NCBI GenBank assembly: GCA_021414365.1
Contig: JAIOOR010000006.1
Location: 1 to 64,000, forward strand
Source: Nitrosarchaeum sp.
GTDB taxonomy: Archaea; Thermoproteota; Nitrososphaeria; Nitrososphaerales; Nitrosopumilaceae
Length of the DNA: 64,000 nucleotides
Direction of reading: 5' to 3'
In this document: positions 1 to 64,000 of the stretch, in pieces
Layout of the letters: every line of letters starts with the position of its first letter
Position numbering within the stretch: position 1 is the first letter of the stretch
Translations under genes and position numbers: made by a program
Notes under the pieces: generated by a model
The model's database searches: none
Seen by the model: only the letters and a program-made list of their open reading frames with translations
Told to the model about the DNA's origin: nothing

Positions 1-738
1 GTTCATCCCGTAACAGATGACAGTCCATTTTTCTTATCTTTTGAAAAACCACTTCCATCAATTTTGGAAACTTTATTGTACATATCTATAATCATAGTGG
101 GTGCTTTTCTTGTAATCCCATTTATTTGGCTAAGATCATCAGAGAAAAAATCAGAACTGGCCATATCTAGCGTTGTAATTTATTTTGCTGCATTGGGATC
201 AGGGTTTATCCTAATTGAATTAGCGTTACTGCAAAAACTGATTCTTCTCTTAGGAAATCCTACAATGACATTTGCAATTTTGCTTTTCACGATGTTGCTT
301 TCAAGTGGAATAGGTAGTTTGATAAGTGCTAAAATGATTAAAAATGGAACAAAAAATCTCACTTGGGCAATACTAGGAATTGTTGCAATCGGATTAGTGT
401 ATGTAGTATTACTTCCTGATATGATCTATTCTGTAATTGCTGAAAACTTTGTAACCAAGGTTGCAATCAGCGTAGGATTGTTATTCCCAATAGGATTTTT
501 GATGGGTATTCCGTTACCTACAGGAATGAGAGTTCTCAAATCCAATTTTGCAAATCACATACCATGGATGTGGGCAATTAACGGAGCATTTTCTGTGTTT
601 GGAGCAGTGGCATCAGTAATACTTGGAATAATTCTTGGTGCATCTTATGCGATGAGTCTGGGAATTATAATTTATCTTGTAGCCCTTGGAATCTCATTGA
701 GTTGGAAGAAACAAACTATAGAAATTCAAAACAAATGA
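1..738 (+). CDS. Multi-pass membrane protein, spermidine synthase-like family (5' partial)
   Basis: The reading frame is open from the first base, so the start lies outside the window and the ATG at 64 is internal. The first visible residues contain VTDDSPFF, which resembles the (V/A)TDDxPFF stretch of aminopropyltransferase-related proteins that carry membrane helices. About six to seven hydrophobic segments follow, then a conserved PLPTGMRVL loop and a W-x-WAINGAFSV segment. Only this C-terminal membrane part is seen, so I cannot tell whether a catalytic methyltransferase-like domain is present. Family assignment is from remembered motifs; the membrane nature is seen directly. Confidence 0.6.
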   Translation, partial: VHPVTDDSPFFLSFEKPLPSILETLLYISIIIVGAFLVIPFIWLRSSEKKSELAISSVVIYFAALGSGFILIELALLQKLILLLGNPTMTFAILLFTMLLSSGIGSLISAKMIKNGTKNLTWAILGIVAIGLVYVVLLPDMIYSVIAENFVTKVAISVGLLFPIGFLMGIPLPTGMRVLKSNFANHIPWMWAINGAFSVFGAVASVILGIILGASYAMSLGIIIYLVALGISLSWKKQTIEIQNK

Positions 739-1022
739 CTAATCATTATCTGTCTCGCGTTTCAATTATCAGAATTTGATTTTGGAAGCCAGATAGATTA
801 TTCTCCTGTGGAATAGGATATCTTGGTCAGAGAACAATCAACTGCTAATGTCTAGATTTATTGGTCATCCAGCTTCCATAATGTTAGATTCATTGAATTT
901 AATAAAATTTTAGAATACTTTAATTGTACTAAATGAAATTATTCAATGATTTCTTGATCGTAATTATTGCACTAGTTTAAGAATAGTAATACATATCAAC
1001 TAGCTTTTTTTGATCCAAATTA

Positions 1023-3800
1023 TTGAAATTTCATATTTTCATACTATTAACAATCATGATTTTTGGAATTACTGTTAGCACTACACCCCAAACAATCTTT
1101 GCGCAAGTTAATACCAATCAAGATTTGGCAGTAGTAAGTATTAATGGACATACCGATGGAATTTCTACTGGTACAGTTTACATTTATGATGCAAATTATA
1201 CTTTGATCAGAGTTCTAGACAGCCCTGAGGAGAAAGTTTTAGGACAATTTAGTGGAGACATCCTCTACAAAAACAACAAGTTAATTCTATCAACTCCATC
1301 CAGGGTAAACACTAACATAAAGTCTGATGCTGGACCACTAAAACAAGAAGGCGCAGTATCAATTTTTGACGGTACAACTGGCTCTTTGATTAAAACCATT
1401 TCAAATCCACAACCAAACACAGTCAAGGACTATGTTGGTGGCACGTTTGGTTCATCTGTTACTTATGCTGGAAACAAAATAGTGATTGGAAATCCAAATC
1501 ATGACATAAACGGCGTATATGCAGCAGGAACAGTCTACATATACGATGATGTAGGAAATTTGCTATCTACAATAGAAAATACAAATCCTGTTGACTCTGA
1601 TAACTTTGGAACATCACTTGCATCTTTGGAAGATAAAATCATAATTGGAATTCCTAACAAGGTAGTAGGTGATTATACCTATGCAGGGATCGTATCAATC
1701 TATGATGTAAATTCAGGTAATCTACTAAAGACCATAAAAAATCCAAATCCTTCAACAAATGCAAAGTTTGGCTCTATACTTGACATTTCAGAAAACAAAT
1801 TGTTGGTAACATCTGCTACTGCATCTGTTAATGGTGATGAAAATGTTGGGGAGGCGTATCTGTTTGATGTAAATTCAGATAATCTACTAAAGACCATAAA
1901 AAATCCAAATCCAAATGAAGGTGATATGTTTGGAAGATCTGCACTTTTTGCTGGAGACAAGATTGTGATTAGTGCAATTGGGGATGGAGTGTTTGATGAG
2001 GGTTCTGTGTATGTTTTTGACTCAGATGGTAAATTGTTAAACACAATACATAGCCCACAACAAACTCCAAAATCAGGATTTTACTCAAATGAATTTGGTA
2101 TCTCACTTGCAGTATCTGGAAACAGACTTGCTGTGGGTGATGATAATAAAATGACAAATGATGTACAAGCAGGTGGCGCATACATATTTGACATTACGAC
2201 TGGAGAATTGCTTCAGACAATTGTCAATCCAGCATCTAGTCCTGATGCATTTGGATATTATCTAGAGTTTGTTGGGGATATAAAGCCGTCTCCTGATACC
2301 GTCTCAAAAATAATTAAACAGCATGAAATTTCATCTGCAGAATCTACAGTCATTGAAAGTTCCGATAATGAGGTTTGGATTGAGCCAAAACAAGATTCTG
2401 TAAATAGTTTTGTCGGAACTTTACAGTATGACAAAATTCCAGAAAATTTCAAATGCGACATTACTCCAAAAATTAATTATCAATATGTTGAGAAAAATCA
2501 ACATGCTCAGTATCCAGAGTATGATTCGTTATTTGTCAGAATAGGTGGAGAAGAGACAATAAAAGACTTGCAGATGATTATTGGCTTGTGGAATGAAAAA
2601 GATAAAGCATATGCCAAGGATTTATCATTTCACATAATTCTAAAGAATCAAGACGGTTCTGATAGAATGGGCGCAATATACAGCCCAGATGCATACTCTG
2701 ATTATTCTACCTTAGGTTTAGCTATTGAAGCAAACAGCAATACAAACAAAGATGGAATTGTATCGCCTGATATAGAGAAAAAATTTGCCGCATTATTTGG
2801 CAGTGATTATGTTGTTCCAGTAGGAATCAAATCCAATGGCGAATATCAACTGTTTATCCGAGCATTTGATTCAGAAGATGACTGGATAAGCGCAGATACA
2901 TGTGGACTGCAAGCTATTGTTCCAATCATCGTTAATGGCGAAGATGACGTGACTGTTGGAAAGATCCAATTCAGTAACATTTTGGTGTCCCCAACTGACA
3001 CAAACCATGAAAATTTTGAGCTCAGCAAACAACATGTGCTTGATGCAGTAGCGCATAAAAATAATGAATCTGTTCTATCTGAACAAAAATCAAAAGACAA
3101 TATAACAAATATTTCAAAATCAGAACACATCTCCCCAAGAAAACAATTCAATGCAGGTGCAAGAATAGATAAAATCCAGTGCAATGAATCCCTTCAAACA
3201 ATATTGAAAACTGATGGTACTCCTGTATGTGTAAAACCAGATTCAATTGAAAAATTAAGAGAGCGCGGATGGACAAACTCCAAGATACTCTCAGATGAAC
3301 TTGTACGTGAAAAATTATTGGAATTGACAGGACTCTTGGAAAGCGGCAATGTGGCAGAATTCAACGAGATAAGAACAGAACTAGTGGCATTTGTTTTGCT
3401 AGAAAGAGTTGACGCTGCAGGAATGAATCTTGACGGGATAAATCTTGAACATATATCACTACCAGGGGCAAACTTGCATAATGCAACCCTCAAAGGCGCA
3501 AACATTGGTAATGCGGACTTGTCAAACGCCAATTTACAGGGCTCGGATTTGAAAGGCGCAGACTTGTCATACACTAGATTGTGGGGAGCAAATCTTCACG
3601 GGGCAAACTTGCAAGACTCTAACTTGGAGGGAGCTTCTTTTAGAAGCGCTGATCTGACTCTAGCTAATTTACAAAATGCGAATTTAAAAAACGCTGATTT
3701 TCCAATAACTGCCAATCTATCAAATACTGATTTTTCAAATGCAAAGAATTTTCCGATATCAATTAATGAGGCAATAAAACGCGGGGCTTTGGTGGATTAA
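1023..3800 (+). CDS. Exported beta-propeller protein with C-terminal pentapeptide repeats
   Basis: 925 residues from a TTG start. A signal peptide covers about residues 1-27. Residues ~35-420 hold seven repeats built on (G)xVYIYD...LLKTIxNPxP...FGxS, which looks like a seven-bladed FG-GAP-type propeller. A middle region of unknown fold follows. At ~720-752 is a Cys...ProValCysVal...ArgGlyTrp motif shared with four neighbouring exported proteins. Residues ~801-905 are pentapeptide repeats of the A(N/D)LxxA type, predicted to form a right-handed quadrilateral helix. It is probably a surface or S-layer-associated binding protein; the ligand is unknown. Blades 4 and 5 are nearly identical at DNA level. 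Confidence 0.85.
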   Translation: MKFHIFILLTIMIFGITVSTTPQTIFAQVNTNQDLAVVSINGHTDGISTGTVYIYDANYTLIRVLDSPEEKVLGQFSGDILYKNNKLILSTPSRVNTNIKSDAGPLKQEGAVSIFDGTTGSLIKTISNPQPNTVKDYVGGTFGSSVTYAGNKIVIGNPNHDINGVYAAGTVYIYDDVGNLLSTIENTNPVDSDNFGTSLASLEDKIIIGIPNKVVGDYTYAGIVSIYDVNSGNLLKTIKNPNPSTNAKFGSILDISENKLLVTSATASVNGDENVGEAYLFDVNSDNLLKTIKNPNPNEGDMFGRSALFAGDKIVISAIGDGVFDEGSVYVFDSDGKLLNTIHSPQQTPKSGFYSNEFGISLAVSGNRLAVGDDNKMTNDVQAGGAYIFDITTGELLQTIVNPASSPDAFGYYLEFVGDIKPSPDTVSKIIKQHEISSAESTVIESSDNEVWIEPKQDSVNSFVGTLQYDKIPENFKCDITPKINYQYVEKNQHAQYPEYDSLFVRIGGEETIKDLQMIIGLWNEKDKAYAKDLSFHIILKNQDGSDRMGAIYSPDAYSDYSTLGLAIEANSNTNKDGIVSPDIEKKFAALFGSDYVVPVGIKSNGEYQLFIRAFDSEDDWISADTCGLQAIVPIIVNGEDDVTVGKIQFSNILVSPTDTNHENFELSKQHVLDAVAHKNNESVLSEQKSKDNITNISKSEHISPRKQFNAGARIDKIQCNESLQTILKTDGTPVCVKPDSIEKLRERGWTNSKILSDELVREKLLELTGLLESGNVAEFNEIRTELVAFVLLERVDAAGMNLDGINLEHISLPGANLHNATLKGANIGNADLSNANLQGSDLKGADLSYTRLWGANLHGANLQDSNLEGASFRSADLTLANLQNANLKNADFPITANLSNTDFSNAKNFPISINEAIKRGALVD
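1704..1750 (+). repeat. Direct repeat copy A (propeller blade 4)
   Basis: This 47-nt segment inside the propeller gene matches 1866-1912 at 46 of 47 positions, 162 nt (54 codons) apart and in frame. It encodes most of DVNSGNLLKTIKNPNP. Such DNA-level identity points to recent blade duplication or gene conversion. Confidence 0.9.
1866..1912 (+). repeat. Direct repeat copy B (propeller blade 5)
   Basis: Second copy of the 47-nt repeat at 1704-1750, with a single G-to-A difference that changes Gly to Asp (DVNSDNLLKTIKNPNP). Confidence 0.9.
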
Positions 3801-3858
3801 AAGACATGCAAAATTATAGAATATTTTATGAATTTCATATCATGCATACAATGAGATA

Positions 3859-5043
3859 ATGAAATATTTTATTATATTATTAATTTTGGTTGGATTTGGT
3901 ATGCCTGTATTTGCAGAAACAGGATTAACCGAGACTTCAGTACTTACAGAGATCAAAATTATTGAATTTGGCATGTTTGATTCTGAGGATTATGAAAACA
4001 TGGTGCATCAACTATATGTTGGTAAAAAGTATTGGTTTTGGTTTGAATATCAGAATGAATCAGAAAAACCTCAGGACATTGAAGAATTTGTGAAATTAAT
4101 AGACAAGAACAAGACTAAAGATAACATTTTACAAAAAATTGAAGGTTCTACTACGCTTGAATCCTTCAAGGGTTTAGGTAGTGGCTTTAGTTGGACTCCA
4201 GAATATGTTGGCGAGTTTGAAATTACTGCCAAGGTAATCTCGCCTGATGATTCTCTTGTAGGTGTAATCGCGCCACAATATGATCTAGTTGTAATAGAAA
4301 GACCGTTACTAAAACAGCAGCTCCAAAATCAAGTTCCTATCGACAATGTTTTGTGCAAAAAAAGCGACCATTTCCTATCTGAGAGAACAAACAAAAAACT
4401 TGCATGTGTCTCCTTGGATGCTGCCAAAAAATTAGGCTGGAAGCTTGTTCACTTTGAAGAAATAATTTTGGATCCTGCCACAAAAGAATCCCTGTTGGAA
4501 CGCTACAGTGATTTGCCTGAAGTTGTAGCATTTTATGAAAAGTATCCTGATACAATAGAGGAGATCAGAGATGATCACATCTCATATGTGACTGGAAGCG
4601 ATGAGGGCTTTAAAGTTAGGATGAAGCTGTTTTTTGATGAAAATTATGAACTTGATCATATTGATTTTAATTGCTATTTTCAAAGAGAACACCAGAACGA
4701 TGTCCCTGAGAGTTTTATCCTTAGATACTTGAAGGATTTTGAGTGTGAAAAGCGTTCTGCACCTGCAATTGTGATAATACCATACGGTTCGGCAAGTCCT
4801 GAAAACCAATTCCATCTAATTCCAGAGGAGATTACCGTAGTTTTGGGGAAAAACAGCACTGTTATGTGGAGAAATCAAGATGACTTTCCCTCTACCCTCA
4901 CTTCTGACTCTTCTGGTTGGTCAACAGGAGTGATAAATCCAGGAGAGAGTGCTTATGTGATGTTTAATGAAACAGGTGTCTATCCATACCATGGAGAACC
5001 CCATCCTTGGAAAGTTGGCAAAGTGATTGTACTAGCAGATTAG
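3859..5043 (+). CDS. Exported protein with Cys motif and degenerate cupredoxin domain
   Basis: 394 residues with a signal peptide ending near residue 19 (VFAET). Residues ~166-196 carry a divergent version of the Cys...CysVal...LGW motif shared in this cluster. Residues ~305-394 have the layout of a small blue-copper (cupredoxin) domain: ITVVLGKNSTVMWRN, W-x-TGVINPGES, then YPYHGEPHPWKVGKV. Compared with the usual plastocyanin-type site, the first His is Ser, the Cys position is Gly (a His sits one residue before) and the Met is Lys; only the HPW histidine remains. Type 1 copper binding is therefore doubtful. Four nt separate it from the next gene. Confidence 0.8.
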   Translation: MKYFIILLILVGFGMPVFAETGLTETSVLTEIKIIEFGMFDSEDYENMVHQLYVGKKYWFWFEYQNESEKPQDIEEFVKLIDKNKTKDNILQKIEGSTTLESFKGLGSGFSWTPEYVGEFEITAKVISPDDSLVGVIAPQYDLVVIERPLLKQQLQNQVPIDNVLCKKSDHFLSERTNKKLACVSLDAAKKLGWKLVHFEEIILDPATKESLLERYSDLPEVVAFYEKYPDTIEEIRDDHISYVTGSDEGFKVRMKLFFDENYELDHIDFNCYFQREHQNDVPESFILRYLKDFECEKRSAPAIVIIPYGSASPENQFHLIPEEITVVLGKNSTVMWRNQDDFPSTLTSDSSGWSTGVINPGESAYVMFNETGVYPYHGEPHPWKVGKVIVLAD

Positions 5044-5046
5044 AAA

Positions 5047-5277
5047 ATGAAAGCCATACTTTTGATAATTATTACATTTACATTCTTTCCTTTGGTTATT
5101 TCTAATGTTTCAGCAATGTGTGCAGCAGACACAATGGAATGGTGGGAACCTTGTAATGACACAGGATCCTATCGTGATGGCATTTACATCAAATACTTAA
5201 TTCTTATTCCACTCTTAACTGTAATAATCTTAGTCATAGGAATTGTTTCATTAGTTTATTGGAGAAAAAGAAAATGA
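5047..5277 (+). CDS. Small exported protein with C-terminal membrane anchor
   Basis: 76 residues: an N-terminal signal peptide (MKAILLIIITFTFFPLV...), a short loop with two cysteines and the acidic/aromatic segment MEWWEPC, then a transmembrane helix ending in YWRKRK. The anchor plus basic tail places the loop outside the cell. The last codons overlap a 15-codon remnant ORF (5274-5321). The C-terminal anchor and tail closely resemble those of the 7302-7820 protein, suggesting a shared origin. No function can be named. Confidence 0.7.
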   Translation: MKAILLIIITFTFFPLVISNVSAMCAADTMEWWEPCNDTGSYRDGIYIKYLILIPLLTVIILVIGIVSLVYWRKRK

Positions 5278-5321
5278 AAACTATATTTTTGATAATTTTG
5301 GCTGTATTTGTATACAGTTAA
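5274..5321 (+). pseudogene. Truncated signal-peptide ORF, gene remnant
   Basis: The ATGA overlap with the 5047 gene starts an ORF of only 15 codons (MKTIFLIILAVFVYS, then TAA). It is a good match to the first part of the signal peptides that begin other genes of this cluster. The same anchor/ATGA junction is repeated intact at 7817, where it opens a 344-residue exported protein. I infer that a downstream gene was lost here, leaving its start. About 110 nt of AT-rich sequence follow before the next gene. Confidence 0.5.
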
Positions 5322-5441
5322 CCCCATTTATTCAAAGTTCCTTTTGCATATTATATGAAAATGCTATATTCCTCAAAAGTGATAAAAGATACGAAAAACT
5401 TAAAAGATAAAATTCAAAGTTTTTAGAATGGCATGGTTGAA

Positions 5442-6908
5442 ATGAATTCTAAAATTCTATTAGGGTTTGTTTTATTTTCAAGTTTGATTTTTGTTTTTAA
5501 CCCTGCATTTGCCAACCCCATTGACGATACACATAGTGTTTCATATGGTAAAGTTGGAACAGCAGTATCACTTGGCGCTCATATACAAAATCCGCATGAT
5601 TATCCTGTATCTGCATCAATAGAGTTTGTCTTTGAAGATATAGACAGTGGAAATTACTGGGATGACAAAAAGCATACAGGTACAGCGGATGCCAATTCCA
5701 ATTTTGTAACTAATCAGTCATATTTTTTCAAAAATACTGGCAAGTTTTTCATCCATTTTGTATATGAAATTGATGGAAAACTAATCAAGGATCGTCAAAC
5801 TACGGAATTTATAATTTTCAAAGAATACTCTGATGCTGCACTAAACGGGTGTAGTCCAGAACATAAATTTGTGATAAAGCCAAACTATGGCAAAGCCGTA
5901 TGTGTGTTTGATGATACAATTCAAAAACTAGTCCAAAGAGGATGGGTTGGCAACAACCTTACAGAAGTAAAACATGATTCTGAAAATTACGCTCCCATAA
6001 TTGAAATAGCAGTTGATCCATCTGATAGTTTTTATTTTTCAGGTGATGATATTGTGATTACTGGTAGTGTCTGGGCTTCTGAAAAAACAGACCTGCAAAA
6101 ATCCCCTGTTCTCATCCAAGTTGGTTTTGAAGATGAACTAGTTGATATTGCACAGGTACAATTATCCCCCGATGGAACTTTTTCACATCATCTTAAAGCC
6201 TTGGGACCGTTATGGCAACAAAGTGGTATTTACACAATAACTGCATCATATGATGCTGGATCTGTTGCTCATAATACATTTGGTTTTTCAACATACTATC
6301 AGAATAATGCTGAGGGGTATTTTGCAAATTTAGATGCTAATAATTATGAAGATCTTTGCGGATACCCTGTAACTCATGAAATGAGGAAAGATATTGTCGA
6401 ATCTCTAAAGCAGCGACATGATGATACAGTTTCACTTGTGGAATTAAACCAAGGGGTTTTCACGCATGTGGATCGTTCATTATATTTGACTGACATGCCT
6501 CGTTTACAATATTGGTATGAAATAAAGGATGGAAAGCAGGTATACTTTGAAATTGATGCGTGTGCATTTGATAACTCTCAAACAACCTATGTACAACTTG
6601 GTCCAAATTATGAACAATCACAAGACATCATTATTGACGGTGTTCATCATAACATACTTCCTGCACCTGGCTCTCCCTTGATTTACAAAGACTCTCTTCT
6701 TCCTGTACTAGACATTGATAACTGCCAAAGAGTTGCAGATAATTACACAAAAGAAGAACGATCAAAACTATTCACACGTGAAACCACTACTTTTGATGCC
6801 GCATGGGAAAATCAGGTATTTCCTTTAATGGATTACTGTACCGGCATTGGAACCTATGAATTAAAAACCCATGATGGAAACATAAACTGGAGTTTCACAG
6901 AAAAATGA
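5442..6908 (+). CDS. Exported protein of unknown function with cluster Cys motif
   Basis: 488 residues. The ATG at 5442 is preferred over 5433 because it gives MNSKILL, matching MNSKLFL at the start of the next gene. The signal peptide ends near PAFAN. Residues ~20-130 look like a beta-rich, Ig-like domain; residues ~137-170 carry the Cys...AVCVFDD...KLVQRGW motif; a second beta-rich domain (about 180-290) follows. The C-terminal ~200 residues have several cysteines and no family I recognise. The stop overlaps the next start by 4 nt (ATGA), so translation is probably coupled. Confidence 0.75.
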   Translation: MNSKILLGFVLFSSLIFVFNPAFANPIDDTHSVSYGKVGTAVSLGAHIQNPHDYPVSASIEFVFEDIDSGNYWDDKKHTGTADANSNFVTNQSYFFKNTGKFFIHFVYEIDGKLIKDRQTTEFIIFKEYSDAALNGCSPEHKFVIKPNYGKAVCVFDDTIQKLVQRGWVGNNLTEVKHDSENYAPIIEIAVDPSDSFYFSGDDIVITGSVWASEKTDLQKSPVLIQVGFEDELVDIAQVQLSPDGTFSHHLKALGPLWQQSGIYTITASYDAGSVAHNTFGFSTYYQNNAEGYFANLDANNYEDLCGYPVTHEMRKDIVESLKQRHDDTVSLVELNQGVFTHVDRSLYLTDMPRLQYWYEIKDGKQVYFEIDACAFDNSQTTYVQLGPNYEQSQDIIIDGVHHNILPAPGSPLIYKDSLLPVLDIDNCQRVADNYTKEERSKLFTRETTTFDAAWENQVFPLMDYCTGIGTYELKTHDGNINWSFTEK

Positions 6909-7249
6909 ATTCTAAATTATTCTTGTTTGTAATTGCAGGTTTGATTATGTTGCCTTATTTTACATATGATGTACTTGCACAACCTTTGCAAAAAGTAAAT
7001 GCAGATGTAATTGAATTTGATGGTACATTTGCAACAGTTGAGATTTCATGGAAGGATAATGGCGCATCATACTATGAAGTTGGTTGTGTGAGCTGCATGC
7101 CAAACTTGTCAGATACTACAACTGAAAACTTGCTGGTTCTAAGCAATGTCACTGCTTTTGCTAATGGCGATGCACTCCTTTATGTTGTAGCATATGACAA
7201 AAATTCTGAGATAATCACAGCAACACAAATTATTGTGAAATTAGCCTGA
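6905..7249 (+). CDS. Small exported protein with CxxC
   Basis: 114 residues, signal peptide of about 26 residues ending YDVLAQ, then a short beta-rich domain like a single Ig/FN3-type fold (TFATVEISWKDNGASYYEVG) with one CxxC (GCVSCMP). It starts within the stop codon of the 5442 gene. Function unknown; the coupling implies it works with that protein. Confidence 0.7.
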   Translation: MNSKLFLFVIAGLIMLPYFTYDVLAQPLQKVNADVIEFDGTFATVEISWKDNGASYYEVGCVSCMPNLSDTTTENLLVLSNVTAFANGDALLYVVAYDKNSEIITATQIIVKLA

Positions 7250-7301
7250 TAATTATCAAAGAATATGATACTATGTATTCAAACAAATGATGATGTAAAA
7301 A

Positions 7302-7820
7302 ATGAAAACTAGGTTTTTAATCTTACTTAGTTTTTTGCCATTGATTTCATTTATTCCTCATAATGCATATGCTTGTTCTTGCGATGGATATCCTGACTAT
7401 TTACGAACTTTGATGGAATCAAGTTCTGCATTTCAGGGAACCGTAACAAAAATCATAAAAAATGATGTCTATGAAGAAATTTATTTTGATATTACTTTTC
7501 CACAAAAAGGAATTTCGTTTACTGATGAATACATGATTAAACAGACTAATCTTAGTAGTTGTGCAGTTAATTACAATGTTGGTGAAACCTATCAGGTCTT
7601 TATGTATGATGGAGATGGAATACGTGGTACAACTAATATGTGCAGTACAAAACAAATTACTGGCTTTAGTGAATATTCATATGAAGATGAGAATGGTCAA
7701 CTAGAACATTATAGAGAAGATTACAATATTTTTACTCAATACAATCTAGGAACCATAATTATCCCTGCAGCTATAGTAATAATAATTCCAAGTATTGTTG
7801 TTTGGAGAAAAAGAAAATGA
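7302..7820 (+). CDS. Membrane-anchored NTR/TIMP-like exported protein
   Basis: 172 residues. After the signal peptide the mature chain would begin at or near CSCDGYPDY, then SSAFQGTVTKI, a beta-strand ladder, SSCAVNYNVGETYQVFMY and a late CSTK. A Cys-x-Cys start followed by an OB-like barrel and paired cysteines is the plan of netrin/TIMP (NTR) domains. A C-terminal helix ending VVWRKRK anchors it in the membrane. The TIMP-like call is by fold pattern only; a protease-inhibitor role is not implied. Its last codons overlap the next start. Confidence 0.65.
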   Translation: MKTRFLILLSFLPLISFIPHNAYACSCDGYPDYLRTLMESSSAFQGTVTKIIKNDVYEEIYFDITFPQKGISFTDEYMIKQTNLSSCAVNYNVGETYQVFMYDGDGIRGTTNMCSTKQITGFSEYSYEDENGQLEHYREDYNIFTQYNLGTIIIPAAIVIIIPSIVVWRKRK

Positions 7821-8851
7821 AAATTGTATTGCTAGTTATGTTTGTTTTATTGTTTGTATCTGTGTTTTTGTTTGCAGATGCAAGATCAATTTCACCATTT
7901 TCATTCAACCTTGCAGAAGAGATAGAGTACAATGATCTTTACTTTTACGTTGAGGGTGGCAAGGCAAACATCAAGGTAGACAACGGAGAGTCGGTCACAT
8001 TTCCAATACTCATAAAATCAAGTAACTCAGGAACCACAGTTGATTTTCATACCACAATTGGCAACGATCAGATTGGTCCCATCAAATTCCCACATGGAAC
8101 AAGCATCCAACTGGAGCCCAACCAGCTTAAACTTGATGGAACCGACCAAATACTTAACATAACAATTCATGTGTCTGATAACGCACATTCTAGCAAATAC
8201 GATGTTAGCTTGGTTGGGGTGTGGAAGGAGGAAGGAAAGATTTCCGACTTTACGGGGACTTCTTTTTCACTTCACGTGGGAAGGGATTTTGGGGATAATG
8301 CCATACCTATCAATTTCTTAATGCCTCCACTAAAATTTGTAAAGGAAGGCATATCTCCTGAAGAGATTCCTTGTAGGAATGATTTGATTTTGATTCTAAA
8401 GTACGACGATTCTCCTGTGTGTGTAAAAGAGGAGACAAAACTCAAGCTGATTGAACGTAGATGGATGAAGATGCAGGTTGATGTACTTGATGATGATGCA
8501 TTCATTGAAGGCACAAAAAAGCTGGACTCTGTTCAGTATTTCTTGTCTTTGTATCCTAACGCAGAAATCAGCATAGACAAAGAATGGTATACGGTAACAT
8601 ATTCTGAATCTGGATTTATAGAACAAGATTCAGGTCGTTACGAACCAATTCGAACCAAGAAATTAGCAATCAACTTGGATTATGATGGAAAACTAGTACC
8701 TTACATGATTGAATGTGGTGGTCCAATCTCCTTATCGATTCATGAACTAGAACCATTGTTGGAGCATTTGTACAATCCTGATTGGTGCTTTCCACTTGAT
8801 CAATCTCAATTTGATTCACTTGACAAAAAGGATTTAGAAAATGAAAATTAG
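7817..8851 (+). CDS. Exported protein with cluster Cys motif
   Basis: 344 residues from the ATG at 7817, which overlaps the previous stop (ATGA); the TTG at 7802 would add only a lysine-rich stub before the signal peptide, so I reject it. Signal peptide ~1-22. Residues ~25-155 look like an Ig-like domain (VTFPILIKSSNSGTTVDF), similar to archaeal envelope proteins. Residues ~186-217 carry Cys...SPVCVKEE...LIERRW. The rest is beta-rich and unrecognised. It overlaps the next gene by 11 nt. Confidence 0.75.
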   Translation: MKIVLLVMFVLLFVSVFLFADARSISPFSFNLAEEIEYNDLYFYVEGGKANIKVDNGESVTFPILIKSSNSGTTVDFHTTIGNDQIGPIKFPHGTSIQLEPNQLKLDGTDQILNITIHVSDNAHSSKYDVSLVGVWKEEGKISDFTGTSFSLHVGRDFGDNAIPINFLMPPLKFVKEGISPEEIPCRNDLILILKYDDSPVCVKEETKLKLIERRWMKMQVDVLDDDAFIEGTKKLDSVQYFLSLYPNAEISIDKEWYTVTYSESGFIEQDSGRYEPIRTKKLAINLDYDGKLVPYMIECGGPISLSIHELEPLLEHLYNPDWCFPLDQSQFDSLDKKDLENEN

Positions 8852-9140
8852 ATTTTTAATAATAATTCTTGTTGGAATTATTTCCCTCCTGACATCTCTG
8901 ATTGTCTTGCAAACCTTTGCTGAATCAAAAGAATTGGTTTGTTTACGACTCTACAAAGACATTAACGAGTTATCTCGTAGTGCTGAAATGTCTATTGCAG
9001 AAAATGAAACAGTGTACAAACACAAAGTTTTGATATTTGAATATGTGGAAAAAGCATGCCCTGATTTTCAAGATTTAAAATCTATTTACAATAATTACAA
9101 ACAAACCTATCCTATAATGGATGAAAATGAATTAAAATGA
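8841..9140 (+). CDS. Small exported or membrane-anchored protein
   Basis: 99 residues: a long hydrophobic N-terminus (about residues 4-27, signal peptide or anchor), then a charged, mostly helical segment with two cysteines (LVCLRLYKD and KACPDF). It sits inside the coupled run: 11-nt overlap upstream, 4-nt ATGA overlap downstream. No family recognised. Confidence 0.6.
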   Translation: MKIRFLIIILVGIISLLTSLIVLQTFAESKELVCLRLYKDINELSRSAEMSIAENETVYKHKVLIFEYVEKACPDFQDLKSIYNNYKQTYPIMDENELK

Positions 9141-10270
9141 AAACCAAATTTCTGATATTGCTTGCAATTGTTTTCACTGTTATTTTTCCATCGTTTGCGT
9201 ATGGTCTTGTCATGCCAATGACTGCTCAGGAAGTACTTGATGAATTTGACATGATCCTTCTTGGAACAGTAACTGATGTAAAAATAATCAATGGCAAAGC
9301 ACCTGTGTTTACAATAGAAATTGAAGATGTGGTAAAAAAGCCAGACTCTTTTGGAATGTCTAAATCTGTCTTGGCAACTGGATGTAATCCAAATAAAGGA
9401 CATATAGGCACTCCTTGTCCATCATATGAGATAGGTGACAGGGGGCTGTTCCTACTTGCAGGCACTGACAACAACTATGAAGTTTCTTTTTACTCTCGAG
9501 TCGCGAAACCCAATTGCACTTCAGAAGAGTTTCTTGCAAATTACAGAGGTTTAGAATATGGCTTTTTCTTGACGCAAGATGAACAGTCAAAGACATTCTT
9601 TACTGGAAAACCAATTGACATGTACTATAATGTAAACAACAGAGACATGAAAGAAGAAGAGTATTCTGTTATGTTTTCTGCAAATTCTGGCAAATTCGCA
9701 TATTCTAATGTAGTAAACGGTACTGTCAATGAATGTGTAGGGTCTAAGATGATTACCACATCATTTGTTCCAACAGTGATGGGAGTATACGGCTTTAATG
9801 CAGGCTCTGAGGGCGTTTATGGAATATCGATAATTGATCATGGCGCAACCCCATTGAAGCAGTACAAGGCAGGAATACATGCACAGGATACATGGTGTAA
9901 GGAGGATCTTCTTTTGGTTTTAATGCATGACGATACTCCAAATCTAATTTTTGACAACAAGCCAGCATGTGTAAAGCCTAACACCATATCGAATTTCTCA
10001 GAGCGAGATTTGATTGAGCTTGCGTCTTTTTACAATAACAGACCTTTGATTGAGAGATTGTATGTTGGCATGGAAATCTTGAGATTGTCAGACATTCCAA
10101 TCAAAGTGATGGGGCTGTATGAACAAGATCAAGTTTTGGGGGTTATGATTGACAAGGATGAATTAAATAAAATCCCAAATGCTGAAGATTATTTTGATAG
10201 AATTATCAGAGAAGCAATTCCGTTTAATGTCCCTCTGAAAATAACATTTGATAAATACTGGGGAGGATAG
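9137..10270 (+). CDS. Exported protein: NTR/OB-like domain plus cluster Cys motif
   Basis: 377 residues, signal peptide ending near FAYG. Residues ~28-130 (FDMILLGTVTDVK..., then GCN...PCPSYEIGDRGLFLLAG) share the layout of the NTR-like domain in the 7302 protein. A middle beta-rich segment (~150-240) ends in GVYGFNAGSEGVYG. Residues ~254-285 carry the Cys...PACVKPN motif, here followed by SERDL rather than RGW. It is last in the coupled exported-protein run. Function unknown. Confidence 0.75.
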   Translation: MKTKFLILLAIVFTVIFPSFAYGLVMPMTAQEVLDEFDMILLGTVTDVKIINGKAPVFTIEIEDVVKKPDSFGMSKSVLATGCNPNKGHIGTPCPSYEIGDRGLFLLAGTDNNYEVSFYSRVAKPNCTSEEFLANYRGLEYGFFLTQDEQSKTFFTGKPIDMYYNVNNRDMKEEEYSVMFSANSGKFAYSNVVNGTVNECVGSKMITTSFVPTVMGVYGFNAGSEGVYGISIIDHGATPLKQYKAGIHAQDTWCKEDLLLVLMHDDTPNLIFDNKPACVKPNTISNFSERDLIELASFYNNRPLIERLYVGMEILRLSDIPIKVMGLYEQDQVLGVMIDKDELNKIPNAEDYFDRIIREAIPFNVPLKITFDKYWGG

Positions 10271-10282
10271 AACAGGAAAAAC

Positions 10283-10465
10283 ATGTCAAAAAATTGTCCG
10301 TCATGTAATAGCAAAAACATTGCCAAAATCTTTTGGGGACTTCCCGCGGATATGGGATCACTTGAAGAAGAATTAAACAGGAAAGAAATTGTTTTGGGTG
10401 GATGTAATGTAACTAGTTATGATCCTAAATGGGAATGTACTGACTATCATCATAGATGGAGGTAA
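10283..10465 (+). CDS. Small zinc-ribbon protein
   Basis: 60 residues. CPSCNS at the N-terminus, IFWGLPADM, VLGGCNVT and a final PKWECTDYHHRW match a widespread family of short zinc-ribbon proteins whose usual pattern is CPxCGS...YGxP...GGC...PxWxCxxCxxxW. In this copy the second half of the last CxxC is replaced by Tyr-His-His, so histidines may complete the site. Role unknown. Confidence 0.7.
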   Translation: MSKNCPSCNSKNIAKIFWGLPADMGSLEEELNRKEIVLGGCNVTSYDPKWECTDYHHRWR

Positions 10466-10562
10466 AATGGAATCCATAAATGAAAAAATATGAGCCATAC
10501 ATGGAGGAATTTAGGACACGATTTTACGCATAAATGATGTCTTATTTTGCACTTTTTTGTAT

Positions 10563-11165
10563 CTAATACTTTTTTCCTAATTTCTGCCACATATCATCCA
10601 AAATATCAAACCGTTTTACGTATGTCTCACCAAATAGTTCCTTATGGCTTGATGCACTAACTGGCATACTCAATCTTGCTAGAGCAGTCACAAATTCTTT
10701 AACATCGTTATCTTTTGCAAGTTCTTCTTTTGCAAGCGTACCTAACAATAAGTAAAATGAATTGTCTAAATCAAGTATGTGATAAGCATGGGCTAGATAC
10801 AGCAGGGCATCTGTATAATCTTCATTTAACTCAGCTAAACAATAATCAAAAAGCAGGTATTCTATTGGATATGATGGATTTACCTTCCTTAACTTTGTAT
10901 AAATTTGCTCTATGATGAGATAGCCCCATCTATCATCCATCAAAAGCTTTGTAAATAACTGCACTAGTTTTCTTACGCTAATACTATCTGTATCGTATCC
11001 AATTTTTTTCAAAAATTCTATACTTTCATCTTTAGAAATTCCAAATTCAGAATCAAGTATAGATGCATTATGTATGGTTTGAATTTTAAAGCCTACTATC
11101 GGAATATCTTGAATTACATATGCTAGTTCTTGAAAAATATCTGGCGAAAATACTGACTCTTTCAA
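10563..11165 (-). CDS. Conserved unknown helical protein
   Basis: 200 residues from a TTG start. It is predicted almost entirely helical, with a central stretch (YCLAELNEDYTDALLYLAHAYHILDLD) resembling tandem helical-repeat scaffolds. There is no signal peptide or membrane segment. It stands alone on the minus strand between plus-strand units. I do not recognise a family. Confidence 0.6.
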   Translation of the reverse strand: MKESVFSPDIFQELAYVIQDIPIVGFKIQTIHNASILDSEFGISKDESIEFLKKIGYDTDSISVRKLVQLFTKLLMDDRWGYLIIEQIYTKLRKVNPSYPIEYLLFDYCLAELNEDYTDALLYLAHAYHILDLDNSFYLLLGTLAKEELAKDNDVKEFVTALARLSMPVSASSHKELFGETYVKRFDILDDMWQKLGKKY

Positions 11166-11378
11166 TATTTTTTCTTAAATTACTGAATTATATTGTTTTC
11201 TTGAAGTCTTTGTTGGGCGATATTTTTCCACCCACATGCCTGTTGATAACATGTGATCTTCTGGTCTAATTCCCACTAATAAATCGAAATTAATAGGATC
11301 AATTGATCTAACAAAATAGTGAATAGAATTGATCGATCCATTACATCAGGAACTTATGATAAAAAATGGATTAGAATT

Positions 11379-11585
11379 ATGGATGAAAAAGATTTTGAGA
11401 ACTTGGACTTGTTAGAATTACATTATTTACAATTAGAAGAACTTGATACTGCAACTTTGATTGAAATTATAAAATCTCAAAGAAAACTAACTGACTCTTT
11501 ACAAAATATTCAACGTTCCCCTTATGGTGAAATGATTATTCAAGAGGAGGAGGAAGTCATTAAAGATGAAGACGAGTATTTATAA
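11379..11585 (+). CDS. Small acidic helical protein
   Basis: 68 residues from the ATG at 11379; a GTG at 11319 would add 20 residues that look non-coding in character. The protein is acidic and helical, ending EEEEVIKDEDEYL. Its stop shares one base with the next start (TAATG), so the two are translationally coupled and probably partners. No recognised family. Confidence 0.6.
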   Translation: MDEKDFENLDLLELHYLQLEELDTATLIEIIKSQRKLTDSLQNIQRSPYGEMIIQEEEEVIKDEDEYL

Positions 11586-13000
11586 TGATGTCATTTTTAC
11601 CTGCCCCTAGACCAAAGTATCAGTATTCTACAGTAAGATTTTTTGAAAGAGAACATGGCATTGAATTTACAAAATATGAGTTAGACCAGATGCAACATTT
11701 TGCTGAAGCCAGAAAACGAGAACATGTTGAAATCACAGGATATGTTGCTTGGTGTAGACCACCATATTTTCTCCTATTGCCTACAACAACTACACCAAAT
11801 GGAAGGATAATTTGTAAAGTAGAAGATGGACTAAATTATCCTGATCTAAATCAATATTCTACTATACGTGGAAATTGGAAAGTGGATATACTCAAAAAGA
11901 AACTTGAGAAAGTTCTGGTAGTATCAGATATTGTCAAAACAAAGCAGGATTTTGGAAAAATAAAACCTGACATATCTACAAAAGATTTTGTTGATATTTT
12001 ATTTGAAAAATGGAGAAATATTCGAGGTACCACAAAAGCGTTGATATCTCAAAGTTTTGTTAGTTCTCCTACAACAATGACTGAGAGAACAGGAGGATTC
12101 ACGTTGACATTTGCAAGTTATTCAAAGAAAAATGCTTTGGATATGTTTCTAAGAGATTTGAATAGATTTATCCCAGCAGATTTTACTAAAAACAAGTCTC
12201 TTTCTTTTCCAGTACCTGAATTAGGAATTAAAGCAAATTTACCAAAATTTGGTTGGGATAACAATGTAGCAAATATAGAAAACATTCCAAAAAAAGTAGA
12301 CGTAAAACTAGACAGAATTCCACAAAACACAGATGAATGTTCTATTACCTTACTTCAAAATACCATGGGGCCCTTTAATTTTGATGCAAGGGGAATGGTA
12401 AAGTCTGATTACCCAATTGTATTGGAAGAACATGTAGAAAGAACTCGTGTATCGTATGATGTGGATCTATCTATTTCTAAATTTATTTTAGCTACAAGAT
12501 TGTCAGCACCAACTGTTTCACTTGATGTTTTCAATCATGGTATTTTACATAATAGAAATAAAATCACAAAACTTGCAAATGACTATGATGCATTTTCAAA
12601 AAGAACAGGAAATGAGCAATTTCTAGATCTTGGGCATAAGGGTAAACCACTTTCAATTCATAATCTCGCCATGTCTATCGGTCGTTCTAATTCCTTAGAT
12701 ACGCTATCTACAGATGAGATAGAAAATGCATCTCAAATTTACATTAAGAACTTGGAAAACGTTATGGAAATTCAAGAATTGTGGGGATATGATGAGATCC
12801 CAGCATCTGCAACTATGTCAATCACTGAAAGACGTATTTGGACATATTTGAGAGATAATCCCGATCAATCCACCCTAGAAATTTCAGACAATATGGGAAT
12901 TCCTTTAGTGGATATTGAAAAAAATATTCGTTCACTATTGATGAATTCAGCAATATATGAATCTGGGTTTGAAAGATATTCTACTGTATCGCAATACTAG
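11585..13000 (+). CDS. Unknown protein with OB-like and C-terminal winged-helix regions
   Basis: 471 residues. Residues ~45-120 (EITGYVAWC...GRIICKVEDG...STIRGNWKV...VVSDIV) read like an OB-fold. Residues ~415-455 (ITERRIWTYLRDNPDQSTLEISDNMGIP) form a clear winged-helix motif. The region between has TGGFTLTFASYSKKNALDMFLRDL and a helical block similar in texture to the lid of replication helicases, but no Walker A or B. It may be a nucleic-acid-binding protein, conceivably MCM-derived without its ATPase; that is a guess. Coupled to the acidic 11379 protein. Confidence 0.6.
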   Translation: MMSFLPAPRPKYQYSTVRFFEREHGIEFTKYELDQMQHFAEARKREHVEITGYVAWCRPPYFLLLPTTTTPNGRIICKVEDGLNYPDLNQYSTIRGNWKVDILKKKLEKVLVVSDIVKTKQDFGKIKPDISTKDFVDILFEKWRNIRGTTKALISQSFVSSPTTMTERTGGFTLTFASYSKKNALDMFLRDLNRFIPADFTKNKSLSFPVPELGIKANLPKFGWDNNVANIENIPKKVDVKLDRIPQNTDECSITLLQNTMGPFNFDARGMVKSDYPIVLEEHVERTRVSYDVDLSISKFILATRLSAPTVSLDVFNHGILHNRNKITKLANDYDAFSKRTGNEQFLDLGHKGKPLSIHNLAMSIGRSNSLDTLSTDEIENASQIYIKNLENVMEIQELWGYDEIPASATMSITERRIWTYLRDNPDQSTLEISDNMGIPLVDIEKNIRSLLMNSAIYESGFERYSTVSQY

Positions 13001-13051
13001 GTAATTACACCATTACCACTTACTTCTTAACAAAAAATTAAACAATACTTT

Positions 13052-13258
13052 GTGAAACAAGTAAAATTACCTACTCAATTCAAAACAAAACTACGAAATT
13101 GCCCTACTGGATGTACACAAAGAAGAACAAAAAACTATAGACTTGCAGAGAAAAGAACTTTTGATGGTAGAAAATGTTCTAATTGTGGATTTATTACAAT
13201 AACTGGTGAATTTAAACCGCAATTTCAAAAATTTCAATTACTAAAACCCATTGTTTAA
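13052..13258 (+). CDS. Small basic zinc-ribbon-like protein
   Basis: 68 residues from GTG. The pattern NCPTGCTQRRTK...KCSNCGF gives two Cys pairs (CxxxC and CxxC) about 25 residues apart in a strongly basic chain, suggesting a zinc ribbon that binds nucleic acid. It follows the 11585 gene by 51 nt on the same strand. Function unknown. Confidence 0.55.
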   Translation: MKQVKLPTQFKTKLRNCPTGCTQRRTKNYRLAEKRTFDGRKCSNCGFITITGEFKPQFQKFQLLKPIV

Positions 13259-13325
13259 TGATATTGTAAAATATATTGGAAATAGAATTACTCCTGATTT
13301 TTTCTAATTATTATTTTTTGGCAGA

Positions 13326-13739
13326 TTATGATCTTTTGATGTTATTAGACTCATCTTTTACTCGTCTAATTGTAATGTATTCTATATCTCCATCACGAAT
13401 AAGCCATCTGCTTAATTTTCTATGTGCTCCAAATCCATTTGTAGGAACAGCATGCCAATTACCATCCGTGACATCTTTTAACAATACCCTTAATTCTTCT
13501 TTAGCTGTTTTTGGAAAATCTGTATTTTTCCATCCATATTCTTTGGCTAATTCAGGATATTGTTGCACACGTTCTACAAATTGAGCTAATAATGGTTGTA
13601 ATTCTTTTCTTTGAAATAAAATCTCAACAAGATCATTTTCATAAATCTCATCAACTTCCTCCATTTCTAATATTTCTAAAACAAGACTTTCTATCTCGAA
13701 ACCCCATGCTAAACCAGATTCAGCTTTGTCTTCTTCCAA
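13326..13739 (-). CDS. Conserved unknown soluble protein
   Basis: 137 residues from TTG (no ATG is available in frame). N-terminal half acidic and helical (LVLEILEMEEVDEIYENDLVE), C-terminal half with DGNWHAVPTNGFGAHRKLSRW. No signal peptide. It is convergent with the 13052 gene. No family recognised. Confidence 0.55.
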   Translation of the reverse strand: MEEDKAESGLAWGFEIESLVLEILEMEEVDEIYENDLVEILFQRKELQPLLAQFVERVQQYPELAKEYGWKNTDFPKTAKEELRVLLKDVTDGNWHAVPTNGFGAHRKLSRWLIRDGDIEYITIRRVKDESNNIKRS

Positions 13740-13924
13740 GTAATAATGGAATAATTATTTTCATTTAATATTATTTCTATTTGGTTCAGAAAAATCTAAT
13801 ATGTTCTTGTACACTTGAAAATATTATTACATTACCAAAATACGGATATCTTCAGCAAGCAGGAAAAGGCAACACAGACAGTACTTGAGCAGGCAGAAAA
13901 TAGGATCTAATAGAAATACCAGTA

Positions 13925-14386
13925 ATGGTTTGTTCTTTTAAGTTGAAAGTTGGGGGATTTATAGCTGGAATAATTTTGATGATAATTGGTGTGATTGTTT
14001 ATTTTAGCATGCAACAATCAATGTCTGACTGTGGAAGTTTTATTGGACAGCTAGGAAGAGCATTCAGCGGAGATATCGCTCAAAGATGTCAGATGGCGTC
14101 AATAATGCAGATAGGTTCTGTAGTTTTGATAGTGATTGGAATTGGTTCATTGATTTACGGTGCTGTATCGTCTGGAGAACCAAGACACAGGGGATACTAT
14201 TGCAAGATTTGCGGTTCAGAATCTGATTCATTAGATGGAATTAGATATCACATGGAACATTTTCATGAGAAAGGCATCAATTCACAAAACGATGATGTAA
14301 AAAATCTAGGAATTCTCAAAGAAAGACTTGCTAAAGGAGAAATCACAAAAGAAGAATATGATGAATTGAAAAAAGAATTCACCTAG
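13925..14386 (+). CDS. Membrane protein with C2H2 zinc finger and SHOCT domain
   Basis: 153 residues: two transmembrane helices (about 8-30 and 58-80), then a C2H2-type finger (YYCKICGSESDSLDGIRYHMEHFH, quoted here as CKICG...HMEHFH), and a C-terminal SHOCT motif (GILKERLAKGEITKEEYDEL). SHOCT is a short oligomerisation domain, usually bacterial, found at the ends of membrane proteins. A membrane-tethered C2H2 finger next to SHOCT is an unusual order. The cytoplasmic side is likely for both. A run of eleven T follows the stop. Confidence 0.75.
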   Translation: MVCSFKLKVGGFIAGIILMIIGVIVYFSMQQSMSDCGSFIGQLGRAFSGDIAQRCQMASIMQIGSVVLIVIGIGSLIYGAVSSGEPRHRGYYCKICGSESDSLDGIRYHMEHFHEKGINSQNDDVKNLGILKERLAKGEITKEEYDELKKEFT

Positions 14387-14398
14387 GCACATATGATC

Positions 14399-14409
14399 TT
14401 TTTTTTTTT
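14399..14409 (+). terminator. Poly-T terminator
   Basis: Eleven consecutive T about 12 nt after the stop of the 13925 gene, without a strong hairpin. Archaeal transcription, with aCPSF1/FttA, terminates at U-rich tracts of this kind. Confidence 0.5.
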
Positions 14410-14442
14410 GGAATAATTTTTGCTTTATTAACCAAATAGATT

Positions 14443-15051
14443 TTGTTAAATAATGAATCATACCCATCAACAATGATTCTAAACGTGAATAGTGAAAAAT
14501 TTCAAAAAGAATTATCTTGGATTCAAATTGTTGCTACAGGTTCTATCGCATTAGGTGCGATAGTAGTTACCCTTGGATTAACAATGATGTCATTATTTTC
14601 TGAAATACCGTTACCAGAAGAAAATAGAAATAATATCAATATTTTTGTCCAGATAATTTTGTACATTGGAATTGCAATAATCTTTTTGGGTTTAGGTGTA
14701 CCATATCTAAGAATTAAGAGATTAAAGTTGGACGGGTTTGAAAATTACAATTATAAATCAAACATATCAAGACAGGTGATACTTTTTGATGAGATGTATG
14801 ATGGAAAAGACGAAGAATTATCAAAAAAGGGTTACAAAACACAAAGTGTAAAAAAGCTTCGTCTCACTGGCAAATCACTACAATATGACTATTCCGTTTT
14901 AAAATATGTTGAAGAAAATAAAATGATCTTAATTACCGAGGATTCAGAAAACTATGGAGGTTGTCAAGAAAATAACTTAACATGTATCAAACTAGGTCAA
15001 AATCCATCCGTTGATGAGATTCTAAAAGAATTAGAGTCATTAAAAAGTTAA
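14443..15051 (+). CDS. Membrane protein of unknown function
   Basis: 202 residues from TTG, or 192 from the ATG at 14473; I cannot decide between them. Two transmembrane helices (about 27-50 and 65-88) are followed by a cytoplasmic alpha/beta domain (~110-200) with YDYSVLKYVEENKMILITEDSENYGG. That last segment recalls PIN-like or Mut7-C-like folds, which is weak evidence. No operon partner. Confidence 0.55.
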   Translation: MLNNESYPSTMILNVNSEKFQKELSWIQIVATGSIALGAIVVTLGLTMMSLFSEIPLPEENRNNINIFVQIILYIGIAIIFLGLGVPYLRIKRLKLDGFENYNYKSNISRQVILFDEMYDGKDEELSKKGYKTQSVKKLRLTGKSLQYDYSVLKYVEENKMILITEDSENYGGCQENNLTCIKLGQNPSVDEILKELESLKS

Positions 15052-15126
15052 TTAACCAATTCCATTTTTTGAAAATTAAAACAATATGTTATCAAATTAA
15101 TATTCTACATTGTAGTAATATGAAAA

Positions 15127-16137
15127 GTGTCTGATGATAATATCGAAAATATGAGGCTATATTTTCTTCAAGAATATCATAGACATGGAATGCCTGCAAG
15201 AGTAGGAATCGTAAAATTCTTCTTAGATCAAATTAATGATAATCTAAAAACATACAATCCAAAACAAATTGAAAAAGAAAGAAAATTTGATCTCAATAAC
15301 AAACAAAAATTAGGCTTACTTCAGATTGGCACTATTTCACATTTAATGTTACTAATTGAAGATATAGCCACACTTTTTACAGCTTTTAAAAATAATGAAT
15401 GGAATTACTACGAATATCTAGATCGAAAAGGAGATGATGATTTAGGAGTAATCATATCTAAATTTTATTTACATATTGATGAACTCAAAGATGAAGATAT
15501 ACGATTAGTTTTAGGATATGTTAATCCAAGAAAATTAAATTATGATGAATCTGATAAAGACTTTCTCTCCTCGATTATACAAAAAAATATTCATTCGATG
15601 AGATATTTTCTTGTCAAAGCTAGTGTTTTTTGGCGTAGTCATATCCAAGTATTTAGAAGATACAAACATGCGGGATTTCCAATACTTTTAGGACTTCCAA
15701 TTCCGACAAATGATTCTGTGTTGAAGAAAAAATTTGATTTTACATCTCTTGCATTGACTTCAAAAGAAAACATCGGAGAAGAGATGACAGTGATACCATT
15801 TTCACAAAAAGCCTTAGAATCATATCAAACATTCTTAGAAGAGATGTTTATTGTATTGTATAGCGTATTAGAAAACAATTTAATCAAAATTGAAAGAAAA
15901 TTAGATGGTTCAATTCCAAATCCTATAGAACTTTTTACAAAAAGATTGACTAAAAAAGAACTCAAGAGATTGACAAAAATACATAGTGAATTTTTGAAAT
16001 CAACTGCACCTGAAAAATTAGAATATAAGGCGCATGGAGAACCACAGGGAGTTTATCCCACTTGGTATGTTCATTTGGATACATACGTTAAATCCAGCAT
16101 AGATCTTGCAATAGAAAAAAACACTAAAACAAAATGA
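15127..16137 (+). CDS. Lineage-specific unknown soluble protein
   Basis: 336 residues from GTG. Predicted mostly helical and soluble, rich in Lys, Glu and aromatic residues (YFLVKASVFWRSHIQVFRRY; LFTKRLTKKELKRLTKIH). No motif I recognise. It ends at a 452-nt non-coding region with CTAG-centred palindromes. Confidence 0.55.
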   Translation: MSDDNIENMRLYFLQEYHRHGMPARVGIVKFFLDQINDNLKTYNPKQIEKERKFDLNNKQKLGLLQIGTISHLMLLIEDIATLFTAFKNNEWNYYEYLDRKGDDDLGVIISKFYLHIDELKDEDIRLVLGYVNPRKLNYDESDKDFLSSIIQKNIHSMRYFLVKASVFWRSHIQVFRRYKHAGFPILLGLPIPTNDSVLKKKFDFTSLALTSKENIGEEMTVIPFSQKALESYQTFLEEMFIVLYSVLENNLIKIERKLDGSIPNPIELFTKRLTKKELKRLTKIHSEFLKSTAPEKLEYKAHGEPQGVYPTWYVHLDTYVKSSIDLAIEKNTKTK

Positions 16138-16202
16138 AAACTTTTCATCATACTAGTAAATTTTTCTCATTATCTAAAAAAATCTCATGAGTAAATTCAT
16201 TA

Positions 16203-16218
16203 ATTTTACTAGTAAAAT
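16203..16218. repeat. 16-bp perfect palindrome
   Basis: ATTTTACTAGTAAAAT is a perfect palindrome centred on CTAG, in the intergenic region before the 16590 gene. It could be an operator for a dimeric regulator. Related ACTAGT-centred palindromes occur at 25306-25319 and 52361-52374. Confidence 0.6.
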
Positions 16219-16268
16219 CTACGTCTAAATCAGTAGATTTGACTCTATTTTCAAAATTTTATTCATGA

Positions 16269-16289
16269 TTTTACTAAATTCTAGTAAAA
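16269..16289. repeat. Inverted repeat TTTTACTA / TAGTAAAA
   Basis: Two perfect 8-bp arms flank a 5-nt spacer, using the same TTTTACTA unit as the palindrome at 16203. Binding half-sites or an RNA hairpin are both possible. Confidence 0.55.
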
Positions 16290-16589
16290 CTGAATCAGTA
16301 AAGTTTTCTAGTAAAATATAAAATGAAAATGAAACAACGATCTCAAAAAATACGCTGAAATATGTTAAAGAAACTTACCCAAATAGCTCAATGAATATTT
16401 TGTAAATTGCGTTCAAGTGTGTATAACAAACTTAGCTAAATCCTATCAAGATGATAATAATTACCATAAATGTTCAAGAATAATCATCATAAACGGATTC
16501 GGCATTAAAGTAAAAAATCCAATTTATTTAGTCGTTAGAACATAATCTCTTCAAATATATTGATTCAAAAATAAAGTTAGAGGTTCATA

Positions 16590-16859
16590 ATGGACATGAA
16601 AGATGATAGATGTGATTTTTGTAAAGGATTAGGCTCAATTTCATCAAATATTTGTGTATATTGTAATGGAACGGGTGAATGGAATCAGGCTGCACAAGCA
16701 TATGTGAAAAACCATATTTGTCAGTGTATTGTGCTTGATAGAAAATTTTGTCCTGTATGTAACAAAGCATGTCATCATGATACTTCATTGAATCCAAAAC
16801 AAAAGATTGATCCAGGTTATGGAGGCATGTCAATGCCAGAAATTTCCGTGATAGTATAG
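16590..16859 (+). CDS. DnaJ-type cysteine-rich zinc protein
   Basis: 89 residues from ATG, preceded by AGAGG at a suitable distance. CDFCKGLGS and CVYCNGTGE are two CxxCxGxG units as in the DnaJ central zinc domain, and HICQC and FCPVCNKACHH add further ligands. There is no J domain. The small heat-shock gene next door is consistent with a chaperone-related or redox role, which is inference. Confidence 0.7.
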   Translation: MDMKDDRCDFCKGLGSISSNICVYCNGTGEWNQAAQAYVKNHICQCIVLDRKFCPVCNKACHHDTSLNPKQKIDPGYGGMSMPEISVIV

Positions 16860-16901
16860 AAATTGATTAAGGTTCATCTAAAAAATTTAAGTCAATCAAA
16901 G

Positions 16902-16908
16902 TTTATAA
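16902..16908 (+). promoter_or_regulatory. TATA element of the Hsp20 gene
   Basis: TTTATAA ends 26 nt before the ATG of the small heat-shock gene, the spacing expected when the archaeal transcript begins at or next to the start codon (leaderless mRNA). Confidence 0.5.
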
Positions 16909-16933
16909 CCAAAAATCAAATATTTATTTCAAA

Positions 16934-17320
16934 ATGGGAATAGCTAAATCATTGACAAAAGAAATGATAAAAGAGATTGGAAATAAATCAAGAGAGTTTT
17001 ATGAATTTGTTTTACCACCAGTGGATATGTATTTTGATAAGGATAAATTAACATTATTAATTGACTTACCAGGATTTACAAAAAATGATATTAAATTATC
17101 ACTTGAAGGAAATATTCTTACCATTCAAGCATGTAAAGATATTTCTGATAAAAAAGATCACAGTATAATTTGTAATCAAAGACCTAACATTATAGATAAA
17201 AAAATACGATTACCAGTTGACATAAAAGATGAAGAAATAAATTCTGCAAAATATGAAAACGGTGTGTTAACAGTTATGATTCCTGTTAAAAAACACGGAA
17301 AAGATATTTCAATAGAATAA
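16934..17320 (+). CDS. Small heat-shock protein, Hsp20/alpha-crystallin family
   Basis: 128 residues. The alpha-crystallin domain spans ~35-125: VDMYFDKDKLTLLIDLPGFTK, LEGNILTIQA, and the closing ENGVLTVMIP, which is the family's A-x-x-x-(N)GVL-x-V/I-x-(I/V/L)P signature. As a holdase it would oligomerise and keep unfolding proteins soluble. The usual C-terminal I-x-I tail appears as the end ISIE. It is convergent with the UbiB-type gene, with no gap. Confidence 0.9.
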   Translation: MGIAKSLTKEMIKEIGNKSREFYEFVLPPVDMYFDKDKLTLLIDLPGFTKNDIKLSLEGNILTIQACKDISDKKDHSIICNQRPNIIDKKIRLPVDIKDEEINSAKYENGVLTVMIPVKKHGKDISIE

Positions 17321-18871
17321 TCAATGTTTTCTAAAGATTACAAAAATACTCATTATTACCAAAGAACCTAACATTCCAATTATTCCCATATTTTCATTAG
17401 ATGTATACAAAATAGAAGAACCTACAAAGATTGCAGATGAAAGAATACTTCCGGAAAGTAAAATGTTTGATTTTTGTTTAGCATTTAAAAGTTGGATTGA
17501 TCTATTTTCATCAATAAATTTTTTTAATTCTGGTGCAATTGAAATAGTTGCATCGATAGATTTTGCAAATCTTTGAAAAGAATATTTTAGTTCTTCAATA
17601 TATGCATCTTTAATCAAATTTTCTTCTTCTAAAATTTCTCTTAATACTTTAACAAATTTAAAATCGACTTTATGTGTTTTGTAAATACCTTCTATGATAG
17701 ATGCCATTCTCATGTATAATGCTAGATTTTTTGGGAGAATAAATGGAAATTTACTCATTGTCTTATTTGCAAGTTCCATTAAACTTTGTACTTCCATTTC
17801 ATCAGGTTTTTTTCCATGCATGGCTCCAACAGCTAATTCAATTCCTTTTTCAATTACTGTTCTGTTAAAATCAGGAGTCAACATTCCAAGATCAGCCATT
17901 GCATTTACAGTTCTTGGAGGATCTTTCTCAACTAGTGCAAGATAAAGTCTGATTAATCTTAATCTGGTTTCATTATCCAATTTTCCAACCATTCCGTAGT
18001 CATAAAGAATGAGTTTTCCGTCATCAGTTACTGATATGTTTCCAGGATGGGGATCTGCATGAAATAATGAGTGTCGTAAGAGCATAGTAAAAAATACTTT
18101 ATGAACATCGATGACTAGTTTCTGTCTATCAATTCCCTTTTCGTTAAGCGCTTCAACATTAGTAATTTTAATACCAGGAATGTATTCCATTGTAAGTATA
18201 TTTTTTGAAGAATATTCATCGTAAACTGATGGAATTACCATATTGTTTTTCATCATATCATGTTTGATTTTTTTAAGATTTGATGATTCAATAGTGTAAT
18301 CCATCTCTTCGTGAATTGTTTCAATAAATTGAGAAAGTATAGCCTTTGCAGAATAACGTAAGTTTGGATCAACAAATCGTAATGCTATAGGAAGAATTTT
18401 TTTTAAGACTTGGAGATCCTCTTCAACAATTTTTTCAATTCCAGGTCTTTTTACTTTAACAACAATTTCTTGACCAGAGATTCTTCCTCTGTAAACCTGA
18501 CCTAGAGATGCACCAGATATAGGATTTGGATCAATATAATCAAATTTTTCTTTGATTAGTCCTATATCATGTTCAATTATTGGTTTTACTTGATCAAATG
18601 GAGCTGATGGAACATTGTCTTGTAGTTTAGAAAGCTCTTCCAAATATGGTTGGGGTAAAATATCCGCTCGTGATGAAAGCCATTGTCCTAATTTTATATA
18701 AACAGGTCCTAATGAAATGAAAGTGTTTAGAACCTTACGTGCATTCTTTCGATATTTTTCTAAATCAATATCTTTACCTTCAGTTTTTACCCACTTTCTT
18801 CTATCTTTTCGTAGTGCAAAAATTGAAGGAAGTAGTTTGATAAATACTTGAATAGTTCTTGTAGTAGACAT
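17321..18871 (-). CDS. UbiB/ABC1 (AarF) family atypical kinase
   Basis: 516 residues. The family's KxGQ-type motif appears as YIKLGQWLSSRADILP; ASLGQVYRGRI replaces the usual glycine loop; the catalytic/metal segment is HADPHPGNISV and the DFG equivalent is YDYGMVG. Two C-terminal hydrophobic segments (about 470-515) anchor it in the membrane. In bacteria and eukaryotes these ATPases support quinone biosynthesis; a role with menaquinone here is inference. It is directly downstream of the 18873 gene (1-nt gap). Confidence 0.88.
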   Translation of the reverse strand: MSTTRTIQVFIKLLPSIFALRKDRRKWVKTEGKDIDLEKYRKNARKVLNTFISLGPVYIKLGQWLSSRADILPQPYLEELSKLQDNVPSAPFDQVKPIIEHDIGLIKEKFDYIDPNPISGASLGQVYRGRISGQEIVVKVKRPGIEKIVEEDLQVLKKILPIALRFVDPNLRYSAKAILSQFIETIHEEMDYTIESSNLKKIKHDMMKNNMVIPSVYDEYSSKNILTMEYIPGIKITNVEALNEKGIDRQKLVIDVHKVFFTMLLRHSLFHADPHPGNISVTDDGKLILYDYGMVGKLDNETRLRLIRLYLALVEKDPPRTVNAMADLGMLTPDFNRTVIEKGIELAVGAMHGKKPDEMEVQSLMELANKTMSKFPFILPKNLALYMRMASIIEGIYKTHKVDFKFVKVLREILEEENLIKDAYIEELKYSFQRFAKSIDATISIAPELKKFIDENRSIQLLNAKQKSNILLSGSILSSAIFVGSSILYTSNENMGIIGMLGSLVIMSIFVIFRKH

Positions 18872-18872
18872 T

Positions 18873-19274
18873 TTATTCTAAATAATTTTTAATTTTTTTG
18901 GTTGCAATGTATCCTACGTATCCTGCTACAATAGAAGAGAGAACGGTAGCTGTTATAGTAGATTTTTTTGATTTGTTATTATTTAGAAATGTTTTTGCTA
19001 TTTTTGAACCACCAAGAATTAAACAGGATAGTCCAATTAGAACTTCTGGAGCATCGTAAATTAAGTGGCCTAGTGGATCTTTTCTAGGATCAATTTTATC
19101 AGTATGAACTAGAAATTTATCATCATATTCTCTAATATGTAAATTACCATATCGAAATTGTCTTTTTGCGCCATTTTTTTGTCCAAGTGTAGTTTCTTTT
19201 GCTCCTTCAAGCATAAATTCACGTAATTCTTTGGGAACTTCAATTTCATCTCTTGGCATAAACGCAAGATCCAT
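18873..19274 (-). CDS. Unknown membrane-associated protein in UbiB operon
   Basis: 133 residues. The N-terminal ~85 residues are soluble and charged (RDEIEVPKELREFMLEGAKE); two hydrophobic segments (about 84-100 and 108-126) near the C-terminus could span the membrane, with a basic KKIKNYLE tail. One nt separates it from the UbiB-type gene, so both are made from one mRNA. No known family. Confidence 0.6.
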   Translation of the reverse strand: MDLAFMPRDEIEVPKELREFMLEGAKETTLGQKNGAKRQFRYGNLHIREYDDKFLVHTDKIDPRKDPLGHLIYDAPEVLIGLSCLILGGSKIAKTFLNNNKSKKSTITATVLSSIVAGYVGYIATKKIKNYLE

Positions 19275-19335
19275 TATTTGCTTATAATCTTAATTATACT
19301 AAAAAATTAGTATATTATACATGTTTATTGAAAAT

Positions 19336-19539
19336 TCATTTTTTTGATTTTGATTCTTTTATTCTGCCTTTACCAAATAATACAAAACTTGTGATAAACA
19401 CTATCAACATAGAAATTCCAGTAATGTAAGCATAATTGAATCCAATTACAGAGCCATCGATTTTATGATAATTGTAAATCACATATGTGACAACAAGCAA
19501 GATCACACCGATAAATGTTAATTTTTGATGAATTTGCAT
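19336..19539 (-). CDS. Small two-helix membrane protein
   Basis: 67 residues with two transmembrane helices (about 8-25 and 38-60) and a basic tail (GKGRIKESKSKK). It lies between the UbiB pair and the ABC operon on the same strand. Function unknown. Confidence 0.6.
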   Translation of the reverse strand: MQIHQKLTFIGVILLVVTYVIYNYHKIDGSVIGFNYAYITGISMLIVFITSFVLFGKGRIKESKSKK

Positions 19540-19579
19540 AATTTTAGTTTTTTATGATTTGTAATTTAAAAATTGATTA

Positions 19580-20884
19580 TTAATTAGCTTGAATTTTTGA
19601 TTTTTTACGCCTACGCATGATATAGATTCCTATTGCTATTACGATCACTATTGGAATAATAATGAATTGTAGATTATTTCCAGATTCAGTTTTTGGTGGT
19701 TCTTTTACAAATATTGTTGCATTATGTGTAACAAACAATTCATCTCTAACACTATCTTTGTATCTTACAGTAAGTTGAATATCATGTTCTCCATATTGTG
19801 GTTTGCTATCAAATTCTAATGGAATGTTAAATGGTACTGGGGAGTCAGTGTCTATTTCATCAATAAATTGAGTTTGTTTTTTTATGTTTGAATTATTTAA
19901 TGGTTCAAGAGTTATAAAACCAAATAAGGCTTTTTCATTTCCTTCATTAATTATTTCCCCAACAACCATTTGTGTACCAGATAATTCAATCACATTAACA
20001 TCATAAACTGTTAGATCAATCAATCCTTTAATGTAAAAATCAACAATTTTGGAAACTGTTTGTAAATCACCATGTGCGTTATAATATTTAATTGTCAGTG
20101 GAATTCGTAGAGTATCTTGTTGAAGGTTTTGTGGAACGTATACTGTAGCAGTGAGAGATTTGGAAGATTTTGGTTCAATGTTTCCAACATTCCAATTTGA
20201 TTCTAAAATTACTACGTTTTCTATATTTGTAGTTGATGTTGAAGTTGCTGAAAGTTCTGTTTGAGTATTTGTAGCTACAATATTCACACTTGAGAGTGGT
20301 GCAGTTCCATCATTTGAAATCTCAATTGTAACATAATTTGTTTTTAAAGAATTAAGAAATGGGTTTAATGCTTTAACATTGATTATACTATTTCCTGTAA
20401 CTTTAAAGTTAAAATCAGAAAAAGATGATCTTATTCCAGATTCTCTTAATCTTGAATAATCAACTTTAACAGAACCCGGATATTGTTTAATTTTCATATT
20501 TTTATCTATATTAACATAAAATGTAAGGTAGAAATTGTCACCGGCCAATGAGTTAGAAGTAGCATCAGCCATAATTAGTGAGCCAGAACCATCAGTTGGG
20601 GAAAATCCTAGTGGGAGTGATAGTTGTCCTTTGATTCCAGTAATGTCTTGTGTTCCTACATTGGCAAATACTACTGTAAATGGTACATTGGTATCACCAG
20701 GATCAATTTCAATTTTTTCATTAGCAGTTCCAAAATAGGCATCAAGTAATTTTACATCTCCAAAGTCTCTTTCAAATGGAGATTTTCCAAAACCTCCTGA
20801 TGTAATTTGTGCAAATGAGTCATGGATAGCTAATGGAATTATAAGTAGTAGCATTAATGAAAATAAAATTTTATAATTTATCAT
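19580..20884 (-). CDS. Exported S-layer-like/CARDB protein with C-terminal anchor (ABC partner)
   Basis: 434 residues: signal peptide ending DSFAQ; three or more Ig-like domains, including VPFTVVFANVGTQDI and FNVL-type strands resembling the COG1361/CARDB class; then a C-terminal transmembrane helix (LQFIIIPIVIVIAIGIYIM) and an RRRKKS tail. Its ATG overlaps the stop of the ABC ATPase gene by 4 nt, so it belongs to the ABC operon and probably acts as its extracellular partner. Substrate unknown. Confidence 0.8.
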   Translation of the reverse strand: MINYKILFSLMLLLIIPLAIHDSFAQITSGGFGKSPFERDFGDVKLLDAYFGTANEKIEIDPGDTNVPFTVVFANVGTQDITGIKGQLSLPLGFSPTDGSGSLIMADATSNSLAGDNFYLTFYVNIDKNMKIKQYPGSVKVDYSRLRESGIRSSFSDFNFKVTGNSIINVKALNPFLNSLKTNYVTIEISNDGTAPLSSVNIVATNTQTELSATSTSTTNIENVVILESNWNVGNIEPKSSKSLTATVYVPQNLQQDTLRIPLTIKYYNAHGDLQTVSKIVDFYIKGLIDLTVYDVNVIELSGTQMVVGEIINEGNEKALFGFITLEPLNNSNIKKQTQFIDEIDTDSPVPFNIPLEFDSKPQYGEHDIQLTVRYKDSVRDELFVTHNATIFVKEPPKTESGNNLQFIIIPIVIVIAIGIYIMRRRKKSKIQAN

Positions 20885-21558
20885 ACTAAAACCTCCATCT
20901 CAGAAGAAGCATTTCCTTCAAATGCTTTTCCATCTTTAATTGTAATAACTCTGTCAACATCTCCAAAATGTTGTCTGTCGTGAGTAACAACAATAAATGT
21001 TTGATTCAGGTTTTTTGCCATTGTTTTCATCAAATCAACTATTTTTGCAGATGTAACAGAATCTAAATTTCCAGTTGGTTCATCAGCTAAAACAATTGCA
21101 GGATTATTTATCAATCCTCTAGCAATTGCTGCTCTTTGTGCTTGTCCACCAGAAATTTTATTCGCTCTTTTGTTCATTTGATCAGATAATCCAACTGCTT
21201 TTAGTAATTCTCTTGCATTTTTTTCTGCAGAATTAATAGTTCCTGCAATTTCTCTTGGCAATAATACATTTTCAAGTACAGTAAGATCTGTTAAAAGATT
21301 TGAGAATTGAAAGATGAATCCTAATTTTTTGTTTCTAAATGATGAGATTTTATCATCTGTTAAATTTGTTGTATCTGTTCCATCAATGAAGACCTTACCA
21401 ATTGTTGGATGATCTAATAATCCTATCATGTTAAGTAATGTAGATTTTCCTGAACCGGAACTACCTACAATTAATACAAACTCTCCTTTTTCTATTGAAA
21501 ATGATACATTATCTAGGGCAGTTACTTTGTTTTCTCCCTCGCCGTAAATTTTACTCAA
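20881..21558 (-). CDS. ABC transporter ATPase, MacB/LolD type
   Basis: 225 residues from TTG at 21558. Walker A GSSGSGKST (~34-42), Q-loop FQFSNLL, signature ISGGQAQR, Walker B IVLADEPTG and switch HD (VVTHDR) are all present. The family's first strand (LEISNLSKIYG) begins upstream of this TTG: the frame stays open to 21590, and a CTG at 21585 lies 9 nt after GGAGG, so the real protein may start there. It powers the FtsX-like permease encoded just upstream; such systems work on envelope proteins or lipids, or export peptides. Confidence 0.93.
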   Translation of the reverse strand: MSKIYGEGENKVTALDNVSFSIEKGEFVLIVGSSGSGKSTLLNMIGLLDHPTIGKVFIDGTDTTNLTDDKISSFRNKKLGFIFQFSNLLTDLTVLENVLLPREIAGTINSAEKNARELLKAVGLSDQMNKRANKISGGQAQRAAIARGLINNPAIVLADEPTGNLDSVTSAKIVDLMKTMAKNLNQTFIVVTHDRQHFGDVDRVITIKDGKAFEGNASSEMEVLV

Positions 21559-21577
21559 ATTACTAATTTCAAGTACT

Positions 21578-22762
21578 TTAGACAGTTCTCATTGCCTCCA
21601 CTGGTAATAATTTAGTCGCTCTATATGATGGATATAATGAAGCAATTATAGCTAGAATAAATGAAAGTATTGCAGTCTGAATAATTTTTTCCCAATTGTA
21701 GCTAACTTCTAGAGGGAGACTATTATTGAACGACATCTTTGTTTCCTTTGCATAAAATGTATAACCCAATCCTGCAGCGGTTCCAACACCAGCACCTATT
21801 GCACCAATTATCATTCCTTGAAAAATAAAAATTATTAAAATATCTTTTCTTGTAGCACCTATTGATCTCATTATACCTATTTCCCTAGTTTTTCCATTAA
21901 CTAACATCATTTGAATTGTAACAATAGCAAAAGCAGATGACATCATTCCAAAATATCCAATCATATTTATCATTGCAATACCAGATCTAAATCCAGCTAA
22001 TTGTTCTTCAGCAGATTCCTCTATAGTTTCTGCTTTAAAATCATCATTTGGAAAAGCAACTAAAAAGAAATTTTTTACATCATTGGCTTTAGACGGATCA
22101 TTTAGTTTTACCATAACTGAACTTGATTCACCGTGTCTATTCATCATATCACGTAAAGTATCAATATGAACAACTACACTATAATCAAAACCTTGTCCTC
22201 CTGGAGATTTTGCAATTCCAGTAACTACAAATCTTCTTATTTGATCTTGTCCGTATCTATCTACAATTTTTAATTTAATGCTATCTCCTACTTGTGCATC
22301 ACCAAGATCTCTTGCAACATTAGAACCTAATACAATTGAATTTCTAGAATAAACATATTGTCCATCAGAAACTGTTTCATGAACAGTAGAAGTTCTAATA
22401 TCATTTAATGGATCAACTCCAACAATAGGAATTCTTGTTTTTTCATGTAAGGTACCAGATTTTGTCATGTTAATTGATGCTGTAGAAGACAACCTGGGAG
22501 TAGCTGCTTTTACATATGGAATTCTCTCAAACCAACTAACTAATGATTTATCAGATTTAGTGATATAACTTTCCTCGTCAGTAACTAAGACATCACCATT
22601 TCTATAATTTGAGATGTCACGAACAATTGCATCAAATAATCCCTGAAAAATTACAAAATTTACGTGAATTACCAAAATTCCAATCGTTACAGCTAATACT
22701 GCACCAATGAGACTTCCTTTTTTGTTAAACAACATTCTTTTTGCCAAACGCAATTGGTACAT
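21578..22762 (-). CDS. ABC transporter permease, FtsX/MacB family
   Basis: 394 residues. One transmembrane helix at ~18-40, a large extracellular MacB-PCD-like domain (about 45-260), then three helices near 270-295, 315-345 and 360-385. The segments GKTREIGIMRSIGATRKDI and YPSYRATKLLPVEAMR are typical FtsX-domain features. First gene of the operon permease-ATPase-exported partner. It is divergent from an Lrp-like regulator with about 78 nt between them. Confidence 0.92.
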   Translation of the reverse strand: MYQLRLAKRMLFNKKGSLIGAVLAVTIGILVIHVNFVIFQGLFDAIVRDISNYRNGDVLVTDEESYITKSDKSLVSWFERIPYVKAATPRLSSTASINMTKSGTLHEKTRIPIVGVDPLNDIRTSTVHETVSDGQYVYSRNSIVLGSNVARDLGDAQVGDSIKLKIVDRYGQDQIRRFVVTGIAKSPGGQGFDYSVVVHIDTLRDMMNRHGESSSVMVKLNDPSKANDVKNFFLVAFPNDDFKAETIEESAEEQLAGFRSGIAMINMIGYFGMMSSAFAIVTIQMMLVNGKTREIGIMRSIGATRKDILIIFIFQGMIIGAIGAGVGTAAGLGYTFYAKETKMSFNNSLPLEVSYNWEKIIQTAILSFILAIIASLYPSYRATKLLPVEAMRTV

Positions 22763-22840
22763 TATAAGAAGATTAAAAATAGTCTAATATTTAATGTATT
22801 TTATGTATAGGGCTAATATTATAGACAATTTTATATTTTA

Positions 22841-23785
22841 TTGGATGAATCTAATTGTTATGAGGTTGATTTAGGTGAGAAATTGGACAATTTAGATATC
22901 AAAATTTTAAGCAGGCTCTTGAATAATTGCAGGGAATCAGATAGACAAATTGGAAAAGAATTAGGGATATCTGGTGGTGCAGTTAGAGCACGAATTAAAA
23001 AAATGCAGGATATGAAAATAATTGAAAAGTTCACCATAAAAGTTGAACCACCAGTCTTGGGACTTGGTGTTTTGTATATTGTAGTCTCAGGTCAAAATAT
23101 CAAAGAGATTTTAGAACAAATTAGTTTAGTTGGAGAACCATTTTTTGTTGTACCATGTGTAGGTGGAATTACAGTTTGCAGTATAGTAATAAAAGAAAAT
23201 TCACAGCAAAAAATTATACTTGCAAATAAATTAATGAAAGATGTTAGAGTGTTATCTATTTTTGAAGCAGAGAATCCAGGATTTAATTCTAATTTAACTA
23301 AAACAGATTTAGAAATTTTGGAGCAATTAATAAAAGAACCAATAGAAAAAATTGAAAAAATATCAAAGGATATTGGATTATCTACAAAAACTGTCACTAG
23401 ATGTATTGACAAGTTACAAGAAAATGAAGGAATTCAGTTTACATTAGTTTATGATCCAACAAAAATTGAAAAATTTATTCCTCATGCTATACTTGCTTGG
23501 ATTGATGGAGATCTTAGAGAAACATTAAGAAAAATGAATAATGAGTTTTCTGAATCATTTATGCAGATACCGTTTATTGCAAAAAATCAAATTGTATTGT
23601 TTATGTACAGTAGAGACATATTTGAAATGGATGAATTAACTCAAAGAGTAAGAAATATGGATAACGTAAAGTCTGCAGATTTATTCATTCCAAAAAAAAT
23701 ATCTTTTCCATTAAAATGGTTAGAGAGAGCTATTAATGATGCTAAAAAATCTCCCACACTCCATCTTTTATATCAAACAAATTAA
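22841..23785 (+). CDS. Two-headed Lrp/AsnC-like transcriptional regulator
   Basis: 314 residues from TTG. Two winged helices: residues ~12-60 (LDIKILSRLLNN...IGKELGISGGAVRARIKKM) and ~148-195 (KTDLEILEQLIKEP...IGLSTKTVTRCIDKL). Each is followed by a region of about 85-115 residues, giving a tandem HTH-effector layout. Divergent orientation suggests it may control the ABC operon, its own gene or both, which is inference. Two-HTH Lrp-like proteins are frequent in this phylum. Confidence 0.8.
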   Translation: MDESNCYEVDLGEKLDNLDIKILSRLLNNCRESDRQIGKELGISGGAVRARIKKMQDMKIIEKFTIKVEPPVLGLGVLYIVVSGQNIKEILEQISLVGEPFFVVPCVGGITVCSIVIKENSQQKIILANKLMKDVRVLSIFEAENPGFNSNLTKTDLEILEQLIKEPIEKIEKISKDIGLSTKTVTRCIDKLQENEGIQFTLVYDPTKIEKFIPHAILAWIDGDLRETLRKMNNEFSESFMQIPFIAKNQIVLFMYSRDIFEMDELTQRVRNMDNVKSADLFIPKKISFPLKWLERAINDAKKSPTLHLLYQTN

Positions 23786-23810
23786 ATAAGAACTAAATTT
23801 AGAACACATT

Positions 23811-24323
23811 ATGAAAAAGAAGATCTATGAAGGTAAAATTTTGGGTCTTAGTGTTTATGATGTAAAAATTGAGGGTAGAAGAGTAAAAAGAGAAACGATT
23901 GAACATAGAGGAGCGGCTGCAATGTTAGCATTTGATGAAAATAATAAAGTGATTCTTGTAAAACAACATAGATTTCCTCATGGGTATGTAATAGAAATTC
24001 CTGCAGGTACGTTAGAAAAAAAAGAAGATCCAAGAAAATGTGCCTTTAGAGAATTAGAAGAGGAAACTGGGTATAGAGCTAAAAAAATGACTCCTTTGAT
24101 TTCGTACTATCCATCTATAGGCTACAATACTGAAATAATTCACTGCTTTGTTGCCTCAGGATTAAAGAAAATTGCAGATTTGAAACTAGATGAAGATGAA
24201 ATATTATCTGTTGTTAAAATAGATCTTAAAAAATTAATTTCGATGATAAAAAATGGAAAAATTCAAGATTCAAAAACAATTTGTGCAGTATTGACATATG
24301 CTGCTAAAAAGAAATTAAATTAA
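23811..24323 (+). CDS. Nudix hydrolase, ADP-ribose pyrophosphatase-like
   Basis: 170 residues. The Nudix box GX5EX7REUXEEXGU is complete: G-TLEKK-E-DPRKCAF-RELEEETGY (about residues 64-86). The N-terminal strands and KQHRFPHGYVIEIPAGTLE are as in ADP-ribose/sugar-nucleotide pyrophosphatases. It would cleave a nucleotide-diphosphate substrate using Mg2+. It abuts the stop of the convergent PhoU-like gene. Confidence 0.88.
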   Translation: MKKKIYEGKILGLSVYDVKIEGRRVKRETIEHRGAAAMLAFDENNKVILVKQHRFPHGYVIEIPAGTLEKKEDPRKCAFRELEEETGYRAKKMTPLISYYPSIGYNTEIIHCFVASGLKKIADLKLDEDEILSVVKIDLKKLISMIKNGKIQDSKTICAVLTYAAKKKLN

Positions 24324-25304
24324 TTATTTATTATATATTGGTTTTACAAGATCCACTACATCTGCCCAAGATTTAGCAATTCGTTCAAACATGTAAACAA
24401 GATCAAGAAGATCAATGGGGATTTGTTTTTTATTTCCTATAGTACTTCTTAATTTAGAAAGATTTTCTTGATATTTTTTATGTGATGATATAGATTCTAT
24501 AGCTAAACGCCTATCTGGTTTAGTAAAAGCATTAATAGATTTTTCTCCAAGAACATTGAAATCTTTTACTACATCAAATATTTTTTTTAAATGTTCGTTA
24601 GATAATGAAGAATTGTAAATAAAATTAGCAAGTTCTACTATTGTATCTCCTGCATTTTCTAAAAGGTTCGCAGCTACTCTGTAATCTAAGATATCAATAT
24701 TTTCTAAATTAAATACATTAGCTAATCTTTTATCAACAAGTGTACTTCTAATCAAACGTACCAAAAGAAAATATTGTCTATTGACTTCCACATCTCTTTT
24801 TGATAATGTTTGCAAATTTGATTTATCATCTAAAATTAACCCATTTGATACATCGTCATACATTCCTAGAGCAATAGAGCTCATTCTTTTTAGAATTTTT
24901 TCTGGATTTAGTGTTGTAGCATCTAAAAGAAATTGCATGTTGATATTTGAAGCATCTTCTTCAATAATCTCCATTCCAACTAATCGTCTCATTGAGTTTC
25001 TAATTTGCTCTCTGTTCTCACCAGGAATGATTGATTTTGAAGTTATGTGAATTATATCATATCCTAAAAGATAAGCACCTGTTATGTCAGCTACAATGTT
25101 TTCATCTTTTGGTAATGGATAAGAGATTACAAGTTCTTTCGTAGGACGCATTTCTTTATTTGCAGAAATTGAGATTGTATCTTCTCCAGTTTCTAATTCA
25201 ACCTGACTACTTTTGTCTAGATTGTTAGCAACTACCCATTCTTTAGGTAATGAAACTAAGATACTACTTCCAATTCTTTGTAGGCGTCGAATGAATTTAA
25301 CCAA
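24324..25304 (-). CDS. PhoU-like regulator with AbrB-type N-terminal domain
   Basis: 326 residues from TTG. Residues ~1-50 (RRLQRIGSSILVSLPKEWV) are a SpoVT/AbrB-type swapped-hairpin domain, and the rest is two PhoU-type helical bundles (LLENAGDTIVELANFIYN). This fusion is the usual archaeal 'phosphate uptake regulator' type. A perfect TTATACTAGTATAA palindrome lies 1 nt upstream of the start codon, where it could act as an operator for this gene itself. Confidence 0.82.
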   Translation of the reverse strand: MVKFIRRLQRIGSSILVSLPKEWVVANNLDKSSQVELETGEDTISISANKEMRPTKELVISYPLPKDENIVADITGAYLLGYDIIHITSKSIIPGENREQIRNSMRRLVGMEIIEEDASNINMQFLLDATTLNPEKILKRMSSIALGMYDDVSNGLILDDKSNLQTLSKRDVEVNRQYFLLVRLIRSTLVDKRLANVFNLENIDILDYRVAANLLENAGDTIVELANFIYNSSLSNEHLKKIFDVVKDFNVLGEKSINAFTKPDRRLAIESISSHKKYQENLSKLRSTIGNKKQIPIDLLDLVYMFERIAKSWADVVDLVKPIYNK

Positions 25305-25305
25305 T

Positions 25306-25319
25306 TTATACTAGTATAA
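25306..25319. promoter_or_regulatory. 14-bp palindrome, candidate operator
   Basis: TTATACTAGTATAA is perfectly palindromic, centred on CTAG and placed 1 nt upstream of the PhoU-like gene, in the divergent region shared with the pantoate kinase gene. The half-element TTTATACTA recurs near 25354 before the kinase start. Confidence 0.55.
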
Positions 25320-25369
25320 GTTATTTAATCCATATTCTTATATTTTATGTTAAGTTTATACTAAAATCA

Positions 25370-26284
25370 ATGAAGGCAACAGCATTTTGTCCTGCACACA
25401 TAACAGGTTTTTTCAAGGCTTACTTAGAGAATAACAATCAAAAAAATTCCGAAGAATTAGGTTCTATGGGAGCAGGATTTTCTATTAAAGAGGGAGTTAC
25501 TACCCATGTAGATATTTTACCTAGAGTTGATCAAAATTCCAACTTTAAAATTACTACTACTGGGTATCAGTCTGATAAAACAGATGTTTCAGAGTATGTA
25601 TTAAATGAATTTTTAAAGTTGGGAAATTTTGAAAATATGTTTTTTAATATTCAACATGAGATAACTGTACCAGTAGGATATGGTTTAGGTTCTAGTAGTG
25701 CTGTTGCATTATCATTATCATATGCACTTGATTATGTTCTTAAAACAAAATTAGATCAGACAATCATTGGTCAGATTGCACATAATGCTGAAATAAATTG
25801 TAAGACAGGATTAGGTGATGTTTTGGCATCATATCATGGAGGATTTGAAATTAGAGTTAAACCAGGAGCACCTGGAATAGGTAAAGTAGAAAAAATTAAC
25901 ATGGGTGATATTTCTATAATTATGATTTGTTTTTCACCAATTTCTACAAATAAATTCATCAAAGAACGTCTTTCTCAAATTAACGGTCTAGGTGGAAAAA
26001 TGGTAAATAAATTACTAGAATCAAAGAATTATGAACATTTTCAGGATATGTCTTTAGAATTTGCAAAATATGTTCAAGTAATGACTGTAAGAATGAAGAA
26101 TTTAATTGAAGAATTATCTTCAAATGGAATAAAATGCGGTGTTGCATTATTTGGTGAAACTGTATTTACAATGATACCAAAAGAAAAAGAAAAACAGGTT
26201 TTACAAATTTTGGAAAAATATTCTGAAGGAATAATCATAAGATCAAAATTAGATGATCATGGTGCAAGACTACTTAACAATTAA
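25370..26284 (+). CDS. Pantoate kinase (PoK), GHMP family
   Basis: 304 residues. CPAHITGFF opens the chain and the GHMP phosphate loop is VPVGYGLGSSSAVALS (about 101-116). The end of the GHMP fold is present (CGVALFGETVFTMIP). In archaea without bacterial pantothenate synthetase/kinase, PoK phosphorylates pantoate with ATP to 4-phosphopantoate. The neighbours PPS, PanB and CoaBC confirm the pathway. Confidence 0.88.
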   Translation: MKATAFCPAHITGFFKAYLENNNQKNSEELGSMGAGFSIKEGVTTHVDILPRVDQNSNFKITTTGYQSDKTDVSEYVLNEFLKLGNFENMFFNIQHEITVPVGYGLGSSSAVALSLSYALDYVLKTKLDQTIIGQIAHNAEINCKTGLGDVLASYHGGFEIRVKPGAPGIGKVEKINMGDISIIMICFSPISTNKFIKERLSQINGLGGKMVNKLLESKNYEHFQDMSLEFAKYVQVMTVRMKNLIEELSSNGIKCGVALFGETVFTMIPKEKEKQVLQILEKYSEGIIIRSKLDDHGARLLNN

Positions 26285-26294
26285 CTGATCGTTG

Positions 26295-27059
26295 ATGTCT
26301 TTAATTCCAAAATCTCATCCTAGGGCAAAATCTCTTTTTATTAGAGAAAAACTTGTTGTAGGATTTGAAAATGGATTAGTAGCTAAAGAAGGTCTTTTAG
26401 CACACGGTAGAGGAGAAGCTTTTGATTATTTACTTGGTGAAAAAACAAGAAAGGCTGCAAAAAAAGCAATTAAAGCTGCTGCTGCACAAATTCTTTTGGC
26501 AAATTCGCCTATAATCTCGGTAAATGGTAATATTGCAGCATTATGCCCAAAAGAAATAGTTAAACTTGCCAACATATCAAAGGCAAAAATTGAAGTAAAT
26601 CTATTTTATTCCAGTGAAAAACGAAAACAATGTATCGTAAAAGTCCTCAAAAAAAGCGGTGCAAAGGAGATTTTAGGTATAAATCGTAATTCATCAATAA
26701 AATTACCGGGACTGGATTCGGCAAGAAGAATTGTTGATAAAAATGGGATTTTTACAGCAGATGTAGTAATTGTTCCATTAGAAGATGGTGATAGAACCAT
26801 GGCATTAAGAAAAGCTGGAAAAAAAGTAATAACATTTGATCTAAATCCACTTTCAAGGACTTCACAAACTGCCAACATAACAATAGTAGATAATGTTACA
26901 CGAGCAATGGATTTGTTAACTTTGTCATGTAAAAAATTATCAAAGAGAAATAAAAAAATACTAAAAGAAATTATGGATGAATTTAATAACAAAAAAAATC
27001 TTTCAGATAGTATTATTGAAATTAGAGATCATTTAACAAGGAGATCACATATTGCATAA
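26295..27059 (+). CDS. 4-phosphopantoate--beta-alanine ligase (phosphopantothenate synthetase)
   Basis: 254 residues from the ATG at 26295; the TTG at 26292 adds one residue. IPKSHPRAKSLFIREKLV at the start and GLVAKEGLLAHGRGEAFDYLLGE are strongly conserved segments of archaeal phosphopantothenate synthetase (DUF137). It joins 4-phosphopantoate and beta-alanine using ATP. It sits between PoK and PanB, overlapping PanB by 8 nt. Confidence 0.9.
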   Translation: MSLIPKSHPRAKSLFIREKLVVGFENGLVAKEGLLAHGRGEAFDYLLGEKTRKAAKKAIKAAAAQILLANSPIISVNGNIAALCPKEIVKLANISKAKIEVNLFYSSEKRKQCIVKVLKKSGAKEILGINRNSSIKLPGLDSARRIVDKNGIFTADVVIVPLEDGDRTMALRKAGKKVITFDLNPLSRTSQTANITIVDNVTRAMDLLTLSCKKLSKRNKKILKEIMDEFNNKKNLSDSIIEIRDHLTRRSHIA

Positions 27060-27879
27060 ATCAGTTTACGATATTATTAAAAAGAAAAAAGATGGAAAAA
27101 AGATTTCAGCAATTACAAGTTATGACTATACACTTGCATCATTGTGTGATAAATCTGGAATAGATATACTACTGGTTGGAGATAGTGCAGGAATGGTAAT
27201 GCTTGGCTATGAAAATACTACTCCTGTAACAATGGATCAAATGTGTATGTTTACAGAAGCAGTTAGCAGAGCAAGAAAAAATTCATTATTAGTTGCAGAT
27301 TTACCATTTATGTCATATCAAGCAAGTATTGAAGATGCAATTAAAAATTCAGGAAGGCTAATAAAAGCAGGTGCTGATGCAGTGAAACTTGAAGGTGGGA
27401 TTTCTATGTCTGAAACAATTAATGCAATAGTAGATGTCGGAATTCCAGTAATGGGACATATTGGTTTACAGCCTCAAACAACAATGTTATCTGAAGGATA
27501 CAAAGTTCAAGGAAGAACTAGAGATACTGCAATTAAATTAATTGAAGATGCAAAAGAACTTCAAGAGGCAGGAGTTTTCAGTATTGTATTAGAAATGGTA
27601 AGTCATGAAATTGCACAAGTAATTTCTGAAATTATTAGTGTACCTACTATTGGAATTGGATCAGGTGTTGGTTGTGATGGTCAAATATTAGTTGTTCAAG
27701 ATTTACTTGGTATGTTTGAAAAGATTAAACCAAAATTTGCAAAAAGATATTTGAATTTAAGTGAAGATATTGTAAAGGCACTTGAAAATTATAAAAATGA
27801 TGTAGAATCAGGCACGTTTCCTGCCCAAGAAAATTGGTTTTCAATGGATAATGACGAATTTAGAAAATTACGAGAGTAG
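27052..27879 (+). CDS. panB: 3-methyl-2-oxobutanoate hydroxymethyltransferase (ketopantoate synthase)
   Basis: 275 residues from TTG. ITSYDYTLASLCDKSGIDILLVGDSAGMV, VADLPFMSYQ, AVKLEGG and VMGHIGLQPQ are PanB signatures, including the Mg-binding Asp and Glu. It transfers a hydroxymethyl group from methylene-tetrahydrofolate (or the methanopterin equivalent) to 2-oxoisovalerate, the first step towards CoA. It supplies ketopantoate for the rest of the operon; a ketopantoate reductase is not seen in this window. Confidence 0.94.
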   Translation: MHKSVYDIIKKKKDGKKISAITSYDYTLASLCDKSGIDILLVGDSAGMVMLGYENTTPVTMDQMCMFTEAVSRARKNSLLVADLPFMSYQASIEDAIKNSGRLIKAGADAVKLEGGISMSETINAIVDVGIPVMGHIGLQPQTTMLSEGYKVQGRTRDTAIKLIEDAKELQEAGVFSIVLEMVSHEIAQVISEIISVPTIGIGSGVGCDGQILVVQDLLGMFEKIKPKFAKRYLNLSEDIVKALENYKNDVESGTFPAQENWFSMDNDEFRKLRE

Positions 27880-27880
27880 A

Positions 27881-29146
27881 TTGGCAGTTAAAAAGAAAAA
27901 GACAGTGAAAAAAGATCATCCCTCATTAGATATTGTAGGTTCTCATGGTGTTGAACTCTCTGAGAGAAAAATTGTGCTTTGTATTGCAGGAAGTGTTGCG
28001 GCATACAAAGCAATTGAATTAGCAAGATTACTGATGAGACACGGTGCAGATGTGACATGTGTTACAAGTGATGCGGTAACAAAACTTGTGCAACCAGATT
28101 ATTTCAAATGGGCTACAGGAAATAAAGTCATAACAAAGTTAACAGGGGATTTAGAACACATAAGATTAGCAGATTATAATAGTTCAGATTTAATCATAGT
28201 TTATCCAGCTACTGCGAATACCCTTGGAAAATTAGCAAATGGTATTGATGATACACCGATATCAACTGTTCTTACAGTTGGATTTGGTTCAAAAATTCCA
28301 ATTTTAATGAGTCTTGCAATGCATGAATCTATGTATGATAATGCAGCTGTAAAAAAGAATATCAAATTTTTAAAAAATAAAATTGAATTTATGTCACCTC
28401 AAATTATTGAGGGAAAAGCAAAAGCATCAGAACCAGAAGATGTTTTAGAATATGTACTAAGAAAATTTGGATATTCATCTGTTTTAAAAAATAAAAAAGT
28501 GTTATTGACAGCAGGGCCAACAGTTGAATATATTGATCCTGTTCGTTTAATTACAAATCAAAGTTCAGGTAAAACAGGTATACTATTAGCATCAGAACTA
28601 ATTTCTTCTGGGGCTAAAGTTACTTTAATTTATGGTCCTGGAACTGAAAAACCTCCAAATGGTGCAAAAATAATTAAAATTTCTACAAGTGAAGAGATGT
28701 TTAATGCTGTAAAAAAAGAAATGAGTAAAAAATTAGACATAGTAATAATGGCTGCTGCAATATCAGATTACACTCCTGAAAATCCTAGTAAAAACAAAAT
28801 AAAAAGTACAAACAATATAATAAAAATTAGCCTCAAAAAAACACCAAAAATTATTGATCATATTAAAAAATATCAAAAGAATATTTTTTTGGTTGGTTTT
28901 AAAGCAGAAGCAAACATCTCAAAGGACAAGTTAATTGTATTAGCTAAGAAAAAAATAAATGAATCAAATGCAGATATGATTGTTGCAAATGATATAGGCT
29001 CAATAAGATATAAGAAAAATTCAGAAAGTAATGAAGTATTGATTATAGATTCACATAAAATAATTTCGTCAGGATGGATGAAAAAAGAAAAAATTGCAAA
29101 ATTAATTAGAAAAGAAATAGAAAAACGATTAAAAAATTTAAAATGA
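27881..29146 (+). CDS. coaBC: Bifunctional phosphopantothenoylcysteine decarboxylase / phosphopantothenate--cysteine ligase
   Basis: 421 residues from TTG at 27881, 1 nt after the panB stop; an ATG at 27851 would overlap panB by 29 nt and only add residues without family resemblance. The CoaC flavoprotein domain (about 30-200) has CIAGSVAAYKA, the histidine in GDLEHIRLA, PATANTLGKLANGIDD and SLAMHESMYDN; the CoaB domain (~210-421) has LLTAGPTVEYIDPVRLITNQSSG and MAAAISDYTP. It makes 4'-phosphopantetheine. Confidence 0.93.
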   Translation: MAVKKKKTVKKDHPSLDIVGSHGVELSERKIVLCIAGSVAAYKAIELARLLMRHGADVTCVTSDAVTKLVQPDYFKWATGNKVITKLTGDLEHIRLADYNSSDLIIVYPATANTLGKLANGIDDTPISTVLTVGFGSKIPILMSLAMHESMYDNAAVKKNIKFLKNKIEFMSPQIIEGKAKASEPEDVLEYVLRKFGYSSVLKNKKVLLTAGPTVEYIDPVRLITNQSSGKTGILLASELISSGAKVTLIYGPGTEKPPNGAKIIKISTSEEMFNAVKKEMSKKLDIVIMAAAISDYTPENPSKNKIKSTNNIIKISLKKTPKIIDHIKKYQKNIFLVGFKAEANISKDKLIVLAKKKINESNADMIVANDIGSIRYKKNSESNEVLIIDSHKIISSGWMKKEKIAKLIRKEIEKRLKNLK

Positions 29147-29310
29147 AAAAATCTGATATTAGAAAACTTATTGTAGAATATAAAGAAATCAAATTAAAAA
29201 TGCAAAAAGTACAAAATAAAAAAATGTTAGAAAAACTAGAAGAGATAGAACATAGATATTTTCATGAAACAGGAAGAATTATTCAATCTGATTTTAAAGA
29301 GATTACATAA
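29143..29310 (+). CDS. 55-residue coiled-coil protein at the end of the CoA operon
   Basis: A short ORF (ATG at 29143, TAA at 29308-29310) whose start overlaps the CoaBC stop by 4 nt (ATGA). The protein is Lys/Glu-rich and helical throughout, with heptad-like spacing (LIVEYKEIKLKMQKVQNKK, then MLEKLEEIEHRYFHE). Tight coupling argues it is translated. It could be a small adaptor; no family is recognised. Confidence 0.55.
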   Translation: MKKSDIRKLIVEYKEIKLKMQKVQNKKMLEKLEEIEHRYFHETGRIIQSDFKEIT

Positions 29311-29343
29311 AATATATCATAAAATGACAAAGGTGTAGTTAAA

Positions 29344-30180
29344 TTGGATCATACAGAGTATAAGCAAAGAAATATGAAAATATGGAATGAAATTGCACCA
29401 AGGTATCATAAAAGATGGGCAAGTGTTAATGAGGGCCCATTTCAAAGCACTTCTAAATTAGTTCAACTAGTTAATGTAAGTAAGGGTGATAGTGTTTTAG
29501 ATCTTGCATGTGGTACTGGAGTAGTTACAAAAAAAATCAGGGATAAAGTTGGTAACACGGGATATGTTGTAGGTGCAGATACATCAATAATTGCAATTAA
29601 AATTGCAAAAAAATGGAACGATGTAAAAACAAATTTAAATTTTATAAATATTGATGCTGAAAAATTTAATTTTTCTCAGGAGTTTGACATTATAACATGT
29701 CAATATGCATTATTTTTTTTCCCTAATGCCCAAAAAGTATTAAAAAACATCAGAAATAGCCTCAAAAAAACAGGGACGCTTGGTATATCTGTACATGGAC
29801 ATAAGGATAAAGTTCCATTTTTTAGTAATATTTCAGATGCCATAACAGAGTATATTCCAGATTATGTACCGCCTGGTTCACCTAACATGGATAGATTTGG
29901 AACAAAAAATGCATTAGGTAATGAGATTAGAAAAGCAGGATTCTCAAAAATTTCAATAAAGGATTTTACTTTTAGTTATAGTCCAGGAAGGTTTGAGGAT
30001 TATTGGAGAAATTATCTAAAATATATTGCCAAACCGCTCAAGGATAAATTAAATTCATTAGATATATCCAAAAGAAAAGAATTGAAGCAAGTAATAAAAC
30101 AAAATACCATTCCATTCACTAAAAAAAATGGAATTATAGTATTTCCTTGGCAAGTTTTAATTTTAACTGCAAAATACTAG
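29344..30180 (+). CDS. SAM-dependent class I methyltransferase
   Basis: 278 residues from TTG. Motif I is VLDLACGTGVVTKKI (about 50-64), with GADTS following as the acidic loop and QYALFFFPNAQKVLKNI as motif IV/V. It resembles UbiE/MenG-like and small-molecule methyltransferases, but the C-terminal half is not diagnostic. The substrate is unknown. Confidence 0.85.
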   Translation: MDHTEYKQRNMKIWNEIAPRYHKRWASVNEGPFQSTSKLVQLVNVSKGDSVLDLACGTGVVTKKIRDKVGNTGYVVGADTSIIAIKIAKKWNDVKTNLNFINIDAEKFNFSQEFDIITCQYALFFFPNAQKVLKNIRNSLKKTGTLGISVHGHKDKVPFFSNISDAITEYIPDYVPPGSPNMDRFGTKNALGNEIRKAGFSKISIKDFTFSYSPGRFEDYWRNYLKYIAKPLKDKLNSLDISKRKELKQVIKQNTIPFTKKNGIIVFPWQVLILTAKY

Positions 30181-30193
30181 ATAAGTAACAAAA

Positions 30194-30688
30194 ATGAATA
30201 AAGATAATAAAAAAGAAGAAGAAAAACCAAAAAAATCAGAATTTAAGGCATTTCTAAAGAAAAGAGCTCCAATTTATCTTGGCATAATTGCTTTGTTTGT
30301 GATTTTTGTAATTCCAGAATTAACAAAAGGTGATTTACAAAGTAGTTTCCCAAATAATTTAACTGATGATCAAAAACAAATTGTTAAAACTTTAATGTCA
30401 TATAATGGTCCTAATAATAAAGGACTGACTGTAGTAGATGCGGTAACTCAACAAATTACTGCAGAATATCCAGATGAAAAAATATTCAATAATAAAAAAA
30501 CAAAAGTAAATCTGGTTGTTTCAAGTATTGCAGAAGCAACACAAAATATACATGAAGTGATTTTAACATTTGAATCCTATAAGGGAAGTATGGAGTTTAT
30601 TTGGGATATAAATTCAGATACAAAAGAAATCAAGGCTAAAAATGCAAATGCGAAGCATGTGATTGATGTAGTAGACTATTATGATTAG
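30194..30688 (+). CDS. Single-pass membrane protein of unknown function
   Basis: 164 residues: a Lys/Glu-rich cytoplasmic N-terminus (about 1-28), one transmembrane helix (PIYLGIIALFVIFVIPEL), and an extracytoplasmic alpha/beta domain of ~115 residues ending DVVDYYD. It lies 13 nt after the methyltransferase and may share its mRNA. It overlaps the convergent M24 gene by 4 nt. Confidence 0.6.
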   Translation: MNKDNKKEEEKPKKSEFKAFLKKRAPIYLGIIALFVIFVIPELTKGDLQSSFPNNLTDDQKQIVKTLMSYNGPNNKGLTVVDAVTQQITAEYPDEKIFNNKKTKVNLVVSSIAEATQNIHEVILTFESYKGSMEFIWDINSDTKEIKAKNANAKHVIDVVDYYD

Positions 30689-31749
30689 ATAGTGATTAGA
30701 TCTTTTGTAAATTTATGCAAAATAATTGGTTTATCTTTAACAATTAAAGAATCTTCAATCCTAACCCCAAATTTGTTAGGTATATAAATTCCAGGCTCTA
30801 CTGTAATTGCCATATTTTTTTTTAATTTTGTATCGCTTCTGTAAGAAATGGTTGGTAACTCATGAACCTCAAGTCCTATACCATGACCTGTTGAATGAAT
30901 AAAGTATTTTCCATAGTTATGTTCTTCAATGTATTTTCTACATGCAAAATCTATATCTTTACAATCTTTATTTGGTTTAACAGCTTTTAATCCAAGTTTT
31001 TGTGATTCTTTTACAATTTCATAAATTTGTTTTTCCTGAGGGGATATTTTTCCTATAGCAAAGGTTCTAGTTGCATCTGAAACATATCCCTTGTATCGTA
31101 AAGTAAGATCAACTACAACAAGATCACCTTTTTTGAATTTTCTGTTAGTTACTTGTGCATGAGGTAATGAACCATTAGGACCCCCAGCTATAATCAGTGG
31201 ATTAAGCGTTGATTTGTATCCAGTATCAAACATGCTTTGTCCTATTGCATATGACATCAAGATTGTTTGCAATTCAGATTCTTTTTGACCTACTTTCATT
31301 TTTTTGTTACAAATATCATACATTTCATCAATTATTTTTGAGGCTTTTTTCAGAATATTGATCTCTTTTTCATCTTTAACAATACGGGAATTATAAAATG
31401 GTTCGGTAGAAGATTTTATCATAGGAATGGATTTTTTGAGAGATGTCATTATTGAATAATTTTGGCAATCAGTACAAACTTTCTTTTTTTTTATTATATT
31501 TGTTAATGAGGAAATTAAACCAATTCCTCGTTCTGCTGTAATTACATCGCAATTTTCAGATTCTTCTTTGACACGACCAACTTCAAGTTCTGGAGCAATT
31601 ATAGTAGTTTTTGCTCCTTTTTCCAGTATTCCAATAGCTTCTCCCCAGAATCCAGTCATGTAAAATAAATTTTCAGGCTCAAATGTAACTAATGTATCAC
31701 AGTTGATTTTTTGAGCAAATTTGAGAAGATTTTTTCTTCGTTCCTTCAC
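30685..31749 (-). CDS. M24-family metallopeptidase (Xaa-Pro aminopeptidase-like)
   Basis: 354 residues. A creatinase-type N-terminal domain (~1-120) precedes a pita-bread catalytic domain. Metal ligands are visible: VVDLTLRYKGYVSDATRTF (two Asp), HSTGHGIGLEVHE (His), VEPGIY (Glu) and GVRIEDSLIV (Glu). This set binds two divalent metals. It would remove N-terminal residues before proline. Confidence 0.9.
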   Translation of the reverse strand: MKERRKNLLKFAQKINCDTLVTFEPENLFYMTGFWGEAIGILEKGAKTTIIAPELEVGRVKEESENCDVITAERGIGLISSLTNIIKKKKVCTDCQNYSIMTSLKKSIPMIKSSTEPFYNSRIVKDEKEINILKKASKIIDEMYDICNKKMKVGQKESELQTILMSYAIGQSMFDTGYKSTLNPLIIAGGPNGSLPHAQVTNRKFKKGDLVVVDLTLRYKGYVSDATRTFAIGKISPQEKQIYEIVKESQKLGLKAVKPNKDCKDIDFACRKYIEEHNYGKYFIHSTGHGIGLEVHELPTISYRSDTKLKKNMAITVEPGIYIPNKFGVRIEDSLIVKDKPIILHKFTKDLITI

Positions 31750-31817
31750 AAAAAAACATCAGAACGTTTCTCAATTTATGTATGATGTAAAGTTTGTATA
31801 TTGGGTTTTTAATTTTT

Positions 31818-32831
31818 ATGATCGTGACAGAAGGAAAAAAGAAAGTAGTTGCTCTATTATCTGGTGGCTTAGATAGTCAGCTTGCAGTTAGGATGATGCA
31901 AGAGCAAGGATTTGAAGTTTCAGCCGTTGCGATCAAGACTCCTTTTTGTGATTTTGATTGTGGAAGAGGCTGTGGTTTTGAGATTAGAGAAAAAGCAGAT
32001 GATCTTAATGTAAATCTAAAAACAGTTTATCTTGGTGATGAATATATCGAGATGTTAAAACATCCTAAACATGGAATTGGTGCTGGATTTAATCCGTGTA
32101 TAGATTGTAGAGCTATGATGTTTAATGCTGCAAAAAAACATATGGATGAGATTGGAGCTGAGTTTATAATTTCAGGAGAGGTGTTAGGACAAAGACCAAT
32201 GAGTCAACATGGTCCAGCATTGAGGACTATTGAAAAAGAATCAGGGCTTGTTGGAAAAATTGTAAGACCATTATCTGCAGGATTACTTCCAGAAACAGAT
32301 CCGGAGAAAAATGGATTGATCAAAAGAGAGAACCTCGGAATGATTAGAGGGAGAACTAGAAGAGCACAATTAGATATGGCAAAAAAGTATGGAATTGAAA
32401 ATCCACCAAATGCAGGTGGAGGATGTCTTTTAACAGATCCAACATTTGGATTGCGTGCAAAAGATTTGTTTGCACATACTGAAACTCCTACAATAAATGA
32501 TATTGATTTGTTAAAGATTGGAAGACACTTTAGATTAGATGAGCATACTAAATTTGTTGTTGGTAGAAATAAAGATGAAAATGAAATGATAAAGGCAATT
32601 GCATTACCTGGAGATATTTTATTTCAGGCTCGTGATCATATGGGACCAGTTTCAATTTTACGTGGAAAGAATACCAAAGCACATGTAGGACTTGTATCAT
32701 CAGTTACTTTGAGATATTCAGATGCACCAAAAGGAAAACAAGCATCAGTTATTATCACTAAGAATAACTCAAATGAAGAAATCATTACACAGTCTGTTGA
32801 AGAAGATTCATACATTAAATTTAGAATTTAG
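31818..32831 (+). CDS. PP-loop ATPase, ThiI/MnmA-like tRNA thiolation family
   Basis: 337 residues from the ATG at 31818; upstream codons from 31794 encode only a hydrophobic stub. The PP-loop LLSGGLDSQLAV (about 12-23) adenylates substrates. Cysteines in FCDFDCGRGCGF and in NPCIDCRAMM, and a later GGGCLLTD, are placed as in enzymes that carry sulfur or a metal cluster. The C-terminal ~100 residues (FRLDEHTKFVVGRNKDEN) resemble the NFACT-R/DUF814 RNA-binding domain. A role in tRNA sulfur modification is likely; the exact nucleotide is not known. Confidence 0.78.
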   Translation: MIVTEGKKKVVALLSGGLDSQLAVRMMQEQGFEVSAVAIKTPFCDFDCGRGCGFEIREKADDLNVNLKTVYLGDEYIEMLKHPKHGIGAGFNPCIDCRAMMFNAAKKHMDEIGAEFIISGEVLGQRPMSQHGPALRTIEKESGLVGKIVRPLSAGLLPETDPEKNGLIKRENLGMIRGRTRRAQLDMAKKYGIENPPNAGGGCLLTDPTFGLRAKDLFAHTETPTINDIDLLKIGRHFRLDEHTKFVVGRNKDENEMIKAIALPGDILFQARDHMGPVSILRGKNTKAHVGLVSSVTLRYSDAPKGKQASVIITKNNSNEEIITQSVEEDSYIKFRI

Positions 32832-32903
32832 GCACAAAAAAAATTAAAATTAGTTAAAACTAAGGAAGAGTTTTTGAATGAGTAGATCGCATTTTACTCA
32901 AGG

Positions 32904-33182
32904 ATGCAAAAACAAGAAAATCCCACGTATTTGAAAGCCATTACTATACGAGATATTAGTGATGTACATTCGATAAAAGAAGACATCAAAAAAGAGATGA
33001 TTCTAATTCTAAGAGTAACACCATTGGCTCAAAAAGATGTGGAACAACTCAGAAAAGTTGTTGAAGAATTGTATTCTATTGCAAAAACTGAAGGTGCTGA
33101 TATTGCAAGATTAGGTGAAGAAAGAATTATTGTTGCACCATCTAGCATTAAAATCTGGAAACCTGAATACGATCTAAAATAG
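32904..33182 (+). CDS. sepF: SepF-like cell division protein
   Basis: 92 residues. YLKAITIRDISDVHSIKEDI, ILILRVTPLAQK and DIARLGEERIIVAPSSIKIW match the archaeal SepF core, a beta-sandwich dimer that binds the FtsZ C-terminus and anchors it to the membrane. Only eight residues precede the core, so the usual amphipathic membrane-targeting helix and linker are absent; an in-frame stop at 32883 excludes an upstream start. Archaea of this phylum divide with Cdv proteins, so its job here is uncertain. Confidence 0.82.
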   Translation: MQKQENPTYLKAITIRDISDVHSIKEDIKKEMILILRVTPLAQKDVEQLRKVVEELYSIAKTEGADIARLGEERIIVAPSSIKIWKPEYDLK

Positions 33183-35150
33183 TTTAATTGCTTCTTGAAC
33201 TTGAGGATAGTGTGCAGGAACTCTAAACATTCTTCTAATATTCATTGCCAAGTTTTCGGATTTTCTTCGTTCACCATGATTTACAAGTACTCTACGAAGT
33301 TTTGGTCTTAATCTTTGAACAAAAGACATTAGTTGATTATAATCACTATGTCCGCTGAATCCATCTAATTTTTCAACACTACAATTTACTGAAACAACTT
33401 CTACTTTTCCTTCTTTACCTAGCATAGTAACTTGCTTAGATCCATCTAAAACTCTTCTTCCCATAGTTCCATTAACTTGATATGAAACAAACAATACTTT
33501 GTTCTTTTTGTCAGGTGCAATATTTTTGAAATATTCTAGAACAGGGCCACCTTCTAACATTCCAGATGTTGCCAAAATAATACAAGGTGAATTATCTCTC
33601 ATTGGTTCTTCTCGTGCATCAGCATGTTCAATATTTGTAAAGTATTCTGAATCAAATGGATTATCATCAGTTTCTAAGATTTTTTGTTTTAATTCTCTAG
33701 CAAGATATTCAGGATATGCTTCATGAATTGCAGATGCTTCAGAAATCATACCTTCTGTAAAAACAGGAGCTTCAACCATTTCACCTGATTTCATATAATG
33801 ATCAATTACCATCATGATTTCTTGAGCACGGCCAACTGCAGGAATAGGAATTAGAACTTTACCTCCATCTGCAAGAGTATTATTTACAGCATTAATGAAA
33901 GCTGATTCTACTTCTTGTCTAGTTGGTTGAATATCTTCTTTTGCACCATATGTACTTTCAATTAACAAAGTTTCCACTCGAGGAAAATTCCAGCTTGCAG
34001 CTTCAAACAAAATACTTTTTCCAAATTTGATGTCACCTGAATAAACGAAATTATGATCACCATTTCCAATATGAAAGTGACATAATGCTGAACCTAAAAT
34101 ATGTCCTGCATTTGCAAAGACTAGTTTAATGTCTGGAGAAATATCTGTAACAGTACTATATGGCAAAGTTATTGCCTGTTTCATGATTTGTTTTACGTCT
34201 CTTTCTGCATACATTGGAGTTCTACCTTGAGCAGAAGCAACTTTGATTGCATCTAATTGAATAAGATTCATCATAGGGAGTGTAGGTTCGGTACAGTAGA
34301 TTGGTCCCTTATAGCCAAATTTGCATAATGCAGGTAAGAAACCCGTGTGATCCAGATGTGCATGACCAATTACTATAGCATCAAGCTCATCTAATGTAAT
34401 ATCAAGAAAATCTAATCTAGGAAATGAATCCATTGGGTGTTTTGCACCAGGGTTAATTCCACAGTCTACTAGAATTTTACTTTCAGGAGTCGATAATAGC
34501 ATGCATGATCTTCCTACTTGACTAAAGCCACCAAGAGTAATGAGAGATACCTCAGATTTTTGGGCTAGTCTAGGTCTAAATATTTCATCACCAATTTGTT
34601 TGAATTGCTTACTTCGTTCAGTAGATGTGAGTTTTAGATTTGCATTTATTGTTTGAATAGTACGTGATGGTATGGTAGTAGCTTTTCTTATTCGTAATTT
34701 CCAACCTATTTTTTCAGTTATTTCAGCATGATTGAATTCTTTTGCATCTCTTTGTAATAACCAAGGTCGTTTAGCTTCAATTGAGACTTCACCAGTAGCA
34801 GTATCAAAGAACGCTCCTTGGAAATTTGCTTCTTTTGGAATACATTCAGTTAGAATTTTTCTTGCATCTTCTTCTGATTTTCTGATAGACTCATCAGTTC
34901 TTACAACAATTCTTTTTTTTATTATATTAACAAGATTTGAGATTGTTTCATTATTTTCCATTAGATAACGTGGAGAACTTGTATACAGAGCAATTCTTGG
35001 TCCCTCATATTCTATTTTTGTAACCTTAGCTTCTTTGGGTATACTTTGCAGTATAGTGGCCATCATATTTTGGCTTGGAGGTAATTCTTTTTGTTGCTGT
35101 TTTCTTTGCATTAAATCACTAAAGTTCGATGACTGATTTTTTTTGTTCAT
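33174..35150 (-). CDS. KH-domain beta-CASP ribonuclease aCPSF1 (FttA)
   Basis: 658 residues. Two KH-like domains occupy about residues 25-185; the metallo-beta-lactamase part carries VIGHAHLDHTGFLP; the beta-CASP part has VLIPIPAVGRAQE and SSGML-like ATSGMLEGGP; GFSGHSDYNQL and VLVNHGE complete the zinc site. The archaeal factor cleaves 3' ends of nascent RNA at U-rich tracts to terminate transcription. It overlaps the proteasome beta gene by 32 nt at its 5' end and SepF by 9 nt at its 3' end. Confidence 0.94.
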   Translation of the reverse strand: MNKKNQSSNFSDLMQRKQQQKELPPSQNMMATILQSIPKEAKVTKIEYEGPRIALYTSSPRYLMENNETISNLVNIIKKRIVVRTDESIRKSEEDARKILTECIPKEANFQGAFFDTATGEVSIEAKRPWLLQRDAKEFNHAEITEKIGWKLRIRKATTIPSRTIQTINANLKLTSTERSKQFKQIGDEIFRPRLAQKSEVSLITLGGFSQVGRSCMLLSTPESKILVDCGINPGAKHPMDSFPRLDFLDITLDELDAIVIGHAHLDHTGFLPALCKFGYKGPIYCTEPTLPMMNLIQLDAIKVASAQGRTPMYAERDVKQIMKQAITLPYSTVTDISPDIKLVFANAGHILGSALCHFHIGNGDHNFVYSGDIKFGKSILFEAASWNFPRVETLLIESTYGAKEDIQPTRQEVESAFINAVNNTLADGGKVLIPIPAVGRAQEIMMVIDHYMKSGEMVEAPVFTEGMISEASAIHEAYPEYLARELKQKILETDDNPFDSEYFTNIEHADAREEPMRDNSPCIILATSGMLEGGPVLEYFKNIAPDKKNKVLFVSYQVNGTMGRRVLDGSKQVTMLGKEGKVEVVSVNCSVEKLDGFSGHSDYNQLMSFVQRLRPKLRRVLVNHGERRKSENLAMNIRRMFRVPAHYPQVQEAIKLF

Positions 35151-35751
35151 CAGTCAATAGACGGAATCCATCTTTGTCCATAACTGCGATGTTAATTCCG
35201 TCTCCAGTACCAATGTTTCTAACTATTGCGGCTTTAACTGCTCTTAGAGCTATTTTTTTTGCTTCTTCTACTGTTAGATTAGATCTATATTCTTCTTCTA
35301 ACAAACCATATGCTACAGGAGAACCGCTACCTGTAGTTACATAAGATTTTTCTTCAACTGAACCAAACATGTCGATATTAAATAATGCAGGTCCATTTGC
35401 ATCATAACCACCAACAAGAATATCTGCCATAAAGGGATAACCACGATTTTGATGAAATATAAGAGAACATAATCTAGCTAATGAATGAATTGAAATCGGT
35501 CCTTGTTTTTCTACTCTATGAAGATTTGAATGGTAACGAAGAATATCCACAATATTTTGTGCATCAGCCACTCCACCAGCTAAGGTCAAGCCTGCATGAT
35601 CATCAATTTTTTGAATTTTCATGGTATTATTGTTTGCAATAAAATATCCTGCACTTGCTCTCATGTCAGCACATAATACAACACCATCTTTAGCCTTGAT
35701 ACCTACAGTGGTAGTCCCATGCAAAATTTTTTCTTCAACATTATTTGACAA
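35119..35751 (-). CDS. psmB: Proteasome subunit beta
   Basis: 210 residues. The propeptide MSNNVEEKILHG would be cut before Thr13, exposing the catalytic threonine (TTTVGIKAKDGVVLCADMRAS). The conserved catalytic lysine lies in MKIQKIDDH, and GSGSPVAYGLLE follows later. It forms the inner rings of the 20S core particle. It is the first gene of a two-gene unit with aCPSF1, overlapping it by 32 nt. Confidence 0.95.
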   Translation of the reverse strand: MSNNVEEKILHGTTTVGIKAKDGVVLCADMRASAGYFIANNNTMKIQKIDDHAGLTLAGGVADAQNIVDILRYHSNLHRVEKQGPISIHSLARLCSLIFHQNRGYPFMADILVGGYDANGPALFNIDMFGSVEEKSYVTTGSGSPVAYGLLEEEYRSNLTVEEAKKIALRAVKAAIVRNIGTGDGINIAVMDKDGFRLLTDEQKKSVIEL

Positions 35752-35789
35752 AATACACCTATTAAGATAATATCAAATGCTTTGACCCT

Positions 35790-35797
35790 TTTAAATA
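35790..35797. promoter_or_regulatory. TATA-like element between psmB and egsA
   Basis: TTTAAATA, nearly symmetrical, lies in the 111-nt divergent gap between psmB and the G1PDH gene. It could direct transcription either way, giving a short leader for each gene. Confidence 0.35.
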
Positions 35798-35825
35798 ACT
35801 TTTTGTTCCATTGAAATGATAAATA

Positions 35826-35861
35826 ATGACAAAAAAGTCATGAACGTATGCAATCGCATAC
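35826..35861 (+). promoter_or_regulatory. Two inverted repeats just upstream of egsA
   Basis: ATGAC-6 nt-GTCAT (35826-35841) and GTATGC-4 nt-GCATAC (35846-35861) lie side by side, the second ending 1 nt before the ATG at 35863. They may be operator half-sites or hairpins in the leader that affect initiation. Confidence 0.4.
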
Positions 35862-35862
35862 A

Positions 35863-36891
35863 ATGGAGTTACCTAGGCTCATTGAGATCGGGGAGAGAAA
35901 TATAGGTGATTTTGGCAAATTTGTAAATTCACTCAATAAATCAAAAAAAGTTTCGTTAATCAGTGGAGTTAATGTAACTAAGATTGTAAAGAAAAAAATT
36001 GAAAATTCACTAAAATCTAGTAAAATAAAATTTGTTTGGCATATGTCTGGAGACAATACAATTACAGCTATCAATCAGATTCAAAAAGATGTAGAAAAAG
36101 ATGAAAGCGATCTAATTGTCGGTATTGGTGGAGGTCGTTCTGTAGATACTGCCAAAATGATTGCATATAATCTAAGTAAGCCATTTGTGAGTGTACCAAC
36201 AGCTGCATCACATGATGGGATGGCAAGTCCATTTGTTTCTGTAATTGGAGATAAACCACATTCAATTGTTGCATCAGCTCCATTAGGAGTATTTGTTGAT
36301 ATTGATGTAATACGTAAGGCCCCTGCAAAACTTTTAGCAAGTGGTTGTGGAGACCTCATTGCAAATATTATAGCGGTTAAAGATTGGCAGTTAGGACATG
36401 AAAAAACTGGAGAGTATTATGGTAGATATTCTGCAGATTTAGCATTGATGAGTGCAAAAATAGTTATGGAAAATTCAAGTTACTATGCCAAAAATGGACT
36501 GGATGTAAGGATAATTGTTGAGGCATTAATCAGTGCAGGAGTTGCATCGTGTATTGCAGGAAGCAGTAGACCATGTTCAGGAGCAGAACATCTTTTTTCT
36601 CATGCATTAGACAAGATTGCACCAGGAAGAGGATTACATGGAGAAAAATGTGGTATTGGATCTATTATGATGGCAAAGTTACAAGGTCAGGACTGGAAAA
36701 AAATTGCAAAAACTTTGAAAGATGTTGGTGCACCAACATCAGCTAAACAAATTGGTTTAAAATCAGATGAAATTGTTTCTGCCCTTATGATTGCACAGGA
36801 ATTAAGACCAGAAAGATATACTATTTTAAAAGAAATTGATATGACAGAGAAAAGAGCTTTGGGACTTGCAAAGATTACAAAGGTAATTTGA
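35863..36891 (+). CDS. egsA: sn-Glycerol-1-phosphate dehydrogenase
   Basis: 342 residues from ATG at 35863, giving the family-like start MELPRLIEIGERNIGDF; the ATG at 35848 would add five residues across an inverted repeat. VGIGGGRSVDTAKMIAY is the NAD(P)-binding stretch, SVPTAASHDGMAS and SRPCSGAEHLFSHAL with HGEKCGIGS supply the Asp and His zinc ligands. It reduces dihydroxyacetone phosphate to sn-glycerol-1-phosphate, which sets the stereochemistry of archaeal lipids. Confidence 0.95.
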   Translation: MELPRLIEIGERNIGDFGKFVNSLNKSKKVSLISGVNVTKIVKKKIENSLKSSKIKFVWHMSGDNTITAINQIQKDVEKDESDLIVGIGGGRSVDTAKMIAYNLSKPFVSVPTAASHDGMASPFVSVIGDKPHSIVASAPLGVFVDIDVIRKAPAKLLASGCGDLIANIIAVKDWQLGHEKTGEYYGRYSADLALMSAKIVMENSSYYAKNGLDVRIIVEALISAGVASCIAGSSRPCSGAEHLFSHALDKIAPGRGLHGEKCGIGSIMMAKLQGQDWKKIAKTLKDVGAPTSAKQIGLKSDEIVSALMIAQELRPERYTILKEIDMTEKRALGLAKITKVI

Positions 36892-36892
36892 C

Positions 36893-37639
36893 TTATGCTG
36901 TTTTTGGTTCAGGTGCTTTTTCTTTAGTTTCAGTTTTCTTTGTTTGAGTTTGTTTATTGATATGTGTCTCAACAAAGTTAACTTTCTCTAAAGATGGAAC
37001 AAATTTGAAAATATCTAATTGGATGAAATGTTTCATTATTTGTAGTCCATCTGCTCGCAGTATTTCTTCTGGAATTGTAATGCTTACTTCTTTATCTTTT
37101 AATTCAAATGAAATTTTTGAATTTTCTAATGGTAATCTGTTTTTTAAAATTCCATCTACTTTATTATTTGGAGAATCTAGTGATTTTACTACATTAACAT
37201 CATAGAGAATTGTTTTACCTGCATATCTGTGATTATAGTCGATTTGTACTCTTCCTGAACCAATAAATCTTATAATTCCTCTTTTATTATCAACTTCAAT
37301 TGTGTCACCTACAGAAACTTTTTCTGCATCTTCACCAAGTTTTCTAATAGGAATCATTCTAACTTTAGCAGAATCTCTTTCACCAAATCCCTTGTCAGGA
37401 GTAACTTCAATTGTAAGTTTATCTCCAACTGTAGTTTTAGCTAGTGCTTCATCTAATCCTTTTAGAACAGGATAAGATACTTCACCGATTGAAACAAGTT
37501 TTGGTTGGTATTTTACATTAGATTCATGAATAGAATGTTTTTTTGCATCTTCTTCAATAGTGGTGTCAAAAACCTCAGAAGTGTCCTTAACTTTAGCAGT
37601 ATAATCTATTAGTATCAATGAACCTTTATTGAAAGTCAA
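36893..37639 (-). CDS. FKBP-type peptidyl-prolyl isomerase, SlyD-like
   Basis: 248 residues from TTG. GSLILIDYTAKVKDTSEVFDTT, YPVLKGLDEALAKTTVGDKLTI and PDKGFGERD are FKBP-core features, with an insert-in-flap domain (VDNKRGIIRFIGSGRVQIDYNH). A C-terminal extension (~150-248) ends in a Lys/Glu/Thr-rich tail. It isomerises proline bonds and probably acts as a chaperone. Convergent with egsA, 1 nt apart. Confidence 0.9.
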   Translation of the reverse strand: MTFNKGSLILIDYTAKVKDTSEVFDTTIEEDAKKHSIHESNVKYQPKLVSIGEVSYPVLKGLDEALAKTTVGDKLTIEVTPDKGFGERDSAKVRMIPIRKLGEDAEKVSVGDTIEVDNKRGIIRFIGSGRVQIDYNHRYAGKTILYDVNVVKSLDSPNNKVDGILKNRLPLENSKISFELKDKEVSITIPEEILRADGLQIMKHFIQLDIFKFVPSLEKVNFVETHINKQTQTKKTETKEKAPEPKTA

Positions 37640-37680
37640 TGTGATCGTTCTCGAATTTCCTTATATTAAGTTAACATGCA

Positions 37681-38826
37681 TTATAGAGCTTTAAGTTTTT
37701 CTTCAGCTGTTTTGAGACCTGCTTGAGCATCTGTATCATATCCCATCATAGCTAATGTTGATGAAATTGCAGATACTGTTCTCATTACATGATATTTGTT
37801 AACTTCGCCCATACAACCAACTCTGAATACTTTACCTTTAAGATTTCCAAATCCTCCAGCAACTAATACTTTGAATTTATCAGCTAATGTATCTCTGAAA
37901 GTTTTGTCTTGTAATCCATCTAAATAGTTTAATGCAATAATTGAGATAGAGCGATCTTCTTTTTTTGCAAATGGTGTTAGACCAATTGCACTTAAGCTAG
38001 AATATAATGCATCAGAGCAAACCTTATGACGCTTGAATACATTTTCAAGTCCTTCTTCTAACATTATTGTAAGTGCTTCTCTGTATGCATAAAGTAAAGG
38101 CAATGCAGGAGTGAATGGTGTATGCTTTGATTCTTCATAATATTTGAAATATCTAGCTAAATTGAAATACATTGTAGAAGGTGGATTTGCAATCATGTAT
38201 TTTTTGGCTTTAGGACTAACAGAAATTGGAGAAATTCCTGGAGGAGCTGCAATTGCTTTTTGTGCTCCAGTCATACATACATCAATGTTCCATTTGTCAA
38301 CTGGAAGATTAACACCACCAAGTATAGAAACAGAATCTACAATGTACATTGCATCATTACGCGAAGTTAAATCAGAAATTCTATCAAGATAATTGACCAT
38401 TGTTCCAGTAGAGGTTTCGTTGTGAACTACATAGAATGCTTTAACATCTTTATTATTATCAAATGCTTCTTTTACCTGATCAAAAGTCGCGTTTTCCCCT
38501 GGAGGAGTTTGAAGTTTTATTACATGAGCTCCTTGAGCTTCAATTAGTTCTGCTAATCTACCACTAAATTCTCCATTTACAGGAATTATGATTTTATCAC
38601 CTTTTTTTACAATATTAATTACACTTGCTTCAACAGCTCCAGTTCCAGATGCTGATAATGCAACTATGTCATTTTTTGTTTGGAAAACTTGTTGTGTCTT
38701 ATCAACTACATCAGTGTATAATTCAACAAAATCATCACTTCTGTGATTAATAATTGGAGCAAGCATTGCTCTCATAACTCTATTAGGTACATTTGTAGGA
38801 CCTGGAAGCATTGATAGATATTCCAA
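37681..38826 (-). CDS. Class V aminotransferase (alanine-glyoxylate/serine-pyruvate type)
   Basis: 381 residues from TTG. MLPGPTNVPNRVMRAM at the start, ALSASGTGAVEASV, YIVDSVSILGG and the PLP-lysine segment CMTGAQKAIAAPPG fit serine-glyoxylate or alanine-glyoxylate aminotransferases. It moves an amino group between small amino acids and keto acids. It follows the FKBP gene but reads towards it as a separate unit. Confidence 0.9.
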   Translation of the reverse strand: MEYLSMLPGPTNVPNRVMRAMLAPIINHRSDDFVELYTDVVDKTQQVFQTKNDIVALSASGTGAVEASVINIVKKGDKIIIPVNGEFSGRLAELIEAQGAHVIKLQTPPGENATFDQVKEAFDNNKDVKAFYVVHNETSTGTMVNYLDRISDLTSRNDAMYIVDSVSILGGVNLPVDKWNIDVCMTGAQKAIAAPPGISPISVSPKAKKYMIANPPSTMYFNLARYFKYYEESKHTPFTPALPLLYAYREALTIMLEEGLENVFKRHKVCSDALYSSLSAIGLTPFAKKEDRSISIIALNYLDGLQDKTFRDTLADKFKVLVAGGFGNLKGKVFRVGCMGEVNKYHVMRTVSAISSTLAMMGYDTDAQAGLKTAEEKLKAL

Positions 38827-38867
38827 TTTTTATCTCAAACGTAAGTTTTTCATGGGTTTATTTATAA

Positions 38868-39362
38868 TTAGAGATTTGTCAAACGTTGTTTAGCACTATT
38901 AGTATACAAAAAAATTTTTGTTCCTTTAGGTACAAGATCCTCCCATTTTTGATCGCTTAATATCATATCTCGAATATTTGTTCCAGAAAGAACATCTCTT
39001 TTAACAAATGGTATTGGAAGAACAGTAACATTACGTTTTGAATAAAGATGCTTAGTTAATTCATCATTGGTAAAAATAATATCAAATTTTGGAACAATGG
39101 TATCAATAAGTTCAATCCATTTTATGTGATTTTCTAAATCGGGAATAAAGTATATTTGAATTCTCTGCTTCATAGATTCATCAATTGAGGATAAAATCAT
39201 TTCTTTTCTTTCTTCAGCTGAAAATGGGTTGTTTTTTTGTAAGGGTTTGTTTGAGCTACCTAATCCTATCCATAATTTATCAACTTTAGATAATGCAAAA
39301 CGTAAAGCATCAAGATGACCTAAGTGAAATGGTTGAAATCTTCCTATCAGCAATCCATTCAT
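38868..39362 (-). CDS. Nicotinamide-nucleotide adenylyltransferase, archaeal type
   Basis: 164 residues. GRFQPFHLGHLDAL holds the (H/T)xGH nucleotidyltransferase signature and VLSGTNIRDMI the ISSTxxR-like segment of archaeal NadM. It condenses NMN with ATP to NAD+. It is 41 nt upstream of, and co-oriented with, the class V aminotransferase. Confidence 0.9.
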   Translation of the reverse strand: MNGLLIGRFQPFHLGHLDALRFALSKVDKLWIGLGSSNKPLQKNNPFSAEERKEMILSSIDESMKQRIQIYFIPDLENHIKWIELIDTIVPKFDIIFTNDELTKHLYSKRNVTVLPIPFVKRDVLSGTNIRDMILSDQKWEDLVPKGTKIFLYTNSAKQRLTNL

Positions 39363-39497
39363 ACATAGATATCAATAGATTTCATTTTAAAAACTATCAT
39401 AACATTATGTTAAATTTATTCAATATATTTAGGCATGAATTAAAAAATTAGGAAGCAAAGAGACAAATCTTTCAATAAATAAAATTACGTCATAGTC

Positions 39498-39980
39498 ATG
39501 AAAACAATCAAACCAGTGATTTTTATTTCCATATTTGCAGTAATAGTGATTGCATTAATCTATTCTTATACAAATTATTTTGGTCCACAATATGTTTTAC
39601 AAACTAATTACGATGAACAAAATTGTAAGCAGGGAAATATCTTTGAAGGGGTTGATAGACAAGCAAGATTTTCAGTATTGTCAACATGTGAGAAAGCAGT
39701 AGGAATTGTTCACGATATGAAAGATACTAGAGAAGATGATGGAGATTATCAATTTAACTTAGAATTAGAATCACAATATAATCAGCTACTAAACAGTGAA
39801 AACAAAAAACAGGTTCAAAGTATGTTAGTAATAGAAATTACATCTAAGGATCAGCAATCAAATGAAATGCATATTCCAAAAAATGGAGATAAAATTGAAG
39901 TTTATGGAGCATGGGTAACTGATAACCCTCATAGATGGAATGAAATTCATCCAGCATGGAAAATTACAGTATTGAATTAA
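39498..39980 (+). CDS. Membrane-anchored small extracytoplasmic protein
   Basis: 160 residues: an N-terminal transmembrane anchor (about 6-26) then a beta-rich domain (about 45-160) with two cysteines (NCKQG, STCEKA) and the end GDKIEVYGAWVTDNPHRWNEIHPAWKI. The last segment is typical of small OB-like extracellular domains in this phylum. Function unknown. Confidence 0.65.
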   Translation: MKTIKPVIFISIFAVIVIALIYSYTNYFGPQYVLQTNYDEQNCKQGNIFEGVDRQARFSVLSTCEKAVGIVHDMKDTREDDGDYQFNLELESQYNQLLNSENKKQVQSMLVIEITSKDQQSNEMHIPKNGDKIEVYGAWVTDNPHRWNEIHPAWKITVLN

Positions 39981-40016
39981 TTAAACATGATAAATTATTA
40001 AATGAGAATAAACTAG

Positions 40017-41039
40017 ATGGATTTTATAAAAATTGATGGAGAATTTGGTGAAGGTGGTGGACAAATTATTCGTACAGCAATTACATTATCATGTATTACA
40101 AAACAACCTATAATTATTGAAAACATTAGGAAAAATAGAAAAATTCCAGGATTAAAAGCGCAACATATCACAGCAATTAAAATTCTTCAAAAAATTTGTG
40201 ATGCAAAAGTGGAAGGAGCTAAAATGGGATCAACAAATTTAAAATTTATTCCAGGAGATGTAAAAAGTTGTAATTTAATAGAAGATATTGGAACAGCCGG
40301 TAGTATTTCTCTAGTATTACAAGTGTTAATTCCAGTAGCAGTTTGTCAAAAAAAATTAAATTTAATTATCAAAGGAGGCACGGATACTCTTTGGAGTCCA
40401 ACAATTGATTATACCCAATATGTTTTAAGAGAAGCATATTCAAGAATGGGAATTAATTTTTCAATAAAATTAATCAAACGTGGTTATTATCCTAAAGGTG
40501 GTGGGGAGGTAAATTTAGATATTTTACCATCTAATGTAAAGTCAATTTCATTAAATCAAAGAAAAACAAAAAATATCAAATTAATATGTTCATTTTCGAA
40601 TTTACCAAATGAATTAATAAAAAAACTTGTTGAAGAAATTAGAAAAAAATTAACTGAAAAGAAGTTTATCGTTGAAACACAGATTAATGAAGAAAATGCA
40701 ATTGATTCAGGAGCATCATTATTGATTTTTAGTGATGATGAAGAATCAATAATTGGGATTGATTCTATTTTTGATAAAAAAACAGAGAGGTTTAATTTAG
40801 ATTTAGAAAGTTTTACGGAAAATAATCTGGGAGTTGATGAACGTCTTGCAGATATGCTTGTTTTACCAGCTAGTCTTACTAATGAAATGACAATTTTTAG
40901 AGTCAATAATATTTCAAAACATTTAGAGACAAATTTGTTTGTGACTTCAAAAATTACTGGATGTAAGTATGGTATTGGTAAATTAAGCGATGGTTTTGAG
41001 GTTAGAATAGAAGGTGTATCAAACACCAGCATTAAGTAA
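40017..41039 (+). CDS. rtcA: RNA 3'-terminal phosphate cyclase
   Basis: 340 residues. DGEFGEGGGQIIRTAITLS opens the chain, with RKNRKIPGLKAQH and RGYYPKGGGEV typical of the family. The catalytic histidine, which carries AMP, is His302 in KHLETN. It converts RNA 3'-phosphates to 2',3'-cyclic phosphates, preparing ends for RtcB ligation. Its end overlaps the convergent CopD-like gene by 21 nt. Confidence 0.93.
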   Translation: MDFIKIDGEFGEGGGQIIRTAITLSCITKQPIIIENIRKNRKIPGLKAQHITAIKILQKICDAKVEGAKMGSTNLKFIPGDVKSCNLIEDIGTAGSISLVLQVLIPVAVCQKKLNLIIKGGTDTLWSPTIDYTQYVLREAYSRMGINFSIKLIKRGYYPKGGGEVNLDILPSNVKSISLNQRKTKNIKLICSFSNLPNELIKKLVEEIRKKLTEKKFIVETQINEENAIDSGASLLIFSDDEESIIGIDSIFDKKTERFNLDLESFTENNLGVDERLADMLVLPASLTNEMTIFRVNNISKHLETNLFVTSKITGCKYGIGKLSDGFEVRIEGVSNTSIK

Positions 41040-41516
41040 AGATGCAAAAAATAGAATTGCTACAGATAAAACAACTGTAATTTCTCCAAGAATAATAATT
41101 TTTTTTCTCAACTTTTGAATTTGTTCTGATGACATTTGTTTTGACATTATCTTTTCTTCTATATCTTTTCTGATTACTCTTACATGTATTACATATGTGA
41201 TAATTAGTGCAATGACCAAAATTATCTTAATTATAAGAAAATTACCATAGCTCGTAGCCATTAACAAATTAGGTTTACTCAAAAGGACATGTGAATTGTA
41301 TAGACCAGTACCTATGAGAATTATTAATGACGGTACAGCAATTTTGTTGAATCTTTTACCAACTTTAATCATAATTTGTAATCTTTCTTCAACAGAACCA
41401 TACATTGTTTTGAGAAGTGGTGAAAAAACAATTCCAATAAAAAGTGAGCCTCCTACCCAAATTGCAGCTGAAAGAAGATGAATCCACAAAATTATTGCTT
41501 GCTCTAATGGAGTCAT
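41019..41516 (-). CDS. CopD-like four-helix membrane protein
   Basis: 165 residues with four transmembrane helices; WIHLLSAAIWVGGSLFIGIV is typical of the CopD/DUF2269 group, where histidines on helices bind copper or haem. A copper-handling role fits the heavy copper use of ammonia oxidisers, but that is inference. Confidence 0.65.
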   Translation of the reverse strand: MTPLEQAIILWIHLLSAAIWVGGSLFIGIVFSPLLKTMYGSVEERLQIMIKVGKRFNKIAVPSLIILIGTGLYNSHVLLSKPNLLMATSYGNFLIIKIILVIALIITYVIHVRVIRKDIEEKIMSKQMSSEQIQKLRKKIIILGEITVVLSVAILFFASLLNAGV

Positions 41517-41598
41517 AACATTTCATATTTCAATTCAAATATTATGTATTTGGATCTTGACAACCTTTTTTAGTTGTTCAAAAGATGGTATCAATGAA

Positions 41599-42093
41599 TT
41601 GGGAATACAAAATAAAATGATAGTATATGCAGCAATTGCAGGGCTGTTTGGATTAATGGGTGTAATTGTATGGTATGCTAGTCTAGATAATTCGAATTTG
41701 GAACAAGTTGAAATTAAATTACAAAGTGTAGAGGTTAAAGATGTTAATAAAATTGAAAATTCAGCAAAATTAGAAGTTACTTTTCTTGTAAAGAATCCAA
41801 GTGAAAAAACATTTACTGTTCCAATTATCGGTTACAAACTTTTGGCAGATGGTCAAATATTGGGTTCGGGTCAATATTCCACTGAAGATATTTCAATGCC
41901 AGGTAGAGCTGTATTTTATTCTGGAGCTGAGATTCCTTTGAAAAATACGTTTGTTTTAAACAAATCCAATGTTAATCCTGAAATATATCAAGCAGTATTA
42001 GATGGAAATATCAGTAGTTTTAGTGCTGAAGGAACTATAACTACAGAAACTTCCTGGAGCATAATTGAAAAACAATTCAAGATTTCAACTTAA
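41599..42093 (+). CDS. Membrane-anchored LEA14/WHy-like domain protein
   Basis: 164 residues from TTG at 41599 (reading MGIQNKMIVYAAIAG); a TTG at 41557 and an ATG at 41617 are alternatives. One N-terminal transmembrane helix, then a beta-sandwich with KLEVTFLVKNPSEKTFTVPIIGYKLLADG, which is the water-stress/LEA14 pattern (NPSxxxxxVxxxxYxL). A similar protein lies at 47914-48366. Role unknown. Confidence 0.65.
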   Translation: MGIQNKMIVYAAIAGLFGLMGVIVWYASLDNSNLEQVEIKLQSVEVKDVNKIENSAKLEVTFLVKNPSEKTFTVPIIGYKLLADGQILGSGQYSTEDISMPGRAVFYSGAEIPLKNTFVLNKSNVNPEIYQAVLDGNISSFSAEGTITTETSWSIIEKQFKIST

Positions 42094-42105
42094 AAATTTA
42101 AAAAG

Positions 42106-42179
42106 TGGGCCGAGTGAGATTCGAACTCACGATCACTGCCATGTCGGGGCAGTATCCTAACCGGCTAGACTACCGGCCC
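42106..42179 (-). tRNA. tRNA-Val (anticodon GAC)
   Basis: 74 nt, fully foldable: acceptor GGGCCGG/TCGGCCC with discriminator A, D stem GTCT/GGAT, anticodon stem CTGCC/GGCAG with loop CCGACAT, T stem GTGAG/CTCAC with loop TTCGAAT. The anticodon GAC reads GUC/GUU valine codons. Position 33, nearly always U, is C. CCA is not encoded. Confidence 0.9.
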
Positions 42180-42262
42180 ATTGAAATAAAATCTTAGGTG
42201 CAGGCATTATTAACGTTTAACAAAAGAAAGGATTGAATAAAAAGAAAAACGACCTCTAAGAG

Positions 42263-42973
42263 TTGTCAGGAGAATTTACAGATGATGAAAAAAAAGGCCT
42301 CTACAAGGCAATTTATTCAAGGAGAGACGTTAGATCTCATTTTATTTCACGATCTATCAAAGATGATATTTTAGCAAGAATTCTAAATGCAGCACATCAT
42401 GCACCATCTGTGGGTTTTTCTCAGCCCTGGAATTTTATTTTAATAAAAAATCCCATTACAAAAAAGAGAATCAAAGATTCTTTTGAGGAAGAAAAAAATC
42501 GCTCATCAAAATTAATTGAGGAACCAAAAAGATCAAAATATCTTTCATTTAAACTTGAAGGAATTTTAGAATCGCCTATCAATCTATGTGTTACATATGA
42601 TCCTTCAAAATTTGGACCGTTTGTTATTGGTAGATCAAGTATTCCTGAAGCAGGATTGTATAGTGTTTGTTGTGCTATTCAGAATTTATGGTTAGCTGCA
42701 AGAACAGAAGGGGTTGGACTTGGTTGGGTAAGTATTATATCAAATGATACACTCAAAGAAGTTTTAGAATTACCAGAACATGTTGTACCTATAGCTTATC
42801 TCTGTTTAGGATATGTGGATGAATTTGCACAAAAACCTGATCTTGAAATAGCAGGATGGCTTCCAAGACTAGAACTTAAAGATGTAGTGTATTTTGAGAG
42901 ATGGCAAGATACCAAGAATGAAGACTGGAATCAAATACAAGAAATGATCAAAGCTAATCTTGACTACGCTTAA
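42263..42973 (+). CDS. bluB: 5,6-Dimethylbenzimidazole synthase, nitroreductase fold
   Basis: 236 residues from TTG. AIYSRRDVRSHFISRSI, AAHHAPSVGFSQPWNFI, SIPEAGLYSVCCAIQNLWLAARTEGVGLGWVSI and LCLGYVDEF are close to BluB. It destroys reduced FMN with O2 to make the lower ligand of cobalamin. It fits cobalamin synthesis in this phylum and the CbiH/CobJ gene at 54397. It runs into a T8 tract before tRNA-Arg. Confidence 0.88.
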   Translation: MSGEFTDDEKKGLYKAIYSRRDVRSHFISRSIKDDILARILNAAHHAPSVGFSQPWNFILIKNPITKKRIKDSFEEEKNRSSKLIEEPKRSKYLSFKLEGILESPINLCVTYDPSKFGPFVIGRSSIPEAGLYSVCCAIQNLWLAARTEGVGLGWVSIISNDTLKEVLELPEHVVPIAYLCLGYVDEFAQKPDLEIAGWLPRLELKDVVYFERWQDTKNEDWNQIQEMIKANLDYA

Positions 42974-42987
42974 ATAATTACAAGTAA

Positions 42988-42995
42988 TTTTTTTT
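42988..42995 (+). terminator. Poly-T tract after bluB
   Basis: Eight T, 15 nt after the bluB stop and immediately before the tRNA-Arg gene; a likely U-tract terminator that separates the two transcripts. Confidence 0.4.
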
Positions 42996-42998
42996 GCT

Positions 42999-43092
42999 GG
43001 GCTTGTGGCGCAGAGTCATTTTTGACGCGAAGCTTGGATAGCGCAGTAGCCTCCTAAGTTACAGGTCGAGGGATCGAAGCCCTCCAAGCCCG
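42999..43092 (+). tRNA. tRNA-Arg (anticodon CCT) with a 19-nt D-loop intron
   Basis: Acceptor GGGCTTG/CAAGCCC with discriminator G; D stem GCGC/GCGC; anticodon stem GTAGC/GTTAC with loop CTCCTAA (anticodon CCT at 43053-43055); T stem GAGGG/CCCTC. The D arm is too long by 19 nt: removing 43012-43030 (or the equivalent shifted by 1-2 nt) leaves a normal AGCTTGGATA D-loop. The insert contains GTCA-TTTT-TGAC, a hairpin fit for a bulge-helix-bulge substrate of the splicing endonuclease. The T-loop is ATCGAAG, with A for the usual T54. Confidence 0.87.
43012..43030 (+). other. tRNA intron (D-loop)
   Basis: 19 nt inserted between the 5' D-stem strand and the D-loop. The exact ends are ambiguous because AG repeats at both borders. 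The GTCA/TGAC stem lies within it. Non-canonical intron positions like this are known in archaea. Confidence 0.75.
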
Positions 43093-43093
43093 C

Positions 43094-43104
43094 TTTTAAT
43101 TTTT
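43094..43104 (+). terminator. T-rich terminator of tRNA-Arg
   Basis: TTTTAATTTTT begins 2 nt after the discriminator base, as expected for U-tract termination of an archaeal tRNA transcript. Confidence 0.4.
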
Positions 43105-43138
43105 AAAAAAAAGTTTTGTTACTTAAATACAAAGACAT

Positions 43139-43678
43139 ATGAGTAAAAATATGAAAGTAGTAATAATCTCAGGAAGTCCTAGAAAAAATGCGAATACTCA
43201 AGTAATGATGAAATATGTTTTTGAATATACAAAAACAAAAAATGTAGACACTAAACTGATTAATCTTTCAGAAGGAAAAATTGAATGTTATAGAGGACCA
43301 GATGAAGAATACAATGAACATACAAAAACTGCAGTTGAAGACATTATGGATGCAGATGTTTGGATAATTGGAACACCAATTTATAATTCGTTTTTTAGTT
43401 CAGCATTAAAAAATTTATTTGAATATGTCAATTATAAAAAAACTGAGGGAAAAGTAGCTGGCATGGCAATTTTAGCTTCAGGAAATATTGGGTTTATTTA
43501 TGTTCAAACTTTGATCACTCAGTTATTATCATATTTCAGAGTGGTTACAAATCCTAAGGCAGTATTTCTTACTACAGAATCAATCTCAGAAAATGTCATC
43601 TCAAATGAGGATGCTAAAAAAAGATTATCAGAATTAGTAGATGAGACTTTGAAAATGGCTTCTAAACTACAAGACTAG
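43139..43678 (+). CDS. NADPH-dependent FMN reductase, flavodoxin fold
   Basis: 179 residues. The FMN phosphate loop is SGSPRKNANTQ (about 10-20), and IIGTPIYNSFFSSALKNLFEYV is the usual second flavin-binding segment. It probably reduces flavin or a quinone with NAD(P)H. Reduced FMN is BluB's substrate, so the proximity to bluB is suggestive, though a tRNA lies between them. Confidence 0.85.
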   Translation: MSKNMKVVIISGSPRKNANTQVMMKYVFEYTKTKNVDTKLINLSEGKIECYRGPDEEYNEHTKTAVEDIMDADVWIIGTPIYNSFFSSALKNLFEYVNYKKTEGKVAGMAILASGNIGFIYVQTLITQLLSYFRVVTNPKAVFLTTESISENVISNEDAKKRLSELVDETLKMASKLQD

Positions 43679-44153
43679 GATGTAGATATACTACTTTGAA
43701 GATTTTAACAGTATAACCACCATCAAATAATTTTATTGTTTTTTCTTGATTTGAATCAAGTACTCTAAATTTGTATTCATATGAACCATCTTCACTTATT
43801 GGAATCTGGGCAAATTTTACAGCACCAACATTATTCCCTGAAATAATTTTATTGTTATCAAAAATCTGAATAATCACAGGATAGTCAGCAACGGGATTTG
43901 ATACTTTTCCTTCAACAAATCCCCATGGCAATTTATTATCTTTTGAAATAAACATCTGAAGAGTTGTTTTTTCAATTCCAATAGAATCGTTAATTGGGGT
44001 AATAACCGTTTGCGATTCAATAGGTTCAGCAAAAGAATTTGAGTTAATCATAACAGTAGTAAACAACATAGATGCAACAATACAAGCAACCATAGTAGTT
44101 GTGTTCATTGTATTGATTTTCTTATTTAGTTTAAAAAACTTGTTCCAATTCAT
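43662..44153 (-). CDS. Exported Ig-like protein, unknown function
   Basis: 163 residues with a signal peptide or anchor (about residues 17-42, ending NSFAEP) and a beta-rich domain (PVIIQIFDNNKIIS..., DGSYEYKFRV) like the single Ig/FN3-type domains of archaeal envelope proteins. It overlaps the 43139 gene by 17 nt tail to tail. Confidence 0.65.
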   Translation of the reverse strand: MNWNKFFKLNKKINTMNTTTMVACIVASMLFTTVMINSNSFAEPIESQTVITPINDSIGIEKTTLQMFISKDNKLPWGFVEGKVSNPVADYPVIIQIFDNNKIISGNNVGAVKFAQIPISEDGSYEYKFRVLDSNQEKTIKLFDGGYTVKIFKVVYLHPSLVV

Positions 44154-44205
44154 TTAGATTAAAATGGTAAAAGTGAAATATTAACATAGCGCACAAATAA
44201 TACTA

Positions 44206-44325
44206 ATGGATATGAAAAAAGATCCAACAGAATTATGTTCATGTAAGTGTCATTATGGTGGTGCAGTAAGTTGTCCTGGCTGTAAAAATAATCATGGCAT
44301 AGTATGTTGTCACTGCAAAGATTAA
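44206..44325 (+). CDS. 39-residue cysteine-rich mini-protein
   Basis: ATG at 44206, TAA at 44323-44325. Eight cysteines and three histidines occur in 39 residues: CSCKCHYGG, SCPGCKNNHG, VCCHCKD. The spacing CxCxCH...CxxC...CCHC looks like a small zinc- or copper-binding protein, metallothionein-like in density. It lies between two minus-strand genes and has its own strand. It is too small for most gene callers, but its composition is too ordered for chance. Confidence 0.6.
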   Translation: MDMKKDPTELCSCKCHYGGAVSCPGCKNNHGIVCCHCKD

Positions 44326-44327
44326 CT

Positions 44328-44813
44328 TTATTTGTTTTTAGATTTATGTTCAGATGCCAACATCTTAAGATTAGCAAGTTCTGTTTTTAATGATTCAATT
44401 TGAATTAAAGTTTGCAGATTAGAAATTTCTTGATTTAATCTTTCAATTTCACTATCTTTTATTTTTACAGATTCTTTGAGTTTGTTTAGTTCTCCAGATA
44501 ATTCATTTTGTGCTGCTTTAATTTCAGTTAAGCTAACTTGTTTTCCATCAGATGTAAAAATTTGGACTGTTTGCGAATTACTCAAGCTTTTTTTTTCGGT
44601 GTGGCTTGGATGGGTTTGAGATTTGTGCATATAGTCAGTACTCTTTTGAGAAATCCAACATACAAAAGTAAGGAACCAAGTTATTGGCACAGTTATAACA
44701 AATACGAATTCTAGGATAGGAGCAAAACCTACGAAATATGGCCATAGTCCTGTAAGTACTGCTGCAAAGACGCCAGTAACCACCGTTGCTAAATGGTTTC
44801 CAAGATATCCCAT
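44328..44813 (-). CDS. Two-helix membrane protein with coiled coil
   Basis: 161 residues: two transmembrane helices (about 6-28 and 32-55), then a soluble tail with a heptad coiled coil at ~90-155 (LSGELNKLKESVKIKDSEI). The tail is cytoplasmic by charge. Role unknown; could organise a membrane complex. Confidence 0.65.
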   Translation of the reverse strand: MGYLGNHLATVVTGVFAAVLTGLWPYFVGFAPILEFVFVITVPITWFLTFVCWISQKSTDYMHKSQTHPSHTEKKSLSNSQTVQIFTSDGKQVSLTEIKAAQNELSGELNKLKESVKIKDSEIERLNQEISNLQTLIQIESLKTELANLKMLASEHKSKNK

Positions 44814-44897
44814 AATTTATGGAAAAAATTCATTGTTTATAACAGTAATGTTGATCCTAAAAATTGATATTAAGTAAAAAGAAAAAGAAGATCTATT

Positions 44898-45119
44898 TTA
44901 TTCGTCTTCAGTAGATGTTTTAGGCATGTCTGATTGTAGGATTTGGATTTTTTGTAGTAATTCGGTTCTCAAATCTCGCGCAACCCTTCTAACAGTGGGT
45001 CTTGGAACACCTAATTCATCTACGACTTTGGTATAGATATCCTGTTTGTCAGTTACCCCTTTGTCAAGATAAGAATTAATTGCTTCTTTAATGATCGTGC
45101 TTTGGTTTGTACGATTCAA
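44898..45119 (-). CDS. Small helix-turn-helix protein
   Basis: 73 residues. A helix-turn-helix lies at ~27-50 (DIYTKVVDELGVPRPTVRRVARDL), followed by a short helix that may dimerise and an acidic tail. Short HTH proteins of this form are abundant in ammonia-oxidising archaea. A 16-bp palindrome lies 66 nt upstream and could be its operator. Confidence 0.65.
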   Translation of the reverse strand: MNRTNQSTIIKEAINSYLDKGVTDKQDIYTKVVDELGVPRPTVRRVARDLRTELLQKIQILQSDMPKTSTEDE

Positions 45120-45184
45120 CGAATACTAAATTTTAGTTGTTCTATATAAGACTATAACTTTTTGAAATAGTTTAATTTTTAATT

Positions 45185-45200
45185 TAACTATTAATAGTTA
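45185..45200. promoter_or_regulatory. 16-bp perfect palindrome, candidate operator
   Basis: TAACTATTAATAGTTA is a perfect palindrome in the 240-nt AT-rich gap between the small HTH gene and the divergent cyclophilin gene. No ORF is seen in this gap. Confidence 0.5.
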
Positions 45201-45359
45201 GAAAATAATTAAAAATAAAATTTTATTTAGTAATTATAAAAATACACTGTTAACGAAAAACGTACTGTTATTTCAGATTCTTAAATTATAATTAATAATT
45301 ATAGCAATTTGAAATTCATTACAAAAAGACTCTTATGATAAGACAGTAAATTACACCTG

Positions 45360-45836
45360 TTGAGTACAGTAATCATTGAAACCAATTTAGGAACGATTGT
45401 ATTCAAATTACTTCCTGATTTGGCACCAGAAACGGTAAGAAACTTTGAGAAATTAGCCAAAGACGGGTTCTATAATGGTACACTTTTTCACAGGGTTATT
45501 CCTGGATTTATGATTCAGGGAGGGGATCCAAATACAAAAAGTGGAAATAAGAGCACTTGGGGAATGGGTGGACCTGGTCATACTATTAAAGCTGAATTTA
45601 GTTCAAGATCGCATCATCGCGGTATTGTTTCTATGGCTAGATCGCAGGATCCAAACAGTGCAGGTTCACAATTTTTCATCGTTACTACAGATAGTACATT
45701 TTTAGATAGACAATACACAGTTTTTGGAGAAGTATTAGAAGGAATGGATATTGCAGATAAAATTGTAAATTTACGAAGAGATCGCAATGATTGTCCTCTT
45801 GAAGAAGCAAAAATGATTAGCGTTAAAGTGGAATAA
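45360..45836 (+). CDS. Cyclophilin-type peptidyl-prolyl isomerase
   Basis: 158 residues from TTG. FHRVIPGFMIQGGDP, the catalytic FHRV...R and GSQFFI are typical cyclophilin segments, as is QYTVFGEV. No signal peptide, so cytoplasmic. The next gene starts directly after its stop, so they are cotranscribed. Confidence 0.93.
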   Translation: MSTVIIETNLGTIVFKLLPDLAPETVRNFEKLAKDGFYNGTLFHRVIPGFMIQGGDPNTKSGNKSTWGMGGPGHTIKAEFSSRSHHRGIVSMARSQDPNSAGSQFFIVTTDSTFLDRQYTVFGEVLEGMDIADKIVNLRRDRNDCPLEEAKMISVKVE

Positions 45837-46859
45837 ATGAATTTAAAGCTAATTGCTTTTATGACACTATTATTCATAGTAGCAATTCCTACAGTATATG
45901 CTCAAATTTCAATTGGTGAGAAAGCTACACAAACATTAGTCGAAGTCACGATTAATTCATCAAATGAAGTTCATGTAAAGCATGTAATTGCCTCTTCAAA
46001 TACGCCTACACAAGTAGACTTGATTGATGGTGTTAGGACTAATCTCAAAGTTTCTGATGAAAACGGAAAAGAAAAACAAGTTGGAATAATTGGTGATGGC
46101 AGAAGCATTATGATTTATCCATCACAGAAAGATACAATTGTAGAATATGATCTTGCAAATGTTCTTTTTCTAAAAAATAATATGATGATTTGGAATTTTA
46201 CGTATCCTGAAACAACTTCTTTTATTACTCCTGAAGAAGTAGACATGGTTTTTGCAAATAACAGACCAGTTCATTTAGATGAACAACGTGGAATTAGATG
46301 TCATGGATGTCAAATGATTTTAGAATATTCTATCAACATGCCAGAAATATTTGAAAACGTAAAATTAGATGACAAAGAGTTTCTAGTAGGAGTAAGAACA
46401 TTTGCAGAGATAAATCAATTTAATTTTGATCAATTAACAAAAAGTATTAGTTTTGAAGTTAAGGGAGAAAAACAATTTGTAACTGCAATTATTCCTAAAG
46501 AATTATTGCCTGCATCATACAAAGTATTTTTGGGAGACAAAAAAATACCTTATGAAGATTATATCAATAACGGAACACATGTTTGGCTTAGTATAAGACC
46601 AGACAATTCAGGTCAAATATCAATTACAAGCGTAGAAATTAGTAATGATACTACTACAAATGGCGACACATCAAAAATAAATACAAATCAAGACAATACT
46701 TCAAAATCAAATGTAAATCAAAACATCATGACCTATATTTTGATTGGAGTTATTGTATCAATTGGAATAGGAGTGATGTTAATCATTATGAGAAAAAAGA
46801 AAACAACATCAACTAGAACAATAAAAGATAACAAAACTGAAAAAAATCAGATAGATTAA
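45837..46859 (+). CDS. Exported protein with C-terminal membrane anchor
   Basis: 340 residues: signal peptide ending TVYAQ; a beta-rich ectodomain with CHGCQM (CxxC, about residue 155-160); a low-complexity Thr/Asn/Ser-rich linker (~275-298); a transmembrane helix (about 300-318) and a basic tail. The start ATG abuts the cyclophilin stop. Unknown function, probably on the cell surface. Confidence 0.7.
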   Translation: MNLKLIAFMTLLFIVAIPTVYAQISIGEKATQTLVEVTINSSNEVHVKHVIASSNTPTQVDLIDGVRTNLKVSDENGKEKQVGIIGDGRSIMIYPSQKDTIVEYDLANVLFLKNNMMIWNFTYPETTSFITPEEVDMVFANNRPVHLDEQRGIRCHGCQMILEYSINMPEIFENVKLDDKEFLVGVRTFAEINQFNFDQLTKSISFEVKGEKQFVTAIIPKELLPASYKVFLGDKKIPYEDYINNGTHVWLSIRPDNSGQISITSVEISNDTTTNGDTSKINTNQDNTSKSNVNQNIMTYILIGVIVSIGIGVMLIIMRKKKTTSTRTIKDNKTEKNQID

Positions 46860-46901
46860 ATTTTCAATGAATTAATTGTTGAGATTTATTAAAAATTATA
46901 G

Positions 46902-47057
46902 TTATTCTCCACCTGATCCACAAGAACAAAAACCATATTCATCAATTCTGACATTGCATATTACGCATTTTTCTCCATAATCAACTTCCCATGGTTCCTT
47001 ACCAAATAGCTTAAAGTGATCATCTATTTCAAGTGGGATTTCACGTTTTTTCCCCAA
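46902..47057 (-). CDS. 51-residue zinc-binding mini-protein
   Basis: A minus-strand ORF from TTG (47055-47057) to TAA (46902-46904). Residues: MGKKREIPLEIDDHFKLFG, then KEPWEVDYG, then KCVICNVRIDEYGFCSCGSG. The CVIC...CSCG pattern gives four Cys for one zinc. It fills the gap otherwise empty between two genes and shares a divergent promoter region with 47107. Confidence 0.6.
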   Translation of the reverse strand: MGKKREIPLEIDDHFKLFGKEPWEVDYGEKCVICNVRIDEYGFCSCGSGGE

Positions 47058-47106
47058 TGATTTGTATATGTAAAACAACTATACATACATTATTGGAGAT
47101 TAAATT

Positions 47107-47298
47107 ATGAAAATCGAATGCGGTTGTCACTGCATCAAATGTAGAAGTACTAATCTTGAATCAAATAGAGTAGGACAAATTGAGAGTGATGGATATTTTG
47201 ATATGCATCATACATGCAAACAATGTAATACACATTTTGATCATTTGGAAGGAGAAATCTTTGAGAGTTGTGAAAAATGTCACTATAAAATTAGTTAG
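47107..47298 (+). CDS. Small zinc-binding protein
   Basis: 63 residues with CGCHCIKC near the N-terminus, TCKQC in the middle and SCEKC near the end, plus three histidines. The three CxxC-like units suggest two zinc sites. Divergent from the 51-residue zinc mini-protein. Function unknown. Confidence 0.6.
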   Translation: MKIECGCHCIKCRSTNLESNRVGQIESDGYFDMHHTCKQCNTHFDHLEGEIFESCEKCHYKIS

Positions 47299-47301
47299 AC
47301 T

Positions 47302-47781
47302 CTAATGCATTTGGATAAAATAATGAGCTCTATTTTCTTGTAAATTTTTTAAAATTTCTTTATTAGATGCCATTTTTGCCAGAGCTTTTGATACATCTAA
47401 AGGACTAGCACTCCATCCATATTCTCTTAGTTGTTGAACAGTTTCTGTTACTGTTCTTGGAGAATCAAAGAATCTACCAGTTTCCAATATTCGTAATTTT
47501 GCTTTAATTTCATGAGAACTAATTGGTTTTGGTTCATTAAATTCTGGTTCAAATGTTTCTGCATCTTCCAGATATTCTAGACTAAATTGATTAGATGGTA
47601 TTGAATCATTTGACTGGATAATTTCTTCATTTTTATTTTCATAGATAATTTTTGCCTGATTTTCATGTATGCAACTTGATATATTTGCGATAATTTCACC
47701 TAAAGTTTGATTATCAACATAGAAATCTCTAGAGTCAACCTCAATTTCATTCTCACCAATCTTGAGTTTTATTCTAGCCAT
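47302..47781 (-). CDS. Conserved unknown protein with winged-helix-like C-terminus
   Basis: 159 residues. The N-terminal ~40 residues form a short beta/alpha unit (RIKLKIGENEIEVDSRDFYV); a linker rich in Glu and Pro follows; residues ~105-150 (TVTETVQQLREYGWSASPLDVSKALAKMA) look like a winged helix. Possibly a small DNA-binding protein. No family recognised. Confidence 0.55.
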   Translation of the reverse strand: MARIKLKIGENEIEVDSRDFYVDNQTLGEIIANISSCIHENQAKIIYENKNEEIIQSNDSIPSNQFSLEYLEDAETFEPEFNEPKPISSHEIKAKLRILETGRFFDSPRTVTETVQQLREYGWSASPLDVSKALAKMASNKEILKNLQENRAHYFIQMH

Positions 47782-47913
47782 CTACCCATAAATCGAATGA
47801 TTTTGATTTATTCTGCTAGCTCTAATGAGATTTAAGATTAGATCAAAAATTTTACACACATAAATTGGATTTTTTTCCTATTTGGTTAAAAAGCAATTTT
47901 GAGATGTTGTAGT

Positions 47914-48366
47914 ATGAGTTCTAAAAAGACAAAAGCGATCATAATACTAATCATAATAGTAGGTCTTTTTGGATATTCTCAGTATGTTTTAGCATCAAAA
48001 ATAGGCATATCAATTATACAGAGCCATCTTCTTGAAAAAAGTGATAATGGTTCAACATATAGTGTTGAATTAGAATTTAACAATCCATCATTATTGGTTT
48101 TAACGGCAGGTAAAACATCATTTTTTGTTATAGCAGATGAAGAAATGATTGGAAAAGGAAGTTTAGAATCATTTGTACTCTCACCTCTAGGAAGAAGCTT
48201 GGTTAGTGGTACTTTTCTAAAAGATTTGAGTGTAGATTCTCAAGAATATTCAACAGTAAAGATAAGCGGGGTAACAAAATATAATGTGGTGTTTACATCA
48301 ATTGATGTACCCTTTGTGTTTTATCCATCAGAAGAACAGGCAAGAGAATTTATACATCAAAATTAA
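47914..48366 (+). CDS. Membrane-anchored LEA14/WHy-like protein
   Basis: 150 residues from ATG at 47914 (MSSKKTKAII); the ATG at 47899 adds five residues with two cysteines. One N-terminal transmembrane helix and a beta-sandwich with SVELEFNNPSLLVLTAGKTSFFV and GSLESFVLSPLGRSLVSGTF, resembling the LEA14-like domain at 41599. The two are likely distant paralogues. Confidence 0.65.
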   Translation: MSSKKTKAIIILIIIVGLFGYSQYVLASKIGISIIQSHLLEKSDNGSTYSVELEFNNPSLLVLTAGKTSFFVIADEEMIGKGSLESFVLSPLGRSLVSGTFLKDLSVDSQEYSTVKISGVTKYNVVFTSIDVPFVFYPSEEQAREFIHQN

Positions 48367-48378
48367 TTTTTTAAAAGA

Positions 48379-49272
48379 ATGTTAACTGTTTTTGGTTCAA
48401 CTGCATTAGATACGATTAGAACTCCAAAAAAAACTCTAAAAGATGTTTTGGGAGGAGCTGCAACATTTGCAGCTATATCAGCAAGTAACTTTGTAAATAC
48501 GGGATTAATAGCTGTGGTAGGAAAAGACTTTCCAAAAGAATATCATCAAATTTTATCAAAATACCTTGATTTACAGGGATTGACCATAAAAGATGGTAAA
48601 ACTTTTCGTTATGATGGAAGTTATGATAAAACACTTAGCACTAGAGAAACTTTGAAAACTGAACTTAATGTACTTGCAGATTTTAAGCCAACCGTTCCTG
48701 AAGAATATAAAAAATCACAATTTGTATATTTGGCAAATAATGATCCTGAACAAAATTCTGCTTTAATTAAGGAATTTGATAAAGTAAAATTTTCAATGTG
48801 TGATACTATTGAATTTTGGATATCTACAAAAAGAGAATCAGTAATTAAAATGATTAAAGCTGTAGATGCAGTTGTGATTAATGATGAAGAAGCTAAATTA
48901 CTAACAAAAGAATTCAATTTGATCAAATGTGCAAAAAAGATGATGGAGTGGGGAGCAAAATATGTAATTATTAAAAAAGGTGAACATGGTTCATTGATGT
49001 TTTTTGAAGATGTAATATTTCCATGTGTGGGATTTTCATTGGAAGATGTTGTGGACCCTACTGGTGCGGGAGATTCTTTTGCAGGTGCAATGATAGGATA
49101 TTTAGCCAGTAAAAATTCAACAAATCCTGCAGAAATTAAAAAAGCAGTTGTTTATGGAAATGTATTGGGATCTTTTGCTGTTGAAAAATATGGATTAGAT
49201 GGTTTGCTCCAAATTAAAAAATCAGACATTACAAAACGAATCAAATTATATGAAAAAATGATTCGTTTCTAA
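48379..49272 (+). CDS. PfkB-family carbohydrate/nucleoside kinase
   Basis: 297 residues. VFGSTALDTIRTPKK and GGAATFAAISA at the start, and the second PfkB signature DPTGAGDSFAGAMIGYLA (about 231-248) with its catalytic Asp. The family includes ribokinase, adenosine kinase and ADP-sugar kinases, and the substrate cannot be named. 12 nt after the LEA14-like gene. Confidence 0.88.
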   Translation: MLTVFGSTALDTIRTPKKTLKDVLGGAATFAAISASNFVNTGLIAVVGKDFPKEYHQILSKYLDLQGLTIKDGKTFRYDGSYDKTLSTRETLKTELNVLADFKPTVPEEYKKSQFVYLANNDPEQNSALIKEFDKVKFSMCDTIEFWISTKRESVIKMIKAVDAVVINDEEAKLLTKEFNLIKCAKKMMEWGAKYVIIKKGEHGSLMFFEDVIFPCVGFSLEDVVDPTGAGDSFAGAMIGYLASKNSTNPAEIKKAVVYGNVLGSFAVEKYGLDGLLQIKKSDITKRIKLYEKMIRF

Positions 49273-49322
49273 AAAGATTTAAGTTCGATTATTTCAGCAG
49301 ATGAATTGAATACTTGTAAGAT

Positions 49323-49667
49323 ATGTCTGAAAAAAATGAAGATCGTTTAGAAACCATATTCAAACTACAAAAAGGTCTATCAGAAATGATGAAACTAGAT
49401 AGATATCCAAAAGACTCTGAAGGGCGAATTTCTGCACTTTGTACTGCAATTATTCATGAAGCTGTAGAATTACAAAGAACTACGAATTGGAAGTGGTGGA
49501 AAACTCCTGTACCATTTAATGTATCTGAAGCAAGAGAAGAATTGATTGACATATGGCATTTTGTAATTCAAGCATCATTAGAACTAAATTTAACTTCAGA
49601 AGATATTCTTGAAGAATATAAAAAGAAAAACGAAATCAATCGAGAAAGACAAAGAACTGGATATTAG
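49323..49667 (+). CDS. Dimeric dUTPase-like / all-alpha NTP pyrophosphatase
   Basis: 114 residues. IIHEAVELQRTTNWKWWK and AREELIDIWHFVIQASLEL carry the E..E...E..D metal-binding pattern of the all-alpha NTP pyrophosphatases (dUTPase-2 group). It would hydrolyse dUTP or other nucleotides to monophosphates. It overlaps the MtrA-like gene by 4 nt, tail to tail. Confidence 0.72.
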   Translation: MSEKNEDRLETIFKLQKGLSEMMKLDRYPKDSEGRISALCTAIIHEAVELQRTTNWKWWKTPVPFNVSEAREELIDIWHFVIQASLELNLTSEDILEEYKKKNEINRERQRTGY

Positions 49668-50134
49668 ATAATAGATTTTTTAATTATTTCAAAATTTGTT
49701 TCATTTATCATATTTACAAGATTAATTTCATTTTGAAAATAATTGATTTCTAATTTAGTTACAGTAAGAAATGGATCCGGACTAGTCGAATTGATTATTC
49801 TCCCAAAGTTATCAATTCCATTTTTATGTAATTCAAATAAAGAATGACCAGCTCTATGACCCCATACCTCTTTACCACAAACTAGAATAGTTTTAATTTT
49901 TTTATTTTGGTTAACATATTTAATCAGAGAATCAATTCCTTTATTTTCAGAAAATAGTCTTCCAGCAATTGAAATATGATTCAAAAGTTCAGAATTAGAA
50001 ATTTTTTTGAGTAAATCTATACTTGAAAGGGTGCAAATTGCTATAGAAGAATCAACATTTCCTAGGTACGATTCTTCTGAAATGGGAAGTATTACCTTAC
50101 ATAATTCTCCAATCACATTACCAAGACTATTCAT
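49664..50134 (-). CDS. Stand-alone MtrA-like corrinoid-binding domain
   Basis: 156 residues. SIAICTLSSIDLL, ISIAGRLFSENKGIDSLI, LVCGKEVWGHRAGHSLFELHKNG and RIINSTSPDPFL line up in order with the soluble domain of methyltransferase subunit MtrA, whose GH histidine ligates cobalt. The canonical C-terminal membrane helix is missing. No methanogenesis genes are nearby. It may bind a cobamide in another methyl-transfer or storage role. It overlaps the upstream DegT gene by 8 nt. Confidence 0.72.
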   Translation of the reverse strand: MNSLGNVIGELCKVILPISEESYLGNVDSSIAICTLSSIDLLKKISNSELLNHISIAGRLFSENKGIDSLIKYVNQNKKIKTILVCGKEVWGHRAGHSLFELHKNGIDNFGRIINSTSPDPFLTVTKLEINYFQNEINLVNMINETNFEIIKKSII

Positions 50135-51215
50135 TTAGTATATCACGAAGAGTCTTTGCAATAAATTCAATGTTTTTTGTGGTTACTCTAGGGTGTATTG
50201 GGAGAGATAAAACGTGTGATGAGGCCCATTCAGTATTTGGAAGTTTAATTTTTTGTTTGTAAAATGGTGTCTTATGAACTGGAGTTGGATAATATGAAGC
50301 TGCACCAATTCCTTTGGTATTTAGTTTTTTGATAATTTTATCTCTATTTGATGTAGCTATTGTGTAAAGATACCAATTTACATTTTCATGATTTCGTTGT
50401 TTAGGAAGTATGATATCTAGATCAGAAATTAATTTTGATAAAAGACTTGCATTTTTTTTTCTTAATTTAAGAAAATTAGGAAGTTTTTTCATTTGTATAG
50501 TTGCAATCGCTGCACTAATTTCTGGCAATCTTAGATTTAATCCAAATATCCTAGTATCGTATCCATGAACCATTCCATGATTTCTAATCATTAATAATCG
50601 ATCTCGTAAGTTTTTATCATTTGTTGCAACAAATCCTCCTTCTCCTGAAGTCATTACTTTTGCAGGATACATACTCCAACAACCTAAATCAGAAAAAGTT
50701 CCAGCATGTTTTCCTTTGTATGTAGAACCTAATGATTGTGCAGAATCTTCTATAATTGGTAAATTATGTTTTTTAGCAATTTCTAAAATTCTATCAATAA
50801 ATACTACATTACCATAAAGATGAACTGGCATGATTGCCTTCGTTTTCTTTGTTATCTTTTTTTGTAGGTCATCTGGATCCATGGTGTAATTTTCTTTTAG
50901 TATGTCAACAAAAACCGGCTTAGCTCCTGTAGATACAACTGAATTTGCTGTTGCTACAAATGTAAATGAAGGAACTAGAACTTCATCACCTTTTTTGATA
51001 TCAAGAGCATAAAGTGCAGCTTGTAAAGCTGCAGTACCAGAATTTACTGCAACTACATATTTTGATTTTATAAAAAGTGATGCTGATTTCTCAAATGATT
51101 GGACATGTTTTCCTCCTTGATTAGCTGCTGATGTAAGAGCACCATTTTTTAGAATTGAGGTTACTGCTGCAATTTCTTCTTTACCTACAAATGGAACATT
51201 GATTGCAATTTTCAA
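50127..51215 (-). CDS. DegT/DnrJ/EryC1 aminotransferase
   Basis: 362 residues. NVPFVGKEEIAAV, VAVNSGTAALQAALYAL, PVHLYGN, IEDSAQSLGSTYKGK and the PLP-lysine segment SMYPAKVMTSGEGG are diagnostic. It puts an amino group on a nucleotide-linked keto-sugar, for surface polysaccharide or S-layer glycan building, although no sugar genes adjoin it. It is coupled to the MtrA-like gene. Confidence 0.9.
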   Translation of the reverse strand: MKIAINVPFVGKEEIAAVTSILKNGALTSAANQGGKHVQSFEKSASLFIKSKYVVAVNSGTAALQAALYALDIKKGDEVLVPSFTFVATANSVVSTGAKPVFVDILKENYTMDPDDLQKKITKKTKAIMPVHLYGNVVFIDRILEIAKKHNLPIIEDSAQSLGSTYKGKHAGTFSDLGCWSMYPAKVMTSGEGGFVATNDKNLRDRLLMIRNHGMVHGYDTRIFGLNLRLPEISAAIATIQMKKLPNFLKLRKKNASLLSKLISDLDIILPKQRNHENVNWYLYTIATSNRDKIIKKLNTKGIGAASYYPTPVHKTPFYKQKIKLPNTEWASSHVLSLPIHPRVTTKNIEFIAKTLRDILNE

Positions 51216-51297
51216 CAGATATTCTCTTTAAAACTAGTCTATAAATCTCATGAAATAGGCATGAATTTTTATATTTCAAAATTAGGAAATTCGCATA

Positions 51298-51873
51298 ATG
51301 AATCAACATCATCTTGAAGAAAAATCAGATGCAGGTTACAAAGTTTTTCTATATATTTTCTATGTTTGTGCATTCATAATGATTTCATGTCTTATTTTTG
51401 GAGTTTATATCACTGTAATAGAATGGATGAAAAATGGAACCTATGTAATGGGAGAAGCAATACAAAATACTTTCATACCATTTGAAAATTTTTCAAGGGT
51501 TTCAACATGGATATTTTTTTCTACAATTATTGGATGGTATTGTGTTTCAAGAATAGGATGGAGAAGAACGGCAGGAAATAAAATTGTGGGTATGAGAATG
51601 GCTCTACTTCAGATCATGTTGTTAGGATTTTCAATTATTACACTGTATGAGGTATTGTACAATTTTACGGTTTTAAATGCAGAAATTACTGCAGGAATGA
51701 TTAAAGGAAATGTTCCTAATATTGATATGTTATCAATTGCATATCCTGATCCAACTAGACCATGGAATTTAGTTTTTGCAACTAAAGTTTTTCTTGCAGC
51801 ATTCATCATTAGCTCTCACGCATTTTATCTCAGTACCAAACCAAGAAAAAATCTAGATGAATCTCAAGTATAA
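51298..51873 (+). CDS. Four-helix membrane protein, unknown
   Basis: 191 residues, with transmembrane segments at about 15-40, 58-80, 92-118 and 157-178. The N-terminus has MNQHHLEEKS and an outward loop includes WMKNGTYVMGEAI. No motif is decisive. It is a plausible lineage-conserved respiratory or ammonia-oxidation accessory protein, but I have no sequence proof. Confidence 0.6.
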   Translation: MNQHHLEEKSDAGYKVFLYIFYVCAFIMISCLIFGVYITVIEWMKNGTYVMGEAIQNTFIPFENFSRVSTWIFFSTIIGWYCVSRIGWRRTAGNKIVGMRMALLQIMLLGFSIITLYEVLYNFTVLNAEITAGMIKGNVPNIDMLSIAYPDPTRPWNLVFATKVFLAAFIISSHAFYLSTKPRKNLDESQV

Positions 51874-51885
51874 AGTAAAAAATAT

Positions 51886-52263
51886 TTATTTTGATGCAAA
51901 CATTTTTCCAAGTTTTTCTTGATCAGATTTTACTTTACCAAATGCTTTTCTATGAAAAGAATTACAAAATTTTACTGTTTCTGAACGTGGATTATTTTTT
52001 CTTGTTTCCTCTATAATTCGGCCACACCAAAAGCAGTATTCTTTTTTTATAACACCAATCTCCCACCCTAAAAATTTAGAATCATAGTATCCTTTTTCTT
52101 TTGGACGAATAGAGTTTAGAAAATCGCCTTTATCAGATTGAACCCAAATGTTTTTGATTTTTGGATGAAATGGTTTATTCCAACGTCTTTTTTTGTCATC
52201 CCATTTGATATTATTCTCAGTACAAAATTTAAAAAATTCTTCCTCAAATTGTTTAGAAACCAT
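51886..52263 (-). CDS. Small zinc-ribbon-like protein
   Basis: 125 residues. The first ~80 residues contain FFKFCTENNIKWDDKKRRWNKPF; residues ~80-110 contain YCFWCGRII...VKFCNSFHRKAF, giving a CxxC...CxxxH zinc site of treble-clef/HNH-like appearance. No catalytic His-Asn pair is evident, so nuclease activity is not claimed. Confidence 0.6.
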   Translation of the reverse strand: MVSKQFEEEFFKFCTENNIKWDDKKRRWNKPFHPKIKNIWVQSDKGDFLNSIRPKEKGYYDSKFLGWEIGVIKKEYCFWCGRIIEETRKNNPRSETVKFCNSFHRKAFGKVKSDQEKLGKMFASK

Positions 52264-52360
52264 GATTTTTATTCATATTTTCACCTATGAAAGTATTCGT
52301 AAAATTCAATCAGATAATCTAGGTTTTTTAGGATTTTTTCAGAATTGACATATAACTACT

Positions 52361-52374
52361 AAAAACTAGTTTTT
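52361..52374. promoter_or_regulatory. 14-bp palindrome upstream of the C2H2 gene
   Basis: AAAAACTAGTTTTT is perfectly palindromic and ends 24 nt before the ATG at 52399, where an operator or TATA-proximal site would lie. A further CTACTAG follows directly. Confidence 0.5.
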
Positions 52375-52398
52375 CTACTAGAACATACTATACTAATT

Positions 52399-52584
52399 AT
52401 GGGATTATTTGGAAATTCTAATGAAACAAAATGTAAGAAATGTGGAACCGTATTAACTGATCCAGAAAGAATGAAAAAACATCAAGAAGTTGCACATAAT
52501 AAAAAAAAGGACAAGTGTAGAGCCTGTGGTACAGAATTTGACACTTCTGAAGAACTAAGAAAACACAAGAAAGATTGTAAGTAA
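52399..52584 (+). CDS. Two-finger C2H2 zinc protein
   Basis: 61 residues: CKKCGTVLTDPERMKKHQ...H and CRACGTEFDTSEELRKHKKDC form two fingers about 26 residues apart (the second with CC-HC). Short C2H2 proteins are common in this phylum and are likely DNA or protein binders. Confidence 0.8.
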   Translation: MGLFGNSNETKCKKCGTVLTDPERMKKHQEVAHNKKKDKCRACGTEFDTSEELRKHKKDCK

Positions 52585-52643
52585 TACTTTATTTCAAGTA
52601 TAACTAATTTAATGAATTTATTTTAAGTTTGATTTGTTATGAA

Positions 52644-52994
52644 TTAATATTTATGATAAAGTTCATCTAAACCTAATTTGTATATTTTAGAAAGTTTATC
52701 GTATGCTTCTTCTTTACTTATCAAATTCTTTTGTGTAAAAATTCTAAATTTCTCATTGTATTCAATATCATCATGATGTCCAGACATACAAAACAATCTT
52801 GATTTATTTTTTCCCTTGAATTCTATGATAATGTTTTTTTTAATTAAGATATCAATATAATTAGTTAAGGTCTGATGATCAATTTTTGCTTCTATTGATA
52901 ATTGCATGAATGAAATCCAATTTTTATAAGTTGTAAATTTTTGTATTATTGAAACAATTCTTTTTTCTCTGCTTTGCCATTTATCTTCAGTCAT
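52644..52994 (-). CDS. Winged-helix transcriptional regulator (ArsR-like)
   Basis: 116 residues. A winged helix spans ~20-75 (IVSIIQKFTTYKNWISFMQLSIEAKIDHQTLTNYIDILIKKNIIIEF, recognised by its helix-turn-helix and wing). It lacks metal-binding cysteine pairs. The single Cys and a nearby HH (CMSGHHDD) may be structural. Target unknown. Confidence 0.6.
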   Translation of the reverse strand: MTEDKWQSREKRIVSIIQKFTTYKNWISFMQLSIEAKIDHQTLTNYIDILIKKNIIIEFKGKNKSRLFCMSGHHDDIEYNEKFRIFTQKNLISKEEAYDKLSKIYKLGLDELYHKY

Positions 52995-53041
52995 AATTCT
53001 CAGTAAATTCCTATTTTTAATTTACCAATCAACAATAAAAA

Positions 53042-53260
53042 TTAATTATAATTATCTGATAAATCAGATTTCTGTTTAGGAAGGTGTTTTAATGCTTTTT
53101 CTATTGCTTCTAAATTTGCAATCTCATTTTTTGAGTTTATTGTAAGAGTTTCAATCATTTCTGAGCCTATTTGTACTGCTTGTTCAGGTAATGTATCTAG
53201 AAATTTTTGTATACCTTTTTTGTAGTTTTCAATGAGTTCTAATCCTTCTTCAAGTGTCAT
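53042..53260 (-). CDS. Short helical protein
   Basis: 72 residues, three predicted helices with heptad-like spacing (LELIENYKKGIQKFLDTLPEQ) and no cysteines. It sits between two regulator-sized genes. Function unknown. Confidence 0.5.
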   Translation of the reverse strand: MTLEEGLELIENYKKGIQKFLDTLPEQAVQIGSEMIETLTINSKNEIANLEAIEKALKHLPKQKSDLSDNYN

Positions 53261-53353
53261 AATATCGATTAATTATTTGACTATTTCAAATCTTGTAAAT
53301 TTCAATTAATTTCAAATAACTTTATAGACCTACATTTCAGAAGATGTTTTGAT

Positions 53354-54400
53354 TTGGATATAACTGAAAAAGTTAAATTAATTGAAAGACCCCCTACTGA
53401 AGAAGTAGTTACACATGATGAATTAATTGAATTATTTAAAACAAATTCTTCTCCAAAACATTACATTGGTTTGGAGATTTCAGGATTTTTGCATTTAGGG
53501 AGTTTAATTAGTACTGGTTTCAAGATTAATGATTTTGTTAAGGCGGGTGTAAATTGTACCATATTTCTTGCAGATTGGCATACTTTGATCAATGATAAAT
53601 TAGGTGGGGATTGGGATATGATTTCTAGAGTTTCAAAATACTATTACGATGCATTCAAGTTGGTGTGCCCTAATGCAAATATTGTTTTAGGTTCAGATTT
53701 GTATAAAGAAAAAACCGAATATTGGTCTGAGCTTGTGAAATTTACTAAACATGTATCACTTGCAAGAACAATGAGAACGCTTACTATTATGGGACGTTCG
53801 GAAAATGAAGAAAAGATAGACCTTGCAAAACTATTGTACCCTCCAATGCAAGCAGTTGATATTCATTTTTTAGATGTTGACATAGCTCATGCTGGTATGG
53901 ATCAGAGAAAGATCCACATGTTAGTTAGAGAAATTTTCCCAAAAATGAAATGGAAGGTACCAGTTGCAGTTCATCATAGATTATTGCCAGGTCTTTCAAA
54001 ACCTGCAAGTACAAATGATTCTCAAATTTTAGGAAAAATGAGTAAATCAGATCCAAATTCTGGAGTTTTTATTCATAACTCAGATGATGAAATAAGGACG
54101 AAGATCAAAAAAGCTTGGTGTGAGGAATCAAATATTCAAAATAATCCATTATTAGAAATTTCAAAACATGTTATTTTTCATGAATTTAATGAGGTTAAAG
54201 TTGAAAGACCTGAGAAATTTGGTGGAAATATGTCTTATACAGAATATAGTAAATTAGAATCTGACTTTGCTGAAAAAAAATTACATCCAACTGATCTTAA
54301 ACAAACTGTTGGAGAGTATCTAGTTAAAATAATTTCTCCAATTCGTGAAAAATTGAATCTAAGCGAAGAATTATTTGAAGCAATTAAGAAAAGTTACTAA
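53354..54400 (+). CDS. tyrS: Tyrosyl-tRNA synthetase, archaeal/eukaryotic type
   Basis: 348 residues from TTG. YIGLEISGFLHLGSLI holds the HIGH-type signature and LGKMSKSDPNSGVFI the KMSKS loop. HAGMDQRKIHMLVRE is the diagnostic segment for archaeal TyrRS/TrpRS-like enzymes. Its size is right for archaeal TyrRS, which is shorter than the bacterial one. Its end overlaps the convergent cobJ-like gene by 4 nt. Confidence 0.92.
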   Translation: MDITEKVKLIERPPTEEVVTHDELIELFKTNSSPKHYIGLEISGFLHLGSLISTGFKINDFVKAGVNCTIFLADWHTLINDKLGGDWDMISRVSKYYYDAFKLVCPNANIVLGSDLYKEKTEYWSELVKFTKHVSLARTMRTLTIMGRSENEEKIDLAKLLYPPMQAVDIHFLDVDIAHAGMDQRKIHMLVREIFPKMKWKVPVAVHHRLLPGLSKPASTNDSQILGKMSKSDPNSGVFIHNSDDEIRTKIKKAWCEESNIQNNPLLEISKHVIFHEFNEVKVERPEKFGGNMSYTEYSKLESDFAEKKLHPTDLKQTVGEYLVKIISPIREKLNLSEELFEAIKKSY

Positions 54401-55191
54401 ACTTTAAGATTTGGATTTGTTTGCTCTTCTAAATTATATTTTGATTTATAACCTCTAGGGTTGATCATTAAATCTTTGTAAGTATAAGTTGATGAATTTC
54501 CAATAATTACAGTACTAATCATTCCTAATTGATCAGAATGATTTGGAAGGTTTTCTAAATCTGTCATAACAATTGTTTGCGAGTCTCTGAATGCACCTTT
54601 GATAATTGCTACAGGAGTTGTAGGTTTTCTATATTTTAAAAGAATTTTTCTTGCATCTATTAGCTGATGTATTCTTTTTTTACTTGCTGGATTATAAATT
54701 ACAATTACAAAATCTCCTTGTGCTGCAGCTTCAACTCTTTTTGTTATTATTTCCCATGGTACCAATAAGTCACTCATACTTACAACTGCAAAATCTGTCA
54801 TTAATGGGGAACCGATTATTGATGCACAAGAGTTTAAAGCAGAAACTCCTGGAACTATTTCAACTTGTAAACCATCTTTAGGATTCCAGTTTGATTCTGC
54901 AAGTGTTTCGTAAATTAATCCAGCCATTCCATAAATTCCTGGATCACCACTTGACACAAGCGATACTATTTTTCCAGATTTTGCTAAATCAATACATTGA
55001 TGAGCCCGTTCAACTTCTTGTGTCATTGCATAACGATGAACTGTTTTTCCTTCAATAAGATCTTGTACTAAATTGACATAAGTTTCATAGCCAACAATTG
55101 TATCACTTTCTTCAATTACTTCTTTAGCTCGAAATGTCATATGATCGTGATGTCCAGGTCCAACACCAACTATGTAGAGTTTACCAGTCAA
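54397..55191 (-). CDS. cbiH: Precorrin-3B / cobalt-factor III C17-methyltransferase
   Basis: 264 residues. LYIVGVGPGHHDHMTFRA, VSSGDPGIYGMAGLIYE, VPGVSALNSCASIIGSPL and SDLLVPWEIITKRVEAAA fit CbiH/CobJ of the tetrapyrrole methylase family. It methylates C17 with ring contraction during corrin synthesis. Other cobalamin genes are not neighbours here, but bluB is at 42263. Confidence 0.93.
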   Translation of the reverse strand: MTGKLYIVGVGPGHHDHMTFRAKEVIEESDTIVGYETYVNLVQDLIEGKTVHRYAMTQEVERAHQCIDLAKSGKIVSLVSSGDPGIYGMAGLIYETLAESNWNPKDGLQVEIVPGVSALNSCASIIGSPLMTDFAVVSMSDLLVPWEIITKRVEAAAQGDFVIVIYNPASKKRIHQLIDARKILLKYRKPTTPVAIIKGAFRDSQTIVMTDLENLPNHSDQLGMISTVIIGNSSTYTYKDLMINPRGYKSKYNLEEQTNPNLKV

Positions 55192-55241
55192 TTTTACAAT
55201 AAATTTGCTTTCAAGTAATTTATCCGTTTACTGGTTTTGTT

Positions 55242-56702
55242 TTATTGAAATGGATCTATGATTGGGCTGTTTATCACATATTGCTCATTCATTGTACGAG
55301 CTAAACTTACTAAAATTTGGTCATGAGATTTTGACAAATTGATATCATACACAGTTTCAAGAATTTTGGCATTTTCTGGATTATTCCATTCTACATTGAA
55401 TATACGCCATATAGGACTGTAATTTTCATCACCAGGTACTACAGAAATTATCCCTGCTTGAAATCCTAAAGGTCCTAAACTTTTAATTCCATTTTTAAAT
55501 TGGAATAGATCAGATTTAGAGGAATTTGTGATTAAATTTTCAGATGAGGGTGAGAATGGTATTCCCATTAATTTAGCTGGGCCGGAGGGTGTTGCATCAG
55601 TAATTATGTAATAAATTGTTTTTCCATCTTGTCCCCATCCTCTATGAGCAACAAATGTTACAGTCATCTCATCTTTGTTAATTTCAGTTATTTGACCACC
55701 GTCAAATGTTAAATTATCTGTGATTTCTTTGTCATCTCTGACAAGCATCTGCCCATCGGGCCAGATTATTTGAGGAGTGTTAATCACTACTCCAGTTTTA
55801 TTAAATTCAACTCTTCCATTTTTTTCTGCATTTATGACATCGTCATATGATTCAAGGATTGTTGCATTTTGACCTTTTTTCCATGTTACTTCAATAACAG
55901 AATTTAGTGCATTGTATTTTATTTCCTGAGAAGGTGTACTAGAAAAAATTTCTTTTTGGCGTCCATATATTCCATCTCCATTAACTCCATTCTTAAAAAC
56001 AAATATTGTTTGTAGAACATTTTCAGATATATTTTTCATCGCTGGCGCAACTTCAACTTTCCATCCTTGTTTTTTAGTAATTATTTCTGCATATTCTTTC
56101 TGACTAGAATCTGTTATAATATAGAAAACGGAATTTCTGTTATAGAACCCTTCATGCATTGGAATAGATGCAGCAATGTTTGCATTTGATAATATTAGTG
56201 GTGGATTCTTTTGTACTTCAATTTTTTGCATGGTAATCTCAGTTGATTGTCCTCTAATCCAGCCATCAACACTTACGGTAGAAGTAAATTTTTTGGAATT
56301 GGGAGAATATAATGCCAAGGCAGCTCCTGTAAAATCAATTGAACCAGATTTATCTTTGAGATCAATTAGAGACATTGCATAAACGGTTTTCCCATCAATA
56401 GTCCATGTTGGTTGACCCTGTGCATCATTGTTATTGATTTCATGTAAGACTACTACCTCTACAGGTTCGCTTGATGTAAATGTCATTGAACCATGATAAA
56501 GAGTACCCTGATTTGGTGATAAGATTAGTGCTAATTGATTATTTTCATTTCCTTGTCCAGGATCTTGAGAAGAGATTATTGTTTTGGTAAAATTAATTTT
56601 TTTTGTAGAATTTGCATTAACAAAATTATCAGAAACAAGTGAAATCGTTAGAGCACCTACGATAAAAATGCCTAGAATTAGAATAACTGCAAACTTGTTC
56701 AA
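55242..56702 (-). CDS. Exported protein with two homologous domains
   Basis: 486 residues with a signal peptide (~1-28). Two related blocks: SVFYIITDSSQKEYAEI...QTIFVFKNGVNGDGIYGRQ...VTWKKGQNATILESYDDV, and TIYYIITDATPSGPAKL...DLFQFKNGIKSLGPLGFQ...VEWNNPENAKILETVYDI. So it is an internal duplication of about 150 residues. A beta-rich region (~30-170) precedes them. Surface-exposed, function unknown. Confidence 0.75.
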   Translation of the reverse strand: MNKFAVILILGIFIVGALTISLVSDNFVNANSTKKINFTKTIISSQDPGQGNENNQLALILSPNQGTLYHGSMTFTSSEPVEVVVLHEINNNDAQGQPTWTIDGKTVYAMSLIDLKDKSGSIDFTGAALALYSPNSKKFTSTVSVDGWIRGQSTEITMQKIEVQKNPPLILSNANIAASIPMHEGFYNRNSVFYIITDSSQKEYAEIITKKQGWKVEVAPAMKNISENVLQTIFVFKNGVNGDGIYGRQKEIFSSTPSQEIKYNALNSVIEVTWKKGQNATILESYDDVINAEKNGRVEFNKTGVVINTPQIIWPDGQMLVRDDKEITDNLTFDGGQITEINKDEMTVTFVAHRGWGQDGKTIYYIITDATPSGPAKLMGIPFSPSSENLITNSSKSDLFQFKNGIKSLGPLGFQAGIISVVPGDENYSPIWRIFNVEWNNPENAKILETVYDINLSKSHDQILVSLARTMNEQYVINSPIIDPFQ

Positions 56703-56742
56703 TGAAATCCCTTGAAATTACTACCCATAAATGATTTTATTT

Positions 56743-58146
56743 TTAGTTGATTTTATCAAGCTCAAATGCATCATGTAAAGCCTGAACAGCTGTAGTAGAG
56801 TCAGAGTCTTTAACGACAAATGCAAGATTTAGCTCAGATGACCCCTGAGTAATCATTGCAACATTTACTTTGTTTTTTTCTATTGCTCCAAAGACTCTAG
56901 ATGCAACACCAACTGTACCACGCATACCTAAACCAATGAGTGCAATAATTGCAACATCGGTAGTTACTTCAAGTTTTTTGATTATTTTTCCTAAAAGTTC
57001 CATTTCTAATGCGTTTACTGCTTTGTCAAGATCGGTATTTTTGACTACGATGGTTATGCTAGATTCAGATGGATTTTGGGAAATCATCATTACATTTATG
57101 CTGGCTTTAGCCAAAGTTGCAAATATTTTTGCAGCAGTACCTGGAGTACCAACCATACTACCTCCACGTATATCGATTAATCCATTATGACGAATGTTAC
57201 TTACACACTTGACAGTATTTTTAGTAGATATTGAAGGGGAATCAGTAACAAGAGTTCCTTCGTTTTTTAAGTTAAAGGAATTTCTTATTTTCATTGGAAT
57301 TTTTTTTGTTAATAATGGCTCAAATGTTCTAGGATGGATTTGTTTAGCCCCAAATAATGCCATTTCAATTGCTTCAATGTAAGAAACTTCTTTGAGTAAT
57401 TTTGCATTTTTAACAATTTTTGGATCTGCAGTCATTAATCCATCTATATCACTCATTAACCAAATTTCATCTGCCTTTATACAAGAACCAATAATTGTTG
57501 CTGTATAATCTGAACCTCCCCTACCAAATGTAGTTACATGTCCATGTTGATCTGCTCCTGTAAATCCTCCTATTACTGGAATCATTTTCTTAGAAAATTG
57601 TAAATCAATTGTTTTAGAAACTCTTAGTCTTGTAGTATCCATTAATGGTTTGGATTCACCAAAATTTGAATCAGTAACAATTCCAACTTCTTTACCAGTA
57701 AGAGAAACAGATTTTTTACCTATATCATTAATTGCAAATGAAATTAATTTTATTGAAAGGCGTTCGCCGAATGAAATTAAATAATCCATTGATCTTGTAG
57801 TTACTTCTCCTAACAGAACCATGCCTTCAATTAGTGCAACTAGTTCTCGAAAATCAGTTTCTAGTTTTTCTAATAATTTTTTTCTAATTGTTGATTTTTT
57901 TATTGTTTGTTTTGCAAGTTGTTTATGTCTATTGATAATTTTTGATGCTAACTGCTCAGCTTTGTCTTTGTTTTCTTTTTTAATTGATTGAGATATTTCT
58001 ATTAGATCATCTGTAGTTCCACTTGTTGCAGAACTAACTATCGCTATTTCGTTATGTTTGGATAGTGAATTAACATATTTTGCAACAGCTTGAATGTCTT
58101 TAGCGGATGAAATTGATGTTCCGCCGTATTTTAGAACTAGTCTCAA
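56743..58146 (-). CDS. lysC: Aspartate kinase
   Basis: 467 residues. LVLKYGGTSISSA at the start, TTFGRGGSDYTATIIGSCIKA and SDIDGLMTADPK in the kinase domain (about 1-290), then two ACT domains (starting near 320 and 395) for allosteric control, probably by threonine and lysine. It opens the aspartate family pathway. It follows pcn by 35 nt. Confidence 0.93.
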   Translation of the reverse strand: MRLVLKYGGTSISSAKDIQAVAKYVNSLSKHNEIAIVSSATSGTTDDLIEISQSIKKENKDKAEQLASKIINRHKQLAKQTIKKSTIRKKLLEKLETDFRELVALIEGMVLLGEVTTRSMDYLISFGERLSIKLISFAINDIGKKSVSLTGKEVGIVTDSNFGESKPLMDTTRLRVSKTIDLQFSKKMIPVIGGFTGADQHGHVTTFGRGGSDYTATIIGSCIKADEIWLMSDIDGLMTADPKIVKNAKLLKEVSYIEAIEMALFGAKQIHPRTFEPLLTKKIPMKIRNSFNLKNEGTLVTDSPSISTKNTVKCVSNIRHNGLIDIRGGSMVGTPGTAAKIFATLAKASINVMMISQNPSESSITIVVKNTDLDKAVNALEMELLGKIIKKLEVTTDVAIIALIGLGMRGTVGVASRVFGAIEKNKVNVAMITQGSSELNLAFVVKDSDSTTAVQALHDAFELDKIN

Positions 58147-58181
58147 TTCAAAATACCTGAATCAGTTAATCTTTAAATGCT

Positions 58182-58928
58182 TTAACTTTCGACTCGAGGA
58201 GCCAAATAGAAGTGGATTCTGCCTATATTTGCTACTTTAAACTCAATTCTAAGGGGTTTTGCGCTAGAAAATTCACATGTAATTTGACCTGCAGTTGTAC
58301 CTACTGCTTTGACTACTGGGTTAAGATACTCTAGGCTGTATGTACCAATACTGTCTTCTTTTGAATAGATTTCACCTATTTCATCAGTATCCTTCTCAAG
58401 ATCAATTACAACTTCACCCGAATCACCTTTTCCAGAAAAATCTGCTTTAGAGTCAGATGTATGGATTGTTAGATAATCAGATACAACTTGAACATCCCCC
58501 AAAATCTTGTCAAATCTAGAAGAGGATAAAGTAATTTTAGAATCATATGGAATTTTTGGTAATGGTGTATCAGTTGCAGAACTTTCAATTAAACGCATTT
58601 TGTATTTTTTGTTTTTTCCAACTGTTACAAGTAACATATTTTGTTCAGAAATACTAATTTCTATGCTATCTTTTTTATCAGCTCTTTTGATAAGTTTGGA
58701 AAATTCATCAATTCGAACTCCAAATTTTATATCACTATCACATTCATATTTTTCAAATGCAGAATTAGGCCAAGATATGTCAATTAGAGCTACATGAGAA
58801 GGATCCATTCCTCTAAAAGTAATTCCTTCTGCTGTTGCAACAAAAGTAGCTTCCTCGACTAGTGTGGATATAGCTGAGATTATTGCTTTTAGATCATCTG
58901 AACCACTTGTTTTTGCTTCGAAAGTCAA
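58182..58928 (-). CDS. pcn: DNA polymerase sliding clamp PCNA
   Basis: 248 residues, the normal archaeal length. EGITFRGMDPSHVALIDISWP, KRADKKDSIEISI, SDSKADFSGKGDSGEV and the C-terminal IGRIHFYLAPRVES are PCNA features. The trimeric ring tethers DNA polymerases and ligase. It is at the end of the group rpoL-tfs-pcn. Confidence 0.95.
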   Translation of the reverse strand: MTFEAKTSGSDDLKAIISAISTLVEEATFVATAEGITFRGMDPSHVALIDISWPNSAFEKYECDSDIKFGVRIDEFSKLIKRADKKDSIEISISEQNMLLVTVGKNKKYKMRLIESSATDTPLPKIPYDSKITLSSSRFDKILGDVQVVSDYLTIHTSDSKADFSGKGDSGEVVIDLEKDTDEIGEIYSKEDSIGTYSLEYLNPVVKAVGTTAGQITCEFSSAKPLRIEFKVANIGRIHFYLAPRVES

Positions 58929-58963
58929 ACTAAATATTTTGGGTTTTATGTTCCAGTTAAACG

Positions 58964-59275
58964 TTATGCGTAATTACGCCAAGTGTATCTACATTTTGAA
59001 CATCGGTAGAATTGAGTTGTAGGTTCATCGGCACTTCTTGTTTGTAACATCCACCAAACTGCTTCATCATTACCACATTTTTCACATTCGATTTTAATTG
59101 TAGGTAATGTTTCTGTTGCTTCATTTTCAGATAATACATTAAATTGTGATTCGTGTTCTTCAGTAATCTGCTTTGTTTGTTTAGTTTCTTTTCCTTCAAC
59201 ATAATTACATTTTGGGCATTGTAGACCAGAATCACCTTTTTTTAATTTGACCTCACAATTGGGGCAAAATTTCAT
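58964..59275 (-). CDS. tfs: Transcription factor S (TFIIS/RPB9-like)
   Basis: 103 residues. An N-terminal zinc ribbon (CPNCEVKLKKGDSGLQCPKC) and a C-terminal TFIIS ribbon (CEKCGNDEAVWW...FYRCSKCRYTWRNY). The loop TRSADEPTT carries the Asp-Glu pair that stimulates RNA cleavage by backtracked RNA polymerase. Directly after rpoL with no gap. Confidence 0.94.
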   Translation of the reverse strand: MKFCPNCEVKLKKGDSGLQCPKCNYVEGKETKQTKQITEEHESQFNVLSENEATETLPTIKIECEKCGNDEAVWWMLQTRSADEPTTQFYRCSKCRYTWRNYA

Positions 59276-59554
59276 CTAATTTACCTTAATTTTAGAATTA
59301 AATAATTGTTTAAATTCATTAGCCATTTTTAATGCTGAATCAGTGGCCTTTTTGATTTCTTGCATTGGTTTACTGTTTGAATTAATTCTCATCCAACATT
59401 CGTTAGTTAGAGGATGTTTCACAATTACGCCTGCAAAATCGATGTTTGATTCCTTTAAAAGCTCATGTTGGATTATGTATAAAATTCCAATATCAGTTTC
59501 AGTAATAGAAAGGCTAATTTCCTTAGGTTCTGAACTGATTATTTGAGCGTTCAT
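59276..59554 (-). CDS. rpoL: DNA-directed RNA polymerase subunit L (Rpb11-like)
   Basis: 92 residues. HELLKESNIDFAGVIVKHPLTNECWMRI matches the conserved middle of archaeal RpoL/Rpb11, including the GxxxxHPL pattern. It pairs with RpoD (Rpb3-like) in assembly of the polymerase. First gene of the group with tfs and pcn. Confidence 0.9.
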   Translation of the reverse strand: MNAQIISSEPKEISLSITETDIGILYIIQHELLKESNIDFAGVIVKHPLTNECWMRINSNSKPMQEIKKATDSALKMANEFKQLFNSKIKVN

Positions 59555-59605
59555 GTATTCGGAAAAAGCACTTATTGTGGATATAAATCATTATGAGCGG
59601 TTAGA

Positions 59606-60142
59606 ATGGTAGAAAGTATGATTTCAGATATAGAAATATCAAAAACTAAGGACGAGTACGCATTAAATGACACTATAGAGGTTAATGTTAGTTTTAAAGT
59701 CGAAGGAGGATTAAGGGATGCATTCAATGAGGCAAATTGGACTAAAGCCTATAACAATAACGATGTATCATTTAAAATGAAATATGGAATAAAAATGATC
59801 TCTGGTGGATTTAGAAAGAAAGAGATTGGTAAAACAATTGACACTTACAGAAAGGCGGCAATTTTTTGGACAAGAAATCCCAAATTAGTTAATCCTCATA
59901 AAGATAGAAGGATTTGGGTTCAAGTATCCAAAAACTTTGAACCGTTTATTCGATTAACTGAAGAAGAAGTTAGACAAGAATTGTTTGATTTTAATGAAAA
60001 ATTTATTATCAAGGCATCAGATTTAGGTAAAGGTAAACACAAGATTGGGGCTGAAGTCTTTGCCTCTTGGCAAAAACATGATTTTACAGAACCAGGAAAT
60101 ATTAAAAACAACTCTAAGGAAATTGAAATTACAATCAATTAG
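59606..60142 (+). CDS. Unknown beta-rich cytosolic protein
   Basis: 178 residues with no signal peptide. A beta-sandwich-like chain with ISDIEISKTKDEYALNDTIEVNVSFKV (the start of Ig-like domains) and LGKGKHKIGAEVFASWQKHDF near the end. It is on the plus strand just ahead of the tandem mini-proteins (30 nt), so they may share an mRNA. No family recognised. Confidence 0.6.
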   Translation: MVESMISDIEISKTKDEYALNDTIEVNVSFKVEGGLRDAFNEANWTKAYNNNDVSFKMKYGIKMISGGFRKKEIGKTIDTYRKAAIFWTRNPKLVNPHKDRRIWVQVSKNFEPFIRLTEEEVRQELFDFNEKFIIKASDLGKGKHKIGAEVFASWQKHDFTEPGNIKNNSKEIEITIN

Positions 60143-60172
60143 GGATATAAGGAACTTTTTTGTTTAATCAAT

Positions 60173-60325
60173 ATGGCAAAATACGACGGTCTATTAGGAC
60201 AACCAATTCTTGAAGTTGAAGAACCCGATAAAGAAGGAGGCATTACTTTTATCTTTAAAGATAATAGATTTTTGTTCATTAAAGCAGTGGACGGAAAAAT
60301 AGATGCCGTATCAATTCCAGAATAA
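60173..60325 (+). CDS. 50-residue mini-protein, copy 1 of a tandem pair
   Basis: ATG at 60173, TAA at 60323-60325. The core ILEVEEPDKEGGITFIFKDN then RFLFIKAVDGKIDAVSIPE aligns with copy 2: V-E-(E/D)-P-D-x-x-G-G-(I/M)-T-x-x-F-x-x-N...IK-x-VDGK. All-beta appearance. It is unannotated by length cut-offs, but the conserved pattern between copies shows selection on the protein. Confidence 0.7.
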   Translation: MAKYDGLLGQPILEVEEPDKEGGITFIFKDNRFLFIKAVDGKIDAVSIPE

Positions 60326-60335
60326 GTGAGTATGT

Positions 60336-60482
60336 ATGGATAAATTTGAACAAATCAAAATGATGGAATTGGTAAAAGTTGAAGATCCTGATTCTGATGG
60401 AGGGATGACTCTAGTATTCCAAGAAAATAAAATACTAAAGATCAAAATTGTGGATGGAAAGCTAATATCACAATTTGTGTAA
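60336..60482 (+). CDS. 48-residue mini-protein, copy 2 of a tandem pair
   Basis: ATG at 60336, 10 nt after copy 1; TAA at 60480-60482. Core: LVKVEDPDSDGGMTLVFQEN and ILKIKIVDGKLISQFV. It is the paralogue of copy 1 with an N-terminal helix (MDKFEQIKMME) added. Ends 1 nt before the convergent phosphatase stop. Confidence 0.7.
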   Translation: MDKFEQIKMMELVKVEDPDSDGGMTLVFQENKILKIKIVDGKLISQFV

Positions 60483-60483
60483 T

Positions 60484-60981
60484 TTACTCATTTTCCACAT
60501 GTTTTTCATAAAAAGTAATAGCTAATTCCTGTACTTCAGATTGAATCGAACCTGGTCTTTCTTCTCTAATTTTTTTAATTGCTTCTTTTGCAGAATATTT
60601 TTGATATTTTACCAAGTAACAAGCTAGTATAGTTCCCGCCCTACCCATTCCAGCTGCACAGTGAACCATTACAGCCTGTTCATTAGAAATTTTATCATGA
60701 ATAAAGTCAACTGCCGTGTCTATTCCGTCCATATCTGGTGCAGTAAAATCTGGTGTAGGAACATGTAAGTAACCAATATCACTTACCCATTCTCCAGGTA
60801 ATGCATTTTCAGTCATAGTTACAATTGATGTTATACCTTGTTTTAGAATCCAATCTAGTTCATCAAAACTTGTTGGCATTCCGGATCCTGCAAGTTTATC
60901 TTCAATTAACCATGAGAAATTTGTTGGTTTTTTAGTAATTTTACCATGAACTTTTCTCCAAATATTTCCAGGTTTGCTCAT
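60484..60981 (-). CDS. Dual-specificity protein phosphatase
   Basis: 165 residues. The catalytic P-loop is VHCAAGMGRAGT (HCX5R with Cys at about 111), preceded by the general-acid loop PDFTAPDMDG. It hydrolyses phosphotyrosine or phosphoserine/threonine; the archaeal members act on small phospho-substrates as well. Alone on the minus strand. Confidence 0.88.
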   Translation of the reverse strand: MSKPGNIWRKVHGKITKKPTNFSWLIEDKLAGSGMPTSFDELDWILKQGITSIVTMTENALPGEWVSDIGYLHVPTPDFTAPDMDGIDTAVDFIHDKISNEQAVMVHCAAGMGRAGTILACYLVKYQKYSAKEAIKKIREERPGSIQSEVQELAITFYEKHVENE

Positions 60982-61064
60982 GATTGTTATTGTATTTTCT
61001 ATACTTTTAGTATTGCGAAAAATAGATGTGTCTTATATGGGAAAAATGTATATGGTTATGTGAA

Positions 61065-62123
61065 ATGAATAAGGAGGCAATTCTTTATGAAAAATTACCC
61101 AACAATAAAGTTCGTTGTATTGCTTGTGCAAGATATTGCGAGATGGCAGATGGACAAATTGGATTGTGTGGAGTCCGTGGCAATGAAAATGGAAAATTAG
61201 ACTTGTTTGTGTATGGTAAAGTAATTACAGGACATGTTGATCCAATTGAAAAAAAGCCAGTTATTCATTATAAACCAGGTTCAAAGGTATTTTCTATTGC
61301 TACTACTGGGTGTAATTGGCTTTGTAAATATTGCCAGAATTATGATATCAGCCAACGAAGAAAAGTTGAGGGTACAGATATGACTCCTCAGCAAGTAGTT
61401 AAAACAGCACTAGATAATGGTGCAGATGGAATTGCGTATACATACAATGAACCATCCATATTCATTGAATTTGCAAGAGATTGTGGAGTTATAGCCCATC
61501 AAAAAAATCTTTACAACATATTTGTCTCAAATGGATATGACACTCCAGAATCAGTAAAAATGATGGGTGAGTTTTTAGATTCAATAACAGTTGATTTTAA
61601 AGGAAATGCAGAACCCAATTTCACAAGAAAATTTATTGGGATTCCTGATCCTAAACCTGTTTTTGACACATTATTGGAAATTCGTGATAAAACAAAAATT
61701 CATGTAGAGATAACAGATCTTATCATTCCAAAAGTTGGGGATAATTTGGAATATGCAGAAAAATTATGTAAATTTATTTATGATCAATTCGGTCCAGAAA
61801 TGCCTATACATTTTTTGCGTTTTCATCCAGATTATAAAATGATGGAATTTGATTCTACACCAATCAAAACTTTAGAAAAACATCATAAAATTGCAAAAAA
61901 AGTTGGATTAAAGTATGCATATATCGGAAACGTACCAGGTCATTCTTTAGAGCATACTTACTGTCATGAATGTAACAATATTGTGATCAAGAGATATGGT
62001 TTTGATATTGAAGGGTGGAATCTTGATGATGATAACAAATGCAAGTTTTGTGGAAATCAAATTCCAATAATTGGGAAATTATCAAAAAATTATAAAAAAC
62101 AAAGATTTCATTTTGTACGTTGA
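61065..62123 (+). CDS. AmmeMemoRadiSam-type radical SAM enzyme
   Basis: 352 residues from the ATG at 61065, preceded by many in-frame codons from 61026 that I consider untranslated. CIACARYCEMADGQIGLCGVR is the N-terminal Cys-rich segment of this class; the radical SAM motif is TTGCNWLCKYCQNYDI (CxxxCxxC). A Cys-rich tail (CHECNNIVIKR, CKFCGNQ) ends it. It resembles PflA-like activases that often neighbour AMMECR1 and Memo genes, which are not seen here. Confidence 0.88.
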   Translation: MNKEAILYEKLPNNKVRCIACARYCEMADGQIGLCGVRGNENGKLDLFVYGKVITGHVDPIEKKPVIHYKPGSKVFSIATTGCNWLCKYCQNYDISQRRKVEGTDMTPQQVVKTALDNGADGIAYTYNEPSIFIEFARDCGVIAHQKNLYNIFVSNGYDTPESVKMMGEFLDSITVDFKGNAEPNFTRKFIGIPDPKPVFDTLLEIRDKTKIHVEITDLIIPKVGDNLEYAEKLCKFIYDQFGPEMPIHFLRFHPDYKMMEFDSTPIKTLEKHHKIAKKVGLKYAYIGNVPGHSLEHTYCHECNNIVIKRYGFDIEGWNLDDDNKCKFCGNQIPIIGKLSKNYKKQRFHFVR

Positions 62124-62761
62124 ATAGCTATTGCTCTAACAGGTGAACCAGTTGCGTCCTCAAGTTTTAATGGTAAAATTATAAAATCAAATTGTTTTGA
62201 AGAAATTTTATTCAAGTTTGATAGATTTTCAACAATTAAGATGTTATTTTTTGCAAGTATTTTATGAACTCTGAAGATTTTATCTTTTCCTAGATCTATA
62301 CTTGGTGAATCGATTCCGACTAAATTGATCTCTCTTGATACAAGATATGCGGCAGCTGATTCAGATAATCCCGGATTACTAATAAAATAAAAATTACTCT
62401 TAAGATTTTTTTGCCATCCAGTATGAAAAATTATTGATGAGTGTTTTGGAATATCACCATATTTTTTTTCAAATGAAACCAAGTCATTTTTAGTAATTGA
62501 TTGATTTTTTCCTTTTTTTATTTTTATCAATATGGCATTTCCTAGTAGCCTATCAAGAGGTATTTGATGTATTTTTATTCCATTTTTTACAAAATGATAT
62601 GGTGCATCAAGATGAGTTCCAGTATGAGAACTAAGAAATAATAATTCTAGATTGTATCCATCATCTTTTAGAGTTGACCAAAGAATGAATTGGGGTTTTG
62701 GAGAACCGGGAAAAGTAGGAATAGATTGAGATATGATCAGTGAAAGATCTATTAGTTTCAC
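62108..62761 (-). CDS. Cyclase-family hydrolase (kynurenine formamidase-like)
   Basis: 217 residues from GTG. FPGSPKPQF, SSHTGTHLDAPYHF (the metal-binding motif HxGTHxDxPxH) and LVGIDSPSIDLG are family signatures. These enzymes hydrolyse amides or cyclic compounds with Zn or Mn. It overlaps the radical SAM gene tail to tail by 16 nt. Confidence 0.85.
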   Translation of the reverse strand: MKLIDLSLIISQSIPTFPGSPKPQFILWSTLKDDGYNLELLFLSSHTGTHLDAPYHFVKNGIKIHQIPLDRLLGNAILIKIKKGKNQSITKNDLVSFEKKYGDIPKHSSIIFHTGWQKNLKSNFYFISNPGLSESAAAYLVSREINLVGIDSPSIDLGKDKIFRVHKILAKNNILIVENLSNLNKISSKQFDFIILPLKLEDATGSPVRAIAIQRTK

Positions 62762-62823
62762 AATAATGAATTCTAATAGTAATTAATCAGTTTTGAGATC
62801 TCTGAAAGGTTAAATAGTGTTTT

Positions 62824-63096
62824 ATGAAAATCTGCAATGTGCCTACAGCATATGTTTTATTGAATTCTGATCTTGGATCTGATGAATCAATTATAGCTGA
62901 TATCAAACGTATTCTTTCAAATGAAGAAGTGGAATATGAGGTTCAAGGAGTTTATGGAGTATATGATATAGTCTTGAAATTGTCTTCTAAAGATGCTGAA
63001 AAATTAAGATCATTAATCACAAATAAAATCAGAAAAGTTGGTAAAATACAATCAACCTTAACAATGATGGTAATAGAAGAGCAGGAAAATCTATAA
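62824..63096 (+). CDS. Stand-alone Lrp/AsnC ligand-binding (RAM) domain protein
   Basis: 90 residues. TAYVLLNSDLGSDESIIADI, VQGVYGVYDIVLKLSSKDAEKLRSLITNKIRKVGKIQSTLTMMVI match the RAM domain without any HTH (quoted here in part: GVYGVYDIVLKL, ITNKIRKVG). Such proteins bind small molecules and partner with full Lrp regulators. It overlaps the convergent aminotransferase by 6 nt. Confidence 0.85.
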   Translation: MKICNVPTAYVLLNSDLGSDESIIADIKRILSNEEVEYEVQGVYGVYDIVLKLSSKDAEKLRSLITNKIRKVGKIQSTLTMMVIEEQENL

Positions 63097-64000
63097 ATTT
63101 TTTATTGCATCAATAACTCGAAATATTTCAGATTCTGTATTAAAAAAGTGTGGTGACGCTCGTATAATTTTTTGTTCTAGAATTTCTCTAACAGCTAAAA
63201 TGATATTTCGTTTTTCTAATTTTTCTATGATTATTTGTGGATCATAACCAGCAATATTGAAAGAAACTATACTGGTTCTTTCTTCAGAAGTTTCTGGTCC
63301 ATAAAGAATAATATTTTTTATTTGAGATAATTCTTCTCTTAAAAGATTTGAAAGGTAAAGATCTTTTTCACGTATGTTTTCCATACCAAATTTAAGAAGA
63401 TAGTTTGCAGATGATTCTAGACCTACCATCCCTACATAATTACGAAATCCTGTTTGGAATTTATCAGGAATATCTTTGAATGCGAGATTTGTATTATCAT
63501 AGATCATTGCTGATTCTCCACCAATTGTTATAGGTTCAAGTAATTCGTGGGATTTTTTATTGCAATAAAATAATCCTGTTCCCATAGGTCCACATAACCA
63601 TTTGGAACCGTTAAAAGACATAAAATCACATTTGGTTTTTGTTACATCAAAATTACCAATGCATCCAATTGTTTGTGCACTATCAATAAAAAATGAAGTG
63701 TTATTTTCAAGTATATTTCCAATTTTTTCAACTGGCAATATTGAACCAGTATTGTATAATGCATGACTAATAGCAACTAATTTTGTATTATTATCAAGAA
63801 GTGTTTTGAATTCATCAAAATTAAAAAATCCGTTTTTATCTATAGATAAATTTTTAATTTTAGTTTTATTTTGTAATCTAAGCCAAGGATAAAAATTTGC
63901 ATGATGCTCATGGGATAATCCACGAATAATAATATTCGAATTTTTTTCAAATGAGAGACCGTTTGCAACTATGTTTATTCCATCAGTAGTACTTTGAGTT
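63091..64000 (-). CDS. Class V aminotransferase / cysteine desulfurase-like (5' partial)
   Basis: The frame stays open to the right edge, so the start lies outside the window; the TTG at 63738 is internal. Visible: TQSTTDGINIVANGL, RGLSHEHHANFYPW, LVAISHALYNTGSILPVEKI, SAQTIGC and the PLP-lysine segment MSFNGSKWLCGPMGTGLFY. This fits SufS/CsdA-like or isopenicillin-N-epimerase-like enzymes. A catalytic Cys loop typical of group II desulfurases is not evident, so the desulfurase function is uncertain. Confidence 0.8.
   Translation of the reverse strand, partial: TQSTTDGINIVANGLSFEKNSNIIIRGLSHEHHANFYPWLRLQNKTKIKNLSIDKNGFFNFDEFKTLLDNNTKLVAISHALYNTGSILPVEKIGNILENNTSFFIDSAQTIGCIGNFDVTKTKCDFMSFNGSKWLCGPMGTGLFYCNKKSHELLEPITIGGESAMIYDNTNLAFKDIPDKFQTGFRNYVGMVGLESSANYLLKFGMENIREKDLYLSNLLREELSQIKNIILYGPETSEERTSIVSFNIAGYDPQIIIEKLEKRNIILAVREILEQKIIRASPHFFNTESEIFRVIDAIKNL

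Follow-up and report, generated by a model that had tools for sequence, protein, structure and literature searches.

WING-49, a small module of exported Nitrosopumilaceae proteins that alternates with C-terminal membrane tails

Ammonia-oxidizing archaea rank with the most abundant microbes but, to our knowledge, next to nothing is known of how they arrange proteins on a surface covered by an S-layer. Known retention modules, such as SLH and LysM, are often repeated. Among the described systems that come closest to the locus discussed here are the C-terminal tails of Thaumarchaeota, that is, PEFG-CTERM (TIGR04296) and transmembrane helices; the NCBIfam "choice-of-anchor" families, which are defined by their host and carry known anchors (e.g., LPXTG or PEP-CTERM); and the NCBIfam family NF058652, WING-49, whose entry as displayed states no function and which the literature searched does not mention.

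The window analysed here is a stretch of 64,000 nucleotides from a Nitrosarchaeum genome. Five neighbouring exported proteins encoded in it are members of the already catalogued family NF058652, and their segments have the same Cys, CV and KL..RGW landmarks, with no difference. Compared with the PEFG-CTERM and transmembrane tails, whose place it takes in homologous hosts, WING-49 is soluble and folded, has two cysteines and no hydrophobic helix, and can be N-terminal or internal. With the choice-of-anchor families it shares the logic of one host domain that is combined with alternative surface-attachment modules, but WING-49 is a putative anchor whereas theirs are known.

Five copies of the module in one window

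The initial annotation had pointed to a Cys...CysVal motif in the five proteins, for which it gave no named domain. The motif is borne out, as all five match NF058652.1 above its curated cut-off of 22 bits; the domain does have a name, being listed as WING-49 in NCBIfam release 20.0 of June 2026. The module is about 49 residues long, with the consensus (S)PLKQfksGi.p.divC.egL.LviK.sdgsPACVkpeT..KLieRGWa, and begins with PLKQ..sG about 15 residues upstream of the first Cys. The segment delimited at first thus covered the second two thirds of WING-49 and missed this N-terminal part, which is evident in three proteins (1023, 7817 and 9137), incomplete in the 3859 protein and missing from the 5442 protein. 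Pfam has no model over the segment in the five proteins or in 20 further proteins of the same genome, and within the segment of these 25 there is no Pfam match to SLH, LysM, dockerin or other named surface-binding domains.

All genes described below are on the plus strand. The first (1023..3800) encodes an exported protein of 925 aa with FG-GAP-type propeller repeats, WING-49 (3135..3275; residues 705-751; 68.2 bits; QCNESLQTILKTDGTPVCVKPDSIEKLRERGW) and C-terminal pentapeptide repeats. The exported protein of 394 aa at 3859..5043 consists of an N-terminal region, a divergent WING-49 (4312..4437; residues 152-193; 23.4 bits) and a C-terminal cupredoxin domain (residues 320-391). The 5442 protein (5433..6908), exported and 488-491 aa long, belongs to no Pfam family; its internal WING-49 (5850..5948; residues 137-169; 31.4 bits) covers profile positions 16-48 only. 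It is followed, with a 4-base overlap, by a small exported protein without WING-49 (6905..7249) in the same apparent operon. A companion exported protein without WING-49 (7302..7820) has an OB/NTR-like domain, the NTR-like assignment being made by eye, a C-terminal transmembrane helix and a WRKRK tail; its gene overlaps the next by 4 bases. That gene (7817..8851) encodes an exported protein of 344 aa, matching no Pfam family above cut-off, whose internal WING-49 (8327..8467; residues 171-217; 57.9 bits) served as the query for structure prediction. Another small exported protein without WING-49 (8841..9140) lies in the apparent operon, its gene overlapping its neighbours by 11 and 4 bases. The last gene (9137..10270) encodes an exported protein of 377 aa that has paralogues at 77-82% identity in the same genome and an internal WING-49 without the final GW (9851..10009; residues 239-291; 41.9 bits). 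Because the genes from 5433 to 10270 share a strand, overlap by 4, 4, 11 and 4 bases and leave a single 52-base gap, they probably form one operon. Three exported proteins without WING-49 are interleaved among the WING genes of this stretch.

The spacing and the Trp element vary among the five copies. The two cysteines are separated by 15, 16, 16, 15 and 23 residues in the 1023, 3859, 5442, 7817 and 9137 proteins, respectively, the hairpin being 8 residues longer in the last; the initial annotation had given about 15-22. The Trp element is RGW in the 1023 and 5442 proteins, LGW in the 3859 protein and RRW in the 7817 protein, and the 9137 protein has none (SERDLIEL). Each of the five has a hydrophobic, signal-like segment at its N-terminus, and none has a C-terminal PEF motif with a transmembrane helix, whether PEFG-CTERM (TIGR04296) or another anchor.

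Distribution, hosts and predicted fold

WING-49 is almost entirely restricted to Nitrosopumilaceae. Of 398 genomes sampled across the phylum, 63 belong to the window's family, which is taken to be Nitrosopumilaceae from the titles of the loci described next; 58 of these have WING-49, as does one of the 335 others, and 14 well-known control genomes had none. When about 85,000 species genomes were scanned, 75 loci were confirmed; the scan used a single conserved peptide pattern as query and therefore recovers close copies only. All but two of these loci are assigned by their titles to Nitrosopumilus, Nitrosarchaeum, Nitrosotenuis, Nitrosotalea or other Thaumarchaeota. The two exceptions come from the MAG OFTM68, labelled Alphaproteobacteria, and were considered as a sign of a wider range, but are probably archaeal contigs that were binned wrongly: L108 has 83% DNA identity over 488 bases to a Nitrosopumilus locus, and L110 is absent among the matches listed in that check. 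The module was found in none of the four searched genomes of genus g9 and none of the three of genus g165. The number of copies ranges from 0 to more than 20 per genome and is positively correlated with genome size (Spearman 0.62, counts above 16 being taken as 16), which argues that WING-49 is not a basic component of the cell envelope. The window's genome (1.88 Mb) has 27 stretches that match the module, spread over about 26 genes.

The initial suggestion that exported proteins with no other relationship have a module in common is supported by the proteins of this genome. When the module was masked and the signal peptides were removed, BLAST matched only 17 of the 325 pairs among 26 window-genome proteins, which fell into 15 separate groups; with WING-49 alone, 235 of the same 325 pairs matched, a similarity far beyond chance. 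The hosts in this genome include propellers with pentapeptide repeats, cupredoxins, dienelactone hydrolase, BNR/sialidase-like proteins and DUF7482 proteins, to which relatives add glucose/sorbosone dehydrogenase. The module is internal in 76 proteins, C-terminal in 51 and N-terminal in 30. Near-complete dienelactone-hydrolase orthologues have kept their N-terminal WING-49 in 26 of 26 cases, with a mean identity of 56% in the module and 62% in the enzyme.

Conservation was assessed in 203 distinct copies, 201 of them complete. Every complete copy has both cysteines and none has one alone; because the two are conserved jointly as a pair, the module most likely contains a single disulfide that closes it. 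Further conserved positions are Pro5 (96%), Gln8 (97%), Gly12 (89%), Leu46 (91%), Arg49 (87%), Gly50 (89%) and Trp51 (92%). All 209 ORFs with the module have exactly one copy.

Structure prediction with AlphaFold was made in two contexts. The 7817 segment, modelled with 53 sequences (mean pLDDT 85.8, pTM 0.62), gave a helix at 5-10, strands at 24-29 and 34-38, and a helix at 39-47. In a mature dienelactone-hydrolase orthologue, modelled with 25 sequences (pLDDT 88.6, pTM 0.88), the module's elements lie at 7-12, 26-31, 37-41 and 42-50, with an additional short strand at 54-56. Since the same elements are predicted both times, the predicted fold is consistent; an inconsistent one would, by the initial annotation, have counted against the proposed module. 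WING-49 is predicted to be an independently folding alpha-beta-beta-alpha mini-domain, in which a short helix and a loop lead to the first Cys, the second Cys lies in a beta-hairpin, and a helix and R-G-W come last. A sequence search of the PDB with a 53-row profile found nothing at E values of up to 5, and a Foldseek search of the WING-49 domain against the PDB returned no fold match (best E about 1). Foldseek matches to the hydrolase with WING-49 were dienelactone hydrolases over 232-241 residues, that is, the enzyme part, and were set aside. The nearest likeness is the N-terminal hairpin of follistatin and SPARC (PDB 3hh2, 2v53), a Cys-bearing beta-hairpin of about 22 residues that overlays WING-49 at 0.6-1.3 A; the hairpin alone overlays, with E-values above 1 and no sign of homology.

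Export and alternation with membrane tails

Enrichment in exported proteins had been set beforehand as a test of the proposed module. By a hydropathy rule, an N-terminal export-like h-region is present in 151 of 153 WING proteins compared with 240 of 534 neighbouring genes, the background being the flanks of WING loci and the window, with many of the sampled proteins related. A C-terminal transmembrane helix, called by the same kind of heuristic, is found in 2 of 146 WING proteins and in 46 of 175 exported neighbours, and 144 of the 153 have a signal peptide and no further membrane segment. With hosts clustered tightly, the C-terminal helix is found in 2 of 78 with WING-49 and in 27 of 131 without it (p = 1.3e-4); with looser single-linkage clustering, which puts 106 WING hosts in one group, the counts are 1 of 28 and 16 of 101 (p = 0.12). 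Within 20 mixed host clusters, none of 60 WING proteins has a C-terminal transmembrane helix, compared with 11 of 35 WING-less homologues. Where WING-49 is not itself C-terminal, the helix is absent in 103 proteins and present in 2.

The alternation is also seen within single host families. In the OB/NTR-like family, ten proteins have WING-49 and eight a C-terminal transmembrane helix, and none has both or neither. In the glucose/sorbosone-dehydrogenase family, where some fragments and very long forms were left unassigned, 11 proteins have WING-49, 11 end in a second module and five have transmembrane or PEFG-like tails, with no combinations. The core of this second module is W..(N)..WW or WY, and a helix of the form G/A-i-x-y-L-i-x-x-x-II comes after it. 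The dehydrogenase tree requires at least four tail changes, and two transmembrane-tailed dehydrogenases, L272 and L277, both from genus g9, branch inside the WING clade. PEFG-CTERM is weakly recognised on several transmembrane-tailed homologues, and two transmembrane-tailed relatives of the hosts give weak matches to choice_anch models. Homologous hosts with alternative putative anchors, the mark of the choice-of-anchor families, are thus found in both the OB/NTR-like and the glucose/sorbosone-dehydrogenase families. A stricter version, in which all relatives that lack WING-49 would have a membrane tail, was rejected, as most DUF7482 proteins and small cupredoxins have neither. The alternation of WING-49 with C-terminal membrane tails was not found in the literature searched, and we regard it as new.

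A proposed docking function and its alternatives

WING-49 replaces the membrane anchor of related proteins and therefore may hold soluble proteins at the surface. We propose, tentatively and with a little less than even confidence, that it is a non-membrane retention (docking) module at the cell surface. The host would undergo Sec export and then lose its signal peptide; WING-49 would bind one common partner, such as an S-layer, glycan or lipid-linked component; and the otherwise soluble host would thereby be retained on the surface of the cell or within the pseudoperiplasm, the module standing in for a C-terminal membrane helix or a sortase-type PEFG tail. The anchor, or single surface partner, suggested in the initial annotation is the favoured candidate role because WING-49 and the transmembrane or PEFG tails exclude each other. 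In Nitrosopumilus maritimus, the S-layer protein is accompanied by a SlaB homologue of lower abundance that ends in a C-terminal helix (PMC11153153). These two would be the obvious candidate partners. Several observations go against docking. Some exported relatives, namely the small cupredoxins and most of the DUF7482 proteins, lack both the module and a transmembrane helix; the absence of such a helix is also compatible with freely secreted proteins; WING-49 is never repeated within a protein, unlike SLH and LysM; and its copy number per genome varies.

The module could instead be a structural cap or spacer that is stiffened by its disulfide and, with no partner, shields termini or keeps extracellular domains at a set distance. 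Its position would suit this, since it separates domains in roughly half of the proteins and is terminal in the others, and lies exactly at the joint in propeller-WING-hydrolase and small domain-WING-hydrolase fusions. However, spacers are usually repeated or freely lost, and WING-49 is always in single copy and, in one orthologue set, conserved nearly as well as the enzyme core; moreover, a cap leaves the missing membrane tail unexplained even where the module is N-terminal or internal. We consider it unlikely. Still less probable is that WING-49 marks proteins released into the medium as public goods, through protection or through an export or release factor. The predominance of proteins with a signal peptide and no additional membrane segment would fit release, as would hosts that include hydrolases, sialidase-like and sugar-dehydrogenase-like enzymes, but cupredoxin hosts are expected to work near the membrane. 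The homologous dehydrogenase is, furthermore, membrane-anchored in WING-less g9 genomes, and this suggests that cell association is useful for the dehydrogenase.

The two invariant cysteines in an extracytoplasmic module might also serve as a thiol switch or clip the module to a surface partner through mixed disulfides. Such a clip, one of the roles first suggested, has become very improbable, as the cysteines of complete copies always occur as a pair, which is expected of a bond inside the module. We give hardly any credence to a removable prodomain, or an inhibitor or lid of the host: the N-terminal position in dienelactone-hydrolase orthologues would allow it, but the module is internal or C-terminal in most hosts, and these include beta-propellers and Ig/OB-like domains that have no active site to cover.

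Retention by docking may be extended to a docking code that is specific to Nitrosopumilaceae and non-covalent, in which the disulfide-closed WING-49 would recruit dozens of unrelated exported proteins to one envelope receptor in place of membrane or sortase-type tails, and the second module (W-I-K-x-N-A-x-W-W ... G-I-q-f-L-I-k-x-x-I-I) would be a further alternative; we consider this extension possible but doubtful. If WING-49 is merely a stabilising cap, it is an ordinary matter. If it docks to one receptor, at least 20 uncharacterised proteins per genome would become an addressable surface proteome, a 49-residue bait could be used to fish out the receptor, and the variable surface islands of these archaea would share a common logic.

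A second recurrent C-terminal module

A second recurrent module of about 35–45 residues, resembling WIKNNADWWSQGLISNDDFLKGIEYLVSNGIIVV, is found at the C-termini of exported proteins, frequently in tandem copies. Examples include L035:7558-8337, L035:6395-7162 and L043:3434-4078, as well as the tails of the glucose/sorbosone-dehydrogenase family proteins at loci L255-L275. It matched none of the Pfam and NCBIfam models, and its occurrence together with the two-Cys module WING-49 was 0/216.

Companion and related proteins

Interspersed among WING-49 genes are genes for OB/NTR-like exported proteins, which carry a C-terminal helix and a WRKRK-type tail. One is encoded at 7302-7820 of the window (classed as NTR-like by eye), with homologues at loci L018, L033, L040, L064 and L092. 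The window also encodes a second DUF7482 protein (55251-56192, minus strand), which shares 35% identity with the DUF7482 protein that carries WING-49 in this genome.

Copies and genomic setting of WING-49

The WING-49 protein at 9137-10270 of the window and those at L036:9298-10254 and L032:10316-11455 are recent paralogues within one genome (77–82% identity). A 51-residue open frame at L024:1465-1617 (C25:35005) contains a lone WING-49 remnant, which resembles the WING-49 of the 5442 protein; the frame is perhaps a decayed gene. Two WING-49 contigs, L108 and L110, belong to the Alphaproteobacteria MAG OFTM68, have a GC content of 33–34% and are probably contamination of that MAG; L108 shares 83% DNA identity with a Nitrosopumilus locus.

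In the window's genome, a contig end lies within 10 kb of 11 of the 17 WING-49 loci, against an expectation of about 28% (binomial p = 0.0016). The contigs concerned are C1, C2, C4, C5, C11, C12, C22, C24, C25 and C26. The loci close to contig ends may thus be variable or repetitive islands at which the assembly was broken.
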